In this document: one piece after another, positions 1 through 64,000 of the stretch
Layout of the letters: every line of letters starts with the position of its first letter
How positions within the stretch are numbered: position 1 is the first letter of the stretch
Source: Amedibacterium intestinale
Lineage (GTDB): Bacteria > Bacillota_I > Bacilli_A > Erysipelotrichales > Erysipelotrichaceae
NCBI RefSeq assembly: GCF_010537335.1
Contig: NZ_AP019711.1
Location: 2,108,001-2,172,000, forward strand
DNA: 64,000 bases
Reading direction: 5' to 3'
The notes under the pieces: model-generated
The model's input: the letters and a program-made list of their open reading frames with translations, nothing else
The model's database searches: none
Told to the model about the DNA's origin: nothing
Position numbers and translations under genes: made by a program

Positions 1-1
1 T

Positions 2-565
2 ATAAATCCTGGCTATTTGGATTTATGTGAACCACTTGTAAAAGGAAGTGAAACAATGCTTTGCCCTGTATGTGATTTTCCTTTTGGGACAAGTTCAACA
101 GAGTCTAAAGTTAAACAGGCAGAAATTGCTGCAAAATATGAAACAGTAAAAGAAATTGATATCGTTGCCAACTATGGATGGCTTCGCAGTGGAAAATATG
201 ACGAAGTGACAAAAGATTTAAAAGCAGTTGTTGATGTTTGTCATAAATATGGAAAAGAAGTAAAAGTTATTTTAGAAACAGATGCGTTAAATGAAGAACA
301 AATTCGTAAAGGGTGCCATTGTGTGATGGATGCAGGTGGAGATTTTGTAAAAACAAGTACAGGGTTCTTGACTGGATTTGAAGCACATGGGGCTACACCA
401 GAAGTTATTAAAATGATGCAGGAAGAAGTTGGCGATGTTTGTAAAGTAAAAGGAAGTGGATGTATCCGAACAAGAGAACATTTCTTAAAACTTATTGATA
501 TGGGAATTGACCGTATGGGAGTTGGATATAAATCAGTTCCTGTAGTACTTGATTTGAAAAAATAA
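2..565 (+). CDS. deoC: Deoxyribose-phosphate aldolase, 3' part
   Basis: DERA is a cytosolic class I aldolase that splits 2-deoxyribose-5-phosphate into glyceraldehyde-3-phosphate and acetaldehyde in deoxynucleoside breakdown. The reading frame is open from base 2, so the N-terminus lies outside the window and about 187 residues remain. The Schiff-base lysine region DFVKTSTGF is present, as is the second conserved lysine in VKGSGCIRT, which corresponds to the family motif VKASGGIRT. The C-terminus looks complete and is followed at once by an intrinsic terminator. Upstream neighbours are not visible, so the operon cannot be judged. The family call is firm. Confidence 0.9.
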   Translation: MNPGYLDLCEPLVKGSETMLCPVCDFPFGTSSTESKVKQAEIAAKYETVKEIDIVANYGWLRSGKYDEVTKDLKAVVDVCHKYGKEVKVILETDALNEEQIRKGCHCVMDAGGDFVKTSTGFLTGFEAHGATPEVIKMMQEEVGDVCKVKGSGCIRTREHFLKLIDMGIDRMGVGYKSVPVVLDLKK

Positions 566-570
566 ATTGA

Positions 571-618
571 AATGAACCTTATTATTTGAATCCCTAAATA
601 GTAAAGGTTCATTTTTTA
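571..618 (+). terminator. Intrinsic terminator of deoC
   Basis: A perfect 10-bp stem (AATGAACCTT at 571-580 with AAGGTTCATT at 604-613) is followed by a T-rich run, six bases after the deoC stop codon. Confidence 0.85.
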
Positions 619-718
619 TATGGAAATCTTCTTTGAAAGAATGAAGGATAAGATGTTTTATGAATATGTATTTGATTAATTGAATACTTTGTATATAGTG
701 AAAATTTATAATAAAATA

Positions 719-756
719 AAAGGATCAATCCTGTACAATACAGAAATTAATCCTTA
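719..756 (-). terminator. Intrinsic terminator of the glycyl-radical operon
   Basis: Read on the minus strand, AAGGATTAAT pairs with ATTGATCCTT (one G-U pair), with an inner CTGTA/TACAG stem, then TTTTATTTT. It lies about 60 bases past the activase stop and closes the leftward operon, facing the deoC terminator. Confidence 0.75.
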
Positions 757-816
757 TTAATTAAAACAATTTTATATTAGTGACAGCTATATTGGAGGAT
801 GCTTATTATATTACAG

Positions 817-1722
817 CTAATTTTCAATATAAATTTCTATCTTCTCTTCTTTTGCAATTTTCTTTATTGAGGAAAGTAAACGTTTCGAACATATTGTGTT
901 TGGATGGATGGAATAATTTTGACCTAATTGTTCATACTTAGATGCACCTAGATTATGGTATTTTAAAACATCAACACGTTTTACAAAACTACCTAGAGAA
1001 CGAATAAATTGAAGACGTTTCCTGATATCAGTTAAATCATCATTCCATCCAGGAACAATAACTAAACGTATCCAGATATCTTTTTTCATGTTGGAAATAT
1101 TTTTAATATTATTTAAAATTAATTTGTTATCTCTTTGGGTACATTCTTTGTGAATTACAGAATCAAAAGCCTTTATATCAAATAAAACTAAATCAATTTC
1201 TTCAATAATATTTTTTAAAGTTGACCATTCTATACATCCTGCAGTATCTAACGCAACATGGATATTGTTTTGATGCAGGAGTTTTGCACATTCTATTATA
1301 AAATCTGGCTGTAAGGCTGGTTCTCCACCTGAAAAAGTTACTCCACCCATAGATTCATCATAAAAATCTTTATCTCTAAGTAGCTTGTCTGTCAATGTTT
1401 GCGGGTCTATAAAAGTTCCTTTAATTTCATATGCATCTTTAGGACAAATATCAGCCACTTCATTCCAATCAAAACTTTGACTTCTATCAATTAAACATCC
1501 TTGATTTGCGAAAGTGATAGCATGTGAGGCGATATTTACACAAGATCCACAATGTATACATCTTTGTTTATAGTGAAAGAAGTTTCTTTTTCCTGAGATT
1601 AATTCAGGATTTGCACACCACGCACATTTTAAATTACAGCCGGAACAAAACACAGTTGTACGAATACCTGGTCCGTCTTTTGTAGAATAAAATTGTAAAT
1701 TTGAAATAAATCCTTTTTTCAT
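817..1722 (-). CDS. Glycyl radical enzyme activating protein (radical SAM)
   Basis: This protein uses S-adenosylmethionine and a [4Fe-4S] cluster to place the glycyl radical on the partner enzyme encoded just upstream. Near the N-terminus it has the PFL-activase signature STKDGPGIRT, followed by the radical-SAM motif CNLKCAWC. A ferredoxin-like insert with clustered cysteines follows (CIHCGSC, then a CPKD segment); such inserts are typical of activases for glycyl radical dehydratases and decarboxylases and absent from classical PflA. The SAM-binding stretch FSGGEPALQ is present. I chose the ATG at 1722, four bases after the upstream stop with GGAATTAAG before it; an in-frame TTG at 1755 would overlap the neighbour. 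About 301 residues. Confidence 0.9.
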   Translation of the reverse strand: MKKGFISNLQFYSTKDGPGIRTTVFCSGCNLKCAWCANPELISGKRNFFHYKQRCIHCGSCVNIASHAITFANQGCLIDRSQSFDWNEVADICPKDAYEIKGTFIDPQTLTDKLLRDKDFYDESMGGVTFSGGEPALQPDFIIECAKLLHQNNIHVALDTAGCIEWSTLKNIIEEIDLVLFDIKAFDSVIHKECTQRDNKLILNNIKNISNMKKDIWIRLVIVPGWNDDLTDIRKRLQFIRSLGSFVKRVDVLKYHNLGASKYEQLGQNYSIHPNTICSKRLLSSIKKIAKEEKIEIYIEN

Positions 1723-1726
1723 ATTC

Positions 1727-4153
1727 TTAATTCCATTTGTTTTCCGTTCTGGCAATAATGGCTTCCTGTGCTTCAGGCATTAAGGAAATAAATTGTGCGC
1801 AATATCCGGCTACTCGTACAATCAAATCTCGATAATTCTCAGGATCTTGTTGTGCTTTACGTAAAGTTTCGCTAGATAATACATTGAACTGGTTGTGATA
1901 AATACCTTTTTTTATACTTGCCTTTAAGAAAAAGACAAACTTATTCAGGTTTTCTTCACCAGACAAAGCACCTGAAGAAAATCTCATATTCAATAACTGT
2001 CCGGCTGCTACTTTGGTATTTGGAAGTTTTGAAACAGAATTAATTACAGCGGTAGGTCCATTTATGTCAGTTCCCTGTGTTGGGGAACATCCTTCGTTAA
2101 GAGGTGAACCGGCATAGCGGCCATCTGGAGTTGCCAGGACATCAAAACCATTTGGTACATTGGAGGTAATATTGCTGGTAGACATTGTATAACAGGAAAT
2201 TTCTGGTCCTTTGCCAGTCCGCAATGTTTTGTATTGAGGAAGCAGTTCTAAATAAGAATCAAATACATCTTTTACAATGAAATCAACATAATCTTCATCA
2301 TTGCCAAATTTTGGTACACGCATAATAAGTTTTCTAATTTGTAAAGCTTCTGGTGTTTCCCAATTGGCAGCCAAAGCATCCATCAATTGTTTCCATGTGA
2401 TGCGTTTATCTTCAAAAATAAGTTTTTTAATTGCTGCCAAGCTATTTCCTACAACACTTGGACCAATGTTAGATTGTGAAATTACATCATATTTACAGCC
2501 TCCTTCTTTTAATGTTTTACCAAGTTTCATACAGTTGTCGATTAAGCAGGAAGCAAAAGGATCTGCATCATATACCGTTAAAGAAGCGTCACAAATTTCA
2601 TCGGATAAAACTGCCATATCAGAATAAAATTTTAAAGCTTTTTTCCAGGCATTCCATAACTCTTCATAGTTTTGATAATCCTTGTTTCCTAAATCAAGTA
2701 GTTTAATTCCTGTTTTTGGATCACGTCCATGATACAAGACAATTTCTAAGACTTTTCCCCAGTTAACATACGTCATTCCCGTTGCACGATGTCCATATTT
2801 TCCGGGAACCCCTGTTTCTACACATCCAATAGGGCAATAGTCAAAAGCATCCTCTTTTGGAATTTTTAAGTCCAGCAGACCTTGTATTGCTACCTCATCG
2901 TTAAACATAGAAGGCATTCCGCATCCTGTTCGAATAAGTTTTGCGGCTAAACGAATTAAGGAATCTGGTGTTTTCTTGTTATACCGCATAGAAAAATTTG
3001 GTTCTGCCATAGATGTTAAGTGCATTGCCTCAATACATAAATAAGAAAGTTCATTTGTACCATCACTTCCATCTGGTTTGTATCCGCCGACTACAAGATT
3101 AGAATACAAAGGATATCCCTGAGAAAACTTTGTATGACCATAAGGGCGAACTTTATTATTAGAACTATTCATTAAAAACATATGCACGATGATTTCTAAT
3201 GCTTTTTCTTTAGAAATTTTATGGCGGGAGATATCATTTTGATAAAACTCCAGCATATACTGATCAAAGCGTCCATAACAAAAAGAGTGTCCGTTGGATT
3301 CAATCATCTGTAAGATATGAACCATATAAACAGCTTCACAGGCTTCCCAGAAAGTGGAAACAGGTTGTTCCATTAATGAAGAAGCCATAGTAGACATTTT
3401 TTTTAGTTCATCCTTTCGCTTTAAATCTTTTTCTTTGATAGATTCTTGTTTTAAAATCAACGCATATCTTTTAAAGAAGGTCAATGCACCTTCTAAAGAG
3501 ATTATAACAGAGGTATAAAAATCAATTTGCTGAGAAGAAAGATTTTTTAGTTTCAGATTTGTTTTAGCTTTATTGATAATATAACGAAAGCCATTCTTTA
3601 AAAGAAAAGGATAATTTGGAACAATATGTCCATCTCCTGACATAGAGATACCGCCTAAATGAAGGACTCCCTGTTTTGCAGCCAAACGAATTTCTTCACT
3701 TAAATTTTTCTGAACTTCATCTTCGTGGGTATGTCCATGCCAATAATTTGCAATAGAATAAAGATCGTCTTTTACTTTTTGAGAACATTGAAACACATCG
3801 CCGGTTCTGGAATCGAAAGCAGTTGCGCCATTCGTTCCATCTAACTCCTCAATGATCCAATCAATCGAGTATTCAGGAAATACAGGTGCTGCAAAGTTAA
3901 CACTTGCCTGATTGCCAAAAAGTAAGCTGTCTTTTTCGATATAGATAGACATATTCTGTAAAGTATGTGCAAAAGCTTTTGCTTTTCTAAGAATATAAGG
4001 AAGTCCCTCTGTTTGTTTAAAGCTTTCTGTATAAAATATGGCACGTTCACTGCATATGCTTGCGACACGATTCGCCATTCTTTTTTGTAAGCGTTCGATA
4101 CGTTTTAGATCAATATCCTCGTTTTGAGGTGTAAATTCTAGAAAATCTTTCAT
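1727..4153 (-). CDS. Glycyl radical enzyme (pyruvate formate-lyase-like, GCVE type)
   Basis: An anaerobic radical enzyme of about 808 residues. The glycyl radical loop RVAGYCAQF lies near the C-terminus (radical Gly about residue 783). The thiyl cysteine sits in IGCVETG at about residue 444. GCVE is the hallmark of dehydratases and C-N or C-C lyases of this family, whereas true pyruvate formate-lyase has a Cys-Cys pair. The segment ESNGHSFCYGRFDQYM resembles the glycerol/diol dehydratase branch, with the GHS residues that contact substrate there. The substrate cannot be settled from sequence by eye, and E. coli PflD-like proteins are also close. No microcompartment shell gene is nearby. The start is the ATG at 4153, ten bases after AAGGGG. 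It is co-transcribed with its activase. Confidence 0.88.
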   Translation of the reverse strand: MKDFLEFTPQNEDIDLKRIERLQKRMANRVASICSERAIFYTESFKQTEGLPYILRKAKAFAHTLQNMSIYIEKDSLLFGNQASVNFAAPVFPEYSIDWIIEELDGTNGATAFDSRTGDVFQCSQKVKDDLYSIANYWHGHTHEDEVQKNLSEEIRLAAKQGVLHLGGISMSGDGHIVPNYPFLLKNGFRYIINKAKTNLKLKNLSSQQIDFYTSVIISLEGALTFFKRYALILKQESIKEKDLKRKDELKKMSTMASSLMEQPVSTFWEACEAVYMVHILQMIESNGHSFCYGRFDQYMLEFYQNDISRHKISKEKALEIIVHMFLMNSSNNKVRPYGHTKFSQGYPLYSNLVVGGYKPDGSDGTNELSYLCIEAMHLTSMAEPNFSMRYNKKTPDSLIRLAAKLIRTGCGMPSMFNDEVAIQGLLDLKIPKEDAFDYCPIGCVETGVPGKYGHRATGMTYVNWGKVLEIVLYHGRDPKTGIKLLDLGNKDYQNYEELWNAWKKALKFYSDMAVLSDEICDASLTVYDADPFASCLIDNCMKLGKTLKEGGCKYDVISQSNIGPSVVGNSLAAIKKLIFEDKRITWKQLMDALAANWETPEALQIRKLIMRVPKFGNDEDYVDFIVKDVFDSYLELLPQYKTLRTGKGPEISCYTMSTSNITSNVPNGFDVLATPDGRYAGSPLNEGCSPTQGTDINGPTAVINSVSKLPNTKVAAGQLLNMRFSSGALSGEENLNKFVFFLKASIKKGIYHNQFNVLSSETLRKAQQDPENYRDLIVRVAGYCAQFISLMPEAQEAIIARTENKWN

Positions 4154-4263
4154 TATATTCATCCCCTTTTTATTTGTAATAAAAGCGCAAAGTAAAATTG
4201 AGAAATACATATATATATAGTTTTTTTCTTTCTCTTTGTTAAGAAAATAATATCATAAATGTA

Positions 4264-4361
4264 TGGTACAAACAATACAATTAATGTGCATTTTATATAA
4301 TTTATAACAGCATTCAGGAATCCCTTTTAATTGAATTCAATAGATACAGATGATACAATTA
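4264..4361. promoter_or_regulatory. Divergent control region with two related 20-bp elements
   Basis: Between the glycyl-radical operon and the GntR gene, TGGTACAAACAATACAATTA (4264-4283) and AGATACAGATGATACAATTA (4342-4361) match at 15 of 20 positions in the same orientation. Each holds two RRTACA-like half-sites ten bases apart. The second copy lies just upstream of the GntR gene. They are candidate operators for that regulator; the binding is inferred. Confidence 0.5.
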
Positions 4362-4383
4362 GAACGAAAAGTGAGGGTCATAT

Positions 4384-5193
4384 ATGGATATAGATTACTT
4401 TAAAGAAACATTTCACTTGGATATCGATAGTACAAAACCGCTTTATCAGCAGTTATATGATTACTTCAAAAGAATTATATTAACTGGTATCTTAAAAGAA
4501 GGAGATCAGATGCTTCCAGAAATTGTTATATGCGATACTTTACATGTAAGTCGCTCAACAGTTCGAAAAACAATGGATATGCTTATTGAAGATGGACTTT
4601 TAATACGTAGAAGAGGAAAAGGATCACATGTAACAAATCCTAAATTAAAAAGAAATATCAATTATTTATACAATTTTTCTGAGAATATGTTAAGTGTGGG
4701 GGCGAAACCTTCTTCTATTGTTTTGGAATGTAAAGTTTTAAAAGAAATTCCAGAAAATATAAAAGAATGTATGAAACTTCCTAAAAATAATGAAAGTGTA
4801 TTTTTTTTGAAGCGTATAAGATGTGCTGATAAAGAAGCAGTGCTTTATGAAAATACATATATCCCTTATCATTTATGTCCGGGAATTGAACAAAAGGATT
4901 TTTCTAAATTTTCTCTTTATACAATATTAGAGGAAGACTATTTCTTAACGCCATATCATGCTACAGAGAGTATAGAGGCAGTATTTTTAAGTGCAGAGGA
5001 TAAGAAGTTATTAAACTGTGATTATGATGTTCCAGGATTTAAAATTTCCAGAACTACCTGCAGTGAAGATGGAAATATATTTGAATATACAACGTCTATT
5101 ACAAGGGCAGATAAATGTGTATTTATGATGGAACTGTATAAAACAGCTTCTACTTCCTCGGCTGTACAGGTAAAAAGAAGTTTATCTATTTAA
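4384..5193 (+). CDS. GntR-family regulator with UTRA ligand domain
   Basis: A 269-residue HutC-subfamily transcription factor. Residues about 17-85 form the winged helix typical of GntR proteins (LYQQLYDYFKRIIL, then VSRSTVRKTMDMLIEDGLL and the wing RRRGKGSHV). The rest matches the UTRA fold, which senses a small molecule, often a sugar phosphate or amino acid derivative. The gene is divergent from the glycyl radical enzyme, the classic layout for a local regulator, so it probably controls that operon and itself. The ligand would reveal the enzyme substrate but is not evident. The ATG at 4384 follows GTGAGGG. Confidence 0.88.
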   Translation: MDIDYFKETFHLDIDSTKPLYQQLYDYFKRIILTGILKEGDQMLPEIVICDTLHVSRSTVRKTMDMLIEDGLLIRRRGKGSHVTNPKLKRNINYLYNFSENMLSVGAKPSSIVLECKVLKEIPENIKECMKLPKNNESVFFLKRIRCADKEAVLYENTYIPYHLCPGIEQKDFSKFSLYTILEEDYFLTPYHATESIEAVFLSAEDKKLLNCDYDVPGFKISRTTCSEDGNIFEYTTSITRADKCVFMMELYKTASTSSAVQVKRSLSI

Positions 5194-5253
5194 AGAAACG
5201 GTATAATTTAGTATATTATAATTAACGATATATTTTTTAAAGAGAGGAGAAAT

Positions 5254-5925
5254 ATGAAAAAATTATGGGATTTATTTGATAAAGCAAGTGATAAATGTTA
5301 TAAGGAAATAATGCAGGGGAAATTAGATGATAAGGTATGGAAAGAAACATACGAACTTTTATTAGAGATTATTGAAAAAGAAGCTTCGAAACATCAAAAA
5401 GGGTCATGGGAATTTTATATGCTTGATGATGAAACAGATTATGAACATGATGTTGAAGGCTGGCTGGAAGATTATTTAGATAATCTGGAAGAGGAAGAAA
5501 AGCATGCAGAAATACTGCAGATTTGTGAAAAAATTCTAGAAATGTTTGACTGGAAAGAAGTGTCTTCTTCTGACTTCAAGATACGTATCGTATTCTCATT
5601 AATTGCTCAGAAAAAAGGAGAAGAAGCACTTGCTTTTTCCAAGAAATGGTATGATGAGGATAAAGATGATCAAAATGCTGTACAGGCATATATACGTTCT
5701 AAAATAGAAATGAAAGATATGGATGGCGCAAAAGAAATTCTTAATAAATATATAGATGAGAATACGGAATGCTGTGAAGAAAATGAATTGATCTTTCAAG
5801 TAGCTTTGCTTGTGTTTAAGTTAGAAAAAAATAAAACTATGCAAAGACTTATAGAAAAAAAGATTCATGACTATGAAGAAAAAATAGACAATGAACTTTT
5901 AGAATTGGATGATTTCTTGTTTTAA
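5254..5925 (+). CDS. Unknown acidic helical protein
   Basis: I do not recognise this 223-residue protein. It has no signal peptide or membrane segment, is rich in Glu, Asp and Lys, and looks all-helical. Regularly spaced pairs of amphipathic helices (for example ILQICEKILEMFDW and AYIRSKIEMKDMDGAKEIL) suggest a TPR-like solenoid. It begins with ATG after AGAGGAG and ends in its own terminator, so it is a stand-alone gene between the GntR regulator and hslO. The gene is clearly real; no function can be given. Confidence 0.75.
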   Translation: MKKLWDLFDKASDKCYKEIMQGKLDDKVWKETYELLLEIIEKEASKHQKGSWEFYMLDDETDYEHDVEGWLEDYLDNLEEEEKHAEILQICEKILEMFDWKEVSSSDFKIRIVFSLIAQKKGEEALAFSKKWYDEDKDDQNAVQAYIRSKIEMKDMDGAKEILNKYIDENTECCEENELIFQVALLVFKLEKNKTMQRLIEKKIHDYEEKIDNELLELDDFLF

Positions 5926-5942
5926 TGAAAATTGGTGAACGG

Positions 5943-5971
5943 GAAGAAGAAATGGTTTCTTCTTCTTTTTT
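5943..5971 (+). terminator. Intrinsic terminator
   Basis: GAAGAAGAAA pairs with TTTCTTCTTC around a TGG loop, then a T run. It separates the unknown acidic gene from hslO. Confidence 0.85.
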
Positions 5972-6016
5972 ATATATGATTATGATATACTACATGTGCT
6001 TGTAAGGAGTGAGATT

Positions 6017-6904
6017 ATGAAAGATTATTTAGTAAAAGCCCTGGCTTGTGAAGAAAGGGTAAGAATTTATATATGTAATTCAACAGCATTGGTTGAAAAT
6101 GCTCGTAAACGTTTTGATTTATGGCCAACAAGTGCGGCTGCCTTAGGTAGAACATTAAGTGTGGCATCTTTAATGGGAAGCATGTTGAAAAGTGATAAGG
6201 AACAGCTTACGATTCGCATCAATGGAGGAGGCCCAATTGGTACGGTTTTGGTAGATGCCTACAGTGATGGACATGTACGAGGTTTTGTATCAGATCCTCA
6301 TATTATGTTACAGTATAACGATACTGGAAAACTGGCAGTAGGAACTGCAGTTGGTAAAGAAGGGTATCTGGAAGTAATTAAAGACTTGAATATGAAAGAA
6401 AACTGGAGTGGAACTGTTGCGCTGCAAAGTGGTGAAATCGGAGATGATTTTGCATACTACTTTACAGTAAGTGAGCAGACACCATCTGCAGTATCTGTAG
6501 GTGTATTGGTGGATACTGATAATTCTATTTTATCTGCGGGGGCATTGATTATTCAAATGATGCCAGATGCAACAGAAGAAGACATTGTAAAAGTAGAGGG
6601 AATTGTCGCAAATATGAAACATATCTCTACTTTGTTAAGAGAACATGATAGTCTGGAAGCTATTTTAGAAGGTATGTTCGATGATGTAAAAGTGCTGGCG
6701 ACACAGGACATTGAATTTCGCTGCCATTGTGATCGAGCAACCATGAAACGTGTTCTAACAACACTTTCTAAAGAAGAACGTCAGAAAATGATTGAAGAAG
6801 ATCATGGATGTGAAATTACCTGCAATTTCTGTGGAGAAAAATATCAGTTTAGTGAAGAAGAATTAAAAGATTTGGAAAGGTTTATAGAACAATATGCCAA
6901 ATAA
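6017..6904 (+). CDS. hslO: Hsp33 redox-regulated chaperonin
   Basis: A cytosolic holdase chaperone switched on by oxidation. The N-terminal domain starts [18 protein letters not shown] and carries the conserved [10 protein letters not shown] stretch. The C-terminal zinc switch is complete: CHC near residue 235 and CNFC about 30 residues later, the four cysteines that bind zinc when reduced and form disulfides under stress. I chose the ATG at 6017, seven bases after AAGGAG, rather than an upstream GTG at 5996 that lies before the ribosome site. It gives 295 residues, normal for the family. The stop overlaps dusB by 11 bases, so the two are translated together. Confidence 0.96.
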
Positions 6905-7883
6905 AAGCTGGAAAATCAGAGATATCGTTATTGATAATCAGGTAGTCATTGCCCCTATGGCCGGTATCAGTAATCCTGCTTTTCGTGTTATCTGCAAGCA
7001 GTTTGGAGCTGGACTTATTTATACAGAAATGGTAAGTGATAAGGCATTATATTATGACAATGAAAAAACAATTGGCATGACAAATGTGGAAAAAGAAGAA
7101 CATCCGTTAACTATGCAGATTTTTGGACATGACATCGAAACAATGGTATATGCAGCAAAACTTCTTGATGAAAAAACGGACTGTGATATTATTGATATCA
7201 ATATGGGATGCCCAGTTAATAAAATAATCAAATCAAATGCAGGAAGTGCGTTGATGAAAGATGTAGATCATGCGGTGAATCTTGCGAAGGCAGTTGTAGA
7301 AGCAGTAAAAAAACCGGTAACAGTAAAAATGCGCATTGGCTGGGATATGGATCAGATATGCTGTGTAGAACTTGCGAAACGATTGGAAGAAGTTGGTGTA
7401 TGTGCGATTGCAGTACATGGAAGAACAAGAAAGCAAATGTATGAAGGAAAGGCAGACTGGTCTTACATCAAGCAGGTAAAAGAAGCAGTATCAATTCCTG
7501 TTATTGGTAATGGTGATATTCGAAGCAAAGAAGATGCTTTGCGTATGCTGGAAGAAACAGGATGCGATGCGGTGATGATTGGACGTGGTGTTTTGGGTGA
7601 TCCATGGCTAATCAAAGAAGTCGCAGCATATCTGGAAACAGGAGAAGAACTTCCATCACCAAGCATTGAGGAAAAATTTTCAATGGCGAAACTGCATGCG
7701 CAAAGATTATGCGATTTAAAAGGCGAACATGTGGGAATGCGTGAGATGAGAGGGCATGCTGCATGGTATGTAAAAGGACTTCCTGGAAGTCATAAGTTGA
7801 AAGATGCTTTGACCAAAATGGAAACTTATGAAGAAATGCTGCAGATTTTAGCTGCGTATGAAGAATATCATAAGAATTCTTAA
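6894..7883 (+). CDS. dusB: tRNA-dihydrouridine synthase, DusB type
   Basis: An FMN-dependent enzyme that reduces uridines in the tRNA D-loop. The N-terminal TIM barrel holds [12 protein letters not shown] and the catalytic cysteine motif [10 protein letters not shown] (Cys about 106). [15 protein letters not shown] and the phosphate-binding [13 protein letters not shown] and [10 protein letters not shown] follow, then the helical C-terminal domain. At 329 residues it matches DusB length. The ATG lies inside the end of hslO, indicating translational coupling. A terminator follows about 30 bases downstream. Confidence 0.95.
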
Positions 7884-7912
7884 ACTAATTTATATTATAA
7901 ATAATTGATATT

Positions 7913-7950
7913 AAAACATCGTTTTGTTTGTGATACGATGTTTTTTTTTA
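7913..7950 (+). terminator. Intrinsic terminator of hslO-dusB
   Basis: AAAACATCGT (7913-7922) pairs perfectly with ACGATGTTTT (7935-7944), followed by further T residues. Confidence 0.88.
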
Positions 7951-8066
7951 TTAAAAAATATATATTTATTGTAATAAGTTATGTTTTAAAACAAAGTTTG
8001 ATATAATTTAATCTATATCAGATAAGTTATATTCAAAATTACTTTAGTTTCTTTTTTTTTATTGTT

Positions 8067-8123
8067 AAAAAGTACCGTATTTATTTGACCATACTTTTCA
8101 TTTTTCTTTAACTACTCTATGAT
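8067..8123 (+). promoter_or_regulatory. Promoter of the ROK/PTS operon with upstream activator box A
   Basis: Box A (8072-8092) reads GTACCGTATT, then five A/T bases, then GACCAT. A -10-like TATGAT lies at 8118-8123, 25 bases past the box, and no good -35 is visible, which fits an activated promoter. The same element occurs twice more at 11501-11565 in this operon. It is the likely target of the PRD activator encoded at 9066. Confidence 0.6.
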
Positions 8124-8150
8124 ATTCTTTTGATGTGGAGGTAAAGATAT

Positions 8151-9050
8151 ATGAAATATGCAGTAGGGATTGATATAGGAGGTACAAATACTAGAGTTGC
8201 CTTAATTAATGAAAGTTATGAAATTATAGAAAGAATACAATTCTTGACAGATGTGGATGATCCAGATAAGACAATGGACAAAATAGTAGAAACGATTAGT
8301 TCATTTAAACTAGACATCGTAGGAGTAGGAATGTCTTGTCCAGGACCATTAGATCTTATCAAAGGAAAAATTCTTACTACACCAAATTTACATGGGAAAT
8401 GGCATGATTGTGAAATAAGTAAAAAGTTAGAAGAAAAAATACATATTCCTGTATATTTGGAAAATGATGCAAATTTAGCAGCACTTGCAGAAAGTGTCAT
8501 TGGGGAAGGAAAAGCGTATGACTATGTTCAGTATTTAACAGTATCAACAGGATTAGGTGCAGGTCTTGTTATTAATAAAAAAATTTTTATTGGTGCTCAT
8601 GGCTTTGCAAATGAAGTTGCTAATTGTTGTATGAAACATGAAGGTCCAAGTCATGGGATGATTTATCCAGGTGGAATTGAAGCTATATCCAGTGGAACAG
8701 GAATCATTGAGCAGGCTAAAAAACGAGGATTGAAAGTAGAACATGCAGGACAGGTAAATGATTTAGCAAAAGAAGGGAACAAAGTGGCAAAAGAAATTAT
8801 GCAAGATGCAAAAATCTATCTTGCAAATTTTATAGCTAATATTCAAGCCTATACAGATCCAGAGATTATTATTTTGGGAGGATCGGTTGCTTTGAAGATT
8901 GAAGGTTTTGTAGAAGAAATAGAGGCTATGGTAAAGGAAAGAGTCTATGACGTTGTAAAACCATATGTAAAGGTGCGTAAATCCACATTAAATGAAGACA
9001 GCGGATTATTAGGGGCAGCTTGTCTGGTATTTCAATCAGTCTCACATTAA
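8151..9050 (+). CDS. ROK-family sugar kinase lacking the zinc motif
   Basis: A 299-residue ATP-dependent sugar kinase of the ROK family. The N-terminal phosphate loop is VGIDIGGTNTRVAL, the catalytic base lies in LENDANLAAL, and the second nucleotide loop is TGLGAG. The usual ROK zinc-binding signature (C-x-C-G-x2-G-C-x-E) is absent: at that place the protein has IYPGGIEAISSGTG. The gene starts a PTS operon with two class II aldolases, so it may phosphorylate a hexose or hexose phosphate to give an aldolase substrate. That role is inferred. Start ATG after GTGGAGG, 16 bases before the next gene. Confidence 0.88.
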   Translation: MKYAVGIDIGGTNTRVALINESYEIIERIQFLTDVDDPDKTMDKIVETISSFKLDIVGVGMSCPGPLDLIKGKILTTPNLHGKWHDCEISKKLEEKIHIPVYLENDANLAALAESVIGEGKAYDYVQYLTVSTGLGAGLVINKKIFIGAHGFANEVANCCMKHEGPSHGMIYPGGIEAISSGTGIIEQAKKRGLKVEHAGQVNDLAKEGNKVAKEIMQDAKIYLANFIANIQAYTDPEIIILGGSVALKIEGFVEEIEAMVKERVYDVVKPYVKVRKSTLNEDSGLLGAACLVFQSVSH

Positions 9051-9065
9051 AGTAGGTGGTATATA

Positions 9066-11033
9066 GTGAAGGTGGAAAAATCTAATTTTTATATTAGAGA
9101 AATAATAAGGTGTTTATTAGATGGGAAGATTCATTCTACAAAAGAAATAGCAGAAGAAATCAATTTATCAGAAAAAGCTACAAGAAATAAGTTAGAGCAA
9201 GTTGAATATTATCTAAAGGAACTTGAATTGGGTTCCATTGAAAAAAAGCCTCGTGTTGGGGTATGGTTAGAGACAGGAGAGGAACAGAAGAAACAACTTC
9301 AAGAGTGGATTGTTTCGAATCAAACAATTGTTGTAAAAGAAGTTAAGGATCGTCAAGATGAAATACTTCGAATACTATTTAAATTGTTACCTAGAGAAAG
9401 TGTAACTACACAAAAGCTGGCACAAGAGTTATATTTGTCAAATCCAACCGTATTAAAAGTCATAAAAGAGTGTCAAGCTTTTTTGGAGAAGTATAATATT
9501 CGAATTGTAAATGAAAGAAGTCATGGGTTCTATTTGTCGTATCACGAGAATGATTATCGAAGAGCTTTGAAAGATTTTATATGTTCTAAAAAATCAATAG
9601 AAGAAATACGAAACAACATTCAGCTTTTTTTCCATAATATTGATGTTAATTTAATTGATAAATGTATAGTGGAAACAGAAAATGAATGGAATTATAAATT
9701 TACAGATGATTCTTTCTATGAGATTTTAATATATTGTTGTTTAGCTTGTCAGAGAAAAGATTTTAGTATTCCTATTCATATTCAGCAAGAAGATATGGAA
9801 ATTCTGGAGAGATATAACGAATATCCATTTACGGTTGCAATTTTTCAAAAGCTTCATGATCGCATGCATATTATGTTTTCTAATGAAGATATATTATTTC
9901 TGGCTACACAAATTATGTGTTCAAAATTCATGGGGATTGACCAGCCAAAAGAAACATGGAAAATGATTCAGATGTATGATTTAAAGCTTTTAAACTTTGT
10001 AGATGAAATGCTTAAAACGATTGGGAAAGTATTAGAGAAAGAGTTGTGTGATGATATTAAATTGAAAGAAAGTCTTGTATTTCATTTGCGTTCAACGATT
10101 TTTCGATTACGATATGGATCACCACAAAATAATTCTTTGGTAAGTTTTATAAAATCGGAATATAAAAAGGTTTTTCGCGCTACATGGTCTGTGTCAATTT
10201 TATTTGAGAAATATTATGATGTTCAAATTACAGAGGATGAAATAGGATTTATTACATTATATATTCAGTCCGCGTTAGAAAGACATACGCAACGCTATCG
10301 TGCAATCTTGATTGAAGACTTCACTCGAGGTCATGCACAACTAATTTGTGAACGTATTTCTCGTACAATACCAGAAATAAAAGAAATACAAATCATATCG
10401 AGACATGATTTTAAACTTCACGAACATAGAGATGATGCCGATATGATTATTACAAGTAGAGAATTATTAGAAAAAGACAATAGGGTCATTGTAATATCAA
10501 ATTTATTAAGTGATGATGGAATGATTAAATTGCGAACATTTATGGATGAGTTGAATTTATCGTTTTATGTTCATAAAAAAACATTTAGCCCTATTTGCTA
10601 TCCATTGTTTGATCCGGAACTTATCTTTTTGAATTTAGATTATACTGAAAAAAAAGATATTTTATTTTATGTTTCGAAGGCTTTAGAAAGTCATGGATAT
10701 GTCATGCCTTTATTTGCACAGTCCGTATATGAAAGGGAACAGGCGACATCTACAGCGATTGGGAATTATGTTGCTTTACCACACGGAATGCAGGCATATG
10801 TCAACCAATCGCGTGTAGCTATTATTACATTAAAAAAGCCAATTAGTTGGGATAAAGAGGAAATGGTAGATGTGATTTTTCTTTTAGCTTTTAAGCTGTC
10901 AACACATGATGAAATTAAACGCGTTCAGTCTTTTTATCAAGAATTTATTTCTTTAATAGAAACAAATGAAAAAATAAGTGTTATTCGAAATGCAAGAAAT
11001 GCATTGGAACTATATAAATATTTAATACAATAA
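9066..11033 (+). CDS. PRD-domain transcriptional activator with EIIA domain (MtlR/LicR type)
   Basis: A 655-residue PTS-controlled DNA-binding regulator. It has two N-terminal helix-turn-helix segments (TKEIAEEINLSEKATRNKLEQV and TQKLAQELYLSNPTVLKVI), two PTS regulation domains in the middle, an EIIB-like segment around residues 415-500 and a C-terminal fructose/mannitol EIIA domain with active histidine in STAIGNYVALPHGM. The EIIB-like segment has no phosphorylatable cysteine where active ones carry it (LIEDFTRGHAQ). Start is GTG at 9066 after AGGTGG. It probably activates this operon through the repeated GTACC boxes and responds to phosphorylation by the operon EIIA and EIIB. Confidence 0.9.
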   Translation: MKVEKSNFYIREIIRCLLDGKIHSTKEIAEEINLSEKATRNKLEQVEYYLKELELGSIEKKPRVGVWLETGEEQKKQLQEWIVSNQTIVVKEVKDRQDEILRILFKLLPRESVTTQKLAQELYLSNPTVLKVIKECQAFLEKYNIRIVNERSHGFYLSYHENDYRRALKDFICSKKSIEEIRNNIQLFFHNIDVNLIDKCIVETENEWNYKFTDDSFYEILIYCCLACQRKDFSIPIHIQQEDMEILERYNEYPFTVAIFQKLHDRMHIMFSNEDILFLATQIMCSKFMGIDQPKETWKMIQMYDLKLLNFVDEMLKTIGKVLEKELCDDIKLKESLVFHLRSTIFRLRYGSPQNNSLVSFIKSEYKKVFRATWSVSILFEKYYDVQITEDEIGFITLYIQSALERHTQRYRAILIEDFTRGHAQLICERISRTIPEIKEIQIISRHDFKLHEHRDDADMIITSRELLEKDNRVIVISNLLSDDGMIKLRTFMDELNLSFYVHKKTFSPICYPLFDPELIFLNLDYTEKKDILFYVSKALESHGYVMPLFAQSVYEREQATSTAIGNYVALPHGMQAYVNQSRVAIITLKKPISWDKEEMVDVIFLLAFKLSTHDEIKRVQSFYQEFISLIETNEKISVIRNARNALELYKYLIQ

Positions 11034-11047
11034 AAGGAGAGAAAAAT

Positions 11048-11497
11048 ATGCAGGTATTAGATGTACTAGATGAAAGAATCATTGATTTGCATGCACATGC
11101 AGAAAATAAAGAGGAAGTATTAACGTTATTAGCTAATCGTTTAAAGGAAGCAGGCTATATAGATGATGTGGAAGGGTTTAAAAAAGATATTTATTTAAGA
11201 GAAAGCGAAGGAACAACAGGAATTGGTAATTATATTGCAATTCCTCATGGAAAAAGTGATTCAGTTACGCAAGTTGGTATTGCTATTGCAAAACTAGATC
11301 ATGAAATTGAATGGGAAACTTTAGATGGAAAAGGAGTAAAACTAGTGTTTCTATTTGCTGTAAGCAATAATCATGAATATGCTAGAAATCATATGTTATT
11401 ATTAGCCGATATTGCAAGAAAACTTGGAAATGATGAGGCAGTTGAAAAAATGCTCTCAGCAGAAACGATAGAAGATTTAAAAAGTGTATTTGCGTAA
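11048..11497 (+). CDS. PTS fructose/mannitol-family EIIA component
   Basis: A 149-residue stand-alone EIIA that passes phosphate from HPr to the EIIB encoded downstream. The active histidine is in GIGNYIAIPHGKS (about residue 67). It follows the regulator by 14 bases after AAAAGGAGAG. Box B, one of three repeated regulatory elements, begins inside its stop codon, so the cistron end doubles as control DNA for the following genes. Confidence 0.92.
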   Translation: MQVLDVLDERIIDLHAHAENKEEVLTLLANRLKEAGYIDDVEGFKKDIYLRESEGTTGIGNYIAIPHGKSDSVTQVGIAIAKLDHEIEWETLDGKGVKLVFLFAVSNNHEYARNHMLLLADIARKLGNDEAVEKMLSAETIEDLKSVFA

Positions 11498-11600
11498 AAA
11501 AGTACCATATTTATTTGCCCTTGTATTTTTCAATGAGAAAAAAAGTACCATATTAAAAAGACCATAGTAGAAATTTACAGAACCTAATCTTTGATAATAT
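11496..11600 (+). promoter_or_regulatory. Internal promoter region with activator boxes B and C
   Basis: Box B (11501-11521) has GTACCATATT with a weaker second half (GCCCTT). Box C (11545-11565) has GTACCATATT, five A residues and GACCAT. A GATAAT/TAATAT -10-like segment at 11593-11600 lies 27 bases past box C, nearly the spacing seen for box A. This suggests a second, separately activated promoter driving EIIB, EIIC and the aldolases. Confidence 0.6.
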
Positions 11601-11633
11601 TTAAGCAGATAAAAAAAGAAGGGAGAAAGCATT

Positions 11634-11945
11634 ATGAAAATTGTTGCTGTTGCTGCATGTACATCAGGAATTGCTCATACGTACATTGCAAAAGAAAAAT
11701 TAATTCGTGCTGCTGAAGCACTAGGACATGAAATTCATGTTGAAACACAGGGGACAATCGGTACAGAAGATGAATTGAAACCTGAACAGATTCAAGAGGC
11801 GGATGTTGTTATTTTGGCAGTTGATATTGCAATTACTGGAACAGAACGTTTTGAAGGCAAAAAACAAGTAAAAGTTCCTACTAGCATCGTTGTAAAAGCT
11901 CCAAAACAATTATTACAGAAAATTGAATCAGAATTAACAAAATAA
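11634..11945 (+). CDS. PTS fructose-family EIIB component
   Basis: A 103-residue cytosolic EIIB domain. The phosphocysteine is Cys9 in VAACTSGIAHTYIAKE, the fructose-family signature. It carries phosphate from the EIIA at 11048 to sugar bound by the EIIC that follows 17 bases later. The AAGAAGGGAGAAAGC ribosome site is strong. Fructose itself is not implied; this family covers several hexoses and hexitols. Confidence 0.93.
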   Translation: MKIVAVAACTSGIAHTYIAKEKLIRAAEALGHEIHVETQGTIGTEDELKPEQIQEADVVILAVDIAITGTERFEGKKQVKVPTSIVVKAPKQLLQKIESELTK

Positions 11946-11962
11946 TATAAGGAGAAAAGAAT

Positions 11963-13054
11963 ATGAAAGGGTTAGGACAAGAATTAAAAAGACATATGCT
12001 TACGGCTATTTCTTATATGTTGCCGTTAGTAGTTGCATCAGGTTTATTAATTGCAATAGGGAATTTAATGGGAGGACAAGTAGTAACAGACTTGACTAAA
12101 ATGACAGTTCCTAGTGCTCTTACTTCACTAGGAGTATTAGGTATGGGGTTATTACCATCCTTTATTTCTGGATACATCGCTTACTCAATTGCAGATCGTC
12201 CAGGTATTGCTCCCGGATTTTTAATGGGACAGATTGCATCTTTTCTAGGTGCTGGATTCTTAGGCGGTTTAATTGGTGGGTTTGTTGCAGGTTATATCGC
12301 ACTGGCAATCCATAAATATGTAAAAGTTCCTAAATGGGCTGAAGCTTTAATGCCTATGATGATCATTCCAACACTTACTGCAATTGTTGGAGGGTTGTTG
12401 ATGTATTTTGTATTAGGTACTCCTATTACATTAATGACAAATGGATTAACAAACTTTATTACAGGATTGGATCAGTCTTCTAAAGCAATGTATGGATTTA
12501 TTATAGGAGCAATTGGATGTATTGATTATGGTGGAGCAATTTCTAAAGTTCCAAATCTAATTTGTGATGGTTTGCTACTTGAAGGAATTACTGAACCAGA
12601 AGGAATTAAAGTCCTAGCGGCTATGGTACCTCCAATTGGAATCACGTTTGCATACCTATTCTCTAAGTTAATGAAGAAACGTATTTTTACGAATCAGGAA
12701 GTAGAAAATGTTAAAGTTGCATTTCCAATGGGATTATGTATGATTTCTGAAGGTGTAATTCCTATCGCAATGAATGATTTGATTCGTACAGTAGTTTCAA
12801 CATCTATTGGATGTGGAGTATGCGGTGCTATTAGCTTCTATTTTGGAAATGGGAGTCCTGTACCAAGTGGTGGTGTATTTGTTATTCCAGCAATGTCTGA
12901 ACCACTTGTTGCAGTATTGGCGCTATTGATTGGTTCTTGTGTAACTGCAATTATCTTAGTCCTTTTGAAAAAACCATTAACTGAGGAACAGGCAGCAGGT
13001 ATTCAGGAAGAAGTTGAAGAAGAAGTTGATTTATCTAATATTACAATAGGATAA
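11963..13054 (+). CDS. PTS fructose-family EIIC permease
   Basis: A 363-residue membrane permease with about nine or ten hydrophobic segments, including an N-terminal one (AISYMLPLVVASGLLIAIG) and glycine-rich ones (GAGFLGGLIGGFVAGYIAL). The substrate-region motif GLLLEGITEPE is near the middle and a PTS-typical SEGVIPIAMND later. With separate EIIA and EIIB it makes a complete sugar-specific transporter. The sugar is not identifiable, but the paired downstream aldolases indicate that the product ends as a ketose bisphosphate or similar aldol substrate. Confidence 0.92.
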   Translation: MKGLGQELKRHMLTAISYMLPLVVASGLLIAIGNLMGGQVVTDLTKMTVPSALTSLGVLGMGLLPSFISGYIAYSIADRPGIAPGFLMGQIASFLGAGFLGGLIGGFVAGYIALAIHKYVKVPKWAEALMPMMIIPTLTAIVGGLLMYFVLGTPITLMTNGLTNFITGLDQSSKAMYGFIIGAIGCIDYGGAISKVPNLICDGLLLEGITEPEGIKVLAAMVPPIGITFAYLFSKLMKKRIFTNQEVENVKVAFPMGLCMISEGVIPIAMNDLIRTVVSTSIGCGVCGAISFYFGNGSPVPSGGVFVIPAMSEPLVAVLALLIGSCVTAIILVLLKKPLTEEQAAGIQEEVEEEVDLSNITIG

Positions 13055-13081
13055 TTATAGGAATTTAGAAGGTAATAGTTT

Positions 13082-13933
13082 ATGTATGTATCAATGAAAG
13101 GAATGCTGGAAAGAGCAAATAAAGGCAATTATGCTGTAATGGCAATAAATTGCTTTAATATAGAAACTACTCGTGCTGTAATTGAGGCGGCGCAATCTCT
13201 TCGTGCACCAATTATTATTAATATTGTACAAGAACATATGGAAAATCATTGTGATAGTGAGTTGATTGCACCAATTGTAAGATTATTAGCCCAACGTGCT
13301 AGTGTTGAAGTAGCTTTAAATTTTGATCATGGTGTAAATATTGGGTTAGTAAAAAAGGCGTTACATGATGGATATACATCTGTTATGATAGATGCAAGTC
13401 GATATGATTTAGATAACAACATCGCGATAACGAAAGAAATCGTTGATTTTGCAAAAGTTTATGGAGCTAGTGTTGAAGGTGAAATTGGCTGTATGGGTGG
13501 TACAGAAGGAAATTTCACTGATGACCAAATGAAGACCGATCCTGAACAAGCACTTCGTTTTGTAAAAGAAACAGGTGTAGACTGTTTGGCAGTTTCTTAT
13601 GGTTCTTCTCATGGAAATTATCCGAAAGGATATGTGCCATCTTTTGATTTTGAACGATTAAAAGAAATAAAGAGATTGACAAATATGCCTTTAGTTCTTC
13701 ATGGCGGTTCAGGATCAGGTGATGAAAATATTAGAAAATCTGTAGAGAATGGAATAAATAAAATAAATGTAGGATGCGATTTTATGAATGCAAATACAAA
13801 AGCGATAAAAACACATTTAGAGAAAAATCCAGATATTAATTATTGGGTAATGATGCATCAAGTTGAAAAAGAAAGTCAAGAAATTATTAAACATTACATT
13901 CAGTTATCTGGATCTGCAGGTAAATCAATATAA
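13082..13933 (+). CDS. Class II ketose-bisphosphate aldolase, copy 1
   Basis: A 283-residue zinc-dependent aldolase of the FbaA/GatY/KbaY family. Visible motifs are NFDHGVNIGLV (zinc His and catalytic Asp region), SVMIDASRYD, VEGEIGCMGGTEG and VLHGGSGSGDENI, with the phosphate-binding INVGCD near the end. It is close in length to tagatose- or fructose-bisphosphate aldolases. The substrate is unknown. The NFDHG in place of the usual LDHG sets it apart from the next gene. It lies 27 bases after the EIIC gene; the start after AGAAGGTAATAGTTT is probable but weakly supported. Confidence 0.9.
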   Translation: MYVSMKGMLERANKGNYAVMAINCFNIETTRAVIEAAQSLRAPIIINIVQEHMENHCDSELIAPIVRLLAQRASVEVALNFDHGVNIGLVKKALHDGYTSVMIDASRYDLDNNIAITKEIVDFAKVYGASVEGEIGCMGGTEGNFTDDQMKTDPEQALRFVKETGVDCLAVSYGSSHGNYPKGYVPSFDFERLKEIKRLTNMPLVLHGGSGSGDENIRKSVENGINKINVGCDFMNANTKAIKTHLEKNPDINYWVMMHQVEKESQEIIKHYIQLSGSAGKSI

Positions 13934-13952
13934 AAATAGGAGGATGAAAATT

Positions 13953-14819
13953 ATGTTGATGAATATGAAAGATTTGTTAAAGGTAGCACAAGAAAATCAA
14001 TTTGCTGTTCCTGCTTTCAATATTGGGAGCGATCAGTTATTAAAAGCAGTAATGAAAAAAGTTAATGAGTTGAAGTCACCAGTGATTTTAGAAATGAGCC
14101 CAGATGAATTTGATTTTGTTGGAAATGCACAGATTCAGGCAATGATTTATGAGGCAAGTAAAACAGATGTTCCTGTAGTAATTCATTTGGATCATGGGGA
14201 TAAATATGAAACTGTAGTACGAGCAATTCAAGCTGGAATGACTTCTGTTATGATAGATGCTTCTAAGTTGCCATATGAAGAAAATGTAGCAATTACAAAA
14301 AAAGTAGTAGAAACAGCACACATGGCAAATGTAAGTGTGGAATCTGAACTAGGTACAATAGGTACTACCGGAAATTCTATTGAAGGAGGAACAGAAGGAG
14401 TTATATACACTGTCCCAAGTGAAGCAAAACAATTTATTGAAGATACAGGAATTGATACCTTTGCAGTTGCAATCGGAACAGCTCATGGTATTTATCCGAA
14501 AGATATGAAACCTGAATTGCGTATTGATATATTAAATGAAATCACAAATGAAGTTTCTATACCTCTTGTTTTACATGGTGGTTCATCTAATAAAGATGAA
14601 GAAATTGCAGCAGCAGTTAAAAATGGAATTTGCAAAATAAATATTTCTAGCGATATTAAAATTGCATTCTATAACAAATGCAGAGAAGTTCTAAATGCAA
14701 ATCCTGGATATAGAGAACCATTGGAAATCTATCCAGAATGTATGGAAGAATGTGCGAAGGTAGTAGAAGAAAAATGTCGTTTGTTTAATTCATGTGATAA
14801 AGCAAAATTGTATTATTAA
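13953..14819 (+). CDS. Class II ketose-bisphosphate aldolase, copy 2
   Basis: A 288-residue paralogue of the preceding gene, with the canonical HLDHGDKYETV zinc motif, SVMIDASKLPYEEN, VESELGTIGTTG, LVLHGGSSNKDEE and the phosphate site INISSD. I chose the ATG at 13953, seven bases after TAGGAGG; a longer reading from 13863 would run into the previous gene and skip the ribosome site. Two different aldolases in one PTS operon suggest two aldol substrates, epimers, or a two-subunit enzyme. A terminator follows the stop at once. Confidence 0.9.
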   Translation: MLMNMKDLLKVAQENQFAVPAFNIGSDQLLKAVMKKVNELKSPVILEMSPDEFDFVGNAQIQAMIYEASKTDVPVVIHLDHGDKYETVVRAIQAGMTSVMIDASKLPYEENVAITKKVVETAHMANVSVESELGTIGTTGNSIEGGTEGVIYTVPSEAKQFIEDTGIDTFAVAIGTAHGIYPKDMKPELRIDILNEITNEVSIPLVLHGGSSNKDEEIAAAVKNGICKINISSDIKIAFYNKCREVLNANPGYREPLEIYPECMEECAKVVEEKCRLFNSCDKAKLYY

Positions 14820-14820
14820 A

Positions 14821-14847
14821 AGAAGAGAATTGCTCTTCTTTTTTTAA
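14821..14847 (+). terminator. Intrinsic terminator of the PTS-aldolase operon
   Basis: AGAAGAG pairs with CTCTTCT around AATTG, followed by a T run, directly after the second aldolase stop. Confidence 0.85.
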
Positions 14848-14890
14848 TCTATAAGGTATACAATGAAAGTAGTTACTAGGAGGTAATCTT

Positions 14891-15631
14891 ATGATTGATA
14901 GCGTATTTGAAAAAGGCCTTTCTGTAATTAAAAAAATTCAGGAAACACAGAAGGAGGCATTAGATCGGTCCGCAGAAATGATTGCGGAATGTTTTGTATC
15001 AAATCATCATTTTTATGTAAGTGGAAGTGGACATTCTCATACAGTGGCAGAGGAATTTTATGGAAGAGCCGGAGGTTTGGCTTTTGTCATTCCAATTCTT
15101 ACAACAGAGCTTACATTAACAGAACATCCTACCAAAAGTTCTTATATAGAACGTTTACCTGGCTATGCCAGCATTTTATGTGATTTATACAAGATTGGGA
15201 AAGATGATGTTGTTTTGATTGCGTCTAATTCTGGAAGAAATGCATATCCTGTAGAACTGGCACTTTGCGCAAAAGAAAAAGGCGCAAAAGTGATTGGTAT
15301 TACAAGTCTTAAACATTCTCGTTCAACGCCATCCAGACATTCTAGTGGAAAACATTTAGAAGAAGTGGCAGACATTGTAATTGATAATTGCGGAGAGATT
15401 GGAGATGCCTGTTTAAAACTGGAAAATCTTGAAATGAAAATGTGTCCTACTTCTTCCATGGCCAATTCTTTTATTGTTCAGGCAATCAGTGTACAATGTG
15501 CAAAATATATCATAGATAAAGGAAAGAATCCACCTGTATTTGTAAGCTTGAACAATGAGGGAAGCGAACATGTGAATGATGAATATTTTGAAACTTACAC
15601 AAGACAATATGTAAATAAAAGTAACGAATAA
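14891..15631 (+). CDS. SIS-domain phosphosugar-binding protein
   Basis: A 246-residue cytosolic protein of the UPF0309-like SIS group. The sugar isomerase fold shows FYVSGSGHSHTVAEEFYGRAGG and the phosphate loop VLIASNSGRNAYPVELAL, followed by VIGITSLKHS. Such proteins isomerise phosphosugars or act as etherases on aminosugar acids. It has its own ribosome site (ACTAGGAGG) downstream of the aldolase terminator, so it may be expressed separately. Its position after the PTS operon suggests a role in the same sugar route, which is inference. Confidence 0.85.
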   Translation: MIDSVFEKGLSVIKKIQETQKEALDRSAEMIAECFVSNHHFYVSGSGHSHTVAEEFYGRAGGLAFVIPILTTELTLTEHPTKSSYIERLPGYASILCDLYKIGKDDVVLIASNSGRNAYPVELALCAKEKGAKVIGITSLKHSRSTPSRHSSGKHLEEVADIVIDNCGEIGDACLKLENLEMKMCPTSSMANSFIVQAISVQCAKYIIDKGKNPPVFVSLNNEGSEHVNDEYFETYTRQYVNKSNE

Positions 15632-15715
15632 TTTTTTGATTTAAGATTGGCAACTTAATTCCTATATATGATAAACTTATATCGTTTATTATGTAATATA
15701 GAAAGGTGGTGTACA

Positions 15716-16435
15716 TTGAGGAAGATACTCGATGAATATATGGCAAAAGGAAAAATATTAATTGTAGATGATGATGCAGATATTCGTGATGTTTTACGAT
15801 TGCTGCTTGAAAAAGATGGATATGAAATAGTGGAAGCATCAAATGGAGAAGATGCTATTTCACTTATTGACAGTAGTTTTCAATGTATGATTTTGGATGT
15901 TATGATGCCGAAAAAAGATGGTATTGCCACATGTATAGATATACGTAAGCAATATCATATTCCTATCTTGTTTTTAACCGCAAAGGCAACAGAATATGAT
16001 AAATATATAGGCTTATCTATGGGTGGAGATGATTATCTGGCAAAACCTTTTTCCAGTATGGAGCTGCTTGCCAGAGTAGGAGCATTGGTTCGAAGGTATA
16101 CCGAATATCATGAACCTGTTATGCAGTCAAATCAAAAAATAATTCTTAAAGATGTTGTTGTAGATAAAGCAACTTCCAGAGTTTCTAAAGATGGTGAAGA
16201 AATCATATTAACAAACATAGAATACTCTATTTTGTTATTGCTTCTTGAACACCCAAATAAGATATTTTCTATTCAAAACATATATGAAAGTGTCTGGAAT
16301 GAAGAATACGATTATCTAATGAACAGCACAGTAATGGTACATATAAAAAATCTTCGTAAAAAACTAGGGGATGATGTAAAACACCCTAAATATATAAAGA
16401 ATATTTGGGGAAGGGGATATTGTCTTGCAAATTAA
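15716..16435 (+). CDS. OmpR-family response regulator
   Basis: A two-component DNA-binding regulator of about 239 residues. The receiver domain has KILIVDDDADIRDVL, phosphoacceptor Asp in MILDVMMPKKDG, and the switch and lysine segment DDYLAKPFSSMEL. The C-terminal winged helix ends VMVHIKNLRKKLGDD...GRGYCLAN. The best start is TTG at 15716, just after AAAGGTGGT; the ATG at 15740 also fits but lacks a ribosome site. It overlaps the following histidine kinase by 11 bases. Target genes are not evident. Confidence 0.92.
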   Translation: MRKILDEYMAKGKILIVDDDADIRDVLRLLLEKDGYEIVEASNGEDAISLIDSSFQCMILDVMMPKKDGIATCIDIRKQYHIPILFLTAKATEYDKYIGLSMGGDDYLAKPFSSMELLARVGALVRRYTEYHEPVMQSNQKIILKDVVVDKATSRVSKDGEEIILTNIEYSILLLLLEHPNKIFSIQNIYESVWNEEYDYLMNSTVMVHIKNLRKKLGDDVKHPKYIKNIWGRGYCLAN

Positions 16436-17747
16436 GTATAGAAAAATATTTCGATTGCGAAATAAATTGTCCATTACGATAATCGTCGCAATGCTGTTAT
16501 CCCTTGCTTTTTTCTATTTTGCTTCAATGGGAGTGCTGGAAGCTTTACAAAGGTATTATGAATCCGATACTTATACACAAAGACTGAAAGAAACTGAAAT
16601 GAAATCATTACAGGAGTATGTTAATGAACATACGTTAAAATCTAACCAGCTTTTAGCTCTGGACGAGTGGGCAGTAAAACATCCAAATATTATCCTGCAG
16701 CTATATGAAAAAGATAAGCTTATTTATGATTCCATGTATGGTGTTGTAGAAAAAGAGGGGTATTTAATAGAGGAAATAGAAGGCGTTTCAAAAGAAAACT
16801 ATGTACAGGTGGAATTTCAAGATAAGCTTCTTGATGGAGTTATGATATGTTTTCCAGAATACAAGCTATATGGATATTTATCTAATATCTTATTGTTTCT
16901 TTCCTTCTTTCTATTTTTTATAATTGTTATGTTTAGTATCAATCGAAAGATAAAATATTTAGAAAAAATAAAAACGGAATTGGATACAATTAGCAGCGGG
17001 GCTTTTGAACAGGCTATTAGTATAAAAGGAAATGATGAGATTACATATGTAGCGGAATCCATCAATCATCTGAAAGCATCGCTTGTAGATAAAATGGAAA
17101 AAGAAAAAGAAGTATATAAAACAAACACCGATTTAATAACTTCACTTTCTCATGATATCCGTACACCTTTAACATCATTAAGTGGCTATTTGGAACTTGC
17201 TTTAAAAGACAATACATTAGATGAGACAACAAGAAAATACATAAAAACTTCTTTTGATAAATCTATACGCATCCGTGAGATTACCAATCAGCTTTTTGAA
17301 CATTCTTTGCTTGTATCAAAAAAAGATGAAATCCAAAAAGAAGCTGTGGAAGGAAATGAATTGATTGCACAGCTTGTAGAAGATAAGTTGATTGATTTTG
17401 AAGAAAATGGTGTAAAGGTTGTAAGAAACATACAGGATGTTACCTCTATGCTTTTGGTAAATACAGGATTGATTCAAAGATTGTTTGATAATATTTTTTC
17501 TAATATTGAAAAATATGCAGATTTACAAAAAGAAATCTTTGTAGAATATTATTTGAAAGATAATTTTTTGATTGTGAAAATTTCAAATTATAAGAAAAAA
17601 AGAAATTTAAAGGCAGCTTCATCTAAAATAGGTATGAATAACTGTCGTTCTATTGTAAAAATTCATGATGGGTATTTGCATGTTGAGGATGAAAAAGAAA
17701 TGTTTACACTGGAATTAGGATTAAAGTGTATACAGGAATTAGAATGA
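16425..17747 (+). CDS. Sensor histidine kinase with shortened ATPase domain
   Basis: A 440-residue membrane kinase. It has TM1 at about 14-38, an extracellular sensor of about 110 residues, TM2 at about 152-171, a HAMP-like linker, then the phospho-histidine His243 in SLSHDIRTPLTSLSGYL. The N-box reads LFDNIFSNIEKYA. After that, the usual DNGxGI loop, ATP lid and GxGLG loop are not recognisable: the protein goes from KISNYKKK almost directly to IGMNNCRSIVKIHDG. Such short ATPase domains occur in VanS-like Firmicute kinases, so it may still work or act mainly as a phosphatase. TTG start after GGGGAAGGGG, coupled to the response regulator. Confidence 0.88.
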   Translation: MQIKYRKIFRLRNKLSITIIVAMLLSLAFFYFASMGVLEALQRYYESDTYTQRLKETEMKSLQEYVNEHTLKSNQLLALDEWAVKHPNIILQLYEKDKLIYDSMYGVVEKEGYLIEEIEGVSKENYVQVEFQDKLLDGVMICFPEYKLYGYLSNILLFLSFFLFFIIVMFSINRKIKYLEKIKTELDTISSGAFEQAISIKGNDEITYVAESINHLKASLVDKMEKEKEVYKTNTDLITSLSHDIRTPLTSLSGYLELALKDNTLDETTRKYIKTSFDKSIRIREITNQLFEHSLLVSKKDEIQKEAVEGNELIAQLVEDKLIDFEENGVKVVRNIQDVTSMLLVNTGLIQRLFDNIFSNIEKYADLQKEIFVEYYLKDNFLIVKISNYKKKRNLKAASSKIGMNNCRSIVKIHDGYLHVEDEKEMFTLELGLKCIQELE

Positions 17748-17758
17748 TACTACTTGAA

Positions 17759-17796
17759 AAGATTTTCTATAGGATTTTATAGAAAGTCTTTTTTCT
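17759..17796 (+). terminator. Intrinsic terminator of the two-component operon
   Basis: AAGATTTTCTATA pairs with TATAGAAAGTCTT (one wobble), followed by TTTTTC, 12 bases after the kinase stop. Confidence 0.85.
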
Positions 17797-17949
17797 TTTA
17801 TCTTTCTTTATACATTTTTTAGAGATATAGTATACGATAGTAACAGGAAGTTATAAACGTGGATATAACATAATTTTCTGCAATGAACTGCTTTATGTTA
17901 AGATAACATTGAAATATAGTAGATTTTTGATTATGCAAGGAGAGCGTAT

Positions 17950-18147
17950 ATGGGAAAGATTATTGGGGAAATAATAGAAATTATAACAGTATCCATTACC
18001 ATTTATATTCTGTTTATTGTTGGTATCTCTGTTATCAAAACCATTTTGTATATTCATAGACATAAAGTAGAGTGGAAAGATAAATTCAGAGAGTTGTTTT
18101 TAGATTTCTTTTATGAAATTTTAAATCCGATTAACTGGTTTTTATAA
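17950..18147 (+). CDS. Small membrane protein, unknown
   Basis: I do not recognise this 65-residue protein. A single strong hydrophobic segment (about 8-32, ending GISVIKTILY) is followed by a basic stretch (IHRHKVEWKDKFR) and a short aromatic tail. The ribosome site CAAGGAGAG lies seven bases before the ATG. It sits 12 bases upstream of another small membrane gene with which it forms a pair. Function unknown; the gene is likely real because of the ribosome site and spacing. Confidence 0.6.
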   Translation: MGKIIGEIIEIITVSITIYILFIVGISVIKTILYIHRHKVEWKDKFRELFLDFFYEILNPINWFL

Positions 18148-18159
18148 GGAGGAGAAAAT

Positions 18160-18405
18160 ATGAGGCTTAAATACAGTGTTTCGATGATATCCACAATGGT
18201 TCTGTTTCTATTTGCTTTATTAGGATTATGTAATATCATACCTGATCATATTGCGCTGCCTGTTGTTGTATTTGCAGATATAACAAAAGTATTTGCTATC
18301 GCAATAGAATATAAACGAAAAGGAAATCAAACAGAATATTATTTGTTTATGGGAATTGCAGTTCTTGGATATTTGTTCTTTATATATATGTTGTTTGTAA
18401 AGTAA
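18160..18405 (+). CDS. Small three-helix membrane protein, unknown
   Basis: An 81-residue protein with three predicted membrane segments (about 8-27, 33-48 and 62-79) and a charged loop EYKRKGNQTEYY. A very good ribosome site (AAGGAGGAG) precedes the ATG. It is paired with the 65-residue gene upstream and ends at a terminator shared with the convergent XRE gene. No family recognised. Confidence 0.65.
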   Translation: MRLKYSVSMISTMVLFLFALLGLCNIIPDHIALPVVVFADITKVFAIAIEYKRKGNQTEYYLFMGIAVLGYLFFIYMLFVK

Positions 18406-18411
18406 ATAAAA

Positions 18412-18457
18412 ATGCAGGCTTTATGGAGTTTTTCCACTTTCATGCCTGCTTTTTTTA
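18412..18457. terminator. Hairpin terminator between convergent genes
   Basis: GCAGGC at 18414-18419 pairs with GCCTGC at 18444-18449, flanked by A-rich and T-rich runs, so it can end transcription from the membrane-protein pair and probably from the XRE gene too. Confidence 0.7.
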
Positions 18458-18697
18458 TTTGATTTCCTGATCTAATGTATTAAATAAATCTGTATCAAAA
18501 AATTCTACTAGTGTCATATCTAATCCATCGCATATTTTCTTTATGGTTGCGACAGTTGGATTTTTGCTTCTTCCGGAAGTGATATTGCTGAGAGTTGACT
18601 GTGTTATTCCGCAAATGATACTTAGTTTATTTAAAGAAATGTTTCTTTCATCACAAAGTTCATGAATTCTTTGGCAGCATACTTCGCCCATGGTCAT
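18455..18697 (-). CDS. XRE-family small regulator
   Basis: An 80-residue protein made almost only of a Cro/C1-type helix-turn-helix: ISLNKLSIICGITQSTLSNI is the DNA-binding pair, then NPTVATIKKICDGLDMTLVEFF completes the five-helix fold. It is convergent with the two small membrane genes and divergent from spoVT. A GGAGTGG sequence lies upstream of the ATG at 18697. Its targets are unknown, though the neighbouring small membrane genes are plausible. No toxin partner is visible. Confidence 0.85.
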   Translation of the reverse strand: MTMGEVCCQRIHELCDERNISLNKLSIICGITQSTLSNITSGRSKNPTVATIKKICDGLDMTLVEFFDTDLFNTLDQEIK

Positions 18698-18848
18698 GAT
18701 ACATCCACTCCTACTTCTAATTTGCTTTCATTCTACAAATTTTGACTTCTAAAGGTTAATCATATATAGTTAGAGTGGTTATATAAGGTATATTTATGTG
18801 CATTTCATAAAGGAAATTTATAGAAATATAGTCAAGATATGGTATAAA

Positions 18849-18892
18849 AAACACCTCTATTGTTCATACTTAACGGTAGTAAAGGAGTGTTT
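18849..18892 (+). promoter_or_regulatory. Hairpin covering the spoVT ribosome site
   Basis: AAACACCTCT (18849-18858) can pair with AGGAGTGTTT (18883-18892) with one mismatch and one wobble. The 3' arm contains the AGGAG ribosome site of the next gene, so folding would block translation. The function is inferred. Confidence 0.4.
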
Positions 18893-18897
18893 GTAAA

Positions 18898-19392
18898 GTG
18901 AAAGCAACAGGCATTGTTAGACGACTAGATGATTTGGGACGTTTGGTTATTCCAAAAGAAATAAGAAAAAAATATCGATTAAAGGAAGGAGATTCTATCG
19001 AATTTTATACGGATAGTGATCGTATCATTATACAAAAGCATGATCATTTATCAGCACATGCAGAAGAAATTGAAATTATGTGTGAAACGCTGCATGCTAT
19101 GTATCAGAATACGGTTTTCTTTATTCAGGATAGTTTGCTGGAACAAAAAGGAATTCAGTTAAAAGAGATGTTTATGCAGAAATGTCATGTACATCGTATG
19201 ATTTCATTTGAAAATGAACATGTGTATAAAGACTCACAAGAGAAATATGGAGGATTGATTTATCCAATTACTTCCTGTGGAGACTGGTATGGAGCATTTG
19301 TGATTTTATTGGATAAGAAAACATTAACAACAGAAGAATTATATGCAGTTGAGGCATTTACACAACTTTTATCTCGCCAACAGTTACAATAA
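18898..19392 (+). CDS. spoVT: SpoVT-type AbrB-family regulator
   Basis: A 164-residue transcription factor. The N-terminal swapped-hairpin AbrB domain reads MKATGIVRRLDDLGRLVIPKE, nearly identical to the family core, and continues with EGDSIEFYTDSDRIIIQKH. The C-terminal part fits the GAF-like domain of SpoVT (GGLIYPITSCGDWYGAFVI). In B. subtilis SpoVT controls forespore genes. The start is GTG at 18898. The next gene is rqcP; in B. subtilis spoVT and yabO (rqcP) lie in the same cluster, which supports the call. Whether it controls sporulation here is not shown. Confidence 0.85.
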   Translation: MKATGIVRRLDDLGRLVIPKEIRKKYRLKEGDSIEFYTDSDRIIIQKHDHLSAHAEEIEIMCETLHAMYQNTVFFIQDSLLEQKGIQLKEMFMQKCHVHRMISFENEHVYKDSQEKYGGLIYPITSCGDWYGAFVILLDKKTLTTEELYAVEAFTQLLSRQQLQ

Positions 19393-19421
19393 ATGGTAAA
19401 CTATGTGGTAGAGGTGAAGTT

Positions 19422-19694
19422 ATGCGTCTGGATAAGTATTTGAAAACAGCTCGTATTTTAAAAAGAAGAACAGTATCAAAAGAACTTGCGGATAATCAGC
19501 GTGTCTTTGTAAATGGAAAGGTTGCGAAGCCTTCTACAGAAGTAAAAGTTGGAGATATAATTAAGGTCGCATTTGGTTATCGTGAACTTACTGTTCGTGT
19601 ATTAATGCTGCAGAAACAGGTAAATAAAAATGATGCAGCATTGATGTTTGAAGTAATAGAAGAAAATTTTATTAAAAAAGAAATTGACATATAA
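19422..19694 (+). CDS. rqcP: RqcP/YabO, S4-domain ribosome quality control factor
   Basis: A 90-residue S4 RNA-binding protein (MRLDKYLKTARILKRR, then NGKVAKPSTEVKVGD). RqcP binds stalled 50S subunits and works with RqcH in adding alanine tails to incomplete chains. Length and sequence match YabO rather than the longer Hsp15. It lies 29 bases after spoVT with AGAGGTG as ribosome site. A terminator overlaps its stop codon. Confidence 0.9.
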   Translation: MRLDKYLKTARILKRRTVSKELADNQRVFVNGKVAKPSTEVKVGDIIKVAFGYRELTVRVLMLQKQVNKNDAALMFEVIEENFIKKEIDI

Positions 19695-19722
19695 AAAGCT
19701 TGTCGTGATGATAAGTTTTTTA
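19693..19722 (+). terminator. Intrinsic terminator of spoVT-rqcP
   Basis: AAAAAGCTTGTC pairs with GATAAGTTTTTT through two G-U pairs around a GTGAT loop. The 170 bases that follow hold no gene. Confidence 0.7.
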
Positions 19723-19901
19723 TTTCATTAGGCATACTATAATAGTAGAAAGAAATTAGACTTTACAACATACAATAAATTTATTGTTAAAATGAGAAAT
19801 AAGATTTATTAGTTCGCAAAAAGAAACAATGGATACAAGGTATTAAATTAAGAGTGATATTTTCAAGCATATAAGAATAAAGTACAAGGAATAAAAAAAT
19901 A

Positions 19902-19931
19902 TTGACACCGGTTACATCTTTGTGATATAAA
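19902..19931 (+). promoter_or_regulatory. Promoter of the beta-glucoside operon
   Basis: TTGACA (19902-19907) and TATAAA (19926-19931) with an 18-base spacer. It lies just before the antiterminator target. Confidence 0.7.
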
Positions 19932-19944
19932 TTATAATGTAAAT

Positions 19945-20020
19945 AGGTTAGTTACTCTTCGAGGCTTGTCCTATAACACATTTTTTGTTGTGTTGTAGAT
20001 GAGTTTGAAGAGTTTTTTTG
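19945..20020 (+). promoter_or_regulatory. Antiterminator target overlapping a terminator
   Basis: The segment starting GGTTAGTTACTCTTCGAGGC resembles the RAT hairpin bound by LicT/BglG proteins (GG-TT-GTTACT...GGC). Its ACTCTTC part (19954-19960) also pairs with GAAGAGT (20007-20013), enclosing an inner stem (19971-19980 with 19989-19998) and followed by seven T residues, forming a terminator. The two folds exclude each other. The layout is classical and feeds back on the antiterminator gene itself. Confidence 0.75.
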
Positions 20021-20035
20021 TTTAGGAGGGCATTT

Positions 20036-20851
20036 ATGAAAGTGGTAAAAAATATTCATAATAATATATCGCTGTGTATAGATTCTAAGGGAAATGAAGT
20101 TGTGGCTTTTGGGAAAGGAATTGGTTTTATGAAACCTCCATACGAAGTTCCGATCCAAAAAGTTGAAAGAACCTTTTATAATATTAATCCTATTTACATT
20201 GATATGCTCTCACAAATTCCAGAAGAAGCAATCAATGTTAGTTCTCAAATTATTGATTATGCCAATAAAAATTTCAAAGGGAGTTTTAATGAAAATTTGA
20301 TTTTCACACTTGCTGACCACATTACATTTAGTATTAAAAGGTTACAAGAAAATATTCATTTGGATTTACCTTTGATTCATGAAGTTAAACATATGTATCC
20401 AAAGGAAATTCAAATTGGAGAATACGCTTTAAAGTTAATTAAAGAAAAATTAAACGTCGAATTACCTAAACAAGAAGCAGCTGTAATTACATTGCATGTT
20501 GTTGATTATGGATTAAAAAGTTGCATAAGTACAGGTGAATCGAACCAAGAAAAAATAGAAAGATGTACTCAAATTATTGAAGAATATAATGGTCTAAAAA
20601 TTGATCGAGAAGGTTTTAATTATTCAAGATTTGTTTCTCATATGTATTATTTGTTAGATAGAATTGCGAATAATACGGAAGTAAAAACAAAGAATAAAAA
20701 GATTTTTGATCAATTGGTTAAAGAATATCCAAAGACATATGATTGTGCAAAAAAGGCATGTAGAGCACTCGAAATTAATCCAAATGATGAAGAGCTACTG
20801 TATTTGATTCTTCATATAAATAGATTAAGTAGTAGAGAAGAAAAGCAATAG
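20036..20851 (+). CDS. LicT/BglG-type transcription antiterminator
   Basis: A 271-residue RNA-binding antiterminator. The N-terminal CAT domain (MKVVKNIHNNISLCIDSKGN, then VAFGKGIGF) binds the RAT hairpin, and two PRDs follow, whose conserved histidines (for example ADHITFSIKR, LIHEVKHMYP) are phosphorylated by the PTS. The ATG at 20036 follows TTAGGAGGG; a longer frame from 20018 would start before that site. It lies upstream of the beta-glucoside EIIBC and should allow read-through when a beta-glucoside is available. Confidence 0.93.
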   Translation: MKVVKNIHNNISLCIDSKGNEVVAFGKGIGFMKPPYEVPIQKVERTFYNINPIYIDMLSQIPEEAINVSSQIIDYANKNFKGSFNENLIFTLADHITFSIKRLQENIHLDLPLIHEVKHMYPKEIQIGEYALKLIKEKLNVELPKQEAAVITLHVVDYGLKSCISTGESNQEKIERCTQIIEEYNGLKIDREGFNYSRFVSHMYYLLDRIANNTEVKTKNKKIFDQLVKEYPKTYDCAKKACRALEINPNDEELLYLILHINRLSSREEKQ

Positions 20852-20927
20852 TTAACTTTAATTTTTACGATAACAATAGGCGCGCAATGTTATCTGAAAA
20901 TATATAATCAAATAGGAGGAAGAGAAA

Positions 20928-22292
20928 ATGGTTAAGAAAGATTATACAGAATTATCAAAAGAAATTCTTGATTTAGCCGGTGGAAAAGAAAACATCACTC
21001 GAGCTTATCACTGTATTACTCGTTTAAGATTAAATGTGAAAGACAAAGGTTTAGTTAAAGCAGAAGATATTGGAAAATTAACTGGTGTAACTGGATTCCA
21101 ATGGAATGCAAATCAACTACAAGTTATTATTGGACAGCATGTTGATGAAGTATATAAAGATTTTTGCAAAGTAGCTAATCTTACTGAAGAAACTAAAATT
21201 GAAGAAAATTTAGATGATTCAAAGAAAAAATTTGGAATTAATACGATTTTCCAAACTCTAGCAGCTGTATTGTTGCCAGTCATTCCTGCATTGGCTGGCG
21301 CTGGTATGATCAAAGGTATCTCAACAATTCTTACTTCTTATTGTGGGGTAGATCCAGCTTCTACATTTAACGTTGTTTTAACTATGGCGGGGGATTGTGC
21401 ATTCTACTTTTTGCCATTTTTGGTAGCATGGTCATCAGCAAAACATTTTGAAACAAATACAGGTATGGCACTATCTCTTGCCGGAGTATTGCTTTACCCA
21501 ACAATGACTGCAGGAAATGCAGCTGGTGAAGCAGCAATGAGCTTATTTGGATTGCCTATTCCATTCCCTAGATATTTTGGTAGTACAATTCCAATCATTA
21601 TGACTGTTTGGATTTTAAGCTATGTGTACAAATACATTAACAAATGGATTCCAAAGAGTTTAAGAATCGTATTTGTTCCAATGTTAGTTTTATTGATAAT
21701 GACTCCATTGACATTAATTTGTATTGGACCTCTTGCTATGTATATTTCTACATTATTAGTTGGGTTATTTAACTTCTTATATGGCTTATCTCCAGTTATT
21801 GCTGGTGCAATTATCGGTGGATCTCGTTTATTTGTTGTTATGACAGGTATGCATTTATCATTAAGTACAATTGCTTTAGGAAATATTGCGGAAATGGGAT
21901 ATGACTGGTTGCTTCCAATGAACACAATGGGAACATTAGCTTTATTTGGTGCTTGTTTAGCAGTTTGGATTAAAGCTAAAAAATCAGAAAACAAGCAAAT
22001 TGGAGCTTCAACTGCTATTTCAGCATTTATTGGTATTACAGAACCAGGTATCTATGGTATTTTCTTGAAATTTAAAACAGCTATGCTTGCAACAGTGGTT
22101 GGCGGTGCTGTTGGTGGCGCTATTGTTGGTCTTTTTGGTGGACGTGCATTAGCTTTCGTTAACTCATGTATCTTATCAACACCAGTATTCATGACTGATA
22201 ATTTCTGGTGTGTTGCTGTAGGAATGCTTGTTTCTGCTGCTGTTGCATTTGCTATGGTAATGACTTTAGGATTAAAAGAAGATAAAGAATAA
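20928..22292 (+). CDS. PTS beta-glucoside-family EIIBC
   Basis: A 454-residue membrane transporter. The EIIB domain comes first with phosphocysteine about residue 29 in YHCITRLRLNVKD, followed by a linker and an EIIC domain of about ten hydrophobic segments with the family motif AFIGITEPGIYG. Classical BglF carries a fused C-terminal EIIA; here the EIIA is a separate gene 34 bases downstream. Together with a GH1 phospho-glucosidase it should import and phosphorylate aryl- or alkyl-beta-glucosides or cellobiose-like sugars. Confidence 0.93.
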   Translation: MVKKDYTELSKEILDLAGGKENITRAYHCITRLRLNVKDKGLVKAEDIGKLTGVTGFQWNANQLQVIIGQHVDEVYKDFCKVANLTEETKIEENLDDSKKKFGINTIFQTLAAVLLPVIPALAGAGMIKGISTILTSYCGVDPASTFNVVLTMAGDCAFYFLPFLVAWSSAKHFETNTGMALSLAGVLLYPTMTAGNAAGEAAMSLFGLPIPFPRYFGSTIPIIMTVWILSYVYKYINKWIPKSLRIVFVPMLVLLIMTPLTLICIGPLAMYISTLLVGLFNFLYGLSPVIAGAIIGGSRLFVVMTGMHLSLSTIALGNIAEMGYDWLLPMNTMGTLALFGACLAVWIKAKKSENKQIGASTAISAFIGITEPGIYGIFLKFKTAMLATVVGGAVGGAIVGLFGGRALAFVNSCILSTPVFMTDNFWCVAVGMLVSAAVAFAMVMTLGLKEDKE

Positions 22293-22326
22293 GGTAAAGT
22301 AACTGTTTTGAAAAAGGAGAAATCTT

Positions 22327-22818
22327 ATGGGATTGATGGACTTGTTTAAGAAAAAAGAAACATTACCTAACGTATCAGATGATAATCTTGTTGCGGTATG
22401 TAGTGGTGAAATGATTGAAGCCAAAAATATTAAGGATGAAATGTTTTCAAAAGAGATGCTCGGAAAGACCATAGGTTTTATTCCGACTTCAAATGAAATT
22501 GTTGCGCCTTGTAATGGAACATTGGAAGTTATGTTTCCAACAGGTCATGCATTTGCAATTCGTATGAAAGATGGAACAGGTGTGTTAGTACATGTTGGAA
22601 TCAATACGGTTGATTTAGATGGTAAAGGGTTTAAAACTTTTGTTAGTCAGGGTTCGCAAGTTAAAGCTGGACAAAAGATTCTTAACGTTGATTTTGATGC
22701 AGTAAAATCTGCAGGTTATGATATAACGACAATGGTCGTTATATCCGAGCCAGTAAATGATAAAGAATATTTATTTTGCCCATTTGGGAAAAAAGAAAAA
22801 TCAGAAATTATTTTATAG
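22327..22818 (+). CDS. PTS glucose-family EIIA (Crr type)
   Basis: A 163-residue cytosolic EIIA. The active histidine is about His89 in GTGVLVHVGINTVDLDGKGF, with the partner His74 in FPTGHAFAIRM. It supplies phosphate to the EIIBC encoded just upstream. AAAAAGGAG precedes the ATG, and the gene is 15 bases from the GH1 gene. Confidence 0.94.
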   Translation: MGLMDLFKKKETLPNVSDDNLVAVCSGEMIEAKNIKDEMFSKEMLGKTIGFIPTSNEIVAPCNGTLEVMFPTGHAFAIRMKDGTGVLVHVGINTVDLDGKGFKTFVSQGSQVKAGQKILNVDFDAVKSAGYDITTMVVISEPVNDKEYLFCPFGKKEKSEIIL

Positions 22819-24306
<1,488 letters not shown>

Positions 24307-24308
24307 TC

Positions 24309-25079
24309 ATGAAAATATTTGTTAGTGATTTAGATGGAACTTTGATTGATAATGCACTAAAGAATAATGATGCTGTATTAGATTGTGTTCATAGGATAAA
24401 AAGTTCAGGAAATGAATTCGTTATTGCCACTGGAAGAACTCTTTATGGAACAGAGGTTTTGGATTTTTTCGAACAACCTTTCTATGTGATTGTTATGAAT
24501 GGTGCAATCATTCTAGACAAAAACAAGAAAGTAATTTTTAAGCAGCCAATTGGTAGTGAAATCTTAAACAGTATTATCAATGAATTTTCAAATGAAAATG
24601 TTGAATATATTACACAAGATAAAACTTACGTTTCTTTTACTAGAGAAGAATATATCAAAAGATATTCTAAGTGGGATTTTTGGTATAAAAAAATGATAGT
24701 AAATCGTAGCCAAGAAGATTTTGAGTATATGTTATCGCACTTTGTGTTTAATGCGGATATTAATCAAATTAAAGATGAAATTGTGAAGGTGAATATTCTT
24801 GAATTAGATAAAGAAAAATATAATGAAAAAGATAAGTATATTGCACAGTTTGAGCAACTACATAATAATTCTTTTTCACCATGTATGCTTGAAATCACTG
24901 CAAAAGGTGTGACTAAAAAAGAGGCTGTTTTAAAACTCATGAGTATAAATAATTGGAAGGCAGATGAGATTTACGCATTTGGAGATGGAGATAATGATAG
25001 CGATATGTTAGCTTATTTCCAGCATTCATTTGCACCATCTAATGCATCAGAAAAAGCAAAAAAAGTGCTAAATATATAA
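24309..25079 (+). CDS. Cof-type HAD phosphatase, probably frameshifted near the 3' end
   Basis: A haloacid dehalogenase hydrolase (256 residues as read) with nucleophile Asp7 and acid Asp9 in FVSDLDGTLID, a C2-type cap, and the metal-binding motif FGDGDNDSDML. Such enzymes in sugar operons usually remove phosphate from accumulated sugar phosphates. It starts two bases after the GH1 stop. The frame ends early after KAKKVLNI. The +1 frame continues straight on with GECSTDSVVKQIKLLLNK, the tail expected for this family, up to 25138. One added A in the run of seven A at 25058-25064 would restore it. Confidence 0.88.
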   Translation: MKIFVSDLDGTLIDNALKNNDAVLDCVHRIKSSGNEFVIATGRTLYGTEVLDFFEQPFYVIVMNGAIILDKNKKVIFKQPIGSEILNSIINEFSNENVEYITQDKTYVSFTREEYIKRYSKWDFWYKKMIVNRSQEDFEYMLSHFVFNADINQIKDEIVKVNILELDKEKYNEKDKYIAQFEQLHNNSFSPCMLEITAKGVTKKEAVLKLMSINNWKADEIYAFGDGDNDSDMLAYFQHSFAPSNASEKAKKVLNI

Positions 25080-25138
25080 TTGGAGAATGTTCTACTGATT
25101 CAGTAGTTAAACAAATTAAATTATTATTGAATAAATAA
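25080..25138 (+). other. Out-of-frame C-terminal tail of the HAD gene
   Basis: In the shifted frame this stretch encodes most of the missing family C-terminus (GECSTDSVVKQIKLLLNK) and ends in TAA at 25136-25138. The junction is the A7 run at 25058-25064. It could be a real mutation, a slippery site or a sequencing error. Confidence 0.7.
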
Positions 25139-25170
25139 AATTTCCAAGTATCAATCAAAGAGTGAAATAT

Positions 25171-25203
25171 GGATGTGAACGAAATTAAATTCACATCCTT
25201 TTG
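25171..25203 (+). terminator. Intrinsic terminator of the beta-glucoside operon
   Basis: GGATGTGAA (25171-25179) pairs with TTCACATCC (25190-25198), followed by TTTTG. It lies just after the restored HAD stop, consistent with the longer frame being the original gene end. Confidence 0.8.
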
Positions 25204-25310
25204 TTGTATAAAGAAAACCCCATTGGTTGTTTCCAAACTTAGGCTTCACTTCATATAAATGTAGTAATAGAGTTTTTAGTTTAAAAAAGTTGTTTTTATA
25301 TAGCTGCATA

Positions 25311-25389
25311 TTTTATGTACATAAAAAAATATAAAATACATATTTTGTGTACATAAAATATGTATAAAGTGTATTTTGCGTGCTATAAT
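25311..25389 (+). promoter_or_regulatory. Two palindromic operators and a -10 element
   Basis: TTTTATGTACATAAAA (25311-25326) is a perfect 16-bp palindrome. A second one centred 32 bases downstream (25339-25362) shares the core TTTTGTGTACATAAAA and extends to a 24-bp dyad with CATA/TATG ends. A -10-like TATAAT lies at 25384-25389. The pair looks like tandem sites for a dimeric repressor of the ATPase gene. No regulator gene is adjacent. Confidence 0.55.
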
Positions 25390-25413
25390 ATACATAAAGC
25401 TAGGGGTGGTTAA

Positions 25414-26709
25414 ATGTATCGTAATGTAGAAGAAAATCTAAAAAAATGGAAAAAAAGCGTAACGAAGAAACCACTTGTTATATCAGGAGCACGTCAGGTT
25501 GGGAAAACGTATAGTATTTTAAAGTTTGCGAAAGAAAATTACAAGTCTTACCTTTATGTTAATTTTGAAAGAGATTTGGATATAAAAAACTTTATGGATA
25601 AAACTGCAAATCCAAAAGAGATTATTTCTTATTTGGAAATTGCATATCCGCAAATCAACTTTGAAGAAGGAAAAACACTGATCATATTCGATGAAGTTCA
25701 GGCGTGTCCACAGGCTCTTACATCAATTAAGTTTTTAGGAAGCGAAACGAAATATGATTATATTGTAAGTGGAAGTTTATTGGGAATCGCAATCAAACAT
25801 ACATCTTCTTATCCGGTTGGTTATGTGGAATCAATAGAAATGAAGCCCATGGGGTTTGACGAGTTTTTAAAGGCAATGAATTTAAAGGATCAAGTGATTT
25901 TACAGTTAAAAGATTATTTTGAAAAAGGAGAACCTGTAAATGAGATGCTTCATGAGAAATTTATGGACTATTTCAGAACATATATCATCGTTGGGGGCAT
26001 GCCAGAAGCTGTAAAATGTTATGTGAAAACAAAAGATTTCATGGCTGTACGCAAAATTCAGCGGCAGATCGTAGAAGACTACTATCGTGATATGGCAAAA
26101 TATGCAGAGGCGAAAGATAAGATAAAAGCACATGAATGTTTTTCTTCTATTCCTTTGCAGTTGTCAAAAGATAACAAGAAATTTCAATATAAGTTAGTAC
26201 GAGATGGTGGGAATGCAAGACATTTTGAAACAAGTCTTCAATGGTTGAAAGATAGTGGAACGATTCATTTCTGTCATCGTTTAAAATGCATCGATACTCC
26301 ATTGCAGGCGTATAAAGAACAATCGGTTTTTAAAATTTATATGGCAGATACAGGGCTTCTTGTATCGCAATTTGATGAAAGCATTATGAAAGAACTATTA
26401 AAAAATGAATTAGGTGTATATAAAGGAGCTATCTATGAAAATATTACAGCTCAAATGCTCATAAAAAATCATCATGATTTATATTACTATGAGCCTACAA
26501 CACGTTCTGAAATAGACTTTATTTTGCAGGAAAAAGGAAATATAATACCGATGGAAGTGAAAAGTGGAAATAATACACGAGCAAAAAGTTTGCATGCGTA
26601 TGTAGAAAAATATAACCCGGTAAAAGCCTATCGTTTTTCCACAAGGAATGTAAATGCAGAAGATCCAATTATTAAAAATTATCCATTATATATGATGATG
26701 TTTGTTTAG
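25414..26709 (+). CDS. AAA-type ATPase, DUF4143 family
   Basis: A 431-residue protein of the ATPase-plus-DUF4143 family, common in gut bacteria. The Walker A motif is VISGARQVGKTYS, Walker B LIIFDEVQACPQAL, and a sensor-like YDYIVSGSLLGIA follows. The C-terminal DUF4143 region has an endonuclease-like core (TRSEIDFILQEKGNIIPMEVKSG) with the acidic and lysine residues of the PD-(D/E)XK fold. Biological roles are poorly known. It is preceded by tandem palindromes and lies nine bases before a phosphohexomutase gene. Confidence 0.9.
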   Translation: MYRNVEENLKKWKKSVTKKPLVISGARQVGKTYSILKFAKENYKSYLYVNFERDLDIKNFMDKTANPKEIISYLEIAYPQINFEEGKTLIIFDEVQACPQALTSIKFLGSETKYDYIVSGSLLGIAIKHTSSYPVGYVESIEMKPMGFDEFLKAMNLKDQVILQLKDYFEKGEPVNEMLHEKFMDYFRTYIIVGGMPEAVKCYVKTKDFMAVRKIQRQIVEDYYRDMAKYAEAKDKIKAHECFSSIPLQLSKDNKKFQYKLVRDGGNARHFETSLQWLKDSGTIHFCHRLKCIDTPLQAYKEQSVFKIYMADTGLLVSQFDESIMKELLKNELGVYKGAIYENITAQMLIKNHHDLYYYEPTTRSEIDFILQEKGNIIPMEVKSGNNTRAKSLHAYVEKYNPVKAYRFSTRNVNAEDPIIKNYPLYMMMFV

Positions 26710-26718
26710 GAGGTAAAT

Positions 26719-28239
26719 ATGGAATTAAAAAAATTACAAAATGGTTCAGATATTCGCGGTGTCGCGGTTGATGGAGTAGAAGGAGAAAGTGTTACTCTTA
26801 CAAAAGAAGCTGTTTATGCTTTGGCAAGAGGATTTGTAGCTTATCTTAGAAAAAAATATGGGAAAGAAGAACTTCGTATTGCGATAGGACATGATTCCAG
26901 AATCAGCGCAAAGGAATTAAAGGAATCAATTATGCAGGGATTGGTAGATGAAGGAGTGCAGGTATGTGATTGTGGACTTGCTTCTACACCATCGATGTTT
27001 ATGTCTACGGTATTTGAGGAATTTAAAGAAGATGGCGCAATCATGATTACCGCAAGTCATCTTCCTTATAATCGTAATGGTATGAAATTTTTTGATAAAG
27101 ATGGTGGCTTAAATAAAGAAGATATTAAATCATTGATTACCTTTGGAGAACAGGAAAGTTTTATAAACAAAGAAAATGGAAGTGTAGAAATAAAAGATTT
27201 GTTATCTGTATATAGTGCATTTTTAAGGGAATTAATCAAAAAGGAAGTTAATCATCCAAATACATATGATAAACCATTAAGTGGTATGAAGATTTTAGTA
27301 GATGCAGGAAATGGTGCTGGTGGTTTTTATGTAGATAAAGTATTACAGCCATTAGGGGCAGATACAAGCGGTTCTCAGTTTTTAGAACCGGATGGTATGT
27401 TTCCAAACCATATTCCAAACCCAGAAGATGCAAAAGCGATGCAAAGTATTTGTGATGCGGTAAAAACAAATCATTCTGATTTAGGAATTATCTTTGATAC
27501 CGATGTAGATAGAAGCAGTGCGGTAGATAAATATGGGCATGAAATTAGTCGTAATGCAATCGTGGCATTAGCTGCAGCACTTGTATGTGAACAACATCCA
27601 GGTACAACGATTGTAACAGATTCTGTTACAAGTGATGAATTGCATGATTTCTTAGAAAATGTATTACATGTAAAACATCTGCGTTTTAAAAGAGGATATA
27701 AAAATGTTATTAATGAAGCTGTTCGTTTAAATAAGGAAGGAATCGATTCTCAGCTTGCGATTGAAACAAGTGGACATGCGGCATTAAAAGAGAATTATTT
27801 CTTAGATGATGGTGCATATTTAGCAACAAAAATTGTGATAAAAGCTGCGAAAATGCATTTAGAAGGACACAGTCTTGATGAACTTATCAAAGAGTTAAAG
27901 CACCCATTAGAAGAAAAAGAACTTCGCTTTAAAATCACATGTGAAGATTTTGGAAGCTATGGAGATAAGGTGTTGGAGGATTTAAAAGTGTATGCAGAAA
28001 AGCATGGAGAATTTATGCTTGCACCTGTAAACCACGAAGGACTTCGTTTCTCTTTTGATAAGGAACATGGAAATGGATGGTGTCTGTTAAGAAAATCTTT
28101 GCATGATCCTATTTTGCCATGTAATATTGAATCAAATACAGAAAATGGATGCAAAGAAATTGCGAAGCATCTATATGCATTCTTAAAGAATTATAAAGAA
28201 CTGGATTTACAGGCAATGGAAGAGTTCATAAAAGAATAA
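26719..28239 (+). CDS. Phosphoglucomutase/phosphomannomutase family protein
   Basis: A 506-residue alpha-D-phosphohexomutase. Visible motifs are the N-terminal IGHDSRISA, the phosphoserine loop MITASHLPYNRNGMKFF, the metal loop FDTDVDRSSAVD and, in the last domain, a phosphate-binding region. The metal loop has DTDVDR rather than the more usual DGDGDR, and the sugar-binding loop reads ETSGHAALKENYF. These fit a bacterial phosphomannomutase-like group. It interconverts hexose-1- and hexose-6-phosphates; the preferred sugar is uncertain. TAGGAGG precedes the ATG. Confidence 0.9.
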   Translation: MELKKLQNGSDIRGVAVDGVEGESVTLTKEAVYALARGFVAYLRKKYGKEELRIAIGHDSRISAKELKESIMQGLVDEGVQVCDCGLASTPSMFMSTVFEEFKEDGAIMITASHLPYNRNGMKFFDKDGGLNKEDIKSLITFGEQESFINKENGSVEIKDLLSVYSAFLRELIKKEVNHPNTYDKPLSGMKILVDAGNGAGGFYVDKVLQPLGADTSGSQFLEPDGMFPNHIPNPEDAKAMQSICDAVKTNHSDLGIIFDTDVDRSSAVDKYGHEISRNAIVALAAALVCEQHPGTTIVTDSVTSDELHDFLENVLHVKHLRFKRGYKNVINEAVRLNKEGIDSQLAIETSGHAALKENYFLDDGAYLATKIVIKAAKMHLEGHSLDELIKELKHPLEEKELRFKITCEDFGSYGDKVLEDLKVYAEKHGEFMLAPVNHEGLRFSFDKEHGNGWCLLRKSLHDPILPCNIESNTENGCKEIAKHLYAFLKNYKELDLQAMEEFIKE

Positions 28240-28249
28240 ATATAATGGG

Positions 28250-28281
28250 AAAGTGATGTCGTAACAGATGTCACTTTTTAT
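28250..28281 (+). terminator. Intrinsic terminator
   Basis: AAAGTGA (28250-28256) pairs with TCACTTT (28271-28277) and is followed by TTA-rich sequence, just after the phosphohexomutase stop. Confidence 0.7.
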
Positions 28282-28373
28282 ATGAGAACAGCTGACAATA
28301 AAGCACCTTTCTTGACACTGGAATTTGCAAAGAGTTAAACTTTTCATGTCAAATTAAGAAAGAAGATGAAATT

Positions 28374-28787
28374 ATGAAGGTAAAGAAAAGAACATTATTA
28401 TTAATTGCCTGTTTTGTATGGCTGGCAGCAGGGTTTAATATTTTAAAAATAGGAATGCAGGTATATCCGAATTATATAAATGTAATAAATATTCTATTGT
28501 CTTTGGTCGTATTTACAGTATTTCAAGTCTTTATTTTTGGAAAACTGGTAAAGAAACATACGACAAGAATTGTTGGATATGAAGAAGAACAGCAGTTCTT
28601 TTTGAAATTTTTTGATATTCCGGCTTTTATCATTATGGCAGTTATGATGAGTGGAGGAATTTTCTTAAGATATTCAGGAATTGCACCAGAAGTATTTATT
28701 GCGGTGTTTTATACAGGGCTAGGGGCATCTTTGACGTTAGCTGGAGTGTTGTTTGGACATCAGTATATAACAGTAAAAACTTGTTAG
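28374..28787 (+). CDS. Membrane protein, unknown
   Basis: A 137-residue protein with four predicted membrane segments (about 7-27, 36-57, 79-97 and 103-125). The loop HTTRIVGYEEEQQFF and the segment FFDIPAFIIMAVMMSGGIFLR resemble a group of uncharacterised Firmicute membrane proteins, but I cannot name a function. It stands alone between two terminators. A TTGACA at 28311 may mark its promoter. Confidence 0.7.
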   Translation: MKVKKRTLLLIACFVWLAAGFNILKIGMQVYPNYINVINILLSLVVFTVFQVFIFGKLVKKHTTRIVGYEEEQQFFLKFFDIPAFIIMAVMMSGGIFLRYSGIAPEVFIAVFYTGLGASLTLAGVLFGHQYITVKTC

Positions 28788-28798
28788 AGAAAGGTAAG

Positions 28799-28837
28799 AA
28801 AAGAAAGACAATTGGATATCTGGTTGTTTTTTCTTTA
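28799..28837 (+). terminator. Intrinsic terminator
   Basis: An AAAGAAAGACAA arm pairs imperfectly with TTGTTTTTTCTTT around TTGGATATCTGG, ahead of the aminopeptidase gene. Confidence 0.6.
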
Positions 28838-28915
28838 TAGAAATTGTATACGTGATTTCTATAGTATATATGATAAAATAGAAGAAAATAGAAGAATTTC
28901 AAAGGAGGTTACAGA

Positions 28916-30310
28916 ATGAAAATTTATAAAAGAATGGAAAGTTTTAAACAGGAAGCAGCTTTGCTTGTTCCATTATATAAAGGAGATCGTATTCCAGATG
29001 AAATAACAGAATTGCTTGGATACGATGTTACAAATGATATAAGTTTAGATTATGAAACAGTTAATGAAACTTTAACAATGGGGAAAGCAGAAGTGAAAAA
29101 AATTATTTTTGCTGGACTTGGTGAGAAAGAAAAGCTGACGCGCAGCAAACTTCGTAAGTTTATGGGGAAACTTGCTCGTAAAGAAAAAGGGAAGATATGT
29201 GTATGGCTAGATAGTTTAGACGAAGATAAGATATTTGATATTGTGTATGGAATGTATTACAGCATGTATAGTTATCTTCCAAAAGAAGATGGCATACTTT
29301 CTTATGCATCTGATAAAGATGTGGAAGGTGATATTCGCAAAGCAATGTCTTGTGCAGCCGCAATCAATCATGCTCGTCATTTAGGAAATACTCCACCAAA
29401 CCATATGCATCCAGAAGATGTAGCAAACGATGCGAAAAGAATGGCAGAAAATCTTGGACTTCGTTATGAAATCTTAACGAATAAAGAATTAAAGGAAATG
29501 GGTGCAGGTGCACTTCTTGGTGTAAATCAGGGTTCCGCGCATGAAGCTCGTTTGATTACTTTATGGTATCAGGGAGATGGAGATGCTCCTTATACCGCAC
29601 TGGTAGGAAAAGGGATTACATTTGACTCTGGTGGATATAATTTAAAAAGTGCTGCAGGAATGCATTGGATGAAATTAGATATGTGTGGAGGAGCAAATGT
29701 ACTAGGTGCTATGCAGTGGCTTGCGACGAAAAAAGTAAAAGCCAATGTGATGGCAGTAGTAGCCGCAACAGAAAATATGATTGGTCCAGATGCCTACACT
29801 TGTGACAGCGTGTTGACATCACTAAGTGGAAAAACAATTGAGATTACAAACACAGATGCAGAAGGACGTTTGATTTTATGTGATGCGATTACTTATGCAC
29901 AGCAAAAAGGGGCAAAACGTATTATTGATGTTGCAACATTGACTGGAGCAGTCATTGGAGCATTAGGTACAACGTATACCGGTGTGTTTACCAATAGTGA
30001 TGCTTTTTATCAAGAGTTGAAACATGCAGCTGAAAAAACAGAAGAAAAAATATGGCAGCTTCCTGTAGATGAAGATTTCCATTCACAAATACGATTAAGT
30101 GATGTGGCGGATATGGTTAATTCTGTTTCTGGTGGAAAAGGAGGGGCAAGCCTTGCGGCGGCCTTCCTTGAAGAATTTATAGAAGATGGCATTGAGTGGA
30201 TTCACTTAGATATAGCTGGAAGTGCCGATACAGATAATGGGGAAGGATATCGCACAAAAGGCGCCACAGGAGCTATGGTAGAAACAATGGCTGCCTTGTT
30301 TGAAAAATAA
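28916..30310 (+). CDS. M17 leucyl aminopeptidase
   Basis: A 464-residue cytosolic zinc/manganese aminopeptidase that removes N-terminal residues from peptides. The catalytic C-terminal domain shows GNTPPNHMHPED, VGKGITFDSGGYNLK (metal-binding Lys and Asp), KLDMCGGANVLG, and the signature NTDAEGRLIL. The N-terminal domain is divergent as usual. AAAGGAGG precedes the ATG. It is single and followed by a terminator. Confidence 0.95.
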   Translation: MKIYKRMESFKQEAALLVPLYKGDRIPDEITELLGYDVTNDISLDYETVNETLTMGKAEVKKIIFAGLGEKEKLTRSKLRKFMGKLARKEKGKICVWLDSLDEDKIFDIVYGMYYSMYSYLPKEDGILSYASDKDVEGDIRKAMSCAAAINHARHLGNTPPNHMHPEDVANDAKRMAENLGLRYEILTNKELKEMGAGALLGVNQGSAHEARLITLWYQGDGDAPYTALVGKGITFDSGGYNLKSAAGMHWMKLDMCGGANVLGAMQWLATKKVKANVMAVVAATENMIGPDAYTCDSVLTSLSGKTIEITNTDAEGRLILCDAITYAQQKGAKRIIDVATLTGAVIGALGTTYTGVFTNSDAFYQELKHAAEKTEEKIWQLPVDEDFHSQIRLSDVADMVNSVSGGKGGASLAAAFLEEFIEDGIEWIHLDIAGSADTDNGEGYRTKGATGAMVETMAALFEK

Positions 30311-30318
30311 ATATAAAT

Positions 30319-30357
30319 GATGAAAAAGATTGTGTAGTAACATGATCTTTTTTCTTT
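30319..30357 (+). terminator. Intrinsic terminator of the aminopeptidase gene
   Basis: AAAAAGAT pairs with ATCTTTTT around a 14-base loop, then T-rich sequence. Confidence 0.7.
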
Positions 30358-30368
30358 TATCCTATCTT

Positions 30369-30390
30369 AAATCACATGAAAATCACATGA
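30369..30390 (+). repeat. Tandem 11-bp repeat
   Basis: AAATCACATGA occurs twice head to tail, one helical turn apart, in the 270-base gap before upp. A TATAAT at 30523-30528 is the likely -10 of the upp-atp operon. No riboswitch was recognised in the gap. Confidence 0.5.
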
Positions 30391-30587
30391 AAAACAGGTG
30401 TTTAAACAACAATTTGATGTATGCTAATCATGGATTGTTGAATACTATCAGGGGAAAGCGATTTCTTTCACATTTTTTATGAAATAGAGAGTGAAAAAAG
30501 GTAAAAGAAGGATAAAACATGTTATAATGATTCTGATGTGAAACAGTTTGGATAAGGCTTATAGATCCAAAAAAAGAGGTGTTAAAT

Positions 30588-31211
30588 ATGTTGAAAGTTT
30601 TACAGCATCCTTTGATTACGCATAAGTTGACACAAATGCGAAAAAAAGAAACAAAAACAAAAGATTTTCGCCAAAATCTAGATGAAATAGCAGGTTTGAT
30701 GGCCTATGAAATCACTAGAGATTTACCTATGAAAGATGTGGAAATTGAAACACCGATCACATCCTTCACTACACAGGAAATGGAAAAAGATATCGTACTT
30801 GTTCCTATTCTTCGTGCAGGTCTTGGGATGGTAAATGGGATCTCTAATCTGATACCGACCGTGAAGATTGCACATATTGGGTTATATCGTGATGAGGAAA
30901 CCCTAGAACCGCATACCTATTTTGAGAAATATCCAAAAAAGGTAAGCGATGCAATTGTGATGATCGTTGATCCTATGCTGGCAACAGGAGGAAGTGCGAT
31001 TGCGGCAATTGACATGGTAAAGAAACAGGGGGCAAAAAATATCCGCCTGGTATGTCTTGTAGGTGCTCCAGAAGGTGTACATGCAGTAGAGGAAAAACAT
31101 CCAGATGTTGATATTTATTTGGCTGCTTTAGATGAAAAACTGAATGAGCATGGATATATCGTACCTGGTCTAGGAGATGCTGGAGATCGTATATTTGGTA
31201 CACAGGAATGA
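30588..31211 (+). CDS. upp: Uracil phosphoribosyltransferase
   Basis: Converts uracil and PRPP to UMP in pyrimidine salvage. The 207-residue protein starts [18 protein letters not shown] and has [13 protein letters not shown], the PRPP loop [17 protein letters not shown] and the uracil-binding C-terminus [18 protein letters not shown] chose the ATG at 30588 after AAAAAGAGG, since the in-frame GTG at 30579 falls inside that site. It leads the ATP synthase operon, an arrangement seen in other Firmicutes, and overlaps the next gene by four bases. Confidence 0.97.
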
Positions 31212-31396
31212 AAGAGTATTATAAAGCAATGAAGTTTTTATCGAGCTTGTTTATAAGCTGTCTTCTAGCAGTACTTATAGGTATTTGGCTGGATAAAAAA
31301 CTGCATTGTATACCAGTATTTCTGCTGGTATTTTTAGCTTATGCGTTGCTTGCGAATTTTTATCTGCTGCTGAAAGGAATGAAAGAAGATGAATGA
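31208..31396 (+). CDS. AtpZ/AtpI-like small membrane protein of the ATP synthase operon
   Basis: A 62-residue protein with two membrane helices separated by [12 protein letters not shown]. The helix-LDK-helix pattern matches the ATPase gene 1 family (AtpZ), which often precedes atpI and is linked to cation uptake or ATP synthase assembly. It overlaps upp by ATGA and the next gene by eight bases. The short length and lack of a full signature make the family call moderate. Confidence 0.65.
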
Positions 31397-31760
31397 AACA
31401 GCGAACTTAAAAAAAGAAATCCGAAGAATCAGTCTTTCTTTAAGTGTAGCTGCTGCACTTGTATCTTCTGTTATTTTCAAAGACAGTTTTTCCAGCATAG
31501 GTGTAGGAATTCTGATTGGAACTTTAAGCGGTTTGATTGGATTCAACATGATCGTGCGTATGAGTGAATCTATTGAGCTTTATGAAGATGCTTCTAAAGC
31601 GGGGTATGCAGGCTATCTTAGACGTTATGTTATCTATGCGTTGATTTTTGGTCTGTCTGCCTGGCGTGGTGTGAATGTTATTGCGTTATTAGCTGGTATG
31701 CTCTGTCATAAAGCTTCCATTCTATTGTATGTGTTTCTACACAGAAAGGAGGATGATTAG
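31389..31760 (+). CDS. atpI: ATP synthase subunit I
   Basis: A 123-residue four-helix membrane protein between the AtpZ-like gene and subunit a. It has the layout of AtpI, which helps assemble the c-ring. Helices lie at about 16-28, 36-53, 75-91 and 96-117. Sequence is weakly conserved in this family, so the call rests largely on position and topology. Confidence 0.75.
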   Translation: MNETANLKKEIRRISLSLSVAAALVSSVIFKDSFSSIGVGILIGTLSGLIGFNMIVRMSESIELYEDASKAGYAGYLRRYVIYALIFGLSAWRGVNVIALLAGMLCHKASILLYVFLHRKEDD

Positions 31761-32455
31761 TGGCTATCGAATTGGTAATCGGCACAACAAAAATTGTGAT
31801 ACATGAATCCATTGTAAACTGGTTGATTCTATGTGTGCTGATGTCGATTTTCTTTATCGTTGCAGGTAAGAAAATCAAAAAAGCAGATCCAAGGGTGGCT
31901 CCAAAAGGGTTTGTACTTTTATGTGAATGCGTCGCAAAACTGGGAACAGGAATTATTTCTGGAAACCTGGGAAAACGTACGCGAGCGTATATTCCTTTCT
32001 TTGGAACACTAATCTTCATGATGGCTCCCTCTAACCTGTTAGGGTTGATAGGGTTACAGCCGCCAACATCAAACCTAAGTGTCAATGTAACACTTGCGGT
32101 CATGATGTTTTTGTTGATTCAGTTTGTTGGACTGAAAGAAAAAGGCGTTGGTGGAAGACTAAAAGAACTAATGGATCCTTTCTTTTTATTCCTTCCATTA
32201 AATGTTCTAGGTGATTTAGCATTGCCTGTGTCTTTGTCCTTGCGTTTATTTGGTAACCTTTTAGCTGGTACCATTATCACAGGGCTTGTGTACACGCTGA
32301 TGAAGTCTTTGATGCCGTTTGGGGTATTGGGATTAGCCTTTACACCATTTCTGCATTCATACTTCGACATTTTTTCAGGTCTTATTCAGACCTATATCTT
32401 CTTTACACTGGCAAGTTTCTTCTTGAGTGAATCGTATGCAAGTGAAGAAGAATAA
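31760..32455 (+). CDS. atpB: ATP synthase subunit a
   Basis: A 231-residue membrane subunit forming the ion half-channels beside the c-ring. It shows five to six hydrophobic helices. The essential arginine is in LSLRLFGNLLAGTII, and the last helix has FDIFSGLIQTYIFFTLASFF. GTG start at 31760 overlaps the atpI stop (TAGTG). An acidic tail SYASEEE ends the protein. Confidence 0.95.
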   Translation: MAIELVIGTTKIVIHESIVNWLILCVLMSIFFIVAGKKIKKADPRVAPKGFVLLCECVAKLGTGIISGNLGKRTRAYIPFFGTLIFMMAPSNLLGLIGLQPPTSNLSVNVTLAVMMFLLIQFVGLKEKGVGGRLKELMDPFFLFLPLNVLGDLALPVSLSLRLFGNLLAGTIITGLVYTLMKSLMPFGVLGLAFTPFLHSYFDIFSGLIQTYIFFTLASFFLSESYASEEE

Positions 32456-32471
32456 GCTATCAAATATTTAG

Positions 32472-32732
<261 letters not shown>

Positions 32733-32763
32733 TACATACAAAAACCATAAGGAGGTTTAGCAG

Positions 32764-33282
32764 ATGAACATTGATATTACGAATTACCTGCGTATAAACC
32801 CTGTAGATATGGCTCTTGTTTGTATTTCAACATTTATTATCTGTTTGGTTGCGAAACATTTTTTCTGGGATGTGATTTTAGATTATTTCCAAAAAAGAAG
32901 CGATGCGATTCAGGCGGATATTGATGCAGGAAATCTTGCTCGTAAAGAAGGAGAATCTTTCAAAGAGCAGTATGAGACACAGATGGCAAATGCCAGAAGC
33001 GATGCTCATGAGATTTTAGAAAGTGCAAAACGCAGTGCTTCAGCAGAGAAAAAAGATATTCTTGCACAGGCACGTAAAGAAGCGGATAGCATGAAAGAAA
33101 AAGCAATGCAGGATATCGAACGCGAAAAAGTTCGTTCACAGAAAGAAATGAAACAGACAATTACAGATGTTGCATTTGAGGCTGCAGGAAAAATCGTTGG
33201 GAAAGAGCTTAGCGAAGAACAGCAGAAAAAATATGTGGATGAGTTTATTGAACGTGCAGGTGATGACTCATGGCAGGCGTAG
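32764..33282 (+). CDS. atpF: ATP synthase subunit b
   Basis: A 172-residue peripheral-stalk subunit: one N-terminal membrane segment (about 15-33, ALVCISTFIICLVAKHFFW) followed by a long charged coiled coil (for example KRSDAIQADIDAGNLARKEG). It dimerises and links subunit a to the delta and alpha subunits. It overlaps atpH by 13 bases. AAGGAGG precedes the ATG. Confidence 0.94.
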   Translation: MNIDITNYLRINPVDMALVCISTFIICLVAKHFFWDVILDYFQKRSDAIQADIDAGNLARKEGESFKEQYETQMANARSDAHEILESAKRSASAEKKDILAQARKEADSMKEKAMQDIEREKVRSQKEMKQTITDVAFEAAGKIVGKELSEEQQKKYVDEFIERAGDDSWQA

Positions 33283-33809
33283 TTAGCAAAAGCTATTGCG
33301 ATGCGATTTTTTCATTGGCACAGGAAGAAGGAAAGCTTGATTTGTATAAAGAACAGCTTGATCTTGTGGCAGAAAATGTAAAACAGGATGCGAACTATCG
33401 TGCTGTTATGGCACATCCAAAAATCAGTAAAGAAGAAAAGAAAGAACTGCTTGTGAAAGTATATGGAGATGCAATCGATCCTATGCTTTTAAACTTTTTA
33501 AAATTACTGGTAGATAAAGGACGTTTTCGTTTTATTGAAGAAATTGTAAAAGAATATACGAAAGAATATAACAAAGTAAATAACATCCAGGTTGTTTATG
33601 TGAAGAGTGCGGCTTCTTTAAGTGAGGAAGAAGTAGCTCGTTTAAAAGCGACACTGGAAAAGAAATTAAATAAAAAAGTAGATTTTGTGTTATCTGTAGA
33701 TAGTGATTTGATTGCGGGTATCCGTATGAAAATCAATGACCAGATTATTGATAACAGTGCCAGAGGAAAACTGGAACGTTTGAAAGGAACTGTACAAAAT
33801 CTTTCATAA
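33270..33809 (+). CDS. atpH: ATP synthase subunit delta
   Basis: A 179-residue stalk subunit that caps the alpha-beta hexamer. The N-terminal helix bundle starts VVSKSYCDAIFSLAQEEGKL, and the C-terminal region has the family stretch LIAGIRMKINDQIIDNSARGKL. The ATG lies inside the end of atpF, so translation is coupled. Confidence 0.94.
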   Translation: MAGVVSKSYCDAIFSLAQEEGKLDLYKEQLDLVAENVKQDANYRAVMAHPKISKEEKKELLVKVYGDAIDPMLLNFLKLLVDKGRFRFIEEIVKEYTKEYNKVNNIQVVYVKSAASLSEEEVARLKATLEKKLNKKVDFVLSVDSDLIAGIRMKINDQIIDNSARGKLERLKGTVQNLS

Positions 33810-33831
33810 ACCATAAATAAGCGAGGTGAAT

Positions 33832-35355
33832 ATGGTGAGTTTAAGACCAGAAGAAATCAGCAAGCTAATCAAAGAGCAGATTCGTCGCTATGATGAAGAA
33901 CTAGAAGTTGGAGAAACAGGTAGTGTTATTACCATTGGTGATGGTATTGCTCTTGTACATGGTTTGCAGAATGCGATGTCTGGAGAACTTCTGCTATTCC
34001 CACATGATGTGTATGGAATGGTATTAAACCTTGAAGAGGAACATGTCGGAGCCGTATTGATGGGTGATGATAGTGGAATCAAAGAGGGAGACGAAGTAAA
34101 ACGTACAGGAAAAATTGTTGAAGTTCCTGTTGGAGATATGATGCTTGGACGTGTTGTAAATGCACTTGGACAGGCAATTGATGGAGGAGCACCAATTACA
34201 TCAGATGTTTATCGTCCGGTAGAACGTGTGGCTCCAGGGGTTATGACACGTAAAAGTGTACATCAGCCTATTCAGACAGGGTTGAAGATCATTGACTCTA
34301 TGATTCCAATTGGGAAAGGACAGCGTGAGCTGATTATCGGAGATAGACAGACTGGTAAAACAGCAATTGCGATTGATACGATCCTGAATCAAAAAGGAAA
34401 AAATGTAAAATGTATTTATGTTGCGATTGGACAAAAAGCAAGTACGGTTGCCCAAATCGTAGAAAAATTAAGAAGTCATGGAGCAATGGAATATACAACG
34501 ATTGTTTCCGCAACAGCAAGTGAAGCAGCTCCTTTACAATACATTGCACCATATGCAGGATGTGCTATTGGGGAAGAATGGATGGAAAAAGGAGAAGACG
34601 TTTTAATTATCTATGATGATTTGAGTAAACATGCGGTAGCTTATCGTACAATGTCTTTACTTTTAAAACGTCCACCAGGACGTGAAGCTTATCCTGGAGA
34701 TGTTTTCTATCTGCATTCTCGTCTTTTGGAACGTGCAGCAAAACTTAATGATGAATTGGGGGGAGGAAGTTTAACAGCTCTACCAATCATTGAAACACAG
34801 GCAGGAGATATTTCTGCTTATATCCCAACAAATGTTATTTCTATTACGGATGGACAAATTTTCTTACAGACAGAATTGTTTAACAGTGGTGTTCGTCCAG
34901 CAGTAGACAGTGGATTAAGTGTATCTCGTGTTGGTAGTGCAGCGCAGGTAAAAGCAATGAAACAGGTAAGCGGTTCTTTAAAACTTGAACTTGCTCAATT
35001 TAGAGAAATGCAGGCATTCGCAAAATTTGGTAGTGACTTAGATAGTGCGACTGCAGAAACATTGGCACATGGAGAACGTTTGACAAAGCTGCTAATTCAA
35101 AATCAGTATGATCCAATGCCGGTATCTCATCAGGTAGTTTCTTTATTTGCGGCAAAAAATAAATTCTTGAAACCGGTCAAAGTAGAACAGGTTAGTCTAT
35201 ATGAAAAAGAAATGTTGAAATATATGGAACGTGAACACAGTGATATTCTTCGTGAAATTGAAGAAAAAGAAGCATTGGATGATGCTTTAAGTGCGCGTAT
35301 TACTGATGCATTGACCGCTTTTGAAAAAGAATTTAAAAATATGATGGAAGCGTAA
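33832..35355 (+). CDS. atpA: ATP synthase subunit alpha
   Basis: A 507-residue non-catalytic nucleotide-binding F1 subunit. The P-loop is [13 protein letters not shown] and the family signature [13 protein letters not shown] is present near residue 365. I chose ATG 33832, five bases after GCGAGG; a GTG at 33826 overlaps that site and a GTG at 33835 is also possible. It is four bases from atpG. Confidence 0.98.
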
Positions 35356-35359
35356 GCGT

Positions 35360-37611
<2,252 letters not shown>

Positions 37612-37614
37612 TAT

Positions 37615-38010
37615 ATGATAAAATTAAAAATCATAACACCTTTAGGATTATATAAAGAGTGCGAAGTTGCTTCTGTGCATGTTGCAACAGTAGATGGAGA
37701 AACTACCATACTCCCTAACCATATGCCAATTGTGGCTATGTTGAAGACGTGTGAATGTATTTTGGAAGAAAATAAAGAAAAGAAACACTATGCTCTTGCA
37801 GGAGGTATTTTACAATTTCATGACAACGAAATGCGTATTTTAAGTGATGCGATAGAAGGTCAACATGAAATTGATATTGAACGCGCAAGAAGAGCAAAAG
37901 AAAGAGCAGAAAAAAGGCTGGCAAAGAAGGATGAAAAAACAAACATCAATCGTGCAGAAGTGGCTCTTACAAAAGCAGTAAACCGAATCAAAGTGTATGA
38001 ACATCACTAA
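37615..38010 (+). CDS. atpC: ATP synthase subunit epsilon
   Basis: A 131-residue subunit that joins the gamma shaft to the c-ring and can inhibit ATP hydrolysis. The N-terminal beta sandwich has ITPLGLYKECEVASVHVATVDG and LPNHMPIVAML; the C-terminal helical hairpin is rich in Ala, Arg and Glu (ARRAKERAEKRLAKK). It closes the operon three bases after atpD and is followed by a strong terminator. Confidence 0.96.
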   Translation: MIKLKIITPLGLYKECEVASVHVATVDGETTILPNHMPIVAMLKTCECILEENKEKKHYALAGGILQFHDNEMRILSDAIEGQHEIDIERARRAKERAEKRLAKKDEKTNINRAEVALTKAVNRIKVYEHH

Positions 38011-38013
38011 AAG

Positions 38014-38057
38014 AAAAACTCCGCTATTGGATGAATGTCCAAAAGCGGAGTTTTTGT
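38014..38057 (+). terminator. Intrinsic terminator of the atp operon
   Basis: AAAAACTCCGCT pairs with AGCGGAGTTTTT across a loop of about 18 bases. It separates the atp and rRNA operons. Confidence 0.9.
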
Positions 38058-38142
38058 ATGAAAAACAAATTCATAAGGAGGCAGTTTAAAGTGCTGCAGG
38101 AAAAGAGAAAAGAAAAAAAGTAAAAAAAAGAGTAAAAAAATG

Positions 38143-38171
38143 TTGACATAGGTTAAAGTGGGTGGTAATAT
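38143..38171 (+). promoter_or_regulatory. rRNA operon promoter
   Basis: TTGACA (38143-38148), a 17-base spacer and TAATAT (38166-38171), preceded by a long A-rich tract (38095-38140) like an UP element. The leader to 38297 includes a GATCTTTGAAAACTAAACA-like processing/antitermination stretch that recurs in the 16S-23S spacer. Confidence 0.75.
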
Positions 38172-38297
38172 ATACGAGCACCAAGCGAGAGAGCTTGGCT
38201 CGGTCTTTGAAAACTAAACAGGAAACGTCAATTTCAAACAATGAAAAAGATAACAAAGTAAAAGAAGAAACGTTAGCAGAAAACGTTTTGAGCTAAA

Positions 38298-39842
<1,545 letters not shown>

Positions 39843-40019
39843 AAGGAGAAAGAGTGTAGAGAAAGATATTTCCTGTTTGGTTTTGGAAGGCTGAGAAGCA
39901 TTCCGAATCGATCTTTGAAAACTGAATAACAGAAGACATAACAGAAGGTCTATAACGAAAAGTTGTAAGAAATTCACGAGTTGAAGTTAAACAAACAGAA
40001 AACTCAAAGCTAAGCTAAT
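39843..40019 (+). other. 16S-23S spacer without tRNA
   Basis: About 177 bases holding the GATCTTTGAAAACTGAATAA box but no cloverleaf sequence; this copy carries neither tRNA-Ile nor tRNA-Ala. Confidence 0.85.
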
Positions 40020-42917
<2,898 letters not shown>

Positions 42918-42961
42918 AATGTTGACTGTTGTTCAGTTTTGAAGGTTCGAACCTTCAGGGA

Positions 42962-43076
42962 TCTGGTGATGATGGCGAAGTGGACACACCTGTTCTCATC
43001 CCGAACACAGAAGTTAAGCACTTCAGCGGCGACAATATCCAGACGTGCTCTGGTGAAGATAGCACGTCGCCAGTTC
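42962..43076 (+). rRNA. rrf: 5S ribosomal RNA
   Basis: The core CCCGAACACAGAAGTTAAG is typical. Helix I pairs CTGGTGA (42964-42970) with TCGCCAG (43066-43072), which fixes the ends within a few bases. It is followed by terminators. Confidence 0.95.
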
Positions 43077-43082
43077 CTTTTT

Positions 43083-43135
43083 GAGCCTTGCGGCTCTTTT
43101 TTTATATCATGGTTCTACACCATGGCTTTTTTTAT
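43083..43135 (+). terminator. Two consecutive rRNA operon terminators
   Basis: GAGCC/GGCTC with TTGC loop and a T run (43083-43104), then ATGGT/ACCAT and another T run (43108-43135). Beyond them to 43361 I see no gene, only AT-rich sequence with an imperfect inverted repeat (43211-43226 with 43276-43290) and a hairpin at 43338-43365 that can end the leftward gene. Confidence 0.8.
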
Positions 43136-43361
43136 TTGATGGCGTTTAGTGAAGAAATGAGTGTATAAGTTGATATTTTATAACAAATAAAACTAGAATG
43201 CATAAAAAGGGGCATTTTAGAGGTCTTAGAACGTGTTTTTGTTAAGGGATATGATTTTAGTTTATTTTATTAAAATCACCTCTTAAAGTGCCTTAAAATG
43301 GCGGATACTATTAACATAGTAGTATTCATAAAAAAATAAACAGGTTATTTGAACCTGCTTA

Positions 43362-43670
43362 TTAAATAAAATATATTTTTGTTGTAGGATCTTGCTTTTT
43401 CAATATTGATAATATTTCAGGAAGTTCTTTTTCGTACTTTTCTTTAGAGGTTTTATAATAAGAACTATTGTTTTCGAATACATCAATTATTTGTTGTATA
43501 GTAACAAAATCTCTTTCTACATCTAAGTGTTTATAATTAAATGTAATTACCCAAATGCCTGTATCACAGGCATTTAGGTATGCATAGCCAGGTTCTGTAA
43601 TAGAAAGTGGTACGCAATCTATCATAATGTCATATCCTTTTAAAATATCTTGAATCTTCATATTAATCAT
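43362..43670 (-). CDS. Unknown small protein
   Basis: A 102-residue protein I do not recognise. It looks like a compact alpha/beta fold with no membrane segment (DILKGYDIMIDCVPLS, then AYLNACDTGIWVITFNY). Its ATG overlaps the stop of the ABC exporter gene by eight bases and follows GAAGGA, so it is translationally coupled to the exporter. It may be an accessory to the transporter. Existence is likely; function is unknown. Confidence 0.6.
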   Translation of the reverse strand: MINMKIQDILKGYDIMIDCVPLSITEPGYAYLNACDTGIWVITFNYKHLDVERDFVTIQQIIDVFENNSSYYKTSKEKYEKELPEILSILKKQDPTTKIYFI

Positions 43671-45402
43671 CTAATCCTTCAAATTGCAATCGGTAATAAT
43701 TAGCGTATACACCATTTTCTTTTAATAATTGTTCGTGAGTACCTCTTTCTTCCATACCATTTTCACCAATAACGATAATTTCATCTGCATGTCGAATCGT
43801 AGATAATCGATGGGCAATCGTAATACAAGTACGATTTTTTGCTAATTCTTCTAGACTCTTTTGAATATGTCTTTCGCTTTCATTATCCAAAGCGGAAGTA
43901 GCTTCATCTAAAATTAGGATTTTAGGATCTTTTAAGAATACGCGAGCAATTGAAATACGTTGTTTTTGACCTCCAGATAAACGTGTTCCACGCTCTCCAA
44001 CATAGGTATCATAACCATCAGGTAAACTCATAATAAAGTCATGGATATTAGCTTTTTTAGCCGCATCAATAATTTCTTCTTTGCTGGCATCGGGTCTTCC
44101 ATAGGCAATATTTTCTAAAATGCTGCCGGTAAATAAGTAAACATCCTGTTGAACGATACCAATTGCTTTTCTTAAGCTATTTAATGTTAGACTACGAATA
44201 TCTTTTCCATCAATAGTAATAGAACCTTCACATACATCATAAAAACGTGGCAGTAAAGAACAAATTGTTGTTTTACCTCCTCCACTTGGACCAACAAGGG
44301 CAATCGATTTACCTGCATCAATATGGATGTTTTCATTCTCTAAGACAGGTTCATCTGCATTATAAGAGAAAGAAACATTATGATAATCAATGACTCCTTC
44401 TACATCTGTTAGATCTTGTGCATCCACGCAATCACGAATTTCTGGTTTTGTTTCCATGACATCTAGGAAACGACGAAAACCTGAGAACCCTTTTTGAAAC
44501 ATTTCTGTAAATTCTACTAATACTTCGATTGGAGCTACAAAGATATTAATATATAAAGCATAGGTTGCCAAAGAAACAGGACTTAGTGTTCCCTGTGCAA
44601 TAAAGTATCCACCAGCAACTAGAATAGTAAGATATAACATTCCCTGAAAAAAGTTGTTACCTGCATGAAATCTACCCATACAGTGATAGTTGTTGATTTT
44701 TGAATGTAAGAACTGCAGATTGCTTTCAGAGAATTTATTTCTTTCAATATCTTCATTCGCAAAAGATTTTACTACACGTATTCCTGCCAGAGAATCTTGT
44801 AATCTAGCATTTACACCAGCAATCTTTTTACGATTATCCATAAAGGTTGCCTGCATTTTTTTGTTTTGTGCTAAAGAGAACAATAACATGCAAATGGTTA
44901 CAATCATAAGAATAATTGTTAAAGGCACATGTATATAAAGAAGTAATAGAAATGATCCAAATATCTTCAACAAAGAGATAAAAATATTTTCAGGACCATG
45001 GTGAGCAAATTCTGAAATGTCAAATAAGTCACTAACGAGTTTACTCATCATTTCACCAGTGTTATTTTCATCATAGTAAGAGAAAGATAAACGTTCAAAT
45101 TGATCAAACAGTTCCTGACGCATATCACTTTCCATTCTAGAACCCATGATATGCCCCTGAGCACTTACATAATAACGGCAAATACTGCGAATTACATACA
45201 TCACGAAAAGACCAATAGCTAAGTATAATAATCCTTTCATAATAGCGTCTTTGCTTTGTAGATAAAATGTAGCGTTTAAATAGTTTAAGATTTGTGGAAA
45301 TGCTAAATCGATTAAACTTATAACTAAAGCACAAAACATATCTAAAAAGAATATCGTTTTATATGGTTTATAATAACGAATGAATTTTTTCATTGTATTC
45401 AT
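43663..45402 (-). CDS. ABC exporter, fused membrane and ATPase domains
   Basis: A 579-residue half-transporter of the MsbA/LmrA/BmrA type that works as a dimer. The N-terminal half has six membrane helices. The ATPase half has Walker A LVGPSGGGKTT, Q-loop VQQDVYLFTG, signature TRLSGGQKQR, Walker B ILILDEATSALD and the switch histidine in TIAHRLSTI. I chose ATG 45402 after GAGGAGG; the open frame runs 95 codons further upstream across the divergent DUF2200 gene, but that part has no ribosome site and overlaps it. Substrate unknown. Confidence 0.93.
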   Translation of the reverse strand: MNTMKKFIRYYKPYKTIFFLDMFCALVISLIDLAFPQILNYLNATFYLQSKDAIMKGLLYLAIGLFVMYVIRSICRYYVSAQGHIMGSRMESDMRQELFDQFERLSFSYYDENNTGEMMSKLVSDLFDISEFAHHGPENIFISLLKIFGSFLLLLYIHVPLTIILMIVTICMLLFSLAQNKKMQATFMDNRKKIAGVNARLQDSLAGIRVVKSFANEDIERNKFSESNLQFLHSKINNYHCMGRFHAGNNFFQGMLYLTILVAGGYFIAQGTLSPVSLATYALYINIFVAPIEVLVEFTEMFQKGFSGFRRFLDVMETKPEIRDCVDAQDLTDVEGVIDYHNVSFSYNADEPVLENENIHIDAGKSIALVGPSGGGKTTICSLLPRFYDVCEGSITIDGKDIRSLTLNSLRKAIGIVQQDVYLFTGSILENIAYGRPDASKEEIIDAAKKANIHDFIMSLPDGYDTYVGERGTRLSGGQKQRISIARVFLKDPKILILDEATSALDNESERHIQKSLEELAKNRTCITIAHRLSTIRHADEIIVIGENGMEERGTHEQLLKENGVYANYYRLQFEGLDD

Positions 45403-45612
45403 ATAGTTCCTCCTCACATCCAGTAAATTATAAAACAAAATAAAGAAAACAGCCACTATAAAACAAGCCGTAAAGCATAATTTTTCGTTTGTTGAAGCAT
45501 AATATGAAAAGATACAGGGCAGAATATTTGAGAAGGATAACCTGTACATAGTAAAATAAAAAACGTTATGGTAGAATAGGGTTGAAAATAGATAGAACAG
45601 GAGTGTTGTATC

Positions 45613-45960
45613 ATGAACCATAAAATATTTACTGCCAGTTTCGCAAGTGTATATCCTTTGTATGTTCAAAAGGCAGAAAGAAAACATCGTACAAAAGAAG
45701 AAGTTGATACGATTATTTGCTGGCTTTGCGGATATGATAAAGAAACTTTACAGAATCAATTAGATAAACAGGTTGATTTTGAAACATTTTTTAACGAAGC
45801 ACCATGCATACATCCAAATGTTTCTTTAATTAAAGGTGTCGTGTGTGGGGTACGTGTAGAGGAAATTGAAGATCCGCTAATGCAGAAAATACGTTATCTG
45901 GATAAACTAATAGATGAACTTGCGAAAGGAAAATCAATGGATAAGATTTTACGAAAATAA
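45613..45960 (+). CDS. DUF2200 family protein
   Basis: A 115-residue cytosolic protein matching the conserved DUF2200 family over its whole length ([20 protein letters not shown], then [20 protein letters not shown]). No activity is established for the family. ATG after ACAGGAG. It lies 15 bases before a DUF1905 gene and is divergent from the ABC exporter. Confidence 0.85.
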
Positions 45961-45975
45961 ACAAGTGAGGTAAAA

Positions 45976-46263
45976 ATGAATAAAAAAATATATGAATATG
46001 ATGCGTGTATTCATTGTATCCCTGAAAAGGGAGGGGCATATGTTATCTTCCCATGGAATGTGAAAGAAGAGTTTGGGAAAGGCCGTGTTAAGGTACATAC
46101 AACATTTGATGGAGAACCATATGATGGAAGTGTTGTGAACATGGGATTAAAGAATCCGGATGGAAGCATTTGTTACATCATTGGTATTACAAAAGAAATT
46201 CGTCAAAAGATTCAAAAAAATGATAAAGATTTTGTACATATTACGATTCAGGAAAGAGAGTAG
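45976..46263 (+). CDS. DUF1905 family protein
   Basis: A 95-residue protein of the DUF1905 beta-barrel family (PEKGGAYVIFPWNVKEEFGK, then GRVKVHTTFDGEPYDGSVV). It is short, so only the DUF1905 core is present, without the YdeI-like extension found in longer members. It is co-transcribed with the DUF2200 gene; both families often occur in small stress-related operons, but roles are unproven. Confidence 0.85.
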   Translation: MNKKIYEYDACIHCIPEKGGAYVIFPWNVKEEFGKGRVKVHTTFDGEPYDGSVVNMGLKNPDGSICYIIGITKEIRQKIQKNDKDFVHITIQERE

Positions 46264-46275
46264 ATAGCGATATGA

Positions 46276-46311
46276 TAAAAACTGTAACAAAAAGATTGTT
46301 ACAGTTTTTTG
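46276..46311 (+). terminator. Intrinsic terminator
   Basis: AAAACTGTAACAA pairs with TTGTTACAGTTTT around AAAGA and continues into T residues. Confidence 0.88.
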
Positions 46312-46360
46312 GGTAAGAACTCAACTTATTCTTTGGTTAATCGAGAAATAATTCGTTGTT

Positions 46361-47233
46361 TTATATTTTTATAAAGCTAGTGGCTGTCATAAGCAGAGTA
46401 AGAACTAGAAATACGATGGAAACCCAATTCTTAAAGAAATAAGTGATATTTTTTCCTTTGTACAAGTGATAGTAATTTAAAATCATTGTTCTTTTTTTGA
46501 TGATTGTGGAAATGGTAAATATAATAAATCCAATAGATACTAATAAAAATATAGCTGAAATAACAACATTTTTCACAAAGAAAAGTTCAAAAATAGATAA
46601 ACTGTTATTTAGAAAGTGTATTAATATTCCAATGAGTACATTATTCGTTCGTATGACAGAATAAGAAATAACAATACTTAAGGCGAATACAGGAATAGCT
46701 TGTACTAGATTTCCATGAAGCAGGGCGAATAGAATACTTGTTGTGATAATCGCAAATACATTGCCATGTCGCTTTAATGCTTGAAGGATAAAGCCACGAA
46801 AGAATAATTCTTCAAAAACAGGCGCAATAACACAGACAGAAAGGATTATGATCATATTGTAAAAAGCATCATTTTTAAAGGATAAATCTGGCATTGTCAT
46901 TTGCAGATCAAACTGAAGTAATAGAAGGTTTATAAGATTTGTCAGGATTCCTAAAATCATTGAAGATCCAATACTAATGAGCGTATAGTAGAGAACTTTA
47001 GAAAATGATAAGTTAAGGTGTTTATCAAAAGGAATGGTTATTTCTAATTTTCTTGTATATCTTTTTATAAGAATAGGTATAACACAGATGGTTGTCAAAA
47101 TAGATAATAGCTGTATACTTAAATCTGCTTTAATACCAAGCCCTGCAAGAACAGCGGAAAATGGTATTGAAAAAAGCAGAGTTAATAAAAAATACATACA
47201 TAGAGATGTTGATACAGTTTTACATTCTTTCAT
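46361..47233 (-). CDS. CPBP-family intramembrane metalloprotease
   Basis: A 290-residue membrane protein with about eight hydrophobic helices. The three Abi/CPBP motifs are present: EELFFRGFILQALKR (catalytic glutamates), ILFALLHGN (His) and IHFLNNS (His/Asn). Relatives cleave prenylated or membrane-bound peptides or support bacteriocin immunity. I chose ATG 47233 after TGGAGG rather than the frame start at 47254. It lies just downstream of tyrA with 75 bases between, so it may be read through from the aro operon or have its own promoter. Confidence 0.88.
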   Translation of the reverse strand: MKECKTVSTSLCMYFLLTLLFSIPFSAVLAGLGIKADLSIQLLSILTTICVIPILIKRYTRKLEITIPFDKHLNLSFSKVLYYTLISIGSSMILGILTNLINLLLLQFDLQMTMPDLSFKNDAFYNMIIILSVCVIAPVFEELFFRGFILQALKRHGNVFAIITTSILFALLHGNLVQAIPVFALSIVISYSVIRTNNVLIGILIHFLNNSLSIFELFFVKNVVISAIFLLVSIGFIIFTISTIIKKRTMILNYYHLYKGKNITYFFKNWVSIVFLVLTLLMTATSFIKI

Positions 47234-47307
47234 AATTTCCTCCATTTTCCACATTTTAGTTACTGTGGATGCATTTTATAAAATTGTTTTTAAATATAGG
47301 ATGTTTG

Positions 47308-48156
47308 TTAACGATCAAATAGCTTTCTTCTTTTGGTAGATTGACGAAATAGAGTTTTTAACCCTTCTTCATCATGTTCTACTAATTTTGTTTTTAAGTT
47401 TTCTACTTCTTTCATAAAAGAATCAATTTCCTGAATTAAGATATCTTTATTTAAGAAAAAAAGTTCACTCCACATATTTTCGTTAATTTTCGCAATTCTG
47501 GTAAGATCTCGAAAACTGTCTCCTGTATAATCTACAAGATGGGTGTTGTCGTTTGTATTCATTAGCGATACGGCAATCACATGAGTTAGTTGAGATAAAA
47601 AGCCAATCATGGTGTCATGTTCTTCTAAAGTTAAGATACTAATGTGAGAAAATTCTAAGATGTGCGCAAGGTCTTTTAAACAGGAAATATCTTGCTGCGT
47701 GTTTTTGGCTGTTGGAGTTATGATAAAATTTGCACTGTGAAATATTGTATCATCTGCATTTTGAACACCACTTACTTCTTTTCCTGCCATCGGATGACTT
47801 GCACAGAAATGTAAATCATCGCGCAAAAAGTTTTGTATTTCTTCAACGATACCACTTTTTACACCACTGACATCACTAATGAATGCATGAGGTTTCATAT
47901 GCTTTTGATTGTTTTTGATCCATGTAACCATAGCTTTTGGATATAAGGCACTAATGATGATATCTGCTTGTTGAATAAGTGCTGTATCATATGTAGAACC
48001 ATGATCAATAAGATTGTTTTGTAAAGCATAGGAAATACTTTCTTCTTGTATATCAATGGCATCTACATGGTATCCTTTTTTCTTTAAACCCATTGCATAG
48101 CTTCCACCTATGAGCCCTAGACCTACTATGAGAAAACGTGTGTTCTGATCTATCAT
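47308..48156 (-). CDS. tyrA: Prephenate dehydrogenase
   Basis: Converts prephenate to 4-hydroxyphenylpyruvate with NAD(P) in tyrosine synthesis. The 282-residue protein has the Rossmann loop LIVGLGLIGGSYAMGL, the catalytic-site HPMAGKEVSGV, and the helical dimerisation domain with TGDSFRDLTRIA. There is no fused mutase or ACT domain; the mutase is on pheA. It overlaps aroA by four bases and is last of the leftward aro genes. Confidence 0.95.
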   Translation of the reverse strand: MIDQNTRFLIVGLGLIGGSYAMGLKKKGYHVDAIDIQEESISYALQNNLIDHGSTYDTALIQQADIIISALYPKAMVTWIKNNQKHMKPHAFISDVSGVKSGIVEEIQNFLRDDLHFCASHPMAGKEVSGVQNADDTIFHSANFIITPTAKNTQQDISCLKDLAHILEFSHISILTLEEHDTMIGFLSQLTHVIAVSLMNTNDNTHLVDYTGDSFRDLTRIAKINENMWSELFFLNKDILIQEIDSFMKEVENLKTKLVEHDEEGLKTLFRQSTKRRKLFDR

Positions 48157-49418
48157 ATATATTCCACCTTTCCTTGTATGGAAATAATATCTTCAAAAAA
48201 GGAAGGATAACTTTTATTGATAGCTTGTGCACCATCTATGATTATTTCTTTATTTGCACATAATCCTGCGATACATAATGCCATAACGATGCGATGATCA
48301 TTATGTCCATACAGTTCTTTTTCACAAACATATGTTTGATTTCCTTTTATATAAATATCATCTTCACCAGATCGTATATCGACATGAAACTTATGGAGTT
48401 CTTCTTCCATTGCCAAAATACGATCACTTTCTTTCATACGCAGTCTTTTCGCATGTGCAATATGTGTTTCCTTTTGTGCATACATACCAAGTACACATAA
48501 AATTGGTCCTAAATCTGGACAGTTTCCTAAATCAATATAGGAACCTTTAGGGATTCCTTTACGTACAAGATAACCTTCTTTTTTTTCTTCTACTTGTATA
48601 CCAAAGTCTTTTAAAATTGTCAGTATTTGTTTATCCCCCTGCCTAGATGATGGATTGACTCCTTTGATATATAAATCATTTTGTATAGAGGCAAGTACAG
48701 CAAAAAAGGCAAATTGAGAGAAATCTCCTTCTACGGTATAGTTACATGGTTTATATGTTTGATTGCCTGGTATATAGATAAGATTTTCTTCTTTAAAGTA
48801 AGCATGAATTCCAAAGGCTTCTAACATCTGCAATGTTAATTGTACATAAGATCGAGATTCAAAAGGGGGAAGAATTTGAATCGTAGAATCTTCTTTTAAT
48901 AAAGGAAGTGTAAATAATAGTCCACTGATAAACTGAGAACTAATATCTCCTTTTAATACAAAGTTGTCTGGTTTAAGCGAAGAGGATATACATATTTCAT
49001 CATTGTTTTGAAGGAAAGGCAAACCTTGTTTTTGAAAGATTTCTTCGTATACTTTTTGTGGGCGCTGCATAAGTCTTCCTTCTCCGCTAAAGGTGATGGG
49101 TTGATTACATAGGGAAAAAATCGGAATAAAAAAACGCAGGGTGGAACCAGATTCCTTACAATGAATATGCGTGTCCTTTATATGTTGAAAATCACAAATT
49201 CCATCAATATGAAGCGTATGTCCGTCTTGTTTGATGAGCGCTCCTAACTTTCGCATACCTTGGATTGTCGCAAGAATGTCTTGGGAGTAGTCTACATTGG
49301 ATATTACGCTATGGCCGTTTGTTAAAGAAGCACATATGATGGCACGATGGGCCATGCTTTTGCTTGGTGGTATCGTGATGCTTCCACTGCATGTAGAAGG
49401 TTTAATTTTTACTTTCAT
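48153..49418 (-). CDS. aroA: EPSP synthase (3-phosphoshikimate 1-carboxyvinyltransferase)
   Basis: Adds enolpyruvate from PEP to shikimate-3-phosphate. The 421-residue protein has IPPSKSMAHRAII at the N-terminus, KESGSTLRFFIPIF for substrate binding, and LRMKESDRILAM and YGHNDHRIVMAL near the C-terminus. The GSTLRF segment differs from the LGNAGTAMRP of class I enzymes. It overlaps aroF and tyrA by four bases at each side, so translation is tightly coupled. Confidence 0.95.
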   Translation of the reverse strand: MKVKIKPSTCSGSITIPPSKSMAHRAIICASLTNGHSVISNVDYSQDILATIQGMRKLGALIKQDGHTLHIDGICDFQHIKDTHIHCKESGSTLRFFIPIFSLCNQPITFSGEGRLMQRPQKVYEEIFQKQGLPFLQNNDEICISSSLKPDNFVLKGDISSQFISGLLFTLPLLKEDSTIQILPPFESRSYVQLTLQMLEAFGIHAYFKEENLIYIPGNQTYKPCNYTVEGDFSQFAFFAVLASIQNDLYIKGVNPSSRQGDKQILTILKDFGIQVEEKKEGYLVRKGIPKGSYIDLGNCPDLGPILCVLGMYAQKETHIAHAKRLRMKESDRILAMEEELHKFHVDIRSGEDDIYIKGNQTYVCEKELYGHNDHRIVMALCIAGLCANKEIIIDGAQAINKSYPSFFEDIISIQGKVEYI

Positions 49419-50437
49419 AAAAGATCCCTCCCTAAAACATGTGCAATCTTTCTTCCTTTTTCTACTAATGCATCAAATTTTTCTGGAAGTAAACTTTGTA
49501 CACCATCACTCATCGCATTTTCTGGATCATCATGAACCTCAATGATAAGTCCATCTGCACCTGCTGCGATGGCTGCCAAAGAGGCAGATTCTACCAGTTT
49601 CCAGTCTCCTGTGGCATGGCTTGGATCTATGATGATCGGCAGGTGTGTTTTTTCTTTGATGATAGGAATGACACTAAGATCTAATGTATTTCTTGTGTAT
49701 GGTTCAAAGGTTCGTATGCCTCGCTCACAGAAGATAACATTTGGATTTCCTTCTGACAGGATGTATTCTGCTGCCATGATCCATTCTTCAATTGTGTTGG
49801 CAAGTCCTCTTTTTAAAAGGATTGGTTTTTTTGTTTTTCCTACAGCTTTTAACAAGTCAAAGTTTTGCATATTGCGAGCACCAATTTGAATGACATCGAC
49901 ATGTTCGATGAATTCATCCAGCTTATCTGCACTCATAAGCTCACTAACGATAGGAAGTCCAGTTTTTTTACCTGCTTTTTCCATGGCGAGAATCCCTTGT
50001 GTTCCCATACCTTGAAAAGCATAAGGAGAAGTACGAGGTTTGTAGGCACCACCACGAAGCATACACGCACCTGCTTCTTTTACTTTATAGGCGATACGTT
50101 CAATCATTTCTTCACTTTCTACACTGCAAGGTCCTCCAATGACAACGATTGGTTTTTTTCCGCCAATGTGAATACCATTTACATCCACGATAGTATCCTG
50201 TGGATGAAACATACGGTTCGCAAGCTTATAAGGTGCCGCAATTCGCTGTACATGTTCTACATAAGGATTGGCTTCTATTTGATCTATATCAATACAGGAA
50301 GTATCTCCAACAATGCCAAATACATTATAGTTTTCTCCTATACTTTCATGTATTTGTAATCCTGCATCTTTAAATTTCTGCATTACATGCTCTATATCTT
50401 TTTTTGAAGCATGTTTTTTCATAGAGATAATCATCAT
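49415..50437 (-). CDS. aroF: DAHP synthase, type I-beta
   Basis: Catalyses the first shikimate step, joining PEP and erythrose-4-phosphate. The 340-residue protein has an N-terminal ferredoxin-like regulatory domain (about 1-70), known to bind aromatic end products in TM0343-type enzymes, and a barrel with GGPCSVESEEM, MLRGGAYKPRTSPYAFQG, LLKRGLANTIEEW and IDPSHATGDW. The regulatory domain implies feedback control in addition to the transcriptional attenuator upstream of aroB. It is five bases from aroC. Confidence 0.95.
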   Translation of the reverse strand: MMIISMKKHASKKDIEHVMQKFKDAGLQIHESIGENYNVFGIVGDTSCIDIDQIEANPYVEHVQRIAAPYKLANRMFHPQDTIVDVNGIHIGGKKPIVVIGGPCSVESEEMIERIAYKVKEAGACMLRGGAYKPRTSPYAFQGMGTQGILAMEKAGKKTGLPIVSELMSADKLDEFIEHVDVIQIGARNMQNFDLLKAVGKTKKPILLKRGLANTIEEWIMAAEYILSEGNPNVIFCERGIRTFEPYTRNTLDLSVIPIIKEKTHLPIIIDPSHATGDWKLVESASLAAIAAGADGLIIEVHDDPENAMSDGVQSLLPEKFDALVEKGRKIAHVLGRDLL

Positions 50438-50442
50438 AATTC

Positions 50443-51558
50443 CTACTTTCTTTTTCTGTTGTGCAACATGGAAAGGGTTGATTCTCTTTCCATGATAAGA
50501 TCTAATAACCCTATGGCAACCATACTGTCAATTACAACACGCGCACGATGTATGATAGCTGGATCATGTCTTCCCTGAATCTGCAGTTTTACAGGTTCAT
50601 GTGTTTCTTTATCAATTGTATCCTGCTGTTTATAAATAGATGGAGTAGGTTTGATAACACTGCGGATACAAATCGGCATTCCATTGGAAATTCCTCCATT
50701 GATTCCTCCATTATGGTTGGTAGCGGTTTTTACCTTTCCATCAAACAATATCGCATCATTTGCCTCACTTCCATAAAGCTTCGCAAAATCAAAACCTTCT
50801 CCAAATTCTACTCCTTTTACTGCCGGCACACTAAACAGTAGATGAGATATGTGACTTTCTATAGAATCAAAGAAAGGCTCTCCGATTCCTTCTGGCATAT
50901 GCAAGACACATGTTTCAATGATTCCTCCAACACTATCCCCCTGCATGGCAGCTTCTTCTATGACTTTGCGCATTTCTTCTGCTTTCTTTTGATTTAATAG
51001 CGCAAAATCACACTGGTTCATTTGTGATATCTGCTCTTCTAATATATCTTCTTTTGTGGAAAATTTATCATCTTTGATATGATGACACTGTAAGATATGA
51101 CTTCCAATTAGAATTCCTTTTTCTTTTAAAACCTGCATGGCAATCGCACCTGCAGCCACAAGAACAGCTGTTAATCTTCCACTAAAATGACCGCCGCCTC
51201 GATAATCCTGGTATCCCAGATATTTGATATCTGCTGTATAATCTGCATGAGAAGGACGAAGACGGTTTTTTGTCTTTTCGTAGTCATGACTTCTTGTGTT
51301 TGTATTTTCAATAAGAATCGTTAGGGGTGTACCTGTTGTATATCCTTCAAAATAACCACTGACGATATGAATTTCATCTGCTTCTTTTCGCTGTGTGCTG
51401 ATGTTTCCTTTTGCTTTTCTTTTTTCCATCTGCTGTTTTATAAAATCCAAATCTAAGGCAATTCCTGGGGCTAAGCCATCCATGACAGCACCAATACAAT
51501 CGCCATGACTTTCCCCAAATATTGTCACACTTAATTGATTTCCAAATGTATTTTTCAT
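50443..51558 (-). CDS. aroC: Chorismate synthase
   Basis: Makes chorismate from EPSP using reduced flavin. The 371-residue protein begins MKNTFGNQLSVTIFGESHG and has the signatures LRPSHADYTADIKY, YRGGGHFSGRLTA and GRHDPAIIHRARVV. I chose ATG 51558, preceded by GTGAGG, since the frame start at 51570 is a GTG inside that ribosome site. It is 15 bases from aroB. Confidence 0.97.
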   Translation of the reverse strand: MKNTFGNQLSVTIFGESHGDCIGAVMDGLAPGIALDLDFIKQQMEKRKAKGNISTQRKEADEIHIVSGYFEGYTTGTPLTILIENTNTRSHDYEKTKNRLRPSHADYTADIKYLGYQDYRGGGHFSGRLTAVLVAAGAIAMQVLKEKGILIGSHILQCHHIKDDKFSTKEDILEEQISQMNQCDFALLNQKKAEEMRKVIEEAAMQGDSVGGIIETCVLHMPEGIGEPFFDSIESHISHLLFSVPAVKGVEFGEGFDFAKLYGSEANDAILFDGKVKTATNHNGGINGGISNGMPICIRSVIKPTPSIYKQQDTIDKETHEPVKLQIQGRHDPAIIHRARVVIDSMVAIGLLDLIMERESTLSMLHNRKRK

Positions 51559-51573
51559 AAACGACCTCACTTA

Positions 51574-52572
51574 TTATAAATATTTCTTAATATCTTCAAG
51601 ATGCATATCCTCTAAGACTGCTTTTCCACATTCTTTGACTTTAACTATCGTAATTGTATCTCCATTTGCTTTTTTATCTTTGCATAAAAGCTGATATACT
51701 TTTTCTTTGTCAAAAGAGGGTAAAGCAGGCATATGCAGTTTTTTATAAACATTGAATACTCTTTCTTTTAATTTTTCATCTTCTATAAAATATAACATTC
51801 CCATGGATACACATTCTCCATGCAGGTAGCTATCTAAATGATAATAACTTTCAATCGCATGTCCAATCGTATGTCCAAAGTTTAAAATTTTACGTAACCC
51901 TAATTCTTTTTCATCTTGTTCTACAACTTTTTTCTTTACAAGCAGGGAACGATAAAGAATATCTTCCAAATGTTCTTCGATAGATTCACTTTCAAATAGG
52001 GCAAATAGCTCTTTATCCTGTATAAGACCTGCTTTCAAGGCTTCTACAAGACCATTTCGAAAATGACGGATAGGAAGGGTTTTTAAGGTATCTGGATCAA
52101 TAAAGACGGCTTTAGGCTGATAAAATGCCCCAATGATATTTTTTACTTCCTGTAGATTGATTGCGACTTTTCCACCAATGCTGCTGTCAATTTGTGACAG
52201 GGTCGTTGTAGGAATCTGAATAACATCAATACCACGCATATAACTTGCGGCTACATAACCGCTGACATCACCTACTACACCTCCGCCTAAGGCAACAATA
52301 CAGTCTTTTCTAGAAAATCCATGCGATAATAAATCCTCACACAACTCTTGAAAAACAGACAGGCTTTTGGATTCTTCTCCTTGTTTTATGATATGGATAT
52401 AGCCTTTCTGACATTGTTCCTGTACCGTCTTGGCATAAGATAAAGGAACACCATCATCTGTAATGATCATTACTTTACGTTTTAAATCTATATAATCACT
52501 AACTCGATACAGACATCCTCTTTCCAAAATAATATCATAACCGTTTTCTTTTAAATCTACATGAAGTTTCAT
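51574..52572 (-). CDS. aroB: 3-dehydroquinate synthase
   Basis: Cyclises DAHP to 3-dehydroquinate using NAD and a divalent metal. The 332-residue protein has ALGGGVVGDVSGYVAASYMRG, the metal and active-site segments IPTTTLSQIDSSIGGKVAIN and LNFGHTIGHAIE. I chose ATG 52572, six bases after AGGAGGG; an ATG at 52578 directly abuts that site. It is the first structural gene of the leftward aro operon and follows the leader attenuator. Confidence 0.95.
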   Translation of the reverse strand: MKLHVDLKENGYDIILERGCLYRVSDYIDLKRKVMIITDDGVPLSYAKTVQEQCQKGYIHIIKQGEESKSLSVFQELCEDLLSHGFSRKDCIVALGGGVVGDVSGYVAASYMRGIDVIQIPTTTLSQIDSSIGGKVAINLQEVKNIIGAFYQPKAVFIDPDTLKTLPIRHFRNGLVEALKAGLIQDKELFALFESESIEEHLEDILYRSLLVKKKVVEQDEKELGLRKILNFGHTIGHAIESYYHLDSYLHGECVSMGMLYFIEDEKLKERVFNVYKKLHMPALPSFDKEKVYQLLCKDKKANGDTITIVKVKECGKAVLEDMHLEDIKKYL

Positions 52573-52591
52573 AAACATCCCTCCTATAAAG

Positions 52592-52619
52592 AAAAAACAT
52601 CGCTATAAGTGAGCGATGT
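52592..52619 (-). terminator. Attenuator terminator in the aroB leader
   Basis: On the minus strand ACATCGCT pairs perfectly with AGCGATGT around CACTTAT, followed by TTTTTT. It ends about 20 bases before the aroB start codon, inside the leader transcript, so it must be bypassed for operon expression. Confidence 0.85.
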
Positions 52620-52626
52620 AATTGTA

Positions 52627-52678
52627 TTCGTTATAAAGAAGTGAAAAAGAACCATGAAATCAATGGCTTTATAACGAA
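52627..52678 (-). promoter_or_regulatory. Long inverted repeat of the aro attenuator
   Basis: TTCGTTATAAAG, which covers the last codons and stop of the leader peptide (52667-52678), is perfectly complementary over 12 bases to CTTTATAACGAA at 52627-52638. A ribosome finishing the leader would cover the first arm; one stalled on the Phe-Tyr-Tyr codons would leave it free. How this fold competes with the downstream terminator is not obvious: it ends eight bases short of the terminator stem, although a weaker TAATTTG/CAATTA extension reaches closer. Confidence 0.65.
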
Positions 52679-52713
52679 AAATTCAAATTATAATAAAATC
52701 GTTTAACAGACAT
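52669..52713 (-). CDS. Aromatic amino acid leader peptide of the aro operon
   Basis: A 14-codon open frame encoding MSVKRFYYNLNFSL and ending in TAA. It holds two Phe and two Tyr, three of them consecutive (Phe6-Tyr7-Tyr8). It starts about 15 bases after the predicted transcription start and is preceded by GTGAGAGTG as a modest ribosome site. Its stop codon is within the 12-bp inverted repeat, and an intrinsic terminator follows about 50 bases later, before aroB. This is the classic order for attenuation by stalled translation. It is too short for standard gene finding. The role is inferred. Confidence 0.7.
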   Translation of the reverse strand: MSVKRFYYNLNFSL

Positions 52714-52735
52714 GGTATCACTCTCACTTTTCTAT

Positions 52736-52764
52736 ATCATAATATACTTTTCTTCTAAATACAA
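52736..52764 (-). promoter_or_regulatory. Promoter of the leftward aro operon
   Basis: On the minus strand, TTGTAT (52764-52759), a 17-base spacer and TATGAT (52741-52736). Transcription would begin near 52729, just before the leader peptide. Confidence 0.65.
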
Positions 52765-52904
52765 GATGAATAAAGAAATAAATGAAAATAAATGAAAAAA
52801 ATGAAAGAATGATGACAAAGGTAAAATTTGTAAAAGATGTTATCTTTTCCTCATACAGAAAAAAGTATGTAAGTACAGGAATCCTGCAAAGTCTTTGTTT
52901 CTCA

Positions 52905-52932
52905 TTGACAAAAGGTTTTAAACTGGGATAAT
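52905..52932 (+). promoter_or_regulatory. Promoter of the small membrane gene
   Basis: TTGACA (52905-52910), 16 bases, GATAAT (52927-52932), just before an AAAGGAGG ribosome site. It is divergent from the aro promoter with about 140 bases between. Confidence 0.55.
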
Positions 52933-52955
52933 GTTAGAAAAAAGGAGGCATACGT

Positions 52956-53204
52956 ATGGGGTTTGCGCAAGGAGAGGTACAGGCTATGTTTAGGTTATTT
53001 TCTATTTTATTGTTATTTGGGGAAATTCCTCTTTATCTTATCGCAGTTAATAAAATAAAAGAACACAATTCTTGCACAGGATATAAAGCTATATTATTAC
53101 TCATGCAGGGAATTGTGATATTAAGTTATATGGATGTAATACAAAGCAATTCCATTATGATTTCTATTCTATTCGCCGCCATGTTTTTTTACTTCCTGTG
53201 GTAA
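52956..53204 (+). CDS. Small membrane protein, unknown
   Basis: An 82-residue protein with about three hydrophobic helices (11-29, 43-59, 64-82) and a short polar loop NKIKEHNSCTGYK. A strong ribosome site AAAGGAGG lies before the ATG at 52956. It sits between the leftward aro operon and pheA. No family recognised; the C-terminus FYFLW lies inside the last helix. Confidence 0.6.
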   Translation: MGFAQGEVQAMFRLFSILLLFGEIPLYLIAVNKIKEHNSCTGYKAILLLMQGIVILSYMDVIQSNSIMISILFAAMFFYFLW

Positions 53205-53248
53205 TCTTAAGCTTTTTGAAAAAATTTCTTGAAAAGAGAAGTATTACT

Positions 53249-53326
53249 ATGTATATGATTTATTTAGGCATCTTTCAAATCGTTTTTCTTTTGTTGCTTT
53301 TCGTTGGTTTTGAAAGTACTATGTGA
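53249..53326 (+). CDS. Possible 25-residue hydrophobic peptide
   Basis: A short open frame beginning MYMIYLGIFQIVFLLLLF and ending in ESTM. It has two Tyr and four Phe and is almost entirely hydrophobic. GAGAAG upstream is a weak ribosome site. An intrinsic terminator follows 16 bases after the stop, and pheA begins about 150 bases later. It could be a phenylalanine leader peptide for pheA, a small toxin-like membrane peptide, or chance. I cannot decide between these. Confidence 0.3.
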   Translation: MYMIYLGIFQIVFLLLLFVGFESTM

Positions 53327-53341
53327 TATATTCTTAAAATG

Positions 53342-53369
53342 CTGTGGTAAGGAATATCACAGTTTTTTA
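53342..53369 (+). terminator. Intrinsic terminator before pheA
   Basis: CTGTG pairs with CACAG around an 11-base loop, followed by TTTTTT. It may end the small-gene transcript or attenuate pheA. Confidence 0.65.
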
Positions 53370-53474
53370 ATACATAATAATGAAAGAAATTGTAATAATA
53401 TGAAATATCTTTCATAAAAAGATAGGCTTCTTTATGAATTTATATTATAATAAGAAAGAAAAGTAGGTGAGTGT

Positions 53475-54554
53475 ATGAGTTTGCTGGAAGATGCACGAAA
53501 ACAAATCAATGAAGTAGATAAGGAAATCGCAAGATTATTTGAAAAACGTATGCAGGCGGTGGAGGATGTAGCACATTATAAACAGGAACATGCTTTGCCT
53601 GTTCTTGATCAAGGTCGTGAACAAGAAGTTCTGGATAGAAATGTCAACTATATTGAAAATGAAAAATATAAAGATAGTTATCTTTCCATGATGAAGGATA
53701 TGATGCGTATTTCCCGCAATTACCAGCAAAGTCTTCTTCATAAAGAAGTAGTTGGTTATCAGGGAGTAGAGGGGGCTTTTTCCAGTATTGCGGCAAAACA
53801 TCTGTTTCCACATTATAAAAAAAGAAGTTATACTAGTTTTGAAGACGTTATAAAGGCAGTTATTTCCGGGGAAATCGAATATGGTGTTCTTCCTGTAGAA
53901 AATTCGTATAGTGGAGAAGTGGGAGAAGTTATTGATCTTTTAATGAAATATGAGCAGGTGTATATTCAACAAATATATGATTTAAAAATCTCTCAAAATT
54001 TGTTAGGAATCAAAGGGGCAAAACTAGAGGATATCCAGCAGGTATATTCAAAAGATCAGGCAATTTCACAATCGAAGCAGTTTTTAGAAGGAAGAGGCTA
54101 TGAATTGATTTCTTATCCAAATACCGCAATGGCTGCAGAATATGTAGCTAGAATGCAGGATAAAACCAAGGCAGCCATAGGCGCAAAAGAAAATGCAGAA
54201 CTTTATGGCTTGGAAGTACTTGTGGAAAATATCAACACAAGCATGCAGAATACTACACGTTTTATTGTCGTAGGAAGAGAATTAACAATGGAGGGTAATG
54301 AGTTTAGTGTTATTTTCTCTGTACCTCATAAGGCTGGGACGTTGGTTTCGGCTATGAATATCATTGCCAGACAGGGATTTAATATGGAAAGTATTTTATC
54401 CAGAGCAATGAAAGATAAACCATGGGAATATTACTTTTATGCGGCAATAGATGGAGAGTTAAAAGAAAAAAAAGCACAGAAAATGTTGAAAGAACTGCAG
54501 GATGTATGTGAAAGTGTACGTGTAGCAGGAACATATAAGAAAGAGGGTAAGTAA
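53475..54554 (+). CDS. pheA: Bifunctional chorismate mutase / prephenate dehydratase
   Basis: A 359-residue P-protein catalysing chorismate to prephenate to phenylpyruvate. Residues about 1-85 are an AroQ chorismate mutase (ARKQINEVDKEIARLFEKRM). The dehydratase domain starts at GYQGVEGAFSSIAA and has GVLPVENSYSGEVGEV; the usual TRF motif is seen as NTTRFIVVGRE. The C-terminal ACT domain (FSVPHKAGTLVSAM, then NMESILSRAMKDKPWEYYFY) should bind phenylalanine for feedback control. It is followed one base later by an aminotransferase gene. Confidence 0.96.
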   Translation: MSLLEDARKQINEVDKEIARLFEKRMQAVEDVAHYKQEHALPVLDQGREQEVLDRNVNYIENEKYKDSYLSMMKDMMRISRNYQQSLLHKEVVGYQGVEGAFSSIAAKHLFPHYKKRSYTSFEDVIKAVISGEIEYGVLPVENSYSGEVGEVIDLLMKYEQVYIQQIYDLKISQNLLGIKGAKLEDIQQVYSKDQAISQSKQFLEGRGYELISYPNTAMAAEYVARMQDKTKAAIGAKENAELYGLEVLVENINTSMQNTTRFIVVGRELTMEGNEFSVIFSVPHKAGTLVSAMNIIARQGFNMESILSRAMKDKPWEYYFYAAIDGELKEKKAQKMLKELQDVCESVRVAGTYKKEGK

Positions 54555-54555
54555 C

Positions 54556-55791
54556 ATGAGTTTTGTGAAAACAAAGGTGGATATGACACCGATTGAAGAC
54601 ACAGTCTTTGCGATTGTAAAAAAAGCAAAAGAAGCAAAAGCAAAAATAGGAGCAGAAAATGTCGTTGATGCAACGATTGGTTCTTTGTATAACGAGGAAG
54701 GAAGTATCGTTGCTTTTGAAAGTGTATTTACACCATATGATCAAATTGCGAAAGAAACAAAGGCAGCGTATGCAGGAAGCTTTGTAGGAAATGAGTCTTA
54801 TCGTAAACAGGTATATGACTGGATCGTAAAGCCAAGTGGTTCTACATTGGAACATAGTGTAATTGCGACTCCTGGAGGAACTGGTGCTGTCGCATTGACA
54901 CTGCAGGAAATATTAGATGAAGGAGAGAGTGTGTTATTGCCTGAAATCGCATGGGGAAGCTATAAGCTTATGGCTGCGATGGATAATTTAAAAGTAAAAA
55001 CATATTCTTTATTTGAAGAAAATCATTTTAATATTTCTGATTTTCAAAAGAAATGTGAAGAAATACTAGAAACACAAAAAAAACTTCTCGTTGTTCTTAA
55101 CGACCCATGTCATAATCCTACCGGATACTCTTTAACAAAAGAGGAATGGGAAGAAGTTGTTAGAATTTTAAATGCATGTGCAAAGAAAGCACCTGTTATT
55201 TTGTTAAATGATATTGCCTATATAGATTATTCTTATGATGTAGATCATTCTAGAGATTATATAAAAACATTTGATGCGTTTAATGAAAATGTATTTGTTG
55301 TTATCGCATTTAGCTGCAGCAAGTCTTTAACCTCTTATGGGCTTCGCTGTGGAGCAGCAATCTTAATGGCAAAAACGAAAGAGGCAGTACGCAGTGTAGA
55401 AATCGTTTTTGAAAAAGCAGCACGTGCTACCTGGTCTAATATTCCTAATGCCGCCATGGATAATTTTACATTTGTAACAACTGATAATCATAATGCTTAT
55501 ATGAAAGAAAAAGAATTCTATATCAAACTATTAAAAGAAAGAAGTGAAATCTTTGTAGAAGAAGCTAAGGCATGCGGACTTTCCTGCTATCCGTATAAAG
55601 AAGGATTCTTTGTAACTGTGAAAATGGAAGATAATAATATAAGAGATGAATTCCATGAAGCCTTGATGCAGAATCATATTTATACTGTAAAAGTAAATAA
55701 AGGAATACGTGTTGCGGTTTGCAGTTTAAGTGTTGAAAAATGCAAAGGACTGGCAAAACGCATGGCAGATATTTTAAATAACTTGTCATAA
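54556..55791 (+). CDS. Class I/II aminotransferase, probably aromatic
   Basis: A 411-residue PLP enzyme. The cofactor lysine lies in FSCSKSLTSYGLRCG, with ATPGGTGAVALTLQ for phosphate binding, NDPCHNPTG for the Asn contact and LLNDIAYIDYSYD for the PLP Asp/Tyr. It resembles TyrB/AspC-type family I enzymes. Its place directly after pheA suggests it converts phenylpyruvate and 4-hydroxyphenylpyruvate to phenylalanine and tyrosine; aspartate specificity is the alternative. A tight terminator follows. Confidence 0.88.
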   Translation: MSFVKTKVDMTPIEDTVFAIVKKAKEAKAKIGAENVVDATIGSLYNEEGSIVAFESVFTPYDQIAKETKAAYAGSFVGNESYRKQVYDWIVKPSGSTLEHSVIATPGGTGAVALTLQEILDEGESVLLPEIAWGSYKLMAAMDNLKVKTYSLFEENHFNISDFQKKCEEILETQKKLLVVLNDPCHNPTGYSLTKEEWEEVVRILNACAKKAPVILLNDIAYIDYSYDVDHSRDYIKTFDAFNENVFVVIAFSCSKSLTSYGLRCGAAILMAKTKEAVRSVEIVFEKAARATWSNIPNAAMDNFTFVTTDNHNAYMKEKEFYIKLLKERSEIFVEEAKACGLSCYPYKEGFFVTVKMEDNNIRDEFHEALMQNHIYTVKVNKGIRVAVCSLSVEKCKGLAKRMADILNNLS

Positions 55792-55794
55792 TTT

Positions 55795-55817
55795 GACTGC
55801 TTCGGCAGTCTTTTTTG
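55795..55817 (+). terminator. Intrinsic terminator of pheA operon
   Basis: GACTGC-TTCG-GCAGTC tetraloop hairpin followed by TTTTTT, directly after the aminotransferase stop. Confidence 0.92.
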
Positions 55818-55883
55818 TCGGATAATTTTAGTAGATGTATAGTCTTTGAAGTGATATAATAGATAACAATGAGGAGGTAATGT

Positions 55884-56477
55884 ATGGAAGAAAACAATAT
55901 CGAAATTCATTCAAAGAAAAAATCACGTTTTGTATATGAACTCCTTGATCTTTTAAAAACCTTTTTAATTTGTTTTGTTATTGTCTTTCTGTTTACACAG
56001 TTTCTTCTAAAACCTGTACATGTAGATGGAGACAGCATGTATCCAACACTAAAAGATGAGGAAGTTGGATTTGTTAATATTTTTAGCGCAAAACATCTTG
56101 GAATCCATCGCTTTGATGTTGTGGTTGTTCATCATGAAGAAACAGATGATAATTGGGTAAAACGTGTCATTGGTCTTCCGCATGATACGATTTATGCAAA
56201 AGATGATGTTCTATATATCAATGGAGAGCCACAGGAAGAGCCCTATTTAAATACTTCCTATGTAAAAAGCATTCGTGCACAGGGAAGAAAGTTTACAGAA
56301 GATTTTGGACCAATTACCTTAAAGGATGATGAATATTTTGTGATGGGAGACAATCGTGTTGTATCTCATGATTCAAGGGCAGTAGGACCTTTTCATAAAG
56401 AAGACATCATAGGGAAAAATGCTTATATTTTATATCCCTTTAATGAAATGAAAATTGTAAATAATCCAATGAACTAA
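55884..56477 (+). CDS. lepB: Signal peptidase I
   Basis: A 197-residue membrane-anchored protease that removes signal peptides at the outer face. After a lysine-rich N-terminus there is one membrane helix (about 25-42). The catalytic serine is about Ser51 in VDGDSMYPTLKD and the lysine about Lys93 in WVKRVIGLPHD. The box FVMGDNRVVSHDSRAVG is complete. GAGGAGG precedes the ATG. It is a single gene with its own terminator. Confidence 0.95.
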   Translation: MEENNIEIHSKKKSRFVYELLDLLKTFLICFVIVFLFTQFLLKPVHVDGDSMYPTLKDEEVGFVNIFSAKHLGIHRFDVVVVHHEETDDNWVKRVIGLPHDTIYAKDDVLYINGEPQEEPYLNTSYVKSIRAQGRKFTEDFGPITLKDDEYFVMGDNRVVSHDSRAVGPFHKEDIIGKNAYILYPFNEMKIVNNPMN

Positions 56478-56510
56478 AGTTTCTTTAGGTATCTAGAGAA
56501 GCTTTTTTAT
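56477..56510 (+). terminator. Intrinsic terminator of lepB
   Basis: AGTTTCT pairs with AGAGAAGCT (wobble and bulge), followed by TTTTTT. Confidence 0.65.
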
Positions 56511-56596
56511 ATTAAGGAGAACCATATTTCTTGACAATACCAGCAGGAAGATGATAATTTAAAGTTAGATTAAGTTAACAAATAGGAGGGGATTAC

Positions 56597-57391
56597 ATGG
56601 ACAATTCTATTATCTTAGCATTTTTTGTTACATTGCTTGCAGGATTAAGTACAGGGATTGGAAGTTGTATTGCATTTTTAACAAAACATACGAATAAAAG
56701 ATTTTTATCCATTAGTTTAGGGTTTTCTGCAGGTGTTATGATCTATGTTTCAATGATAGAAATATTTGTAAAATCAAAAGATTTATTAACGCTTCAGCTT
56801 GGTCAGAAAATGGGAAGTTTCATAACAGTAGTTTCTTTTTTTGGAGGAATGTTATTTATTGCGTTAATTGATAAAATCATTCCTGAAGAGGAAAATCCAC
56901 ATGAAGTAAAATCGGTTGAGGATATTGATAAAAAGTCAAAGAAGCTTATGCGTATGGGAATTGTTAGCGCGATTGCGATTGGAATACATAATTTTCCTGA
57001 AGGATTGGCGACATTTGTATCCGCATTGCAGGATGCCAGCATTGCCATACCAATTGTAATAGCCATAGCACTTCATAATATTCCAGAAGGCATTGCTGTA
57101 TCTGTTCCTATTTACCATGCGACTGGATCAAAAAGCAAAGCATTTCGCTATTCTTTCTTGTCAGGTCTGGCAGAACCACTGGGAGCTTTTATCGGCTATA
57201 TGCTTTTAATGCCTATTATGAACGATATGGTTTCTGGAATACTTTTTGGTTTTGTAGCTGGTATCATGGTATTTATATCTTTTGATGAATTGCTTCCAGC
57301 CGCAAAAGAATATGGAAATCATCATCTGTCTCTTTATGGTCTAATTTCAGGAATGATCGTTATGGCAGTTAGTTTGTTGCTGTTTTTGTAA
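56597..57391 (+). CDS. zupT: ZIP-family metal transporter
   Basis: A 264-residue inner membrane transporter for zinc and other divalent metals. Eight hydrophobic helices are visible. The two metal-site helices carry HNFPEGLATF and LHNIPEGIAVSVP, the ZIP signatures, and a variable acidic loop (PEEENPHEVKSVEDIDKK) lies between helices 3 and 4. Length matches ZupT. ATAGGAGG precedes the ATG. Confidence 0.94.
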   Translation: MDNSIILAFFVTLLAGLSTGIGSCIAFLTKHTNKRFLSISLGFSAGVMIYVSMIEIFVKSKDLLTLQLGQKMGSFITVVSFFGGMLFIALIDKIIPEEENPHEVKSVEDIDKKSKKLMRMGIVSAIAIGIHNFPEGLATFVSALQDASIAIPIVIAIALHNIPEGIAVSVPIYHATGSKSKAFRYSFLSGLAEPLGAFIGYMLLMPIMNDMVSGILFGFVAGIMVFISFDELLPAAKEYGNHHLSLYGLISGMIVMAVSLLLFL

Positions 57392-57489
57392 TGTAACAGT
57401 ATGAAGAAATATTTTTGAATACTATATTACAATGATTAAAAAATAGATGGTATACTATAGAAAAGTTAAAGACTGATGGAGGGATAGAG

Positions 57490-57972
57490 ATGGATTTTCA
57501 TTTATTATCCAAAGATTATATAGTACGCAGATTAGATATACATGATGTAGATATAATTTATGAACTGAGTTGTGAAAATGATATTTTTTATAAACATCAT
57601 TCACCATTTGTAACAAAAGAAAGCATAATAGAGGATATGGAGGCTCTACCACCTCAAAAGAGCTATGAGGATAAATACTATATCGGTTTTTTTGAAGAGA
57701 ATATTTTGGTTGCTTATATGGACTTGATTTTAGCTTATCCTGCAGAAGATATTGCATTTATTGGATTGTTTATGATGAGTGTAAAATATCAAAAGAAAGG
57801 AACTGGTTCAAAAATCATAAGGGATGTCTGTAGTTACTTAAAATCATTGGGCTATAAAAAAGTACATCTTGGAGTTGACAAAGGAAATCCTCAAAGTTAT
57901 GCTTTTTGGTTAAAAAATAAATTTTGTGTGATTGATGAAGATAAGTATATTCTTATGGAATTAGTATTATGA
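57490..57972 (+). CDS. GNAT-family N-acetyltransferase
   Basis: A 160-residue acetyl-CoA-dependent transferase. The fold is shown by YIVRRLDIHDVDIIYEL, the central strand FIGLFMMSVKYQKKGTGSKI (acetyl-CoA loop QKKGTG), and KKVHLGVDKGNPQSYAFWLKNKF near the end. Substrate unknown. ATG after GGAGGG. Confidence 0.88.
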   Translation: MDFHLLSKDYIVRRLDIHDVDIIYELSCENDIFYKHHSPFVTKESIIEDMEALPPQKSYEDKYYIGFFEENILVAYMDLILAYPAEDIAFIGLFMMSVKYQKKGTGSKIIRDVCSYLKSLGYKKVHLGVDKGNPQSYAFWLKNKFCVIDEDKYILMELVL

Positions 57973-58024
57973 TTTTCAGTATATAACTGATAAATTTGCT
58001 GAAAAAATATCTATGAATTATCAA

Positions 58025-58042
58025 GACGTATGTTCATACGTC
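58025..58042. repeat. Perfect 18-bp palindrome
   Basis: GACGTATG-TT-CATACGTC, followed by GTTTT. It may act as a weak terminator for the GNAT gene or a protein-binding site. Confidence 0.55.
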
Positions 58043-58090
58043 GTTTTACTTACATGATTTATAGAGGGTAATAATATGTCTGTCAAAAAA

Positions 58091-58136
58091 AGAAAACCGT
58101 CAAGTTCTCTTAAACAGAGGATATTGACGGTTTTCT
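58091..58136. terminator. Strong bidirectional hairpin terminator
   Basis: AGAAAACCGTCAA (58091-58103) pairs perfectly over 13 bases with TTGACGGTTTTCT (58124-58136). On the minus strand it is followed by TTTTTTT, closing the lrgAB operon. Confidence 0.88.
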
Positions 58137-58163
58137 TAGTTTAATGTTGAATATGTAATTTAA

Positions 58164-58856
58164 TTATAAGAAAGAATTAAAAATAGGAAACAAGAATACG
58201 GTTATGATACCAGAAACGACAATAGCTAAACTGGACATAGCACCTTCAATTTCTCCCATTTCCATAGCTTTAACAGTTCCAATCGCATGAGAACTGCTTC
58301 CAATGGCAATACCTTTGGCAATAGGATGATGAATACGAAATAGCTTGCATAAAGGCTGTGCAATGACATTTCCAATGATTCCAGTAATAATGATGACAGT
58401 TACTGTGATAGTCACGATACCGCCAAATTCCTGTGAAATATCCATACCGATAGCTGTTGTAATAGATTTTGGCAATAAAGTTACATAATGCGTATGAGAT
58501 AAATGAAAAAGGAAAGATAAAATAGCAACAGATGCCATACTTCCAACAGCTCCACTAATGACACCTGCCAATACAGCAGTCGAATGTTTTTTTAATAAAT
58601 GAACTTGTTCATATAAAGGAACAGCAAGACATATAGTTGCCGGAGTTAAAAGCATGCTTAAAATGTTAGTTCCTTTTTTATAGCTTTCATATTCAATATC
58701 CAGTAAGGATAACAGCAGAATAACAAGAATAACTGCAATCAGTAATGGATTGCATAAGGCAAATCCAGTTCGCTTTTTTAAATATAAACCAATCTGATAT
58801 GCAATCAGACTAATAAAAAGAGAGAAAAAGGCAGATTGTATAAAAAAATGTTCCAT
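58164..58856 (-). CDS. lrgB: LrgB/CidB membrane protein
   Basis: A 230-residue protein with six to seven hydrophobic helices, matching the LrgB/YohK family throughout (LPKSITTAIGMDISQEFGG, then GSSSHAIGTVKAMEMGE). With LrgA it affects murein hydrolase activity, membrane potential and pyruvate or overflow-metabolite handling in other bacteria. It starts three bases after lrgA ends. Confidence 0.93.
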   Translation of the reverse strand: MEHFFIQSAFFSLFISLIAYQIGLYLKKRTGFALCNPLLIAVILVILLLSLLDIEYESYKKGTNILSMLLTPATICLAVPLYEQVHLLKKHSTAVLAGVISGAVGSMASVAILSFLFHLSHTHYVTLLPKSITTAIGMDISQEFGGIVTITVTVIIITGIIGNVIAQPLCKLFRIHHPIAKGIAIGSSSHAIGTVKAMEMGEIEGAMSSLAIVVSGIITVFLFPIFNSFL

Positions 58857-58859
58857 AAT

Positions 58860-59210
58860 TTATTCTCCTTTTTTCTTAATTACAAACTGTGTCACATGTC
58901 CTGATAAAACCATGACAATGGTAGTAGTTAATATCGTAATCCATATTACAGCATGTAAAACAGGACTTAATTCTATCCATGAATCCATAATTGCGACAGC
59001 AGCTGGGATAAACATAATTGGCATAAAATCAATTAGAAATTTTGCGGTTTCACGTATATCATCTATTTTTAGAAGCTTTGTTGATAATAAGATAAAGAGA
59101 AGGAAAAGACCATAGATACTTGCAGGTATCGGAAAAGGCAACAAGATATGAATAAGCTCTGCAAGAAAGGTAATTCCCATAAGAATACAGATTTGTTTTA
59201 AATATTTCAT
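58860..59210 (-). CDS. lrgA: LrgA/CidA holin-like protein
   Basis: A 116-residue protein with four hydrophobic helices and the family pattern LPFPIPASIYGLFLLFILL, then LIDFMPIMFIPAAVAIMDSW. I chose ATG 59210 after GAGGGAG rather than the frame start at 59243. It forms a two-gene operon with lrgB. No LytSR pair is adjacent. Confidence 0.92.
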   Translation of the reverse strand: MKYLKQICILMGITFLAELIHILLPFPIPASIYGLFLLFILLSTKLLKIDDIRETAKFLIDFMPIMFIPAAVAIMDSWIELSPVLHAVIWITILTTTIVMVLSGHVTQFVIKKKGE

Positions 59211-59440
59211 GTAGAAACTCCCTCGTATAATATGACAAAACAATGCGATTATAACATATTTTTAAGGTATGTAAATAAAATTATAATTATAGATTGAAAC
59301 ATTTTTTACGTATTTAAGAAAAAAGAAATATATTTTCTTAAGAATTGTCGTATAATACATTTGCGATTATAAATCTTTTGTATATATAGTTTGAAAAACA
59401 AGGTCATGATATAATGATATAGAACTGGGAGGAATTAGAC

Positions 59441-60613
59441 ATGTATAAAGATGAAAATGAAAGAATGCATGATGAAGATGTTGATCTTACCAAAATGATC
59501 CATGCATATCGTCAAGATGATGAACTGCATAGAAAAATAGAAGAAATGAAAAAGCAGAAAGAACAGGAAAAAAACAAAGAAAAAGAAAAGGAAAATGTAA
59601 ATCCTTTAACTGGAGAAAGTTATCATTCTTCAATTTTTACACAAAAGAAAGAAGAAACAAAACAGGAAGAAAAACCACAATCTTCTGATGATAAGACACT
59701 GGTCATAATGAATGGGAAAAAGTCTCTTTCTGCACAGGAAGAAAAAACAATTGTTATGACTAGAAATGTGGAAGAAGAAACTTTTGAAACAGATGCATTT
59801 GATGATGAAGATGCAACGATTGTTGTAGATGATGGAGTTATGAATTTTGAAGATATTCCACAGGAAGAGGATGAAGAAGACGAAGAGGAAAATACTGAAA
59901 AAACCAAGAAGATGAACAAAGCCATCACGTATGGAATTTTAGGTGTCTTCGTTGTTCTTTTACTTGTTGGTGCATTTTTTGGTGTGCGTTATGCTTTAAA
60001 TTCTTTCCTTGGATCAGATGAACCAAAAACAGAAGAGCCAACTTCAGTAAAAGAAGAAAAACCAACATTGCCTGCAGAAGATGGTGATAAAGACAGCGAT
60101 GTAACAGATATTCAAGATAATAGTTCGAAGATTGCTTCTTTAAAACAGCAGAAAGAAACATATGAAGGACAGTTAAAAACAGCAAAATCAAATTTGGAAA
60201 AAGCAAAAACAGCTAAAACCAAAACAGAATTGAATGTAAATGTAGCTGCCACTAACTTAACAAATATACAAAATCAAATTGACACATATTCAATGAATCA
60301 AATTTTACCAAAAGAAAAAGCACTTTCTGAAAAACAAGATGCGTTAAAAAATGCTACTGATATTGGAGATGAAGCATTGATTGCGACAGCTAAAAAAGAA
60401 GTTGAACAGGCACAAGCAGACCTTGATGCTGCTAAAAATGCGCCAGAATTTCTAAACATGCAAACGCAAATGAATGAAGCTAGTTCGAAAAAACAGGAAG
60501 CAGATTTAGCTGATAAAAAAGCACAGGAAGATATAGACAGGTATCAAAAGCAGGCAGATGATTTAACATCTAAAATTGCAGATATAGATAAACAGTTAAA
60601 GGAATTAGAATAA
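59441..60613 (+). CDS. Membrane-anchored protein with external coiled coil, unknown
   Basis: A 390-residue protein I do not recognise. Residues 1-160 are highly charged, acidic and probably disordered in the cytoplasm (with EEDEEDEEEN). One membrane helix (about 164-188) is followed by an extracellular linker rich in Glu, Pro and Thr. Residues about 225-390 form an uninterrupted coiled coil with Ala/Lys/Glu/Gln heptads (for example AKKEVEQAQADLDAAKN). There is no enzyme motif. The layout resembles cell-envelope adaptor or spacer proteins. ATG after ACTGGGAGG. Confidence 0.75.
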   Translation: MYKDENERMHDEDVDLTKMIHAYRQDDELHRKIEEMKKQKEQEKNKEKEKENVNPLTGESYHSSIFTQKKEETKQEEKPQSSDDKTLVIMNGKKSLSAQEEKTIVMTRNVEEETFETDAFDDEDATIVVDDGVMNFEDIPQEEDEEDEEENTEKTKKMNKAITYGILGVFVVLLLVGAFFGVRYALNSFLGSDEPKTEEPTSVKEEKPTLPAEDGDKDSDVTDIQDNSSKIASLKQQKETYEGQLKTAKSNLEKAKTAKTKTELNVNVAATNLTNIQNQIDTYSMNQILPKEKALSEKQDALKNATDIGDEALIATAKKEVEQAQADLDAAKNAPEFLNMQTQMNEASSKKQEADLADKKAQEDIDRYQKQADDLTSKIADIDKQLKELE

Positions 60614-60621
60614 AAAGAAAT

Positions 60622-60666
60622 GGTCTTGAAGTTCACAAAGATAGTAGAACTTTAGGACCTTTTTTT
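60622..60666 (+). terminator. Intrinsic terminator
   Basis: GGTCTTGAAGTTC pairs with GAACTTTAGGACC with few mismatches, followed by TTTTTTT. Confidence 0.85.
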
Positions 60667-60769
60667 GTGGATGAAACTTTAATAGTATTAGATGATAAAA
60701 ACAATATTTCACGAATATTTTTTTCTTTCTATTCTTATACTAAAAAGAAGGAAAGGAAGGAAATAGAAA

Positions 60770-61390
60770 TTGAGAATACCAAAACATATCGCAATTATAC
60801 CAGATGGGAATCGAAGATGGGCACAAGGACATCAAATGAAGAAAAAAGATGGCTATCAAAAAGGATTGTTTCCTGGTGTACAGGTTTTAAGAAAAGCGAA
60901 AGAATATGGAATATCTGAAATCACATATTATGGTTTTACAACCGATAACTGCAAAAGACCAAAAGAACAGAAAGAAGCGTTTCAAAAAGCATGTGTGGAT
61001 GCATGGCGATTGATCAAAGAGGAAGGAAATGTTTCTCTTCTTGTTGTTGGAAATACAGAATCAGGAAACTTTCCAGAAGAATTACGAGAATATACAACAA
61101 GAAAAGAGATTGGAAAACCGGAAATAAAAGTAAATTTTTTAGTGAATTATGGATGGGATTGGGATTTGTCAGGTATAGAGAAAGGAAAAGGTCCAAATTC
61201 TAAAGAGATTTCAAGAATAGATTTAATTATTCGCTGGGGCAATATGAGAAGATTATCTGGCATGCTTCCGATACAATCGGTATATGCAGATTTTTATGTT
61301 GTGGAACGTCTATGGCCAGATTATCAGGATAAAGATTTTGATGATGCGATTGTCTGGTATGATCAGCAGGATGTCACATTAGGAGGATAG
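60770..61390 (+). CDS. Divergent cis-prenyltransferase (UppS-like)
   Basis: A 206-residue member of the undecaprenyl diphosphate synthase family, shorter than the usual 240-250. It keeps the start motif HIAIIPDGNRRWA with the catalytic Asp, the YGFTTDNCKRP equivalent of YAFSTENWKRP, NYGWDWDL and the end YADFYVVERLWPDY. It has lost the GH of the first loop (DGYQKG), and the pyrophosphate-binding RTGGExRxSNFL reads RWGNMRRLSGML. It may make a shorter or different prenyl product, or have lost activity. Start is TTG after AAAGGAAGG. Confidence 0.8.
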   Translation: MRIPKHIAIIPDGNRRWAQGHQMKKKDGYQKGLFPGVQVLRKAKEYGISEITYYGFTTDNCKRPKEQKEAFQKACVDAWRLIKEEGNVSLLVVGNTESGNFPEELREYTTRKEIGKPEIKVNFLVNYGWDWDLSGIEKGKGPNSKEISRIDLIIRWGNMRRLSGMLPIQSVYADFYVVERLWPDYQDKDFDDAIVWYDQQDVTLGG

Positions 61391-61401
61391 AAAATCAAGG
61401 C

Positions 61402-61431
61402 AGACCATGTTAAACGTGGTTTGTTTTTTTA
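61402..61431 (+). terminator. Intrinsic terminator
   Basis: AGACCATG pairs with CGTGGTTT (two wobbles), then TGTTTTTTT. Confidence 0.7.
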
Positions 61432-61473
61432 TCTTTCAAAATGTATAATAGGATAAAACCTAAAGGAAAGGAA

Positions 61474-61489
61474 TTAAACTAGAGTTAAG
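61474..61489 (+). promoter_or_regulatory. Tandem TTAA box upstream of the two-component operon
   Basis: TTAAA at 61474 and TTAAG at 61485, 11 bases apart and followed by GTT, closely match the box before the htrA-type gene. This suggests self-regulation. Confidence 0.45.
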
Positions 61490-61541
61490 GTTAATATGCT
61501 ATTTATAAATAAGACAGAAGAAGTAAGGAGGTTAGAAGAAA

Positions 61542-62216
61542 ATGAGAGTATTACTGGCAGAAGATGAAAAGGCATTATCGAAAGCACTTGTAACGATATT
61601 AGAGAGAAATAATTATTCTGTAGATGCAGTTTATGATGGAGAAAGTGCATTAGAATATCTTGAAAATGATAATTATGATATAGCTATTTTAGATATTATG
61701 ATGCCAAAGATTGATGGATTAACTGTGTTGAAAAATGTACGAAAGAGGAATAACTTAATACCCATACTTTTATTAACTGCTAAATCAGAAGTAGATGATA
61801 AAGTAGAAGGATTAGATGCAGGAGCTAATGATTATTTGGCAAAGCCTTTTCACTCTAAAGAATTGCTGGCACGAATTAGGGCTATAATTAGAACACAAAC
61901 GGGACAATCGAATTCGAAGTTAAGTATGGGAAACATAGTATTGGATCAAACAAGTTTTGAACTTTCTAGCACTGCAGGAAATTATCGATTATCTAATAAA
62001 GAATTTCAAATACTAGAGTTATTGATGAGCAATCCAAATCAACTTATTTCATCCGAAAGATTTCTAGAAAAGATATGGGGATATGATAGTGAAGCAGAAA
62101 TCAATGTAGTTTGGGTATATATTTCATATTTAAGAAAAAAATTAACCGCACTTCATGCAAATATACAAATTAAAGCTGTAAGAAATGCGGGATATGTATT
62201 GGAGCAAAAAAAATGA
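61542..62216 (+). CDS. OmpR-family response regulator
   Basis: A 224-residue regulator. The receiver has VLLAEDEKALSKAL, phosphoacceptor Asp51 in AILDIMMPKIDG and the lysine in NDYLAKPFHSKEL. The C-terminal winged helix has FQILELLMSNPNQLIS, then NVVWVYISYLRKKL and RNAGYVLE. It resembles CiaR-like regulators. GTAAGGAGG precedes the ATG; the last four bases overlap the kinase start. Confidence 0.93.
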   Translation: MRVLLAEDEKALSKALVTILERNNYSVDAVYDGESALEYLENDNYDIAILDIMMPKIDGLTVLKNVRKRNNLIPILLLTAKSEVDDKVEGLDAGANDYLAKPFHSKELLARIRAIIRTQTGQSNSKLSMGNIVLDQTSFELSSTAGNYRLSNKEFQILELLMSNPNQLISSERFLEKIWGYDSEAEINVVWVYISYLRKKLTALHANIQIKAVRNAGYVLEQKK

Positions 62217-63436
62217 TAAAAAAACTGCGAATTAAGTTGATCGTTTCTTCTATGGTTTCTTTGTTGCTTGTATTATGTGTAATAGAAGGAATCGTAGGGG
62301 TATTGAATTATAAGAAAATTGTTCGTGATGCAGATCGAGTTCTTGAAGTTTTAGAAGAAAATTCTGGTACGTTTCCTAAAAAGATACCATTTGATCAAAA
62401 TAAAAACCGCCCTTTCATGTCTCCTGAAGTACCCTATGAATCAAGATATTTTTCTGTATTATTTAATGATGAAGGAGAAGTTGTTTTTATAAATACAGAA
62501 AAAACAGTATCTATTGATACAATGGAAGCCATTGAATATGCTGAGAATGTTTGGGAAAAACAGAGAAATCGAGGATTTTATAAAAATTATAGGTATTTGA
62601 GATATCCTTATAAAGGTGGAGAACAAATTATATTTCTAAATTGCGATCGCCAACTGGATACTTTTAAAAGTTTTCTGCTCACAGCTTTTGGAGTTTCTGT
62701 GCTAGGACTTTTATCTGTTCTTATATTAATGATTTATTTCTCTTCAAAAATTGTAAAGCCGTTTTCAGATAACTATGAAAAACAAAAACGATTTATTACA
62801 GATGCAGGTCATGAATTAAAAACACCATTAACAATTATAAATGCAGATACAGAGATCTTAGAAATGGACTATGGAGAAAATGAATGGTTAAAAGATATTC
62901 AAAGTCAAACGAAAAGACTAGCTGATTTAACCAATGCTTTGATACTGCTTTCTAAAATGGAGGAAAGACAGGAAAAGGAAATGAAAATAGAGTTTCCATT
63001 ATCTGATATAGTTGAGGAAGAATGCCATGTTTTCCAAGCCTTAGCAAAAGTGTGTGGAAAAACTCTAAGCAGCAGTATTGCGGCAAAGATTTCTATGAAA
63101 GGAGATGAAAAGGCAATAAGAAGTTTGGTAACCATTCTTTTAGATAATGCAGTAAAGTATGCCAATGAAAAAGGTAGAATTACAGTAACATTAGAAAAAC
63201 AGAAAAATCGTATATATTTATCTGTATTTAATACGACAGAATACATTTCTAAAGAACAGATTTCCCATTTGTTTGAGCGTTTTTATCGAACAGATAGTTC
63301 TAGAAATTCTCAAACAGGAGGATATGGTTTAGGACTTTCTATTGCGGCCGCAACAGTATCTGCACATAAAGGAAAGATAACAGCAGATACAAAGGACGAA
63401 CACTCTTTACAAATTACAGTTATGTTTCCTTTATAA
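62213..63436 (+). CDS. Sensor histidine kinase
   Basis: A 407-residue membrane kinase with TM1 at about 8-32, an extracellular sensor of about 120 residues, TM2 at about 152-177, phospho-acceptor His200 in DAGHELKTPLTIINADTEIL, N-box TILLDNAVKYANEKG and a complete ATPase end (LFERFYRTDSSRNSQTGGYGLGLSIAAATV). Unlike the kinase at 16.4 kb, all ATP motifs are intact, though the G1 box is weak (VFNTTEYISKEQ). It is coupled to the response regulator and followed by a terminator and an HtrA-type gene. Confidence 0.93.
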   Translation: MIKKLRIKLIVSSMVSLLLVLCVIEGIVGVLNYKKIVRDADRVLEVLEENSGTFPKKIPFDQNKNRPFMSPEVPYESRYFSVLFNDEGEVVFINTEKTVSIDTMEAIEYAENVWEKQRNRGFYKNYRYLRYPYKGGEQIIFLNCDRQLDTFKSFLLTAFGVSVLGLLSVLILMIYFSSKIVKPFSDNYEKQKRFITDAGHELKTPLTIINADTEILEMDYGENEWLKDIQSQTKRLADLTNALILLSKMEERQEKEMKIEFPLSDIVEEECHVFQALAKVCGKTLSSSIAAKISMKGDEKAIRSLVTILLDNAVKYANEKGRITVTLEKQKNRIYLSVFNTTEYISKEQISHLFERFYRTDSSRNSQTGGYGLGLSIAAATVSAHKGKITADTKDEHSLQITVMFPL

Positions 63437-63449
63437 AATAGTACATATG

Positions 63450-63503
63450 AAAACATCCTATCAAAACAAAGATGTATATCGTTTATTAGGATGTTTTTTT
63501 TGT
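63450..63503 (+). terminator. Intrinsic terminator of the two-component operon
   Basis: AAAACATCCTA (63450-63460) pairs with TAGGATGTTTT (63487-63497), followed by TTTT. Confidence 0.85.
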
Positions 63504-63508
63504 GTATT

Positions 63509-63539
63509 TTAAGTTGGTTTAAGGTTGTGCCAGTATAGT
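63509..63539 (+). promoter_or_regulatory. Tandem TTAAG box and -10 of the HtrA-type gene
   Basis: TTAAG at 63509 and again at 63519 (10 bases apart), then TATAGT at 63534-63539 as the -10. The tandem box covers the -35 position, as expected for an OmpR-type activator such as the one encoded upstream. Confidence 0.55.
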
Positions 63540-63570
63540 ATACCTGTATAAAAGTTAGGAGGTATTGCAT

Positions 63571-64000
63571 ATGTGTAAAGAGACGAAAAATATTTTGATT
63601 CAAAAATCACATGAAGATGTACATCAAGATTTATCAAGTATACGAAAACGAAATAGAGGAAAAAGAATAAGTTTTCTGTTTTTAATGGCGATTCTTTTTG
63701 GAATAGTTTCTGCTGTAAGCAATTATGGAACAAGTATTTTAATGAAACAATCATTTGAAAATACAAATTCTTTGCATATGTTAAATGTATCTACAAATAA
63801 ATCTTCAAGTACAAATAGTTTAAATGTTACGGATATTGCATCTTCCAGTTTATCTAGTGTTGTATCTGTTACAAATGTTTCCGTTCAGGAAGTAAAAAAT
63901 TATTTTGGAAATTGGATGGGTAGATCTCAGGGATTTCCAAATTCTCAAATACAACAATCCGTAAGCTGTGGATCAGGAATTATTCTTTATGAAGATGATT
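63571..64000 (+). CDS. HtrA/DegP-type serine protease, 5' part
   Basis: The open frame begins at ATG 63571 after TTAGGAGG and runs off the window, giving 143 residues. A cytoplasmic N-terminus of about 38 residues is followed by one membrane helix (about 38-58), a Ser/Asn-rich linker, and the start of a trypsin-like domain: SLSSVVSVTNVSVQEV, then SVSCGSGIILYEDD, the strand that precedes the catalytic His in HtrA proteins. It is a membrane-anchored, outward-facing protease. The catalytic residues lie beyond the window, so the call rests on the opening segment and context. Confidence 0.8.
   Translation, partial: MCKETKNILIQKSHEDVHQDLSSIRKRNRGKRISFLFLMAILFGIVSAVSNYGTSILMKQSFENTNSLHMLNVSTNKSSSTNSLNVTDIASSSLSSVVSVTNVSVQEVKNYFGNWMGRSQGFPNSQIQQSVSCGSGIILYEDD

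Follow-up and report, generated by a model that had tools for sequence, protein, structure and literature searches.

The aroB operon and its leader

We analyzed a stretch of 64,000 nucleotides from Amedibacterium intestinale, referred to here as the window. Its minus strand carries the genes for 3-dehydroquinate synthase (aroB, 51574-52572, Pfam PF01761/PF24621), chorismate synthase (aroC, 50443-51570, PF01264), DAHP synthase (aroF, 49415-50437, PF00793 and PF18152), EPSP synthase (aroA, 48153-49418, PF00275) and prephenate dehydrogenase (tyrA, 47308-48156, PF02153 and PF20463), and these Pfam assignments agree with the gene association given in a preliminary description of the locus. A complete rRNA operon (16S, 23S and 5S) is located at 38300-43075 of the window.

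Between 52764 and 52592 on the same strand, a promoter, a leader ORF, an inverted repeat, a terminator and the ribosome site of aroB follow one another in the order claimed previously. The probable promoter (52737-52764) consists of a -10 box TATGAT (52742-52737), which is a good match, and a weak -35 box TTGTAT (52764-52759), which had been proposed along with it but has only three of six consensus positions and is absent from the promoter-scan list; a similar sequence, TATGATAT, is present in the leaders L004 and L134. The Shine-Dalgarno region of the leader, GAGAGTGAT (52717-52725), was recognized from the sequence and from the relatives, in which it reads GGAGTGAT and is retained in aroB and aroE leaders. 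It is followed by the leader ORF MSVKRFYYNLNFSL with its TAA (52669-52713; ATG at 52713-52711, TAA at 52671-52669), exactly where it had been placed, and the same kind of leader is conserved in relatives. The aromatic run of this leader is short (FYY...F): the presumed regulatory codons Phe6-Tyr7-Tyr8 (52690-52698) have their first bases 14-20 nt 5' of the stem P1, as in relatives, and the Phe12 codon (52678-52680) lies 2 nt 5' of P1.

The 5' arm of P1, TTCGTTATAAAG (52667-52678), holds the leader stop codon and pairs exactly with the 3' arm CTTTATAACGAA (52627-52638). The 12-bp inverted repeat that was said to use the leader stop region is indeed perfect; when these 173 bases were dinucleotide-shuffled 150 times, a perfect repeat of this length appeared once. 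Comparison with relatives revealed a P2 hairpin, CCAT...ATGG (52652-52666), and 3' of it a U-rich stretch, TTCTTTTTCACTT (52639-52651), which corresponds to GG-Y-N-UUUU in relatives. The terminator scan found the intrinsic terminator ACATCGCT-cacttat-AGCGATGT (52619-52597) with its T run (together 52592-52619), and in the 801-base region holding the leader there were 3 terminator-like sites versus 0.3 in shuffles. The motif AGGAGGG precedes aroB, whose start ATG at 52572 (ATGAAA, like relatives) is situated 6 bases after the start of the longest ORF; terminator and ribosome site were also present in the expected order. The 12-bp stem of P1 and the terminator do not overlap, and therefore they are, alone, not alternative structures; the idea that the repeat itself competes with the terminator is unsupported.

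Conservation of the leader peptide in the family

The aroB loci were collected from the family of the window, and 102 of them had enough upstream sequence for analysis; the AroB contig search returned mostly distant loci. As a criterion, we required a short frame whose last eight codons include a run of three or more Phe/Tyr codons. Such a frame was found upstream of aroB in 59 of the 102 loci, compared with 8.6 ± 2.7 in shuffled sequences and 5 on the reverse strand. The same test with other amino-acid pairs gave values mostly at or below those of the shuffles, with the exception of Ile/Met (15 versus 4.6). In the curated leaders, 243 of the 357 last codons encoded Phe or Tyr and none encoded Trp. 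Phe and Tyr codons swap freely in these leaders and the aromatic codons are kept, as can be seen in MHNKGYYYYR, MLFNRYYYS, MKTLTNTFYFYFR and MKTVKYYYYYYFR. One of the related loci, L033, belongs to Faecalicoccus.

In subtype A, the group of leaders that includes the window, the aromatic codons mostly begin 7-20 nt 5' of P1 although the position of the stop shifts (the automatically assigned P1 start being unreliable for L154 and approximate in the second group, subtype B). In both leaders of the window's genome, the stop has moved into P1 and the codon-to-P1 spacing is unchanged. A stalled ribosome extends 12-13 nt from its A-site codon to its leading edge, which with this spacing would fall at the base of P1. 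The preliminary description had proposed to look for conservation in relatives, and the leader frame, the aromatic codons and the stem were all found to be kept there. Its core reading, a leader-peptide attenuator with Phe/Tyr codons, is strongly supported by these three elements.

The genus is represented by one other genome (G001, loci L002 and L291), and its aroB lacks the leader; this genome gave only a doubtful match to the covariance model described below. This aroB adjoins divergently transcribed chorismate mutase-like and aminotransferase-like genes.

RNA structure and alternative pairings

The architecture is the following: P1, which starts close to the leader stop or at it, surrounds the small P2 hairpin and the U-rich stretch that comes after P2, and the terminator is last. 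The P1 sequences are wholly different between clades, yet the pairing is present in nearly every clade. Compared with shuffled partners, P1 pairing was highly significant both in 37 representatives (Fisher p 2e-21) and in 47 subtype A leaders (p 9e-36), although these p-values are optimistic, as they count related genomes as independent. In the subtype A alignment (25 members), 89% of the cells for P1, P2 and the terminator are paired and 8 pairs have changed on both sides, with one of 500 shuffles as good. RNAalifold found the terminator alone in subtype A because the P1 sequences differ between clades, and the shuffle test was therefore used for P1. Covariation of P1 and the terminator was also seen among the 18 aligned members of subtype B, with 24 double-changed cells (0 of 500 shuffles).

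Furthermore, the 3' arm of P1 in subtype B, GGCATTATC, is also complementary to the loop and 3' arm of the terminator, GATAATGCC. This alternative pairing was 88% paired and included 4 pairs with changes in both partners, a result equalled in 0 of 500 shuffles; in L184, for example, GGTGTTATC would pair with GATAACACC. Judging from the covariation, the predicted pairings of subtype B form a classical set of exclusive structures, in which a covarying antiterminator is visible. Constrained folding with a ribosome on the aromatic codons lowered the terminator probability in the subtype B leaders L184, L194, L208, L210 and L211, and a stalled ribosome likewise lowered terminator formation in L178 and L190; with the ribosome at the stop, the terminator of these leaders stayed at about 0.97. 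Many other members of subtype B changed little. L178 and L190, both from genus g3, are minimal three-segment, trp-like attenuators before aroB without P2, with the leaders YYYFYFF and YYFTVSYYYSF.

For the leader of the window, constrained folding gave a terminator probability of 0.97 in every ribosome state, with no effect of ribosome position. In subtype A including the window, we detected no complementarity between leader and terminator above shuffles and no antiterminator. Several candidates were considered and rejected. The pairing of AAGTGAG with CTCACTT, offered in the preliminary description as an antiterminator, is at chance level, since the average shuffle already has 1.5 complementary helices of at least 7 bp, and it was not apparent among the relatives' leaders that we read. 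Pairing of the 3' arm of P1 with the 3' arm of the terminator in subtype A (e.g., GGGGCAU/AUGCUUU in L186) was not above shuffles. The 5' arm of P1 in the window could pair with the terminator, CTTATAGCGA, at -11.1 kcal/mol (p 0.055), with no consistent counterpart in relatives. As a separate observation, in the minimum-energy fold the ribosome site and start codon of the window's leader (52730-52712) pair with the 3' side of P2 and the U-rich stretch (52657-52640). Pairing of this kind was also seen by eye in a few subtype A leaders, and in the folding model it might limit repeated translation of the leader.

Conservation reaches well beyond the codons, to P2 and the U-run that follows it. 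Together with the result that subtype A gave no antiterminator, this would fit a riboswitch or the target of an RNA-binding repressor, in which the P1-P2-UUUU core is the receptor for a small molecule or protein and the short ORF is secondary. We regard such a receptor RNA as improbable: the aromatic codons are constant over three RNA architectures, including the three-segment leaders L178 and L190 that have no P2, their spacing to P1 is fixed, and there is no Rfam riboswitch match.

Other genes preceded by the leader

Two covariance models, R1 for subtype B and R2 for subtype A, were trained on aroB leaders only and used to search 273 family genomes. Among the R2 matches listed (E ≤ 0.05), 12 places were not upstream of aroB: eight of them precede aroE and four a DAHP synthase gene, and all 12 have Phe/Tyr leaders. 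R1 also matched a DAHP synthase leader (L244). In addition, three genera in which no convincing aroB was found (g62, g26 and g68; only E 1.9e-4 in G237) gave R1 matches in leaders that precede ABC_sub_bind lipoproteins. These transporters were identified by Pfam for L248 and L249 and by likeness for L250-L253; their leaders contain SFFFFFR (L248, L250), WSYYYYFS (L249, L251), QFYFYFS (L252) and YYYFYYS (L253). The all-Phe SFFFFFR and the Tyr-rich WSYYYYFS before paralogous transporters make a testable prediction of substrate specificity. An unlike leader, MPKE[IV]KWQF[CY]FLGL, which holds Trp, Phe and Tyr and is followed by hairpins and a terminator, precedes an SBP_bac_3 transporter gene in L245 and L246 and is a weak match to R1 (E ~2e-5).

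The combined model R3, run over the order, gave 54 matches at E ≤ 0.02, all inside the family of the window. One (G184) is inside a gene, three second matches (in G142, G143 and G144) were placed through their likeness to G138 and G141, and the remaining ones are before aroB, aroE or aroF. When 296 genomes sampled evenly across the class were searched, only two matches fell outside the family, both inside genes. A simple pattern, ACCAT..ATGGTTCTTTT, was unspecific and was discarded: it occurred in 22 of 273 genomes, with the aroB leader of G015 alone recognizable.

The genome of the window itself has a second copy of the leader, MQNKAFLTTRFYYVFRKL (RFYYVFRKL), before a shikimate dehydrogenase-kinase fusion gene (aroE-aroK); RFYY is common to the two leaders. 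The model gave this copy an E value of 0.44, and we accepted it from leader and gene rather than from the score alone. The gene (L288:544-1806; C1, ~750.5 kb) encodes shikimate dehydrogenase fused to shikimate kinase as one protein of 421 aa.

Stalling leaders of similar size are also known before antibiotic-response genes, and by this precedent translation of the leader could matter but sense general translation speed or an antibiotic instead of Phe/Tyr charging. The genes found here make this very improbable, as the leaders precede aromatic biosynthesis and transport genes and retain aromatic codons while Phe and Tyr interchange freely. A reading in which the short ORF arose by chance in AT-rich DNA, as such frames do in some 8 of the 102 shuffled regions, and the element is a constitutive terminator or an unrelated structure, is hardly credible and already largely refuted by the family-wide excess, the covariation and the second copy before aroE in the same genome.

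Comparison with known regulatory leaders

Rfam gave nothing at the gathering threshold for the leader of the window or 18 relatives; the Phe_leader model RF01859 scored 16 bits with the window's leader (E 6.7; gathering 55 bits). In the enteric phe, trp and his attenuators, a ribosome stalled on regulatory codons decides between terminator and antiterminator. RF01859 and its relatives share with the family described here end-product codons in a translated leader, hairpins around the stop and a terminator before the operon. However, there is no homology in sequence or structure: in our family, P2 and the U-run are nested within P1, the Phe/Tyr runs are mixed, and the presumed target is the common shikimate pathway, with copies of the leader distributed over several operons of a regulon. 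TRAP-regulated leaders have about 11 spaced (G/U)AG triplets and go along with a TRAP gene, whereas the leader of the window is without Trp codons and its operon is not trp.

T-boxes are the textbook tRNA sensors in this lineage. In the sister family f2, three genomes carry a T-box (RF00230, 124-134 bits) ahead of aroF-aroB (L024:153-403, L030:174-426 and L029:3590-3838). This element is likewise a sensor of tRNA charging at the equivalent operon, but it is absent at the aroB of the window: RF00230 had no match in the window, and of its 16 matches in the same genome none is listed near aroB or aroE. The attenuator thus occupies the position held by the T-box in the sister family.

The preliminary description regarded translation-coupled attenuation of an aro operon as unusual in Firmicutes, but it is less so than thought, given two earlier predictions. 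His-leader attenuators were predicted for the his operons of six Erysipelotrichales (PMC9413887); they are probably from the same order and have tandem regulatory codons and predicted attenuator, terminator and antiterminator hairpins, but with His codons and a his operon, and no his operon was among the covariance-model matches that we read. The uORFC-13-1 motif, a candidate uORF before aroF with 24 representatives in Acholeplasma and unassigned environmental sequences, has at least one Phe codon, a possible -10/-35 and RBS, and a terminator, with no Tyr run mentioned (PMC8632094). Compared by description only, it resembles our family in having a uORF with Phe codon and a terminator before a gene of the aromatic pathway, and differs in taxon (Acholeplasma) and in gene (aroF instead of the aroB operon of the window). 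In our literature search, which left most subscription papers outside, no paper described the present attenuator family.

Proposed mechanism and significance

Our analysis argues that the leader of aroB-aroC-aroF-aroA-tyrA is very probably a ribosome-mediated transcription attenuator that senses charged tRNA-Phe and tRNA-Tyr through a translated leader peptide. Judged from the aligned sequences, the Phe/Tyr attenuator family is real and conserved, with a previously unlisted RNA architecture, and belongs to a known kind. With ample Phe and Tyr, the ribosome would reach the stop codon inside P1 and then depart; P1/P2 and the terminator would fold, and transcription would stop near 52592. Under a shortage of Phe or Tyr, the ribosome would stall at the aromatic codons and its leading edge would lie at the base of P1, so that P1 would not be properly formed and read-through would increase. 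In subtype B, stalling would free the covarying pairing of the 3' arm of P1 with the terminator. We infer ribosome stalling, including that at codons 6-8, and the direction of the response; subtype A, and the window with it, may share the switching logic of subtype B.

A broader proposal is that a family-specific RNA class replaced the T-box on aromatic genes and serves as one Phe/Tyr sensor of a dispersed regulon (aroB, aroF and aroE-aroK operons, and transporters in genera without aroB), with subtype A, including the window, switching without a conventional antiterminator, e.g., by a P2-U4 pause site with ribosome-dependent escape. We consider this proposal in its entirety speculative and rather unlikely.

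The results add a widespread, unlisted family of leader-peptide attenuators to a lineage whose textbook tRNA sensors are T-boxes. They would place a whole aromatic regulon under one attenuator, covering synthesis in some genera and uptake where no aroB was found, and T-box and peptide attenuator may be compared as two tRNA-sensing solutions on the same genes.
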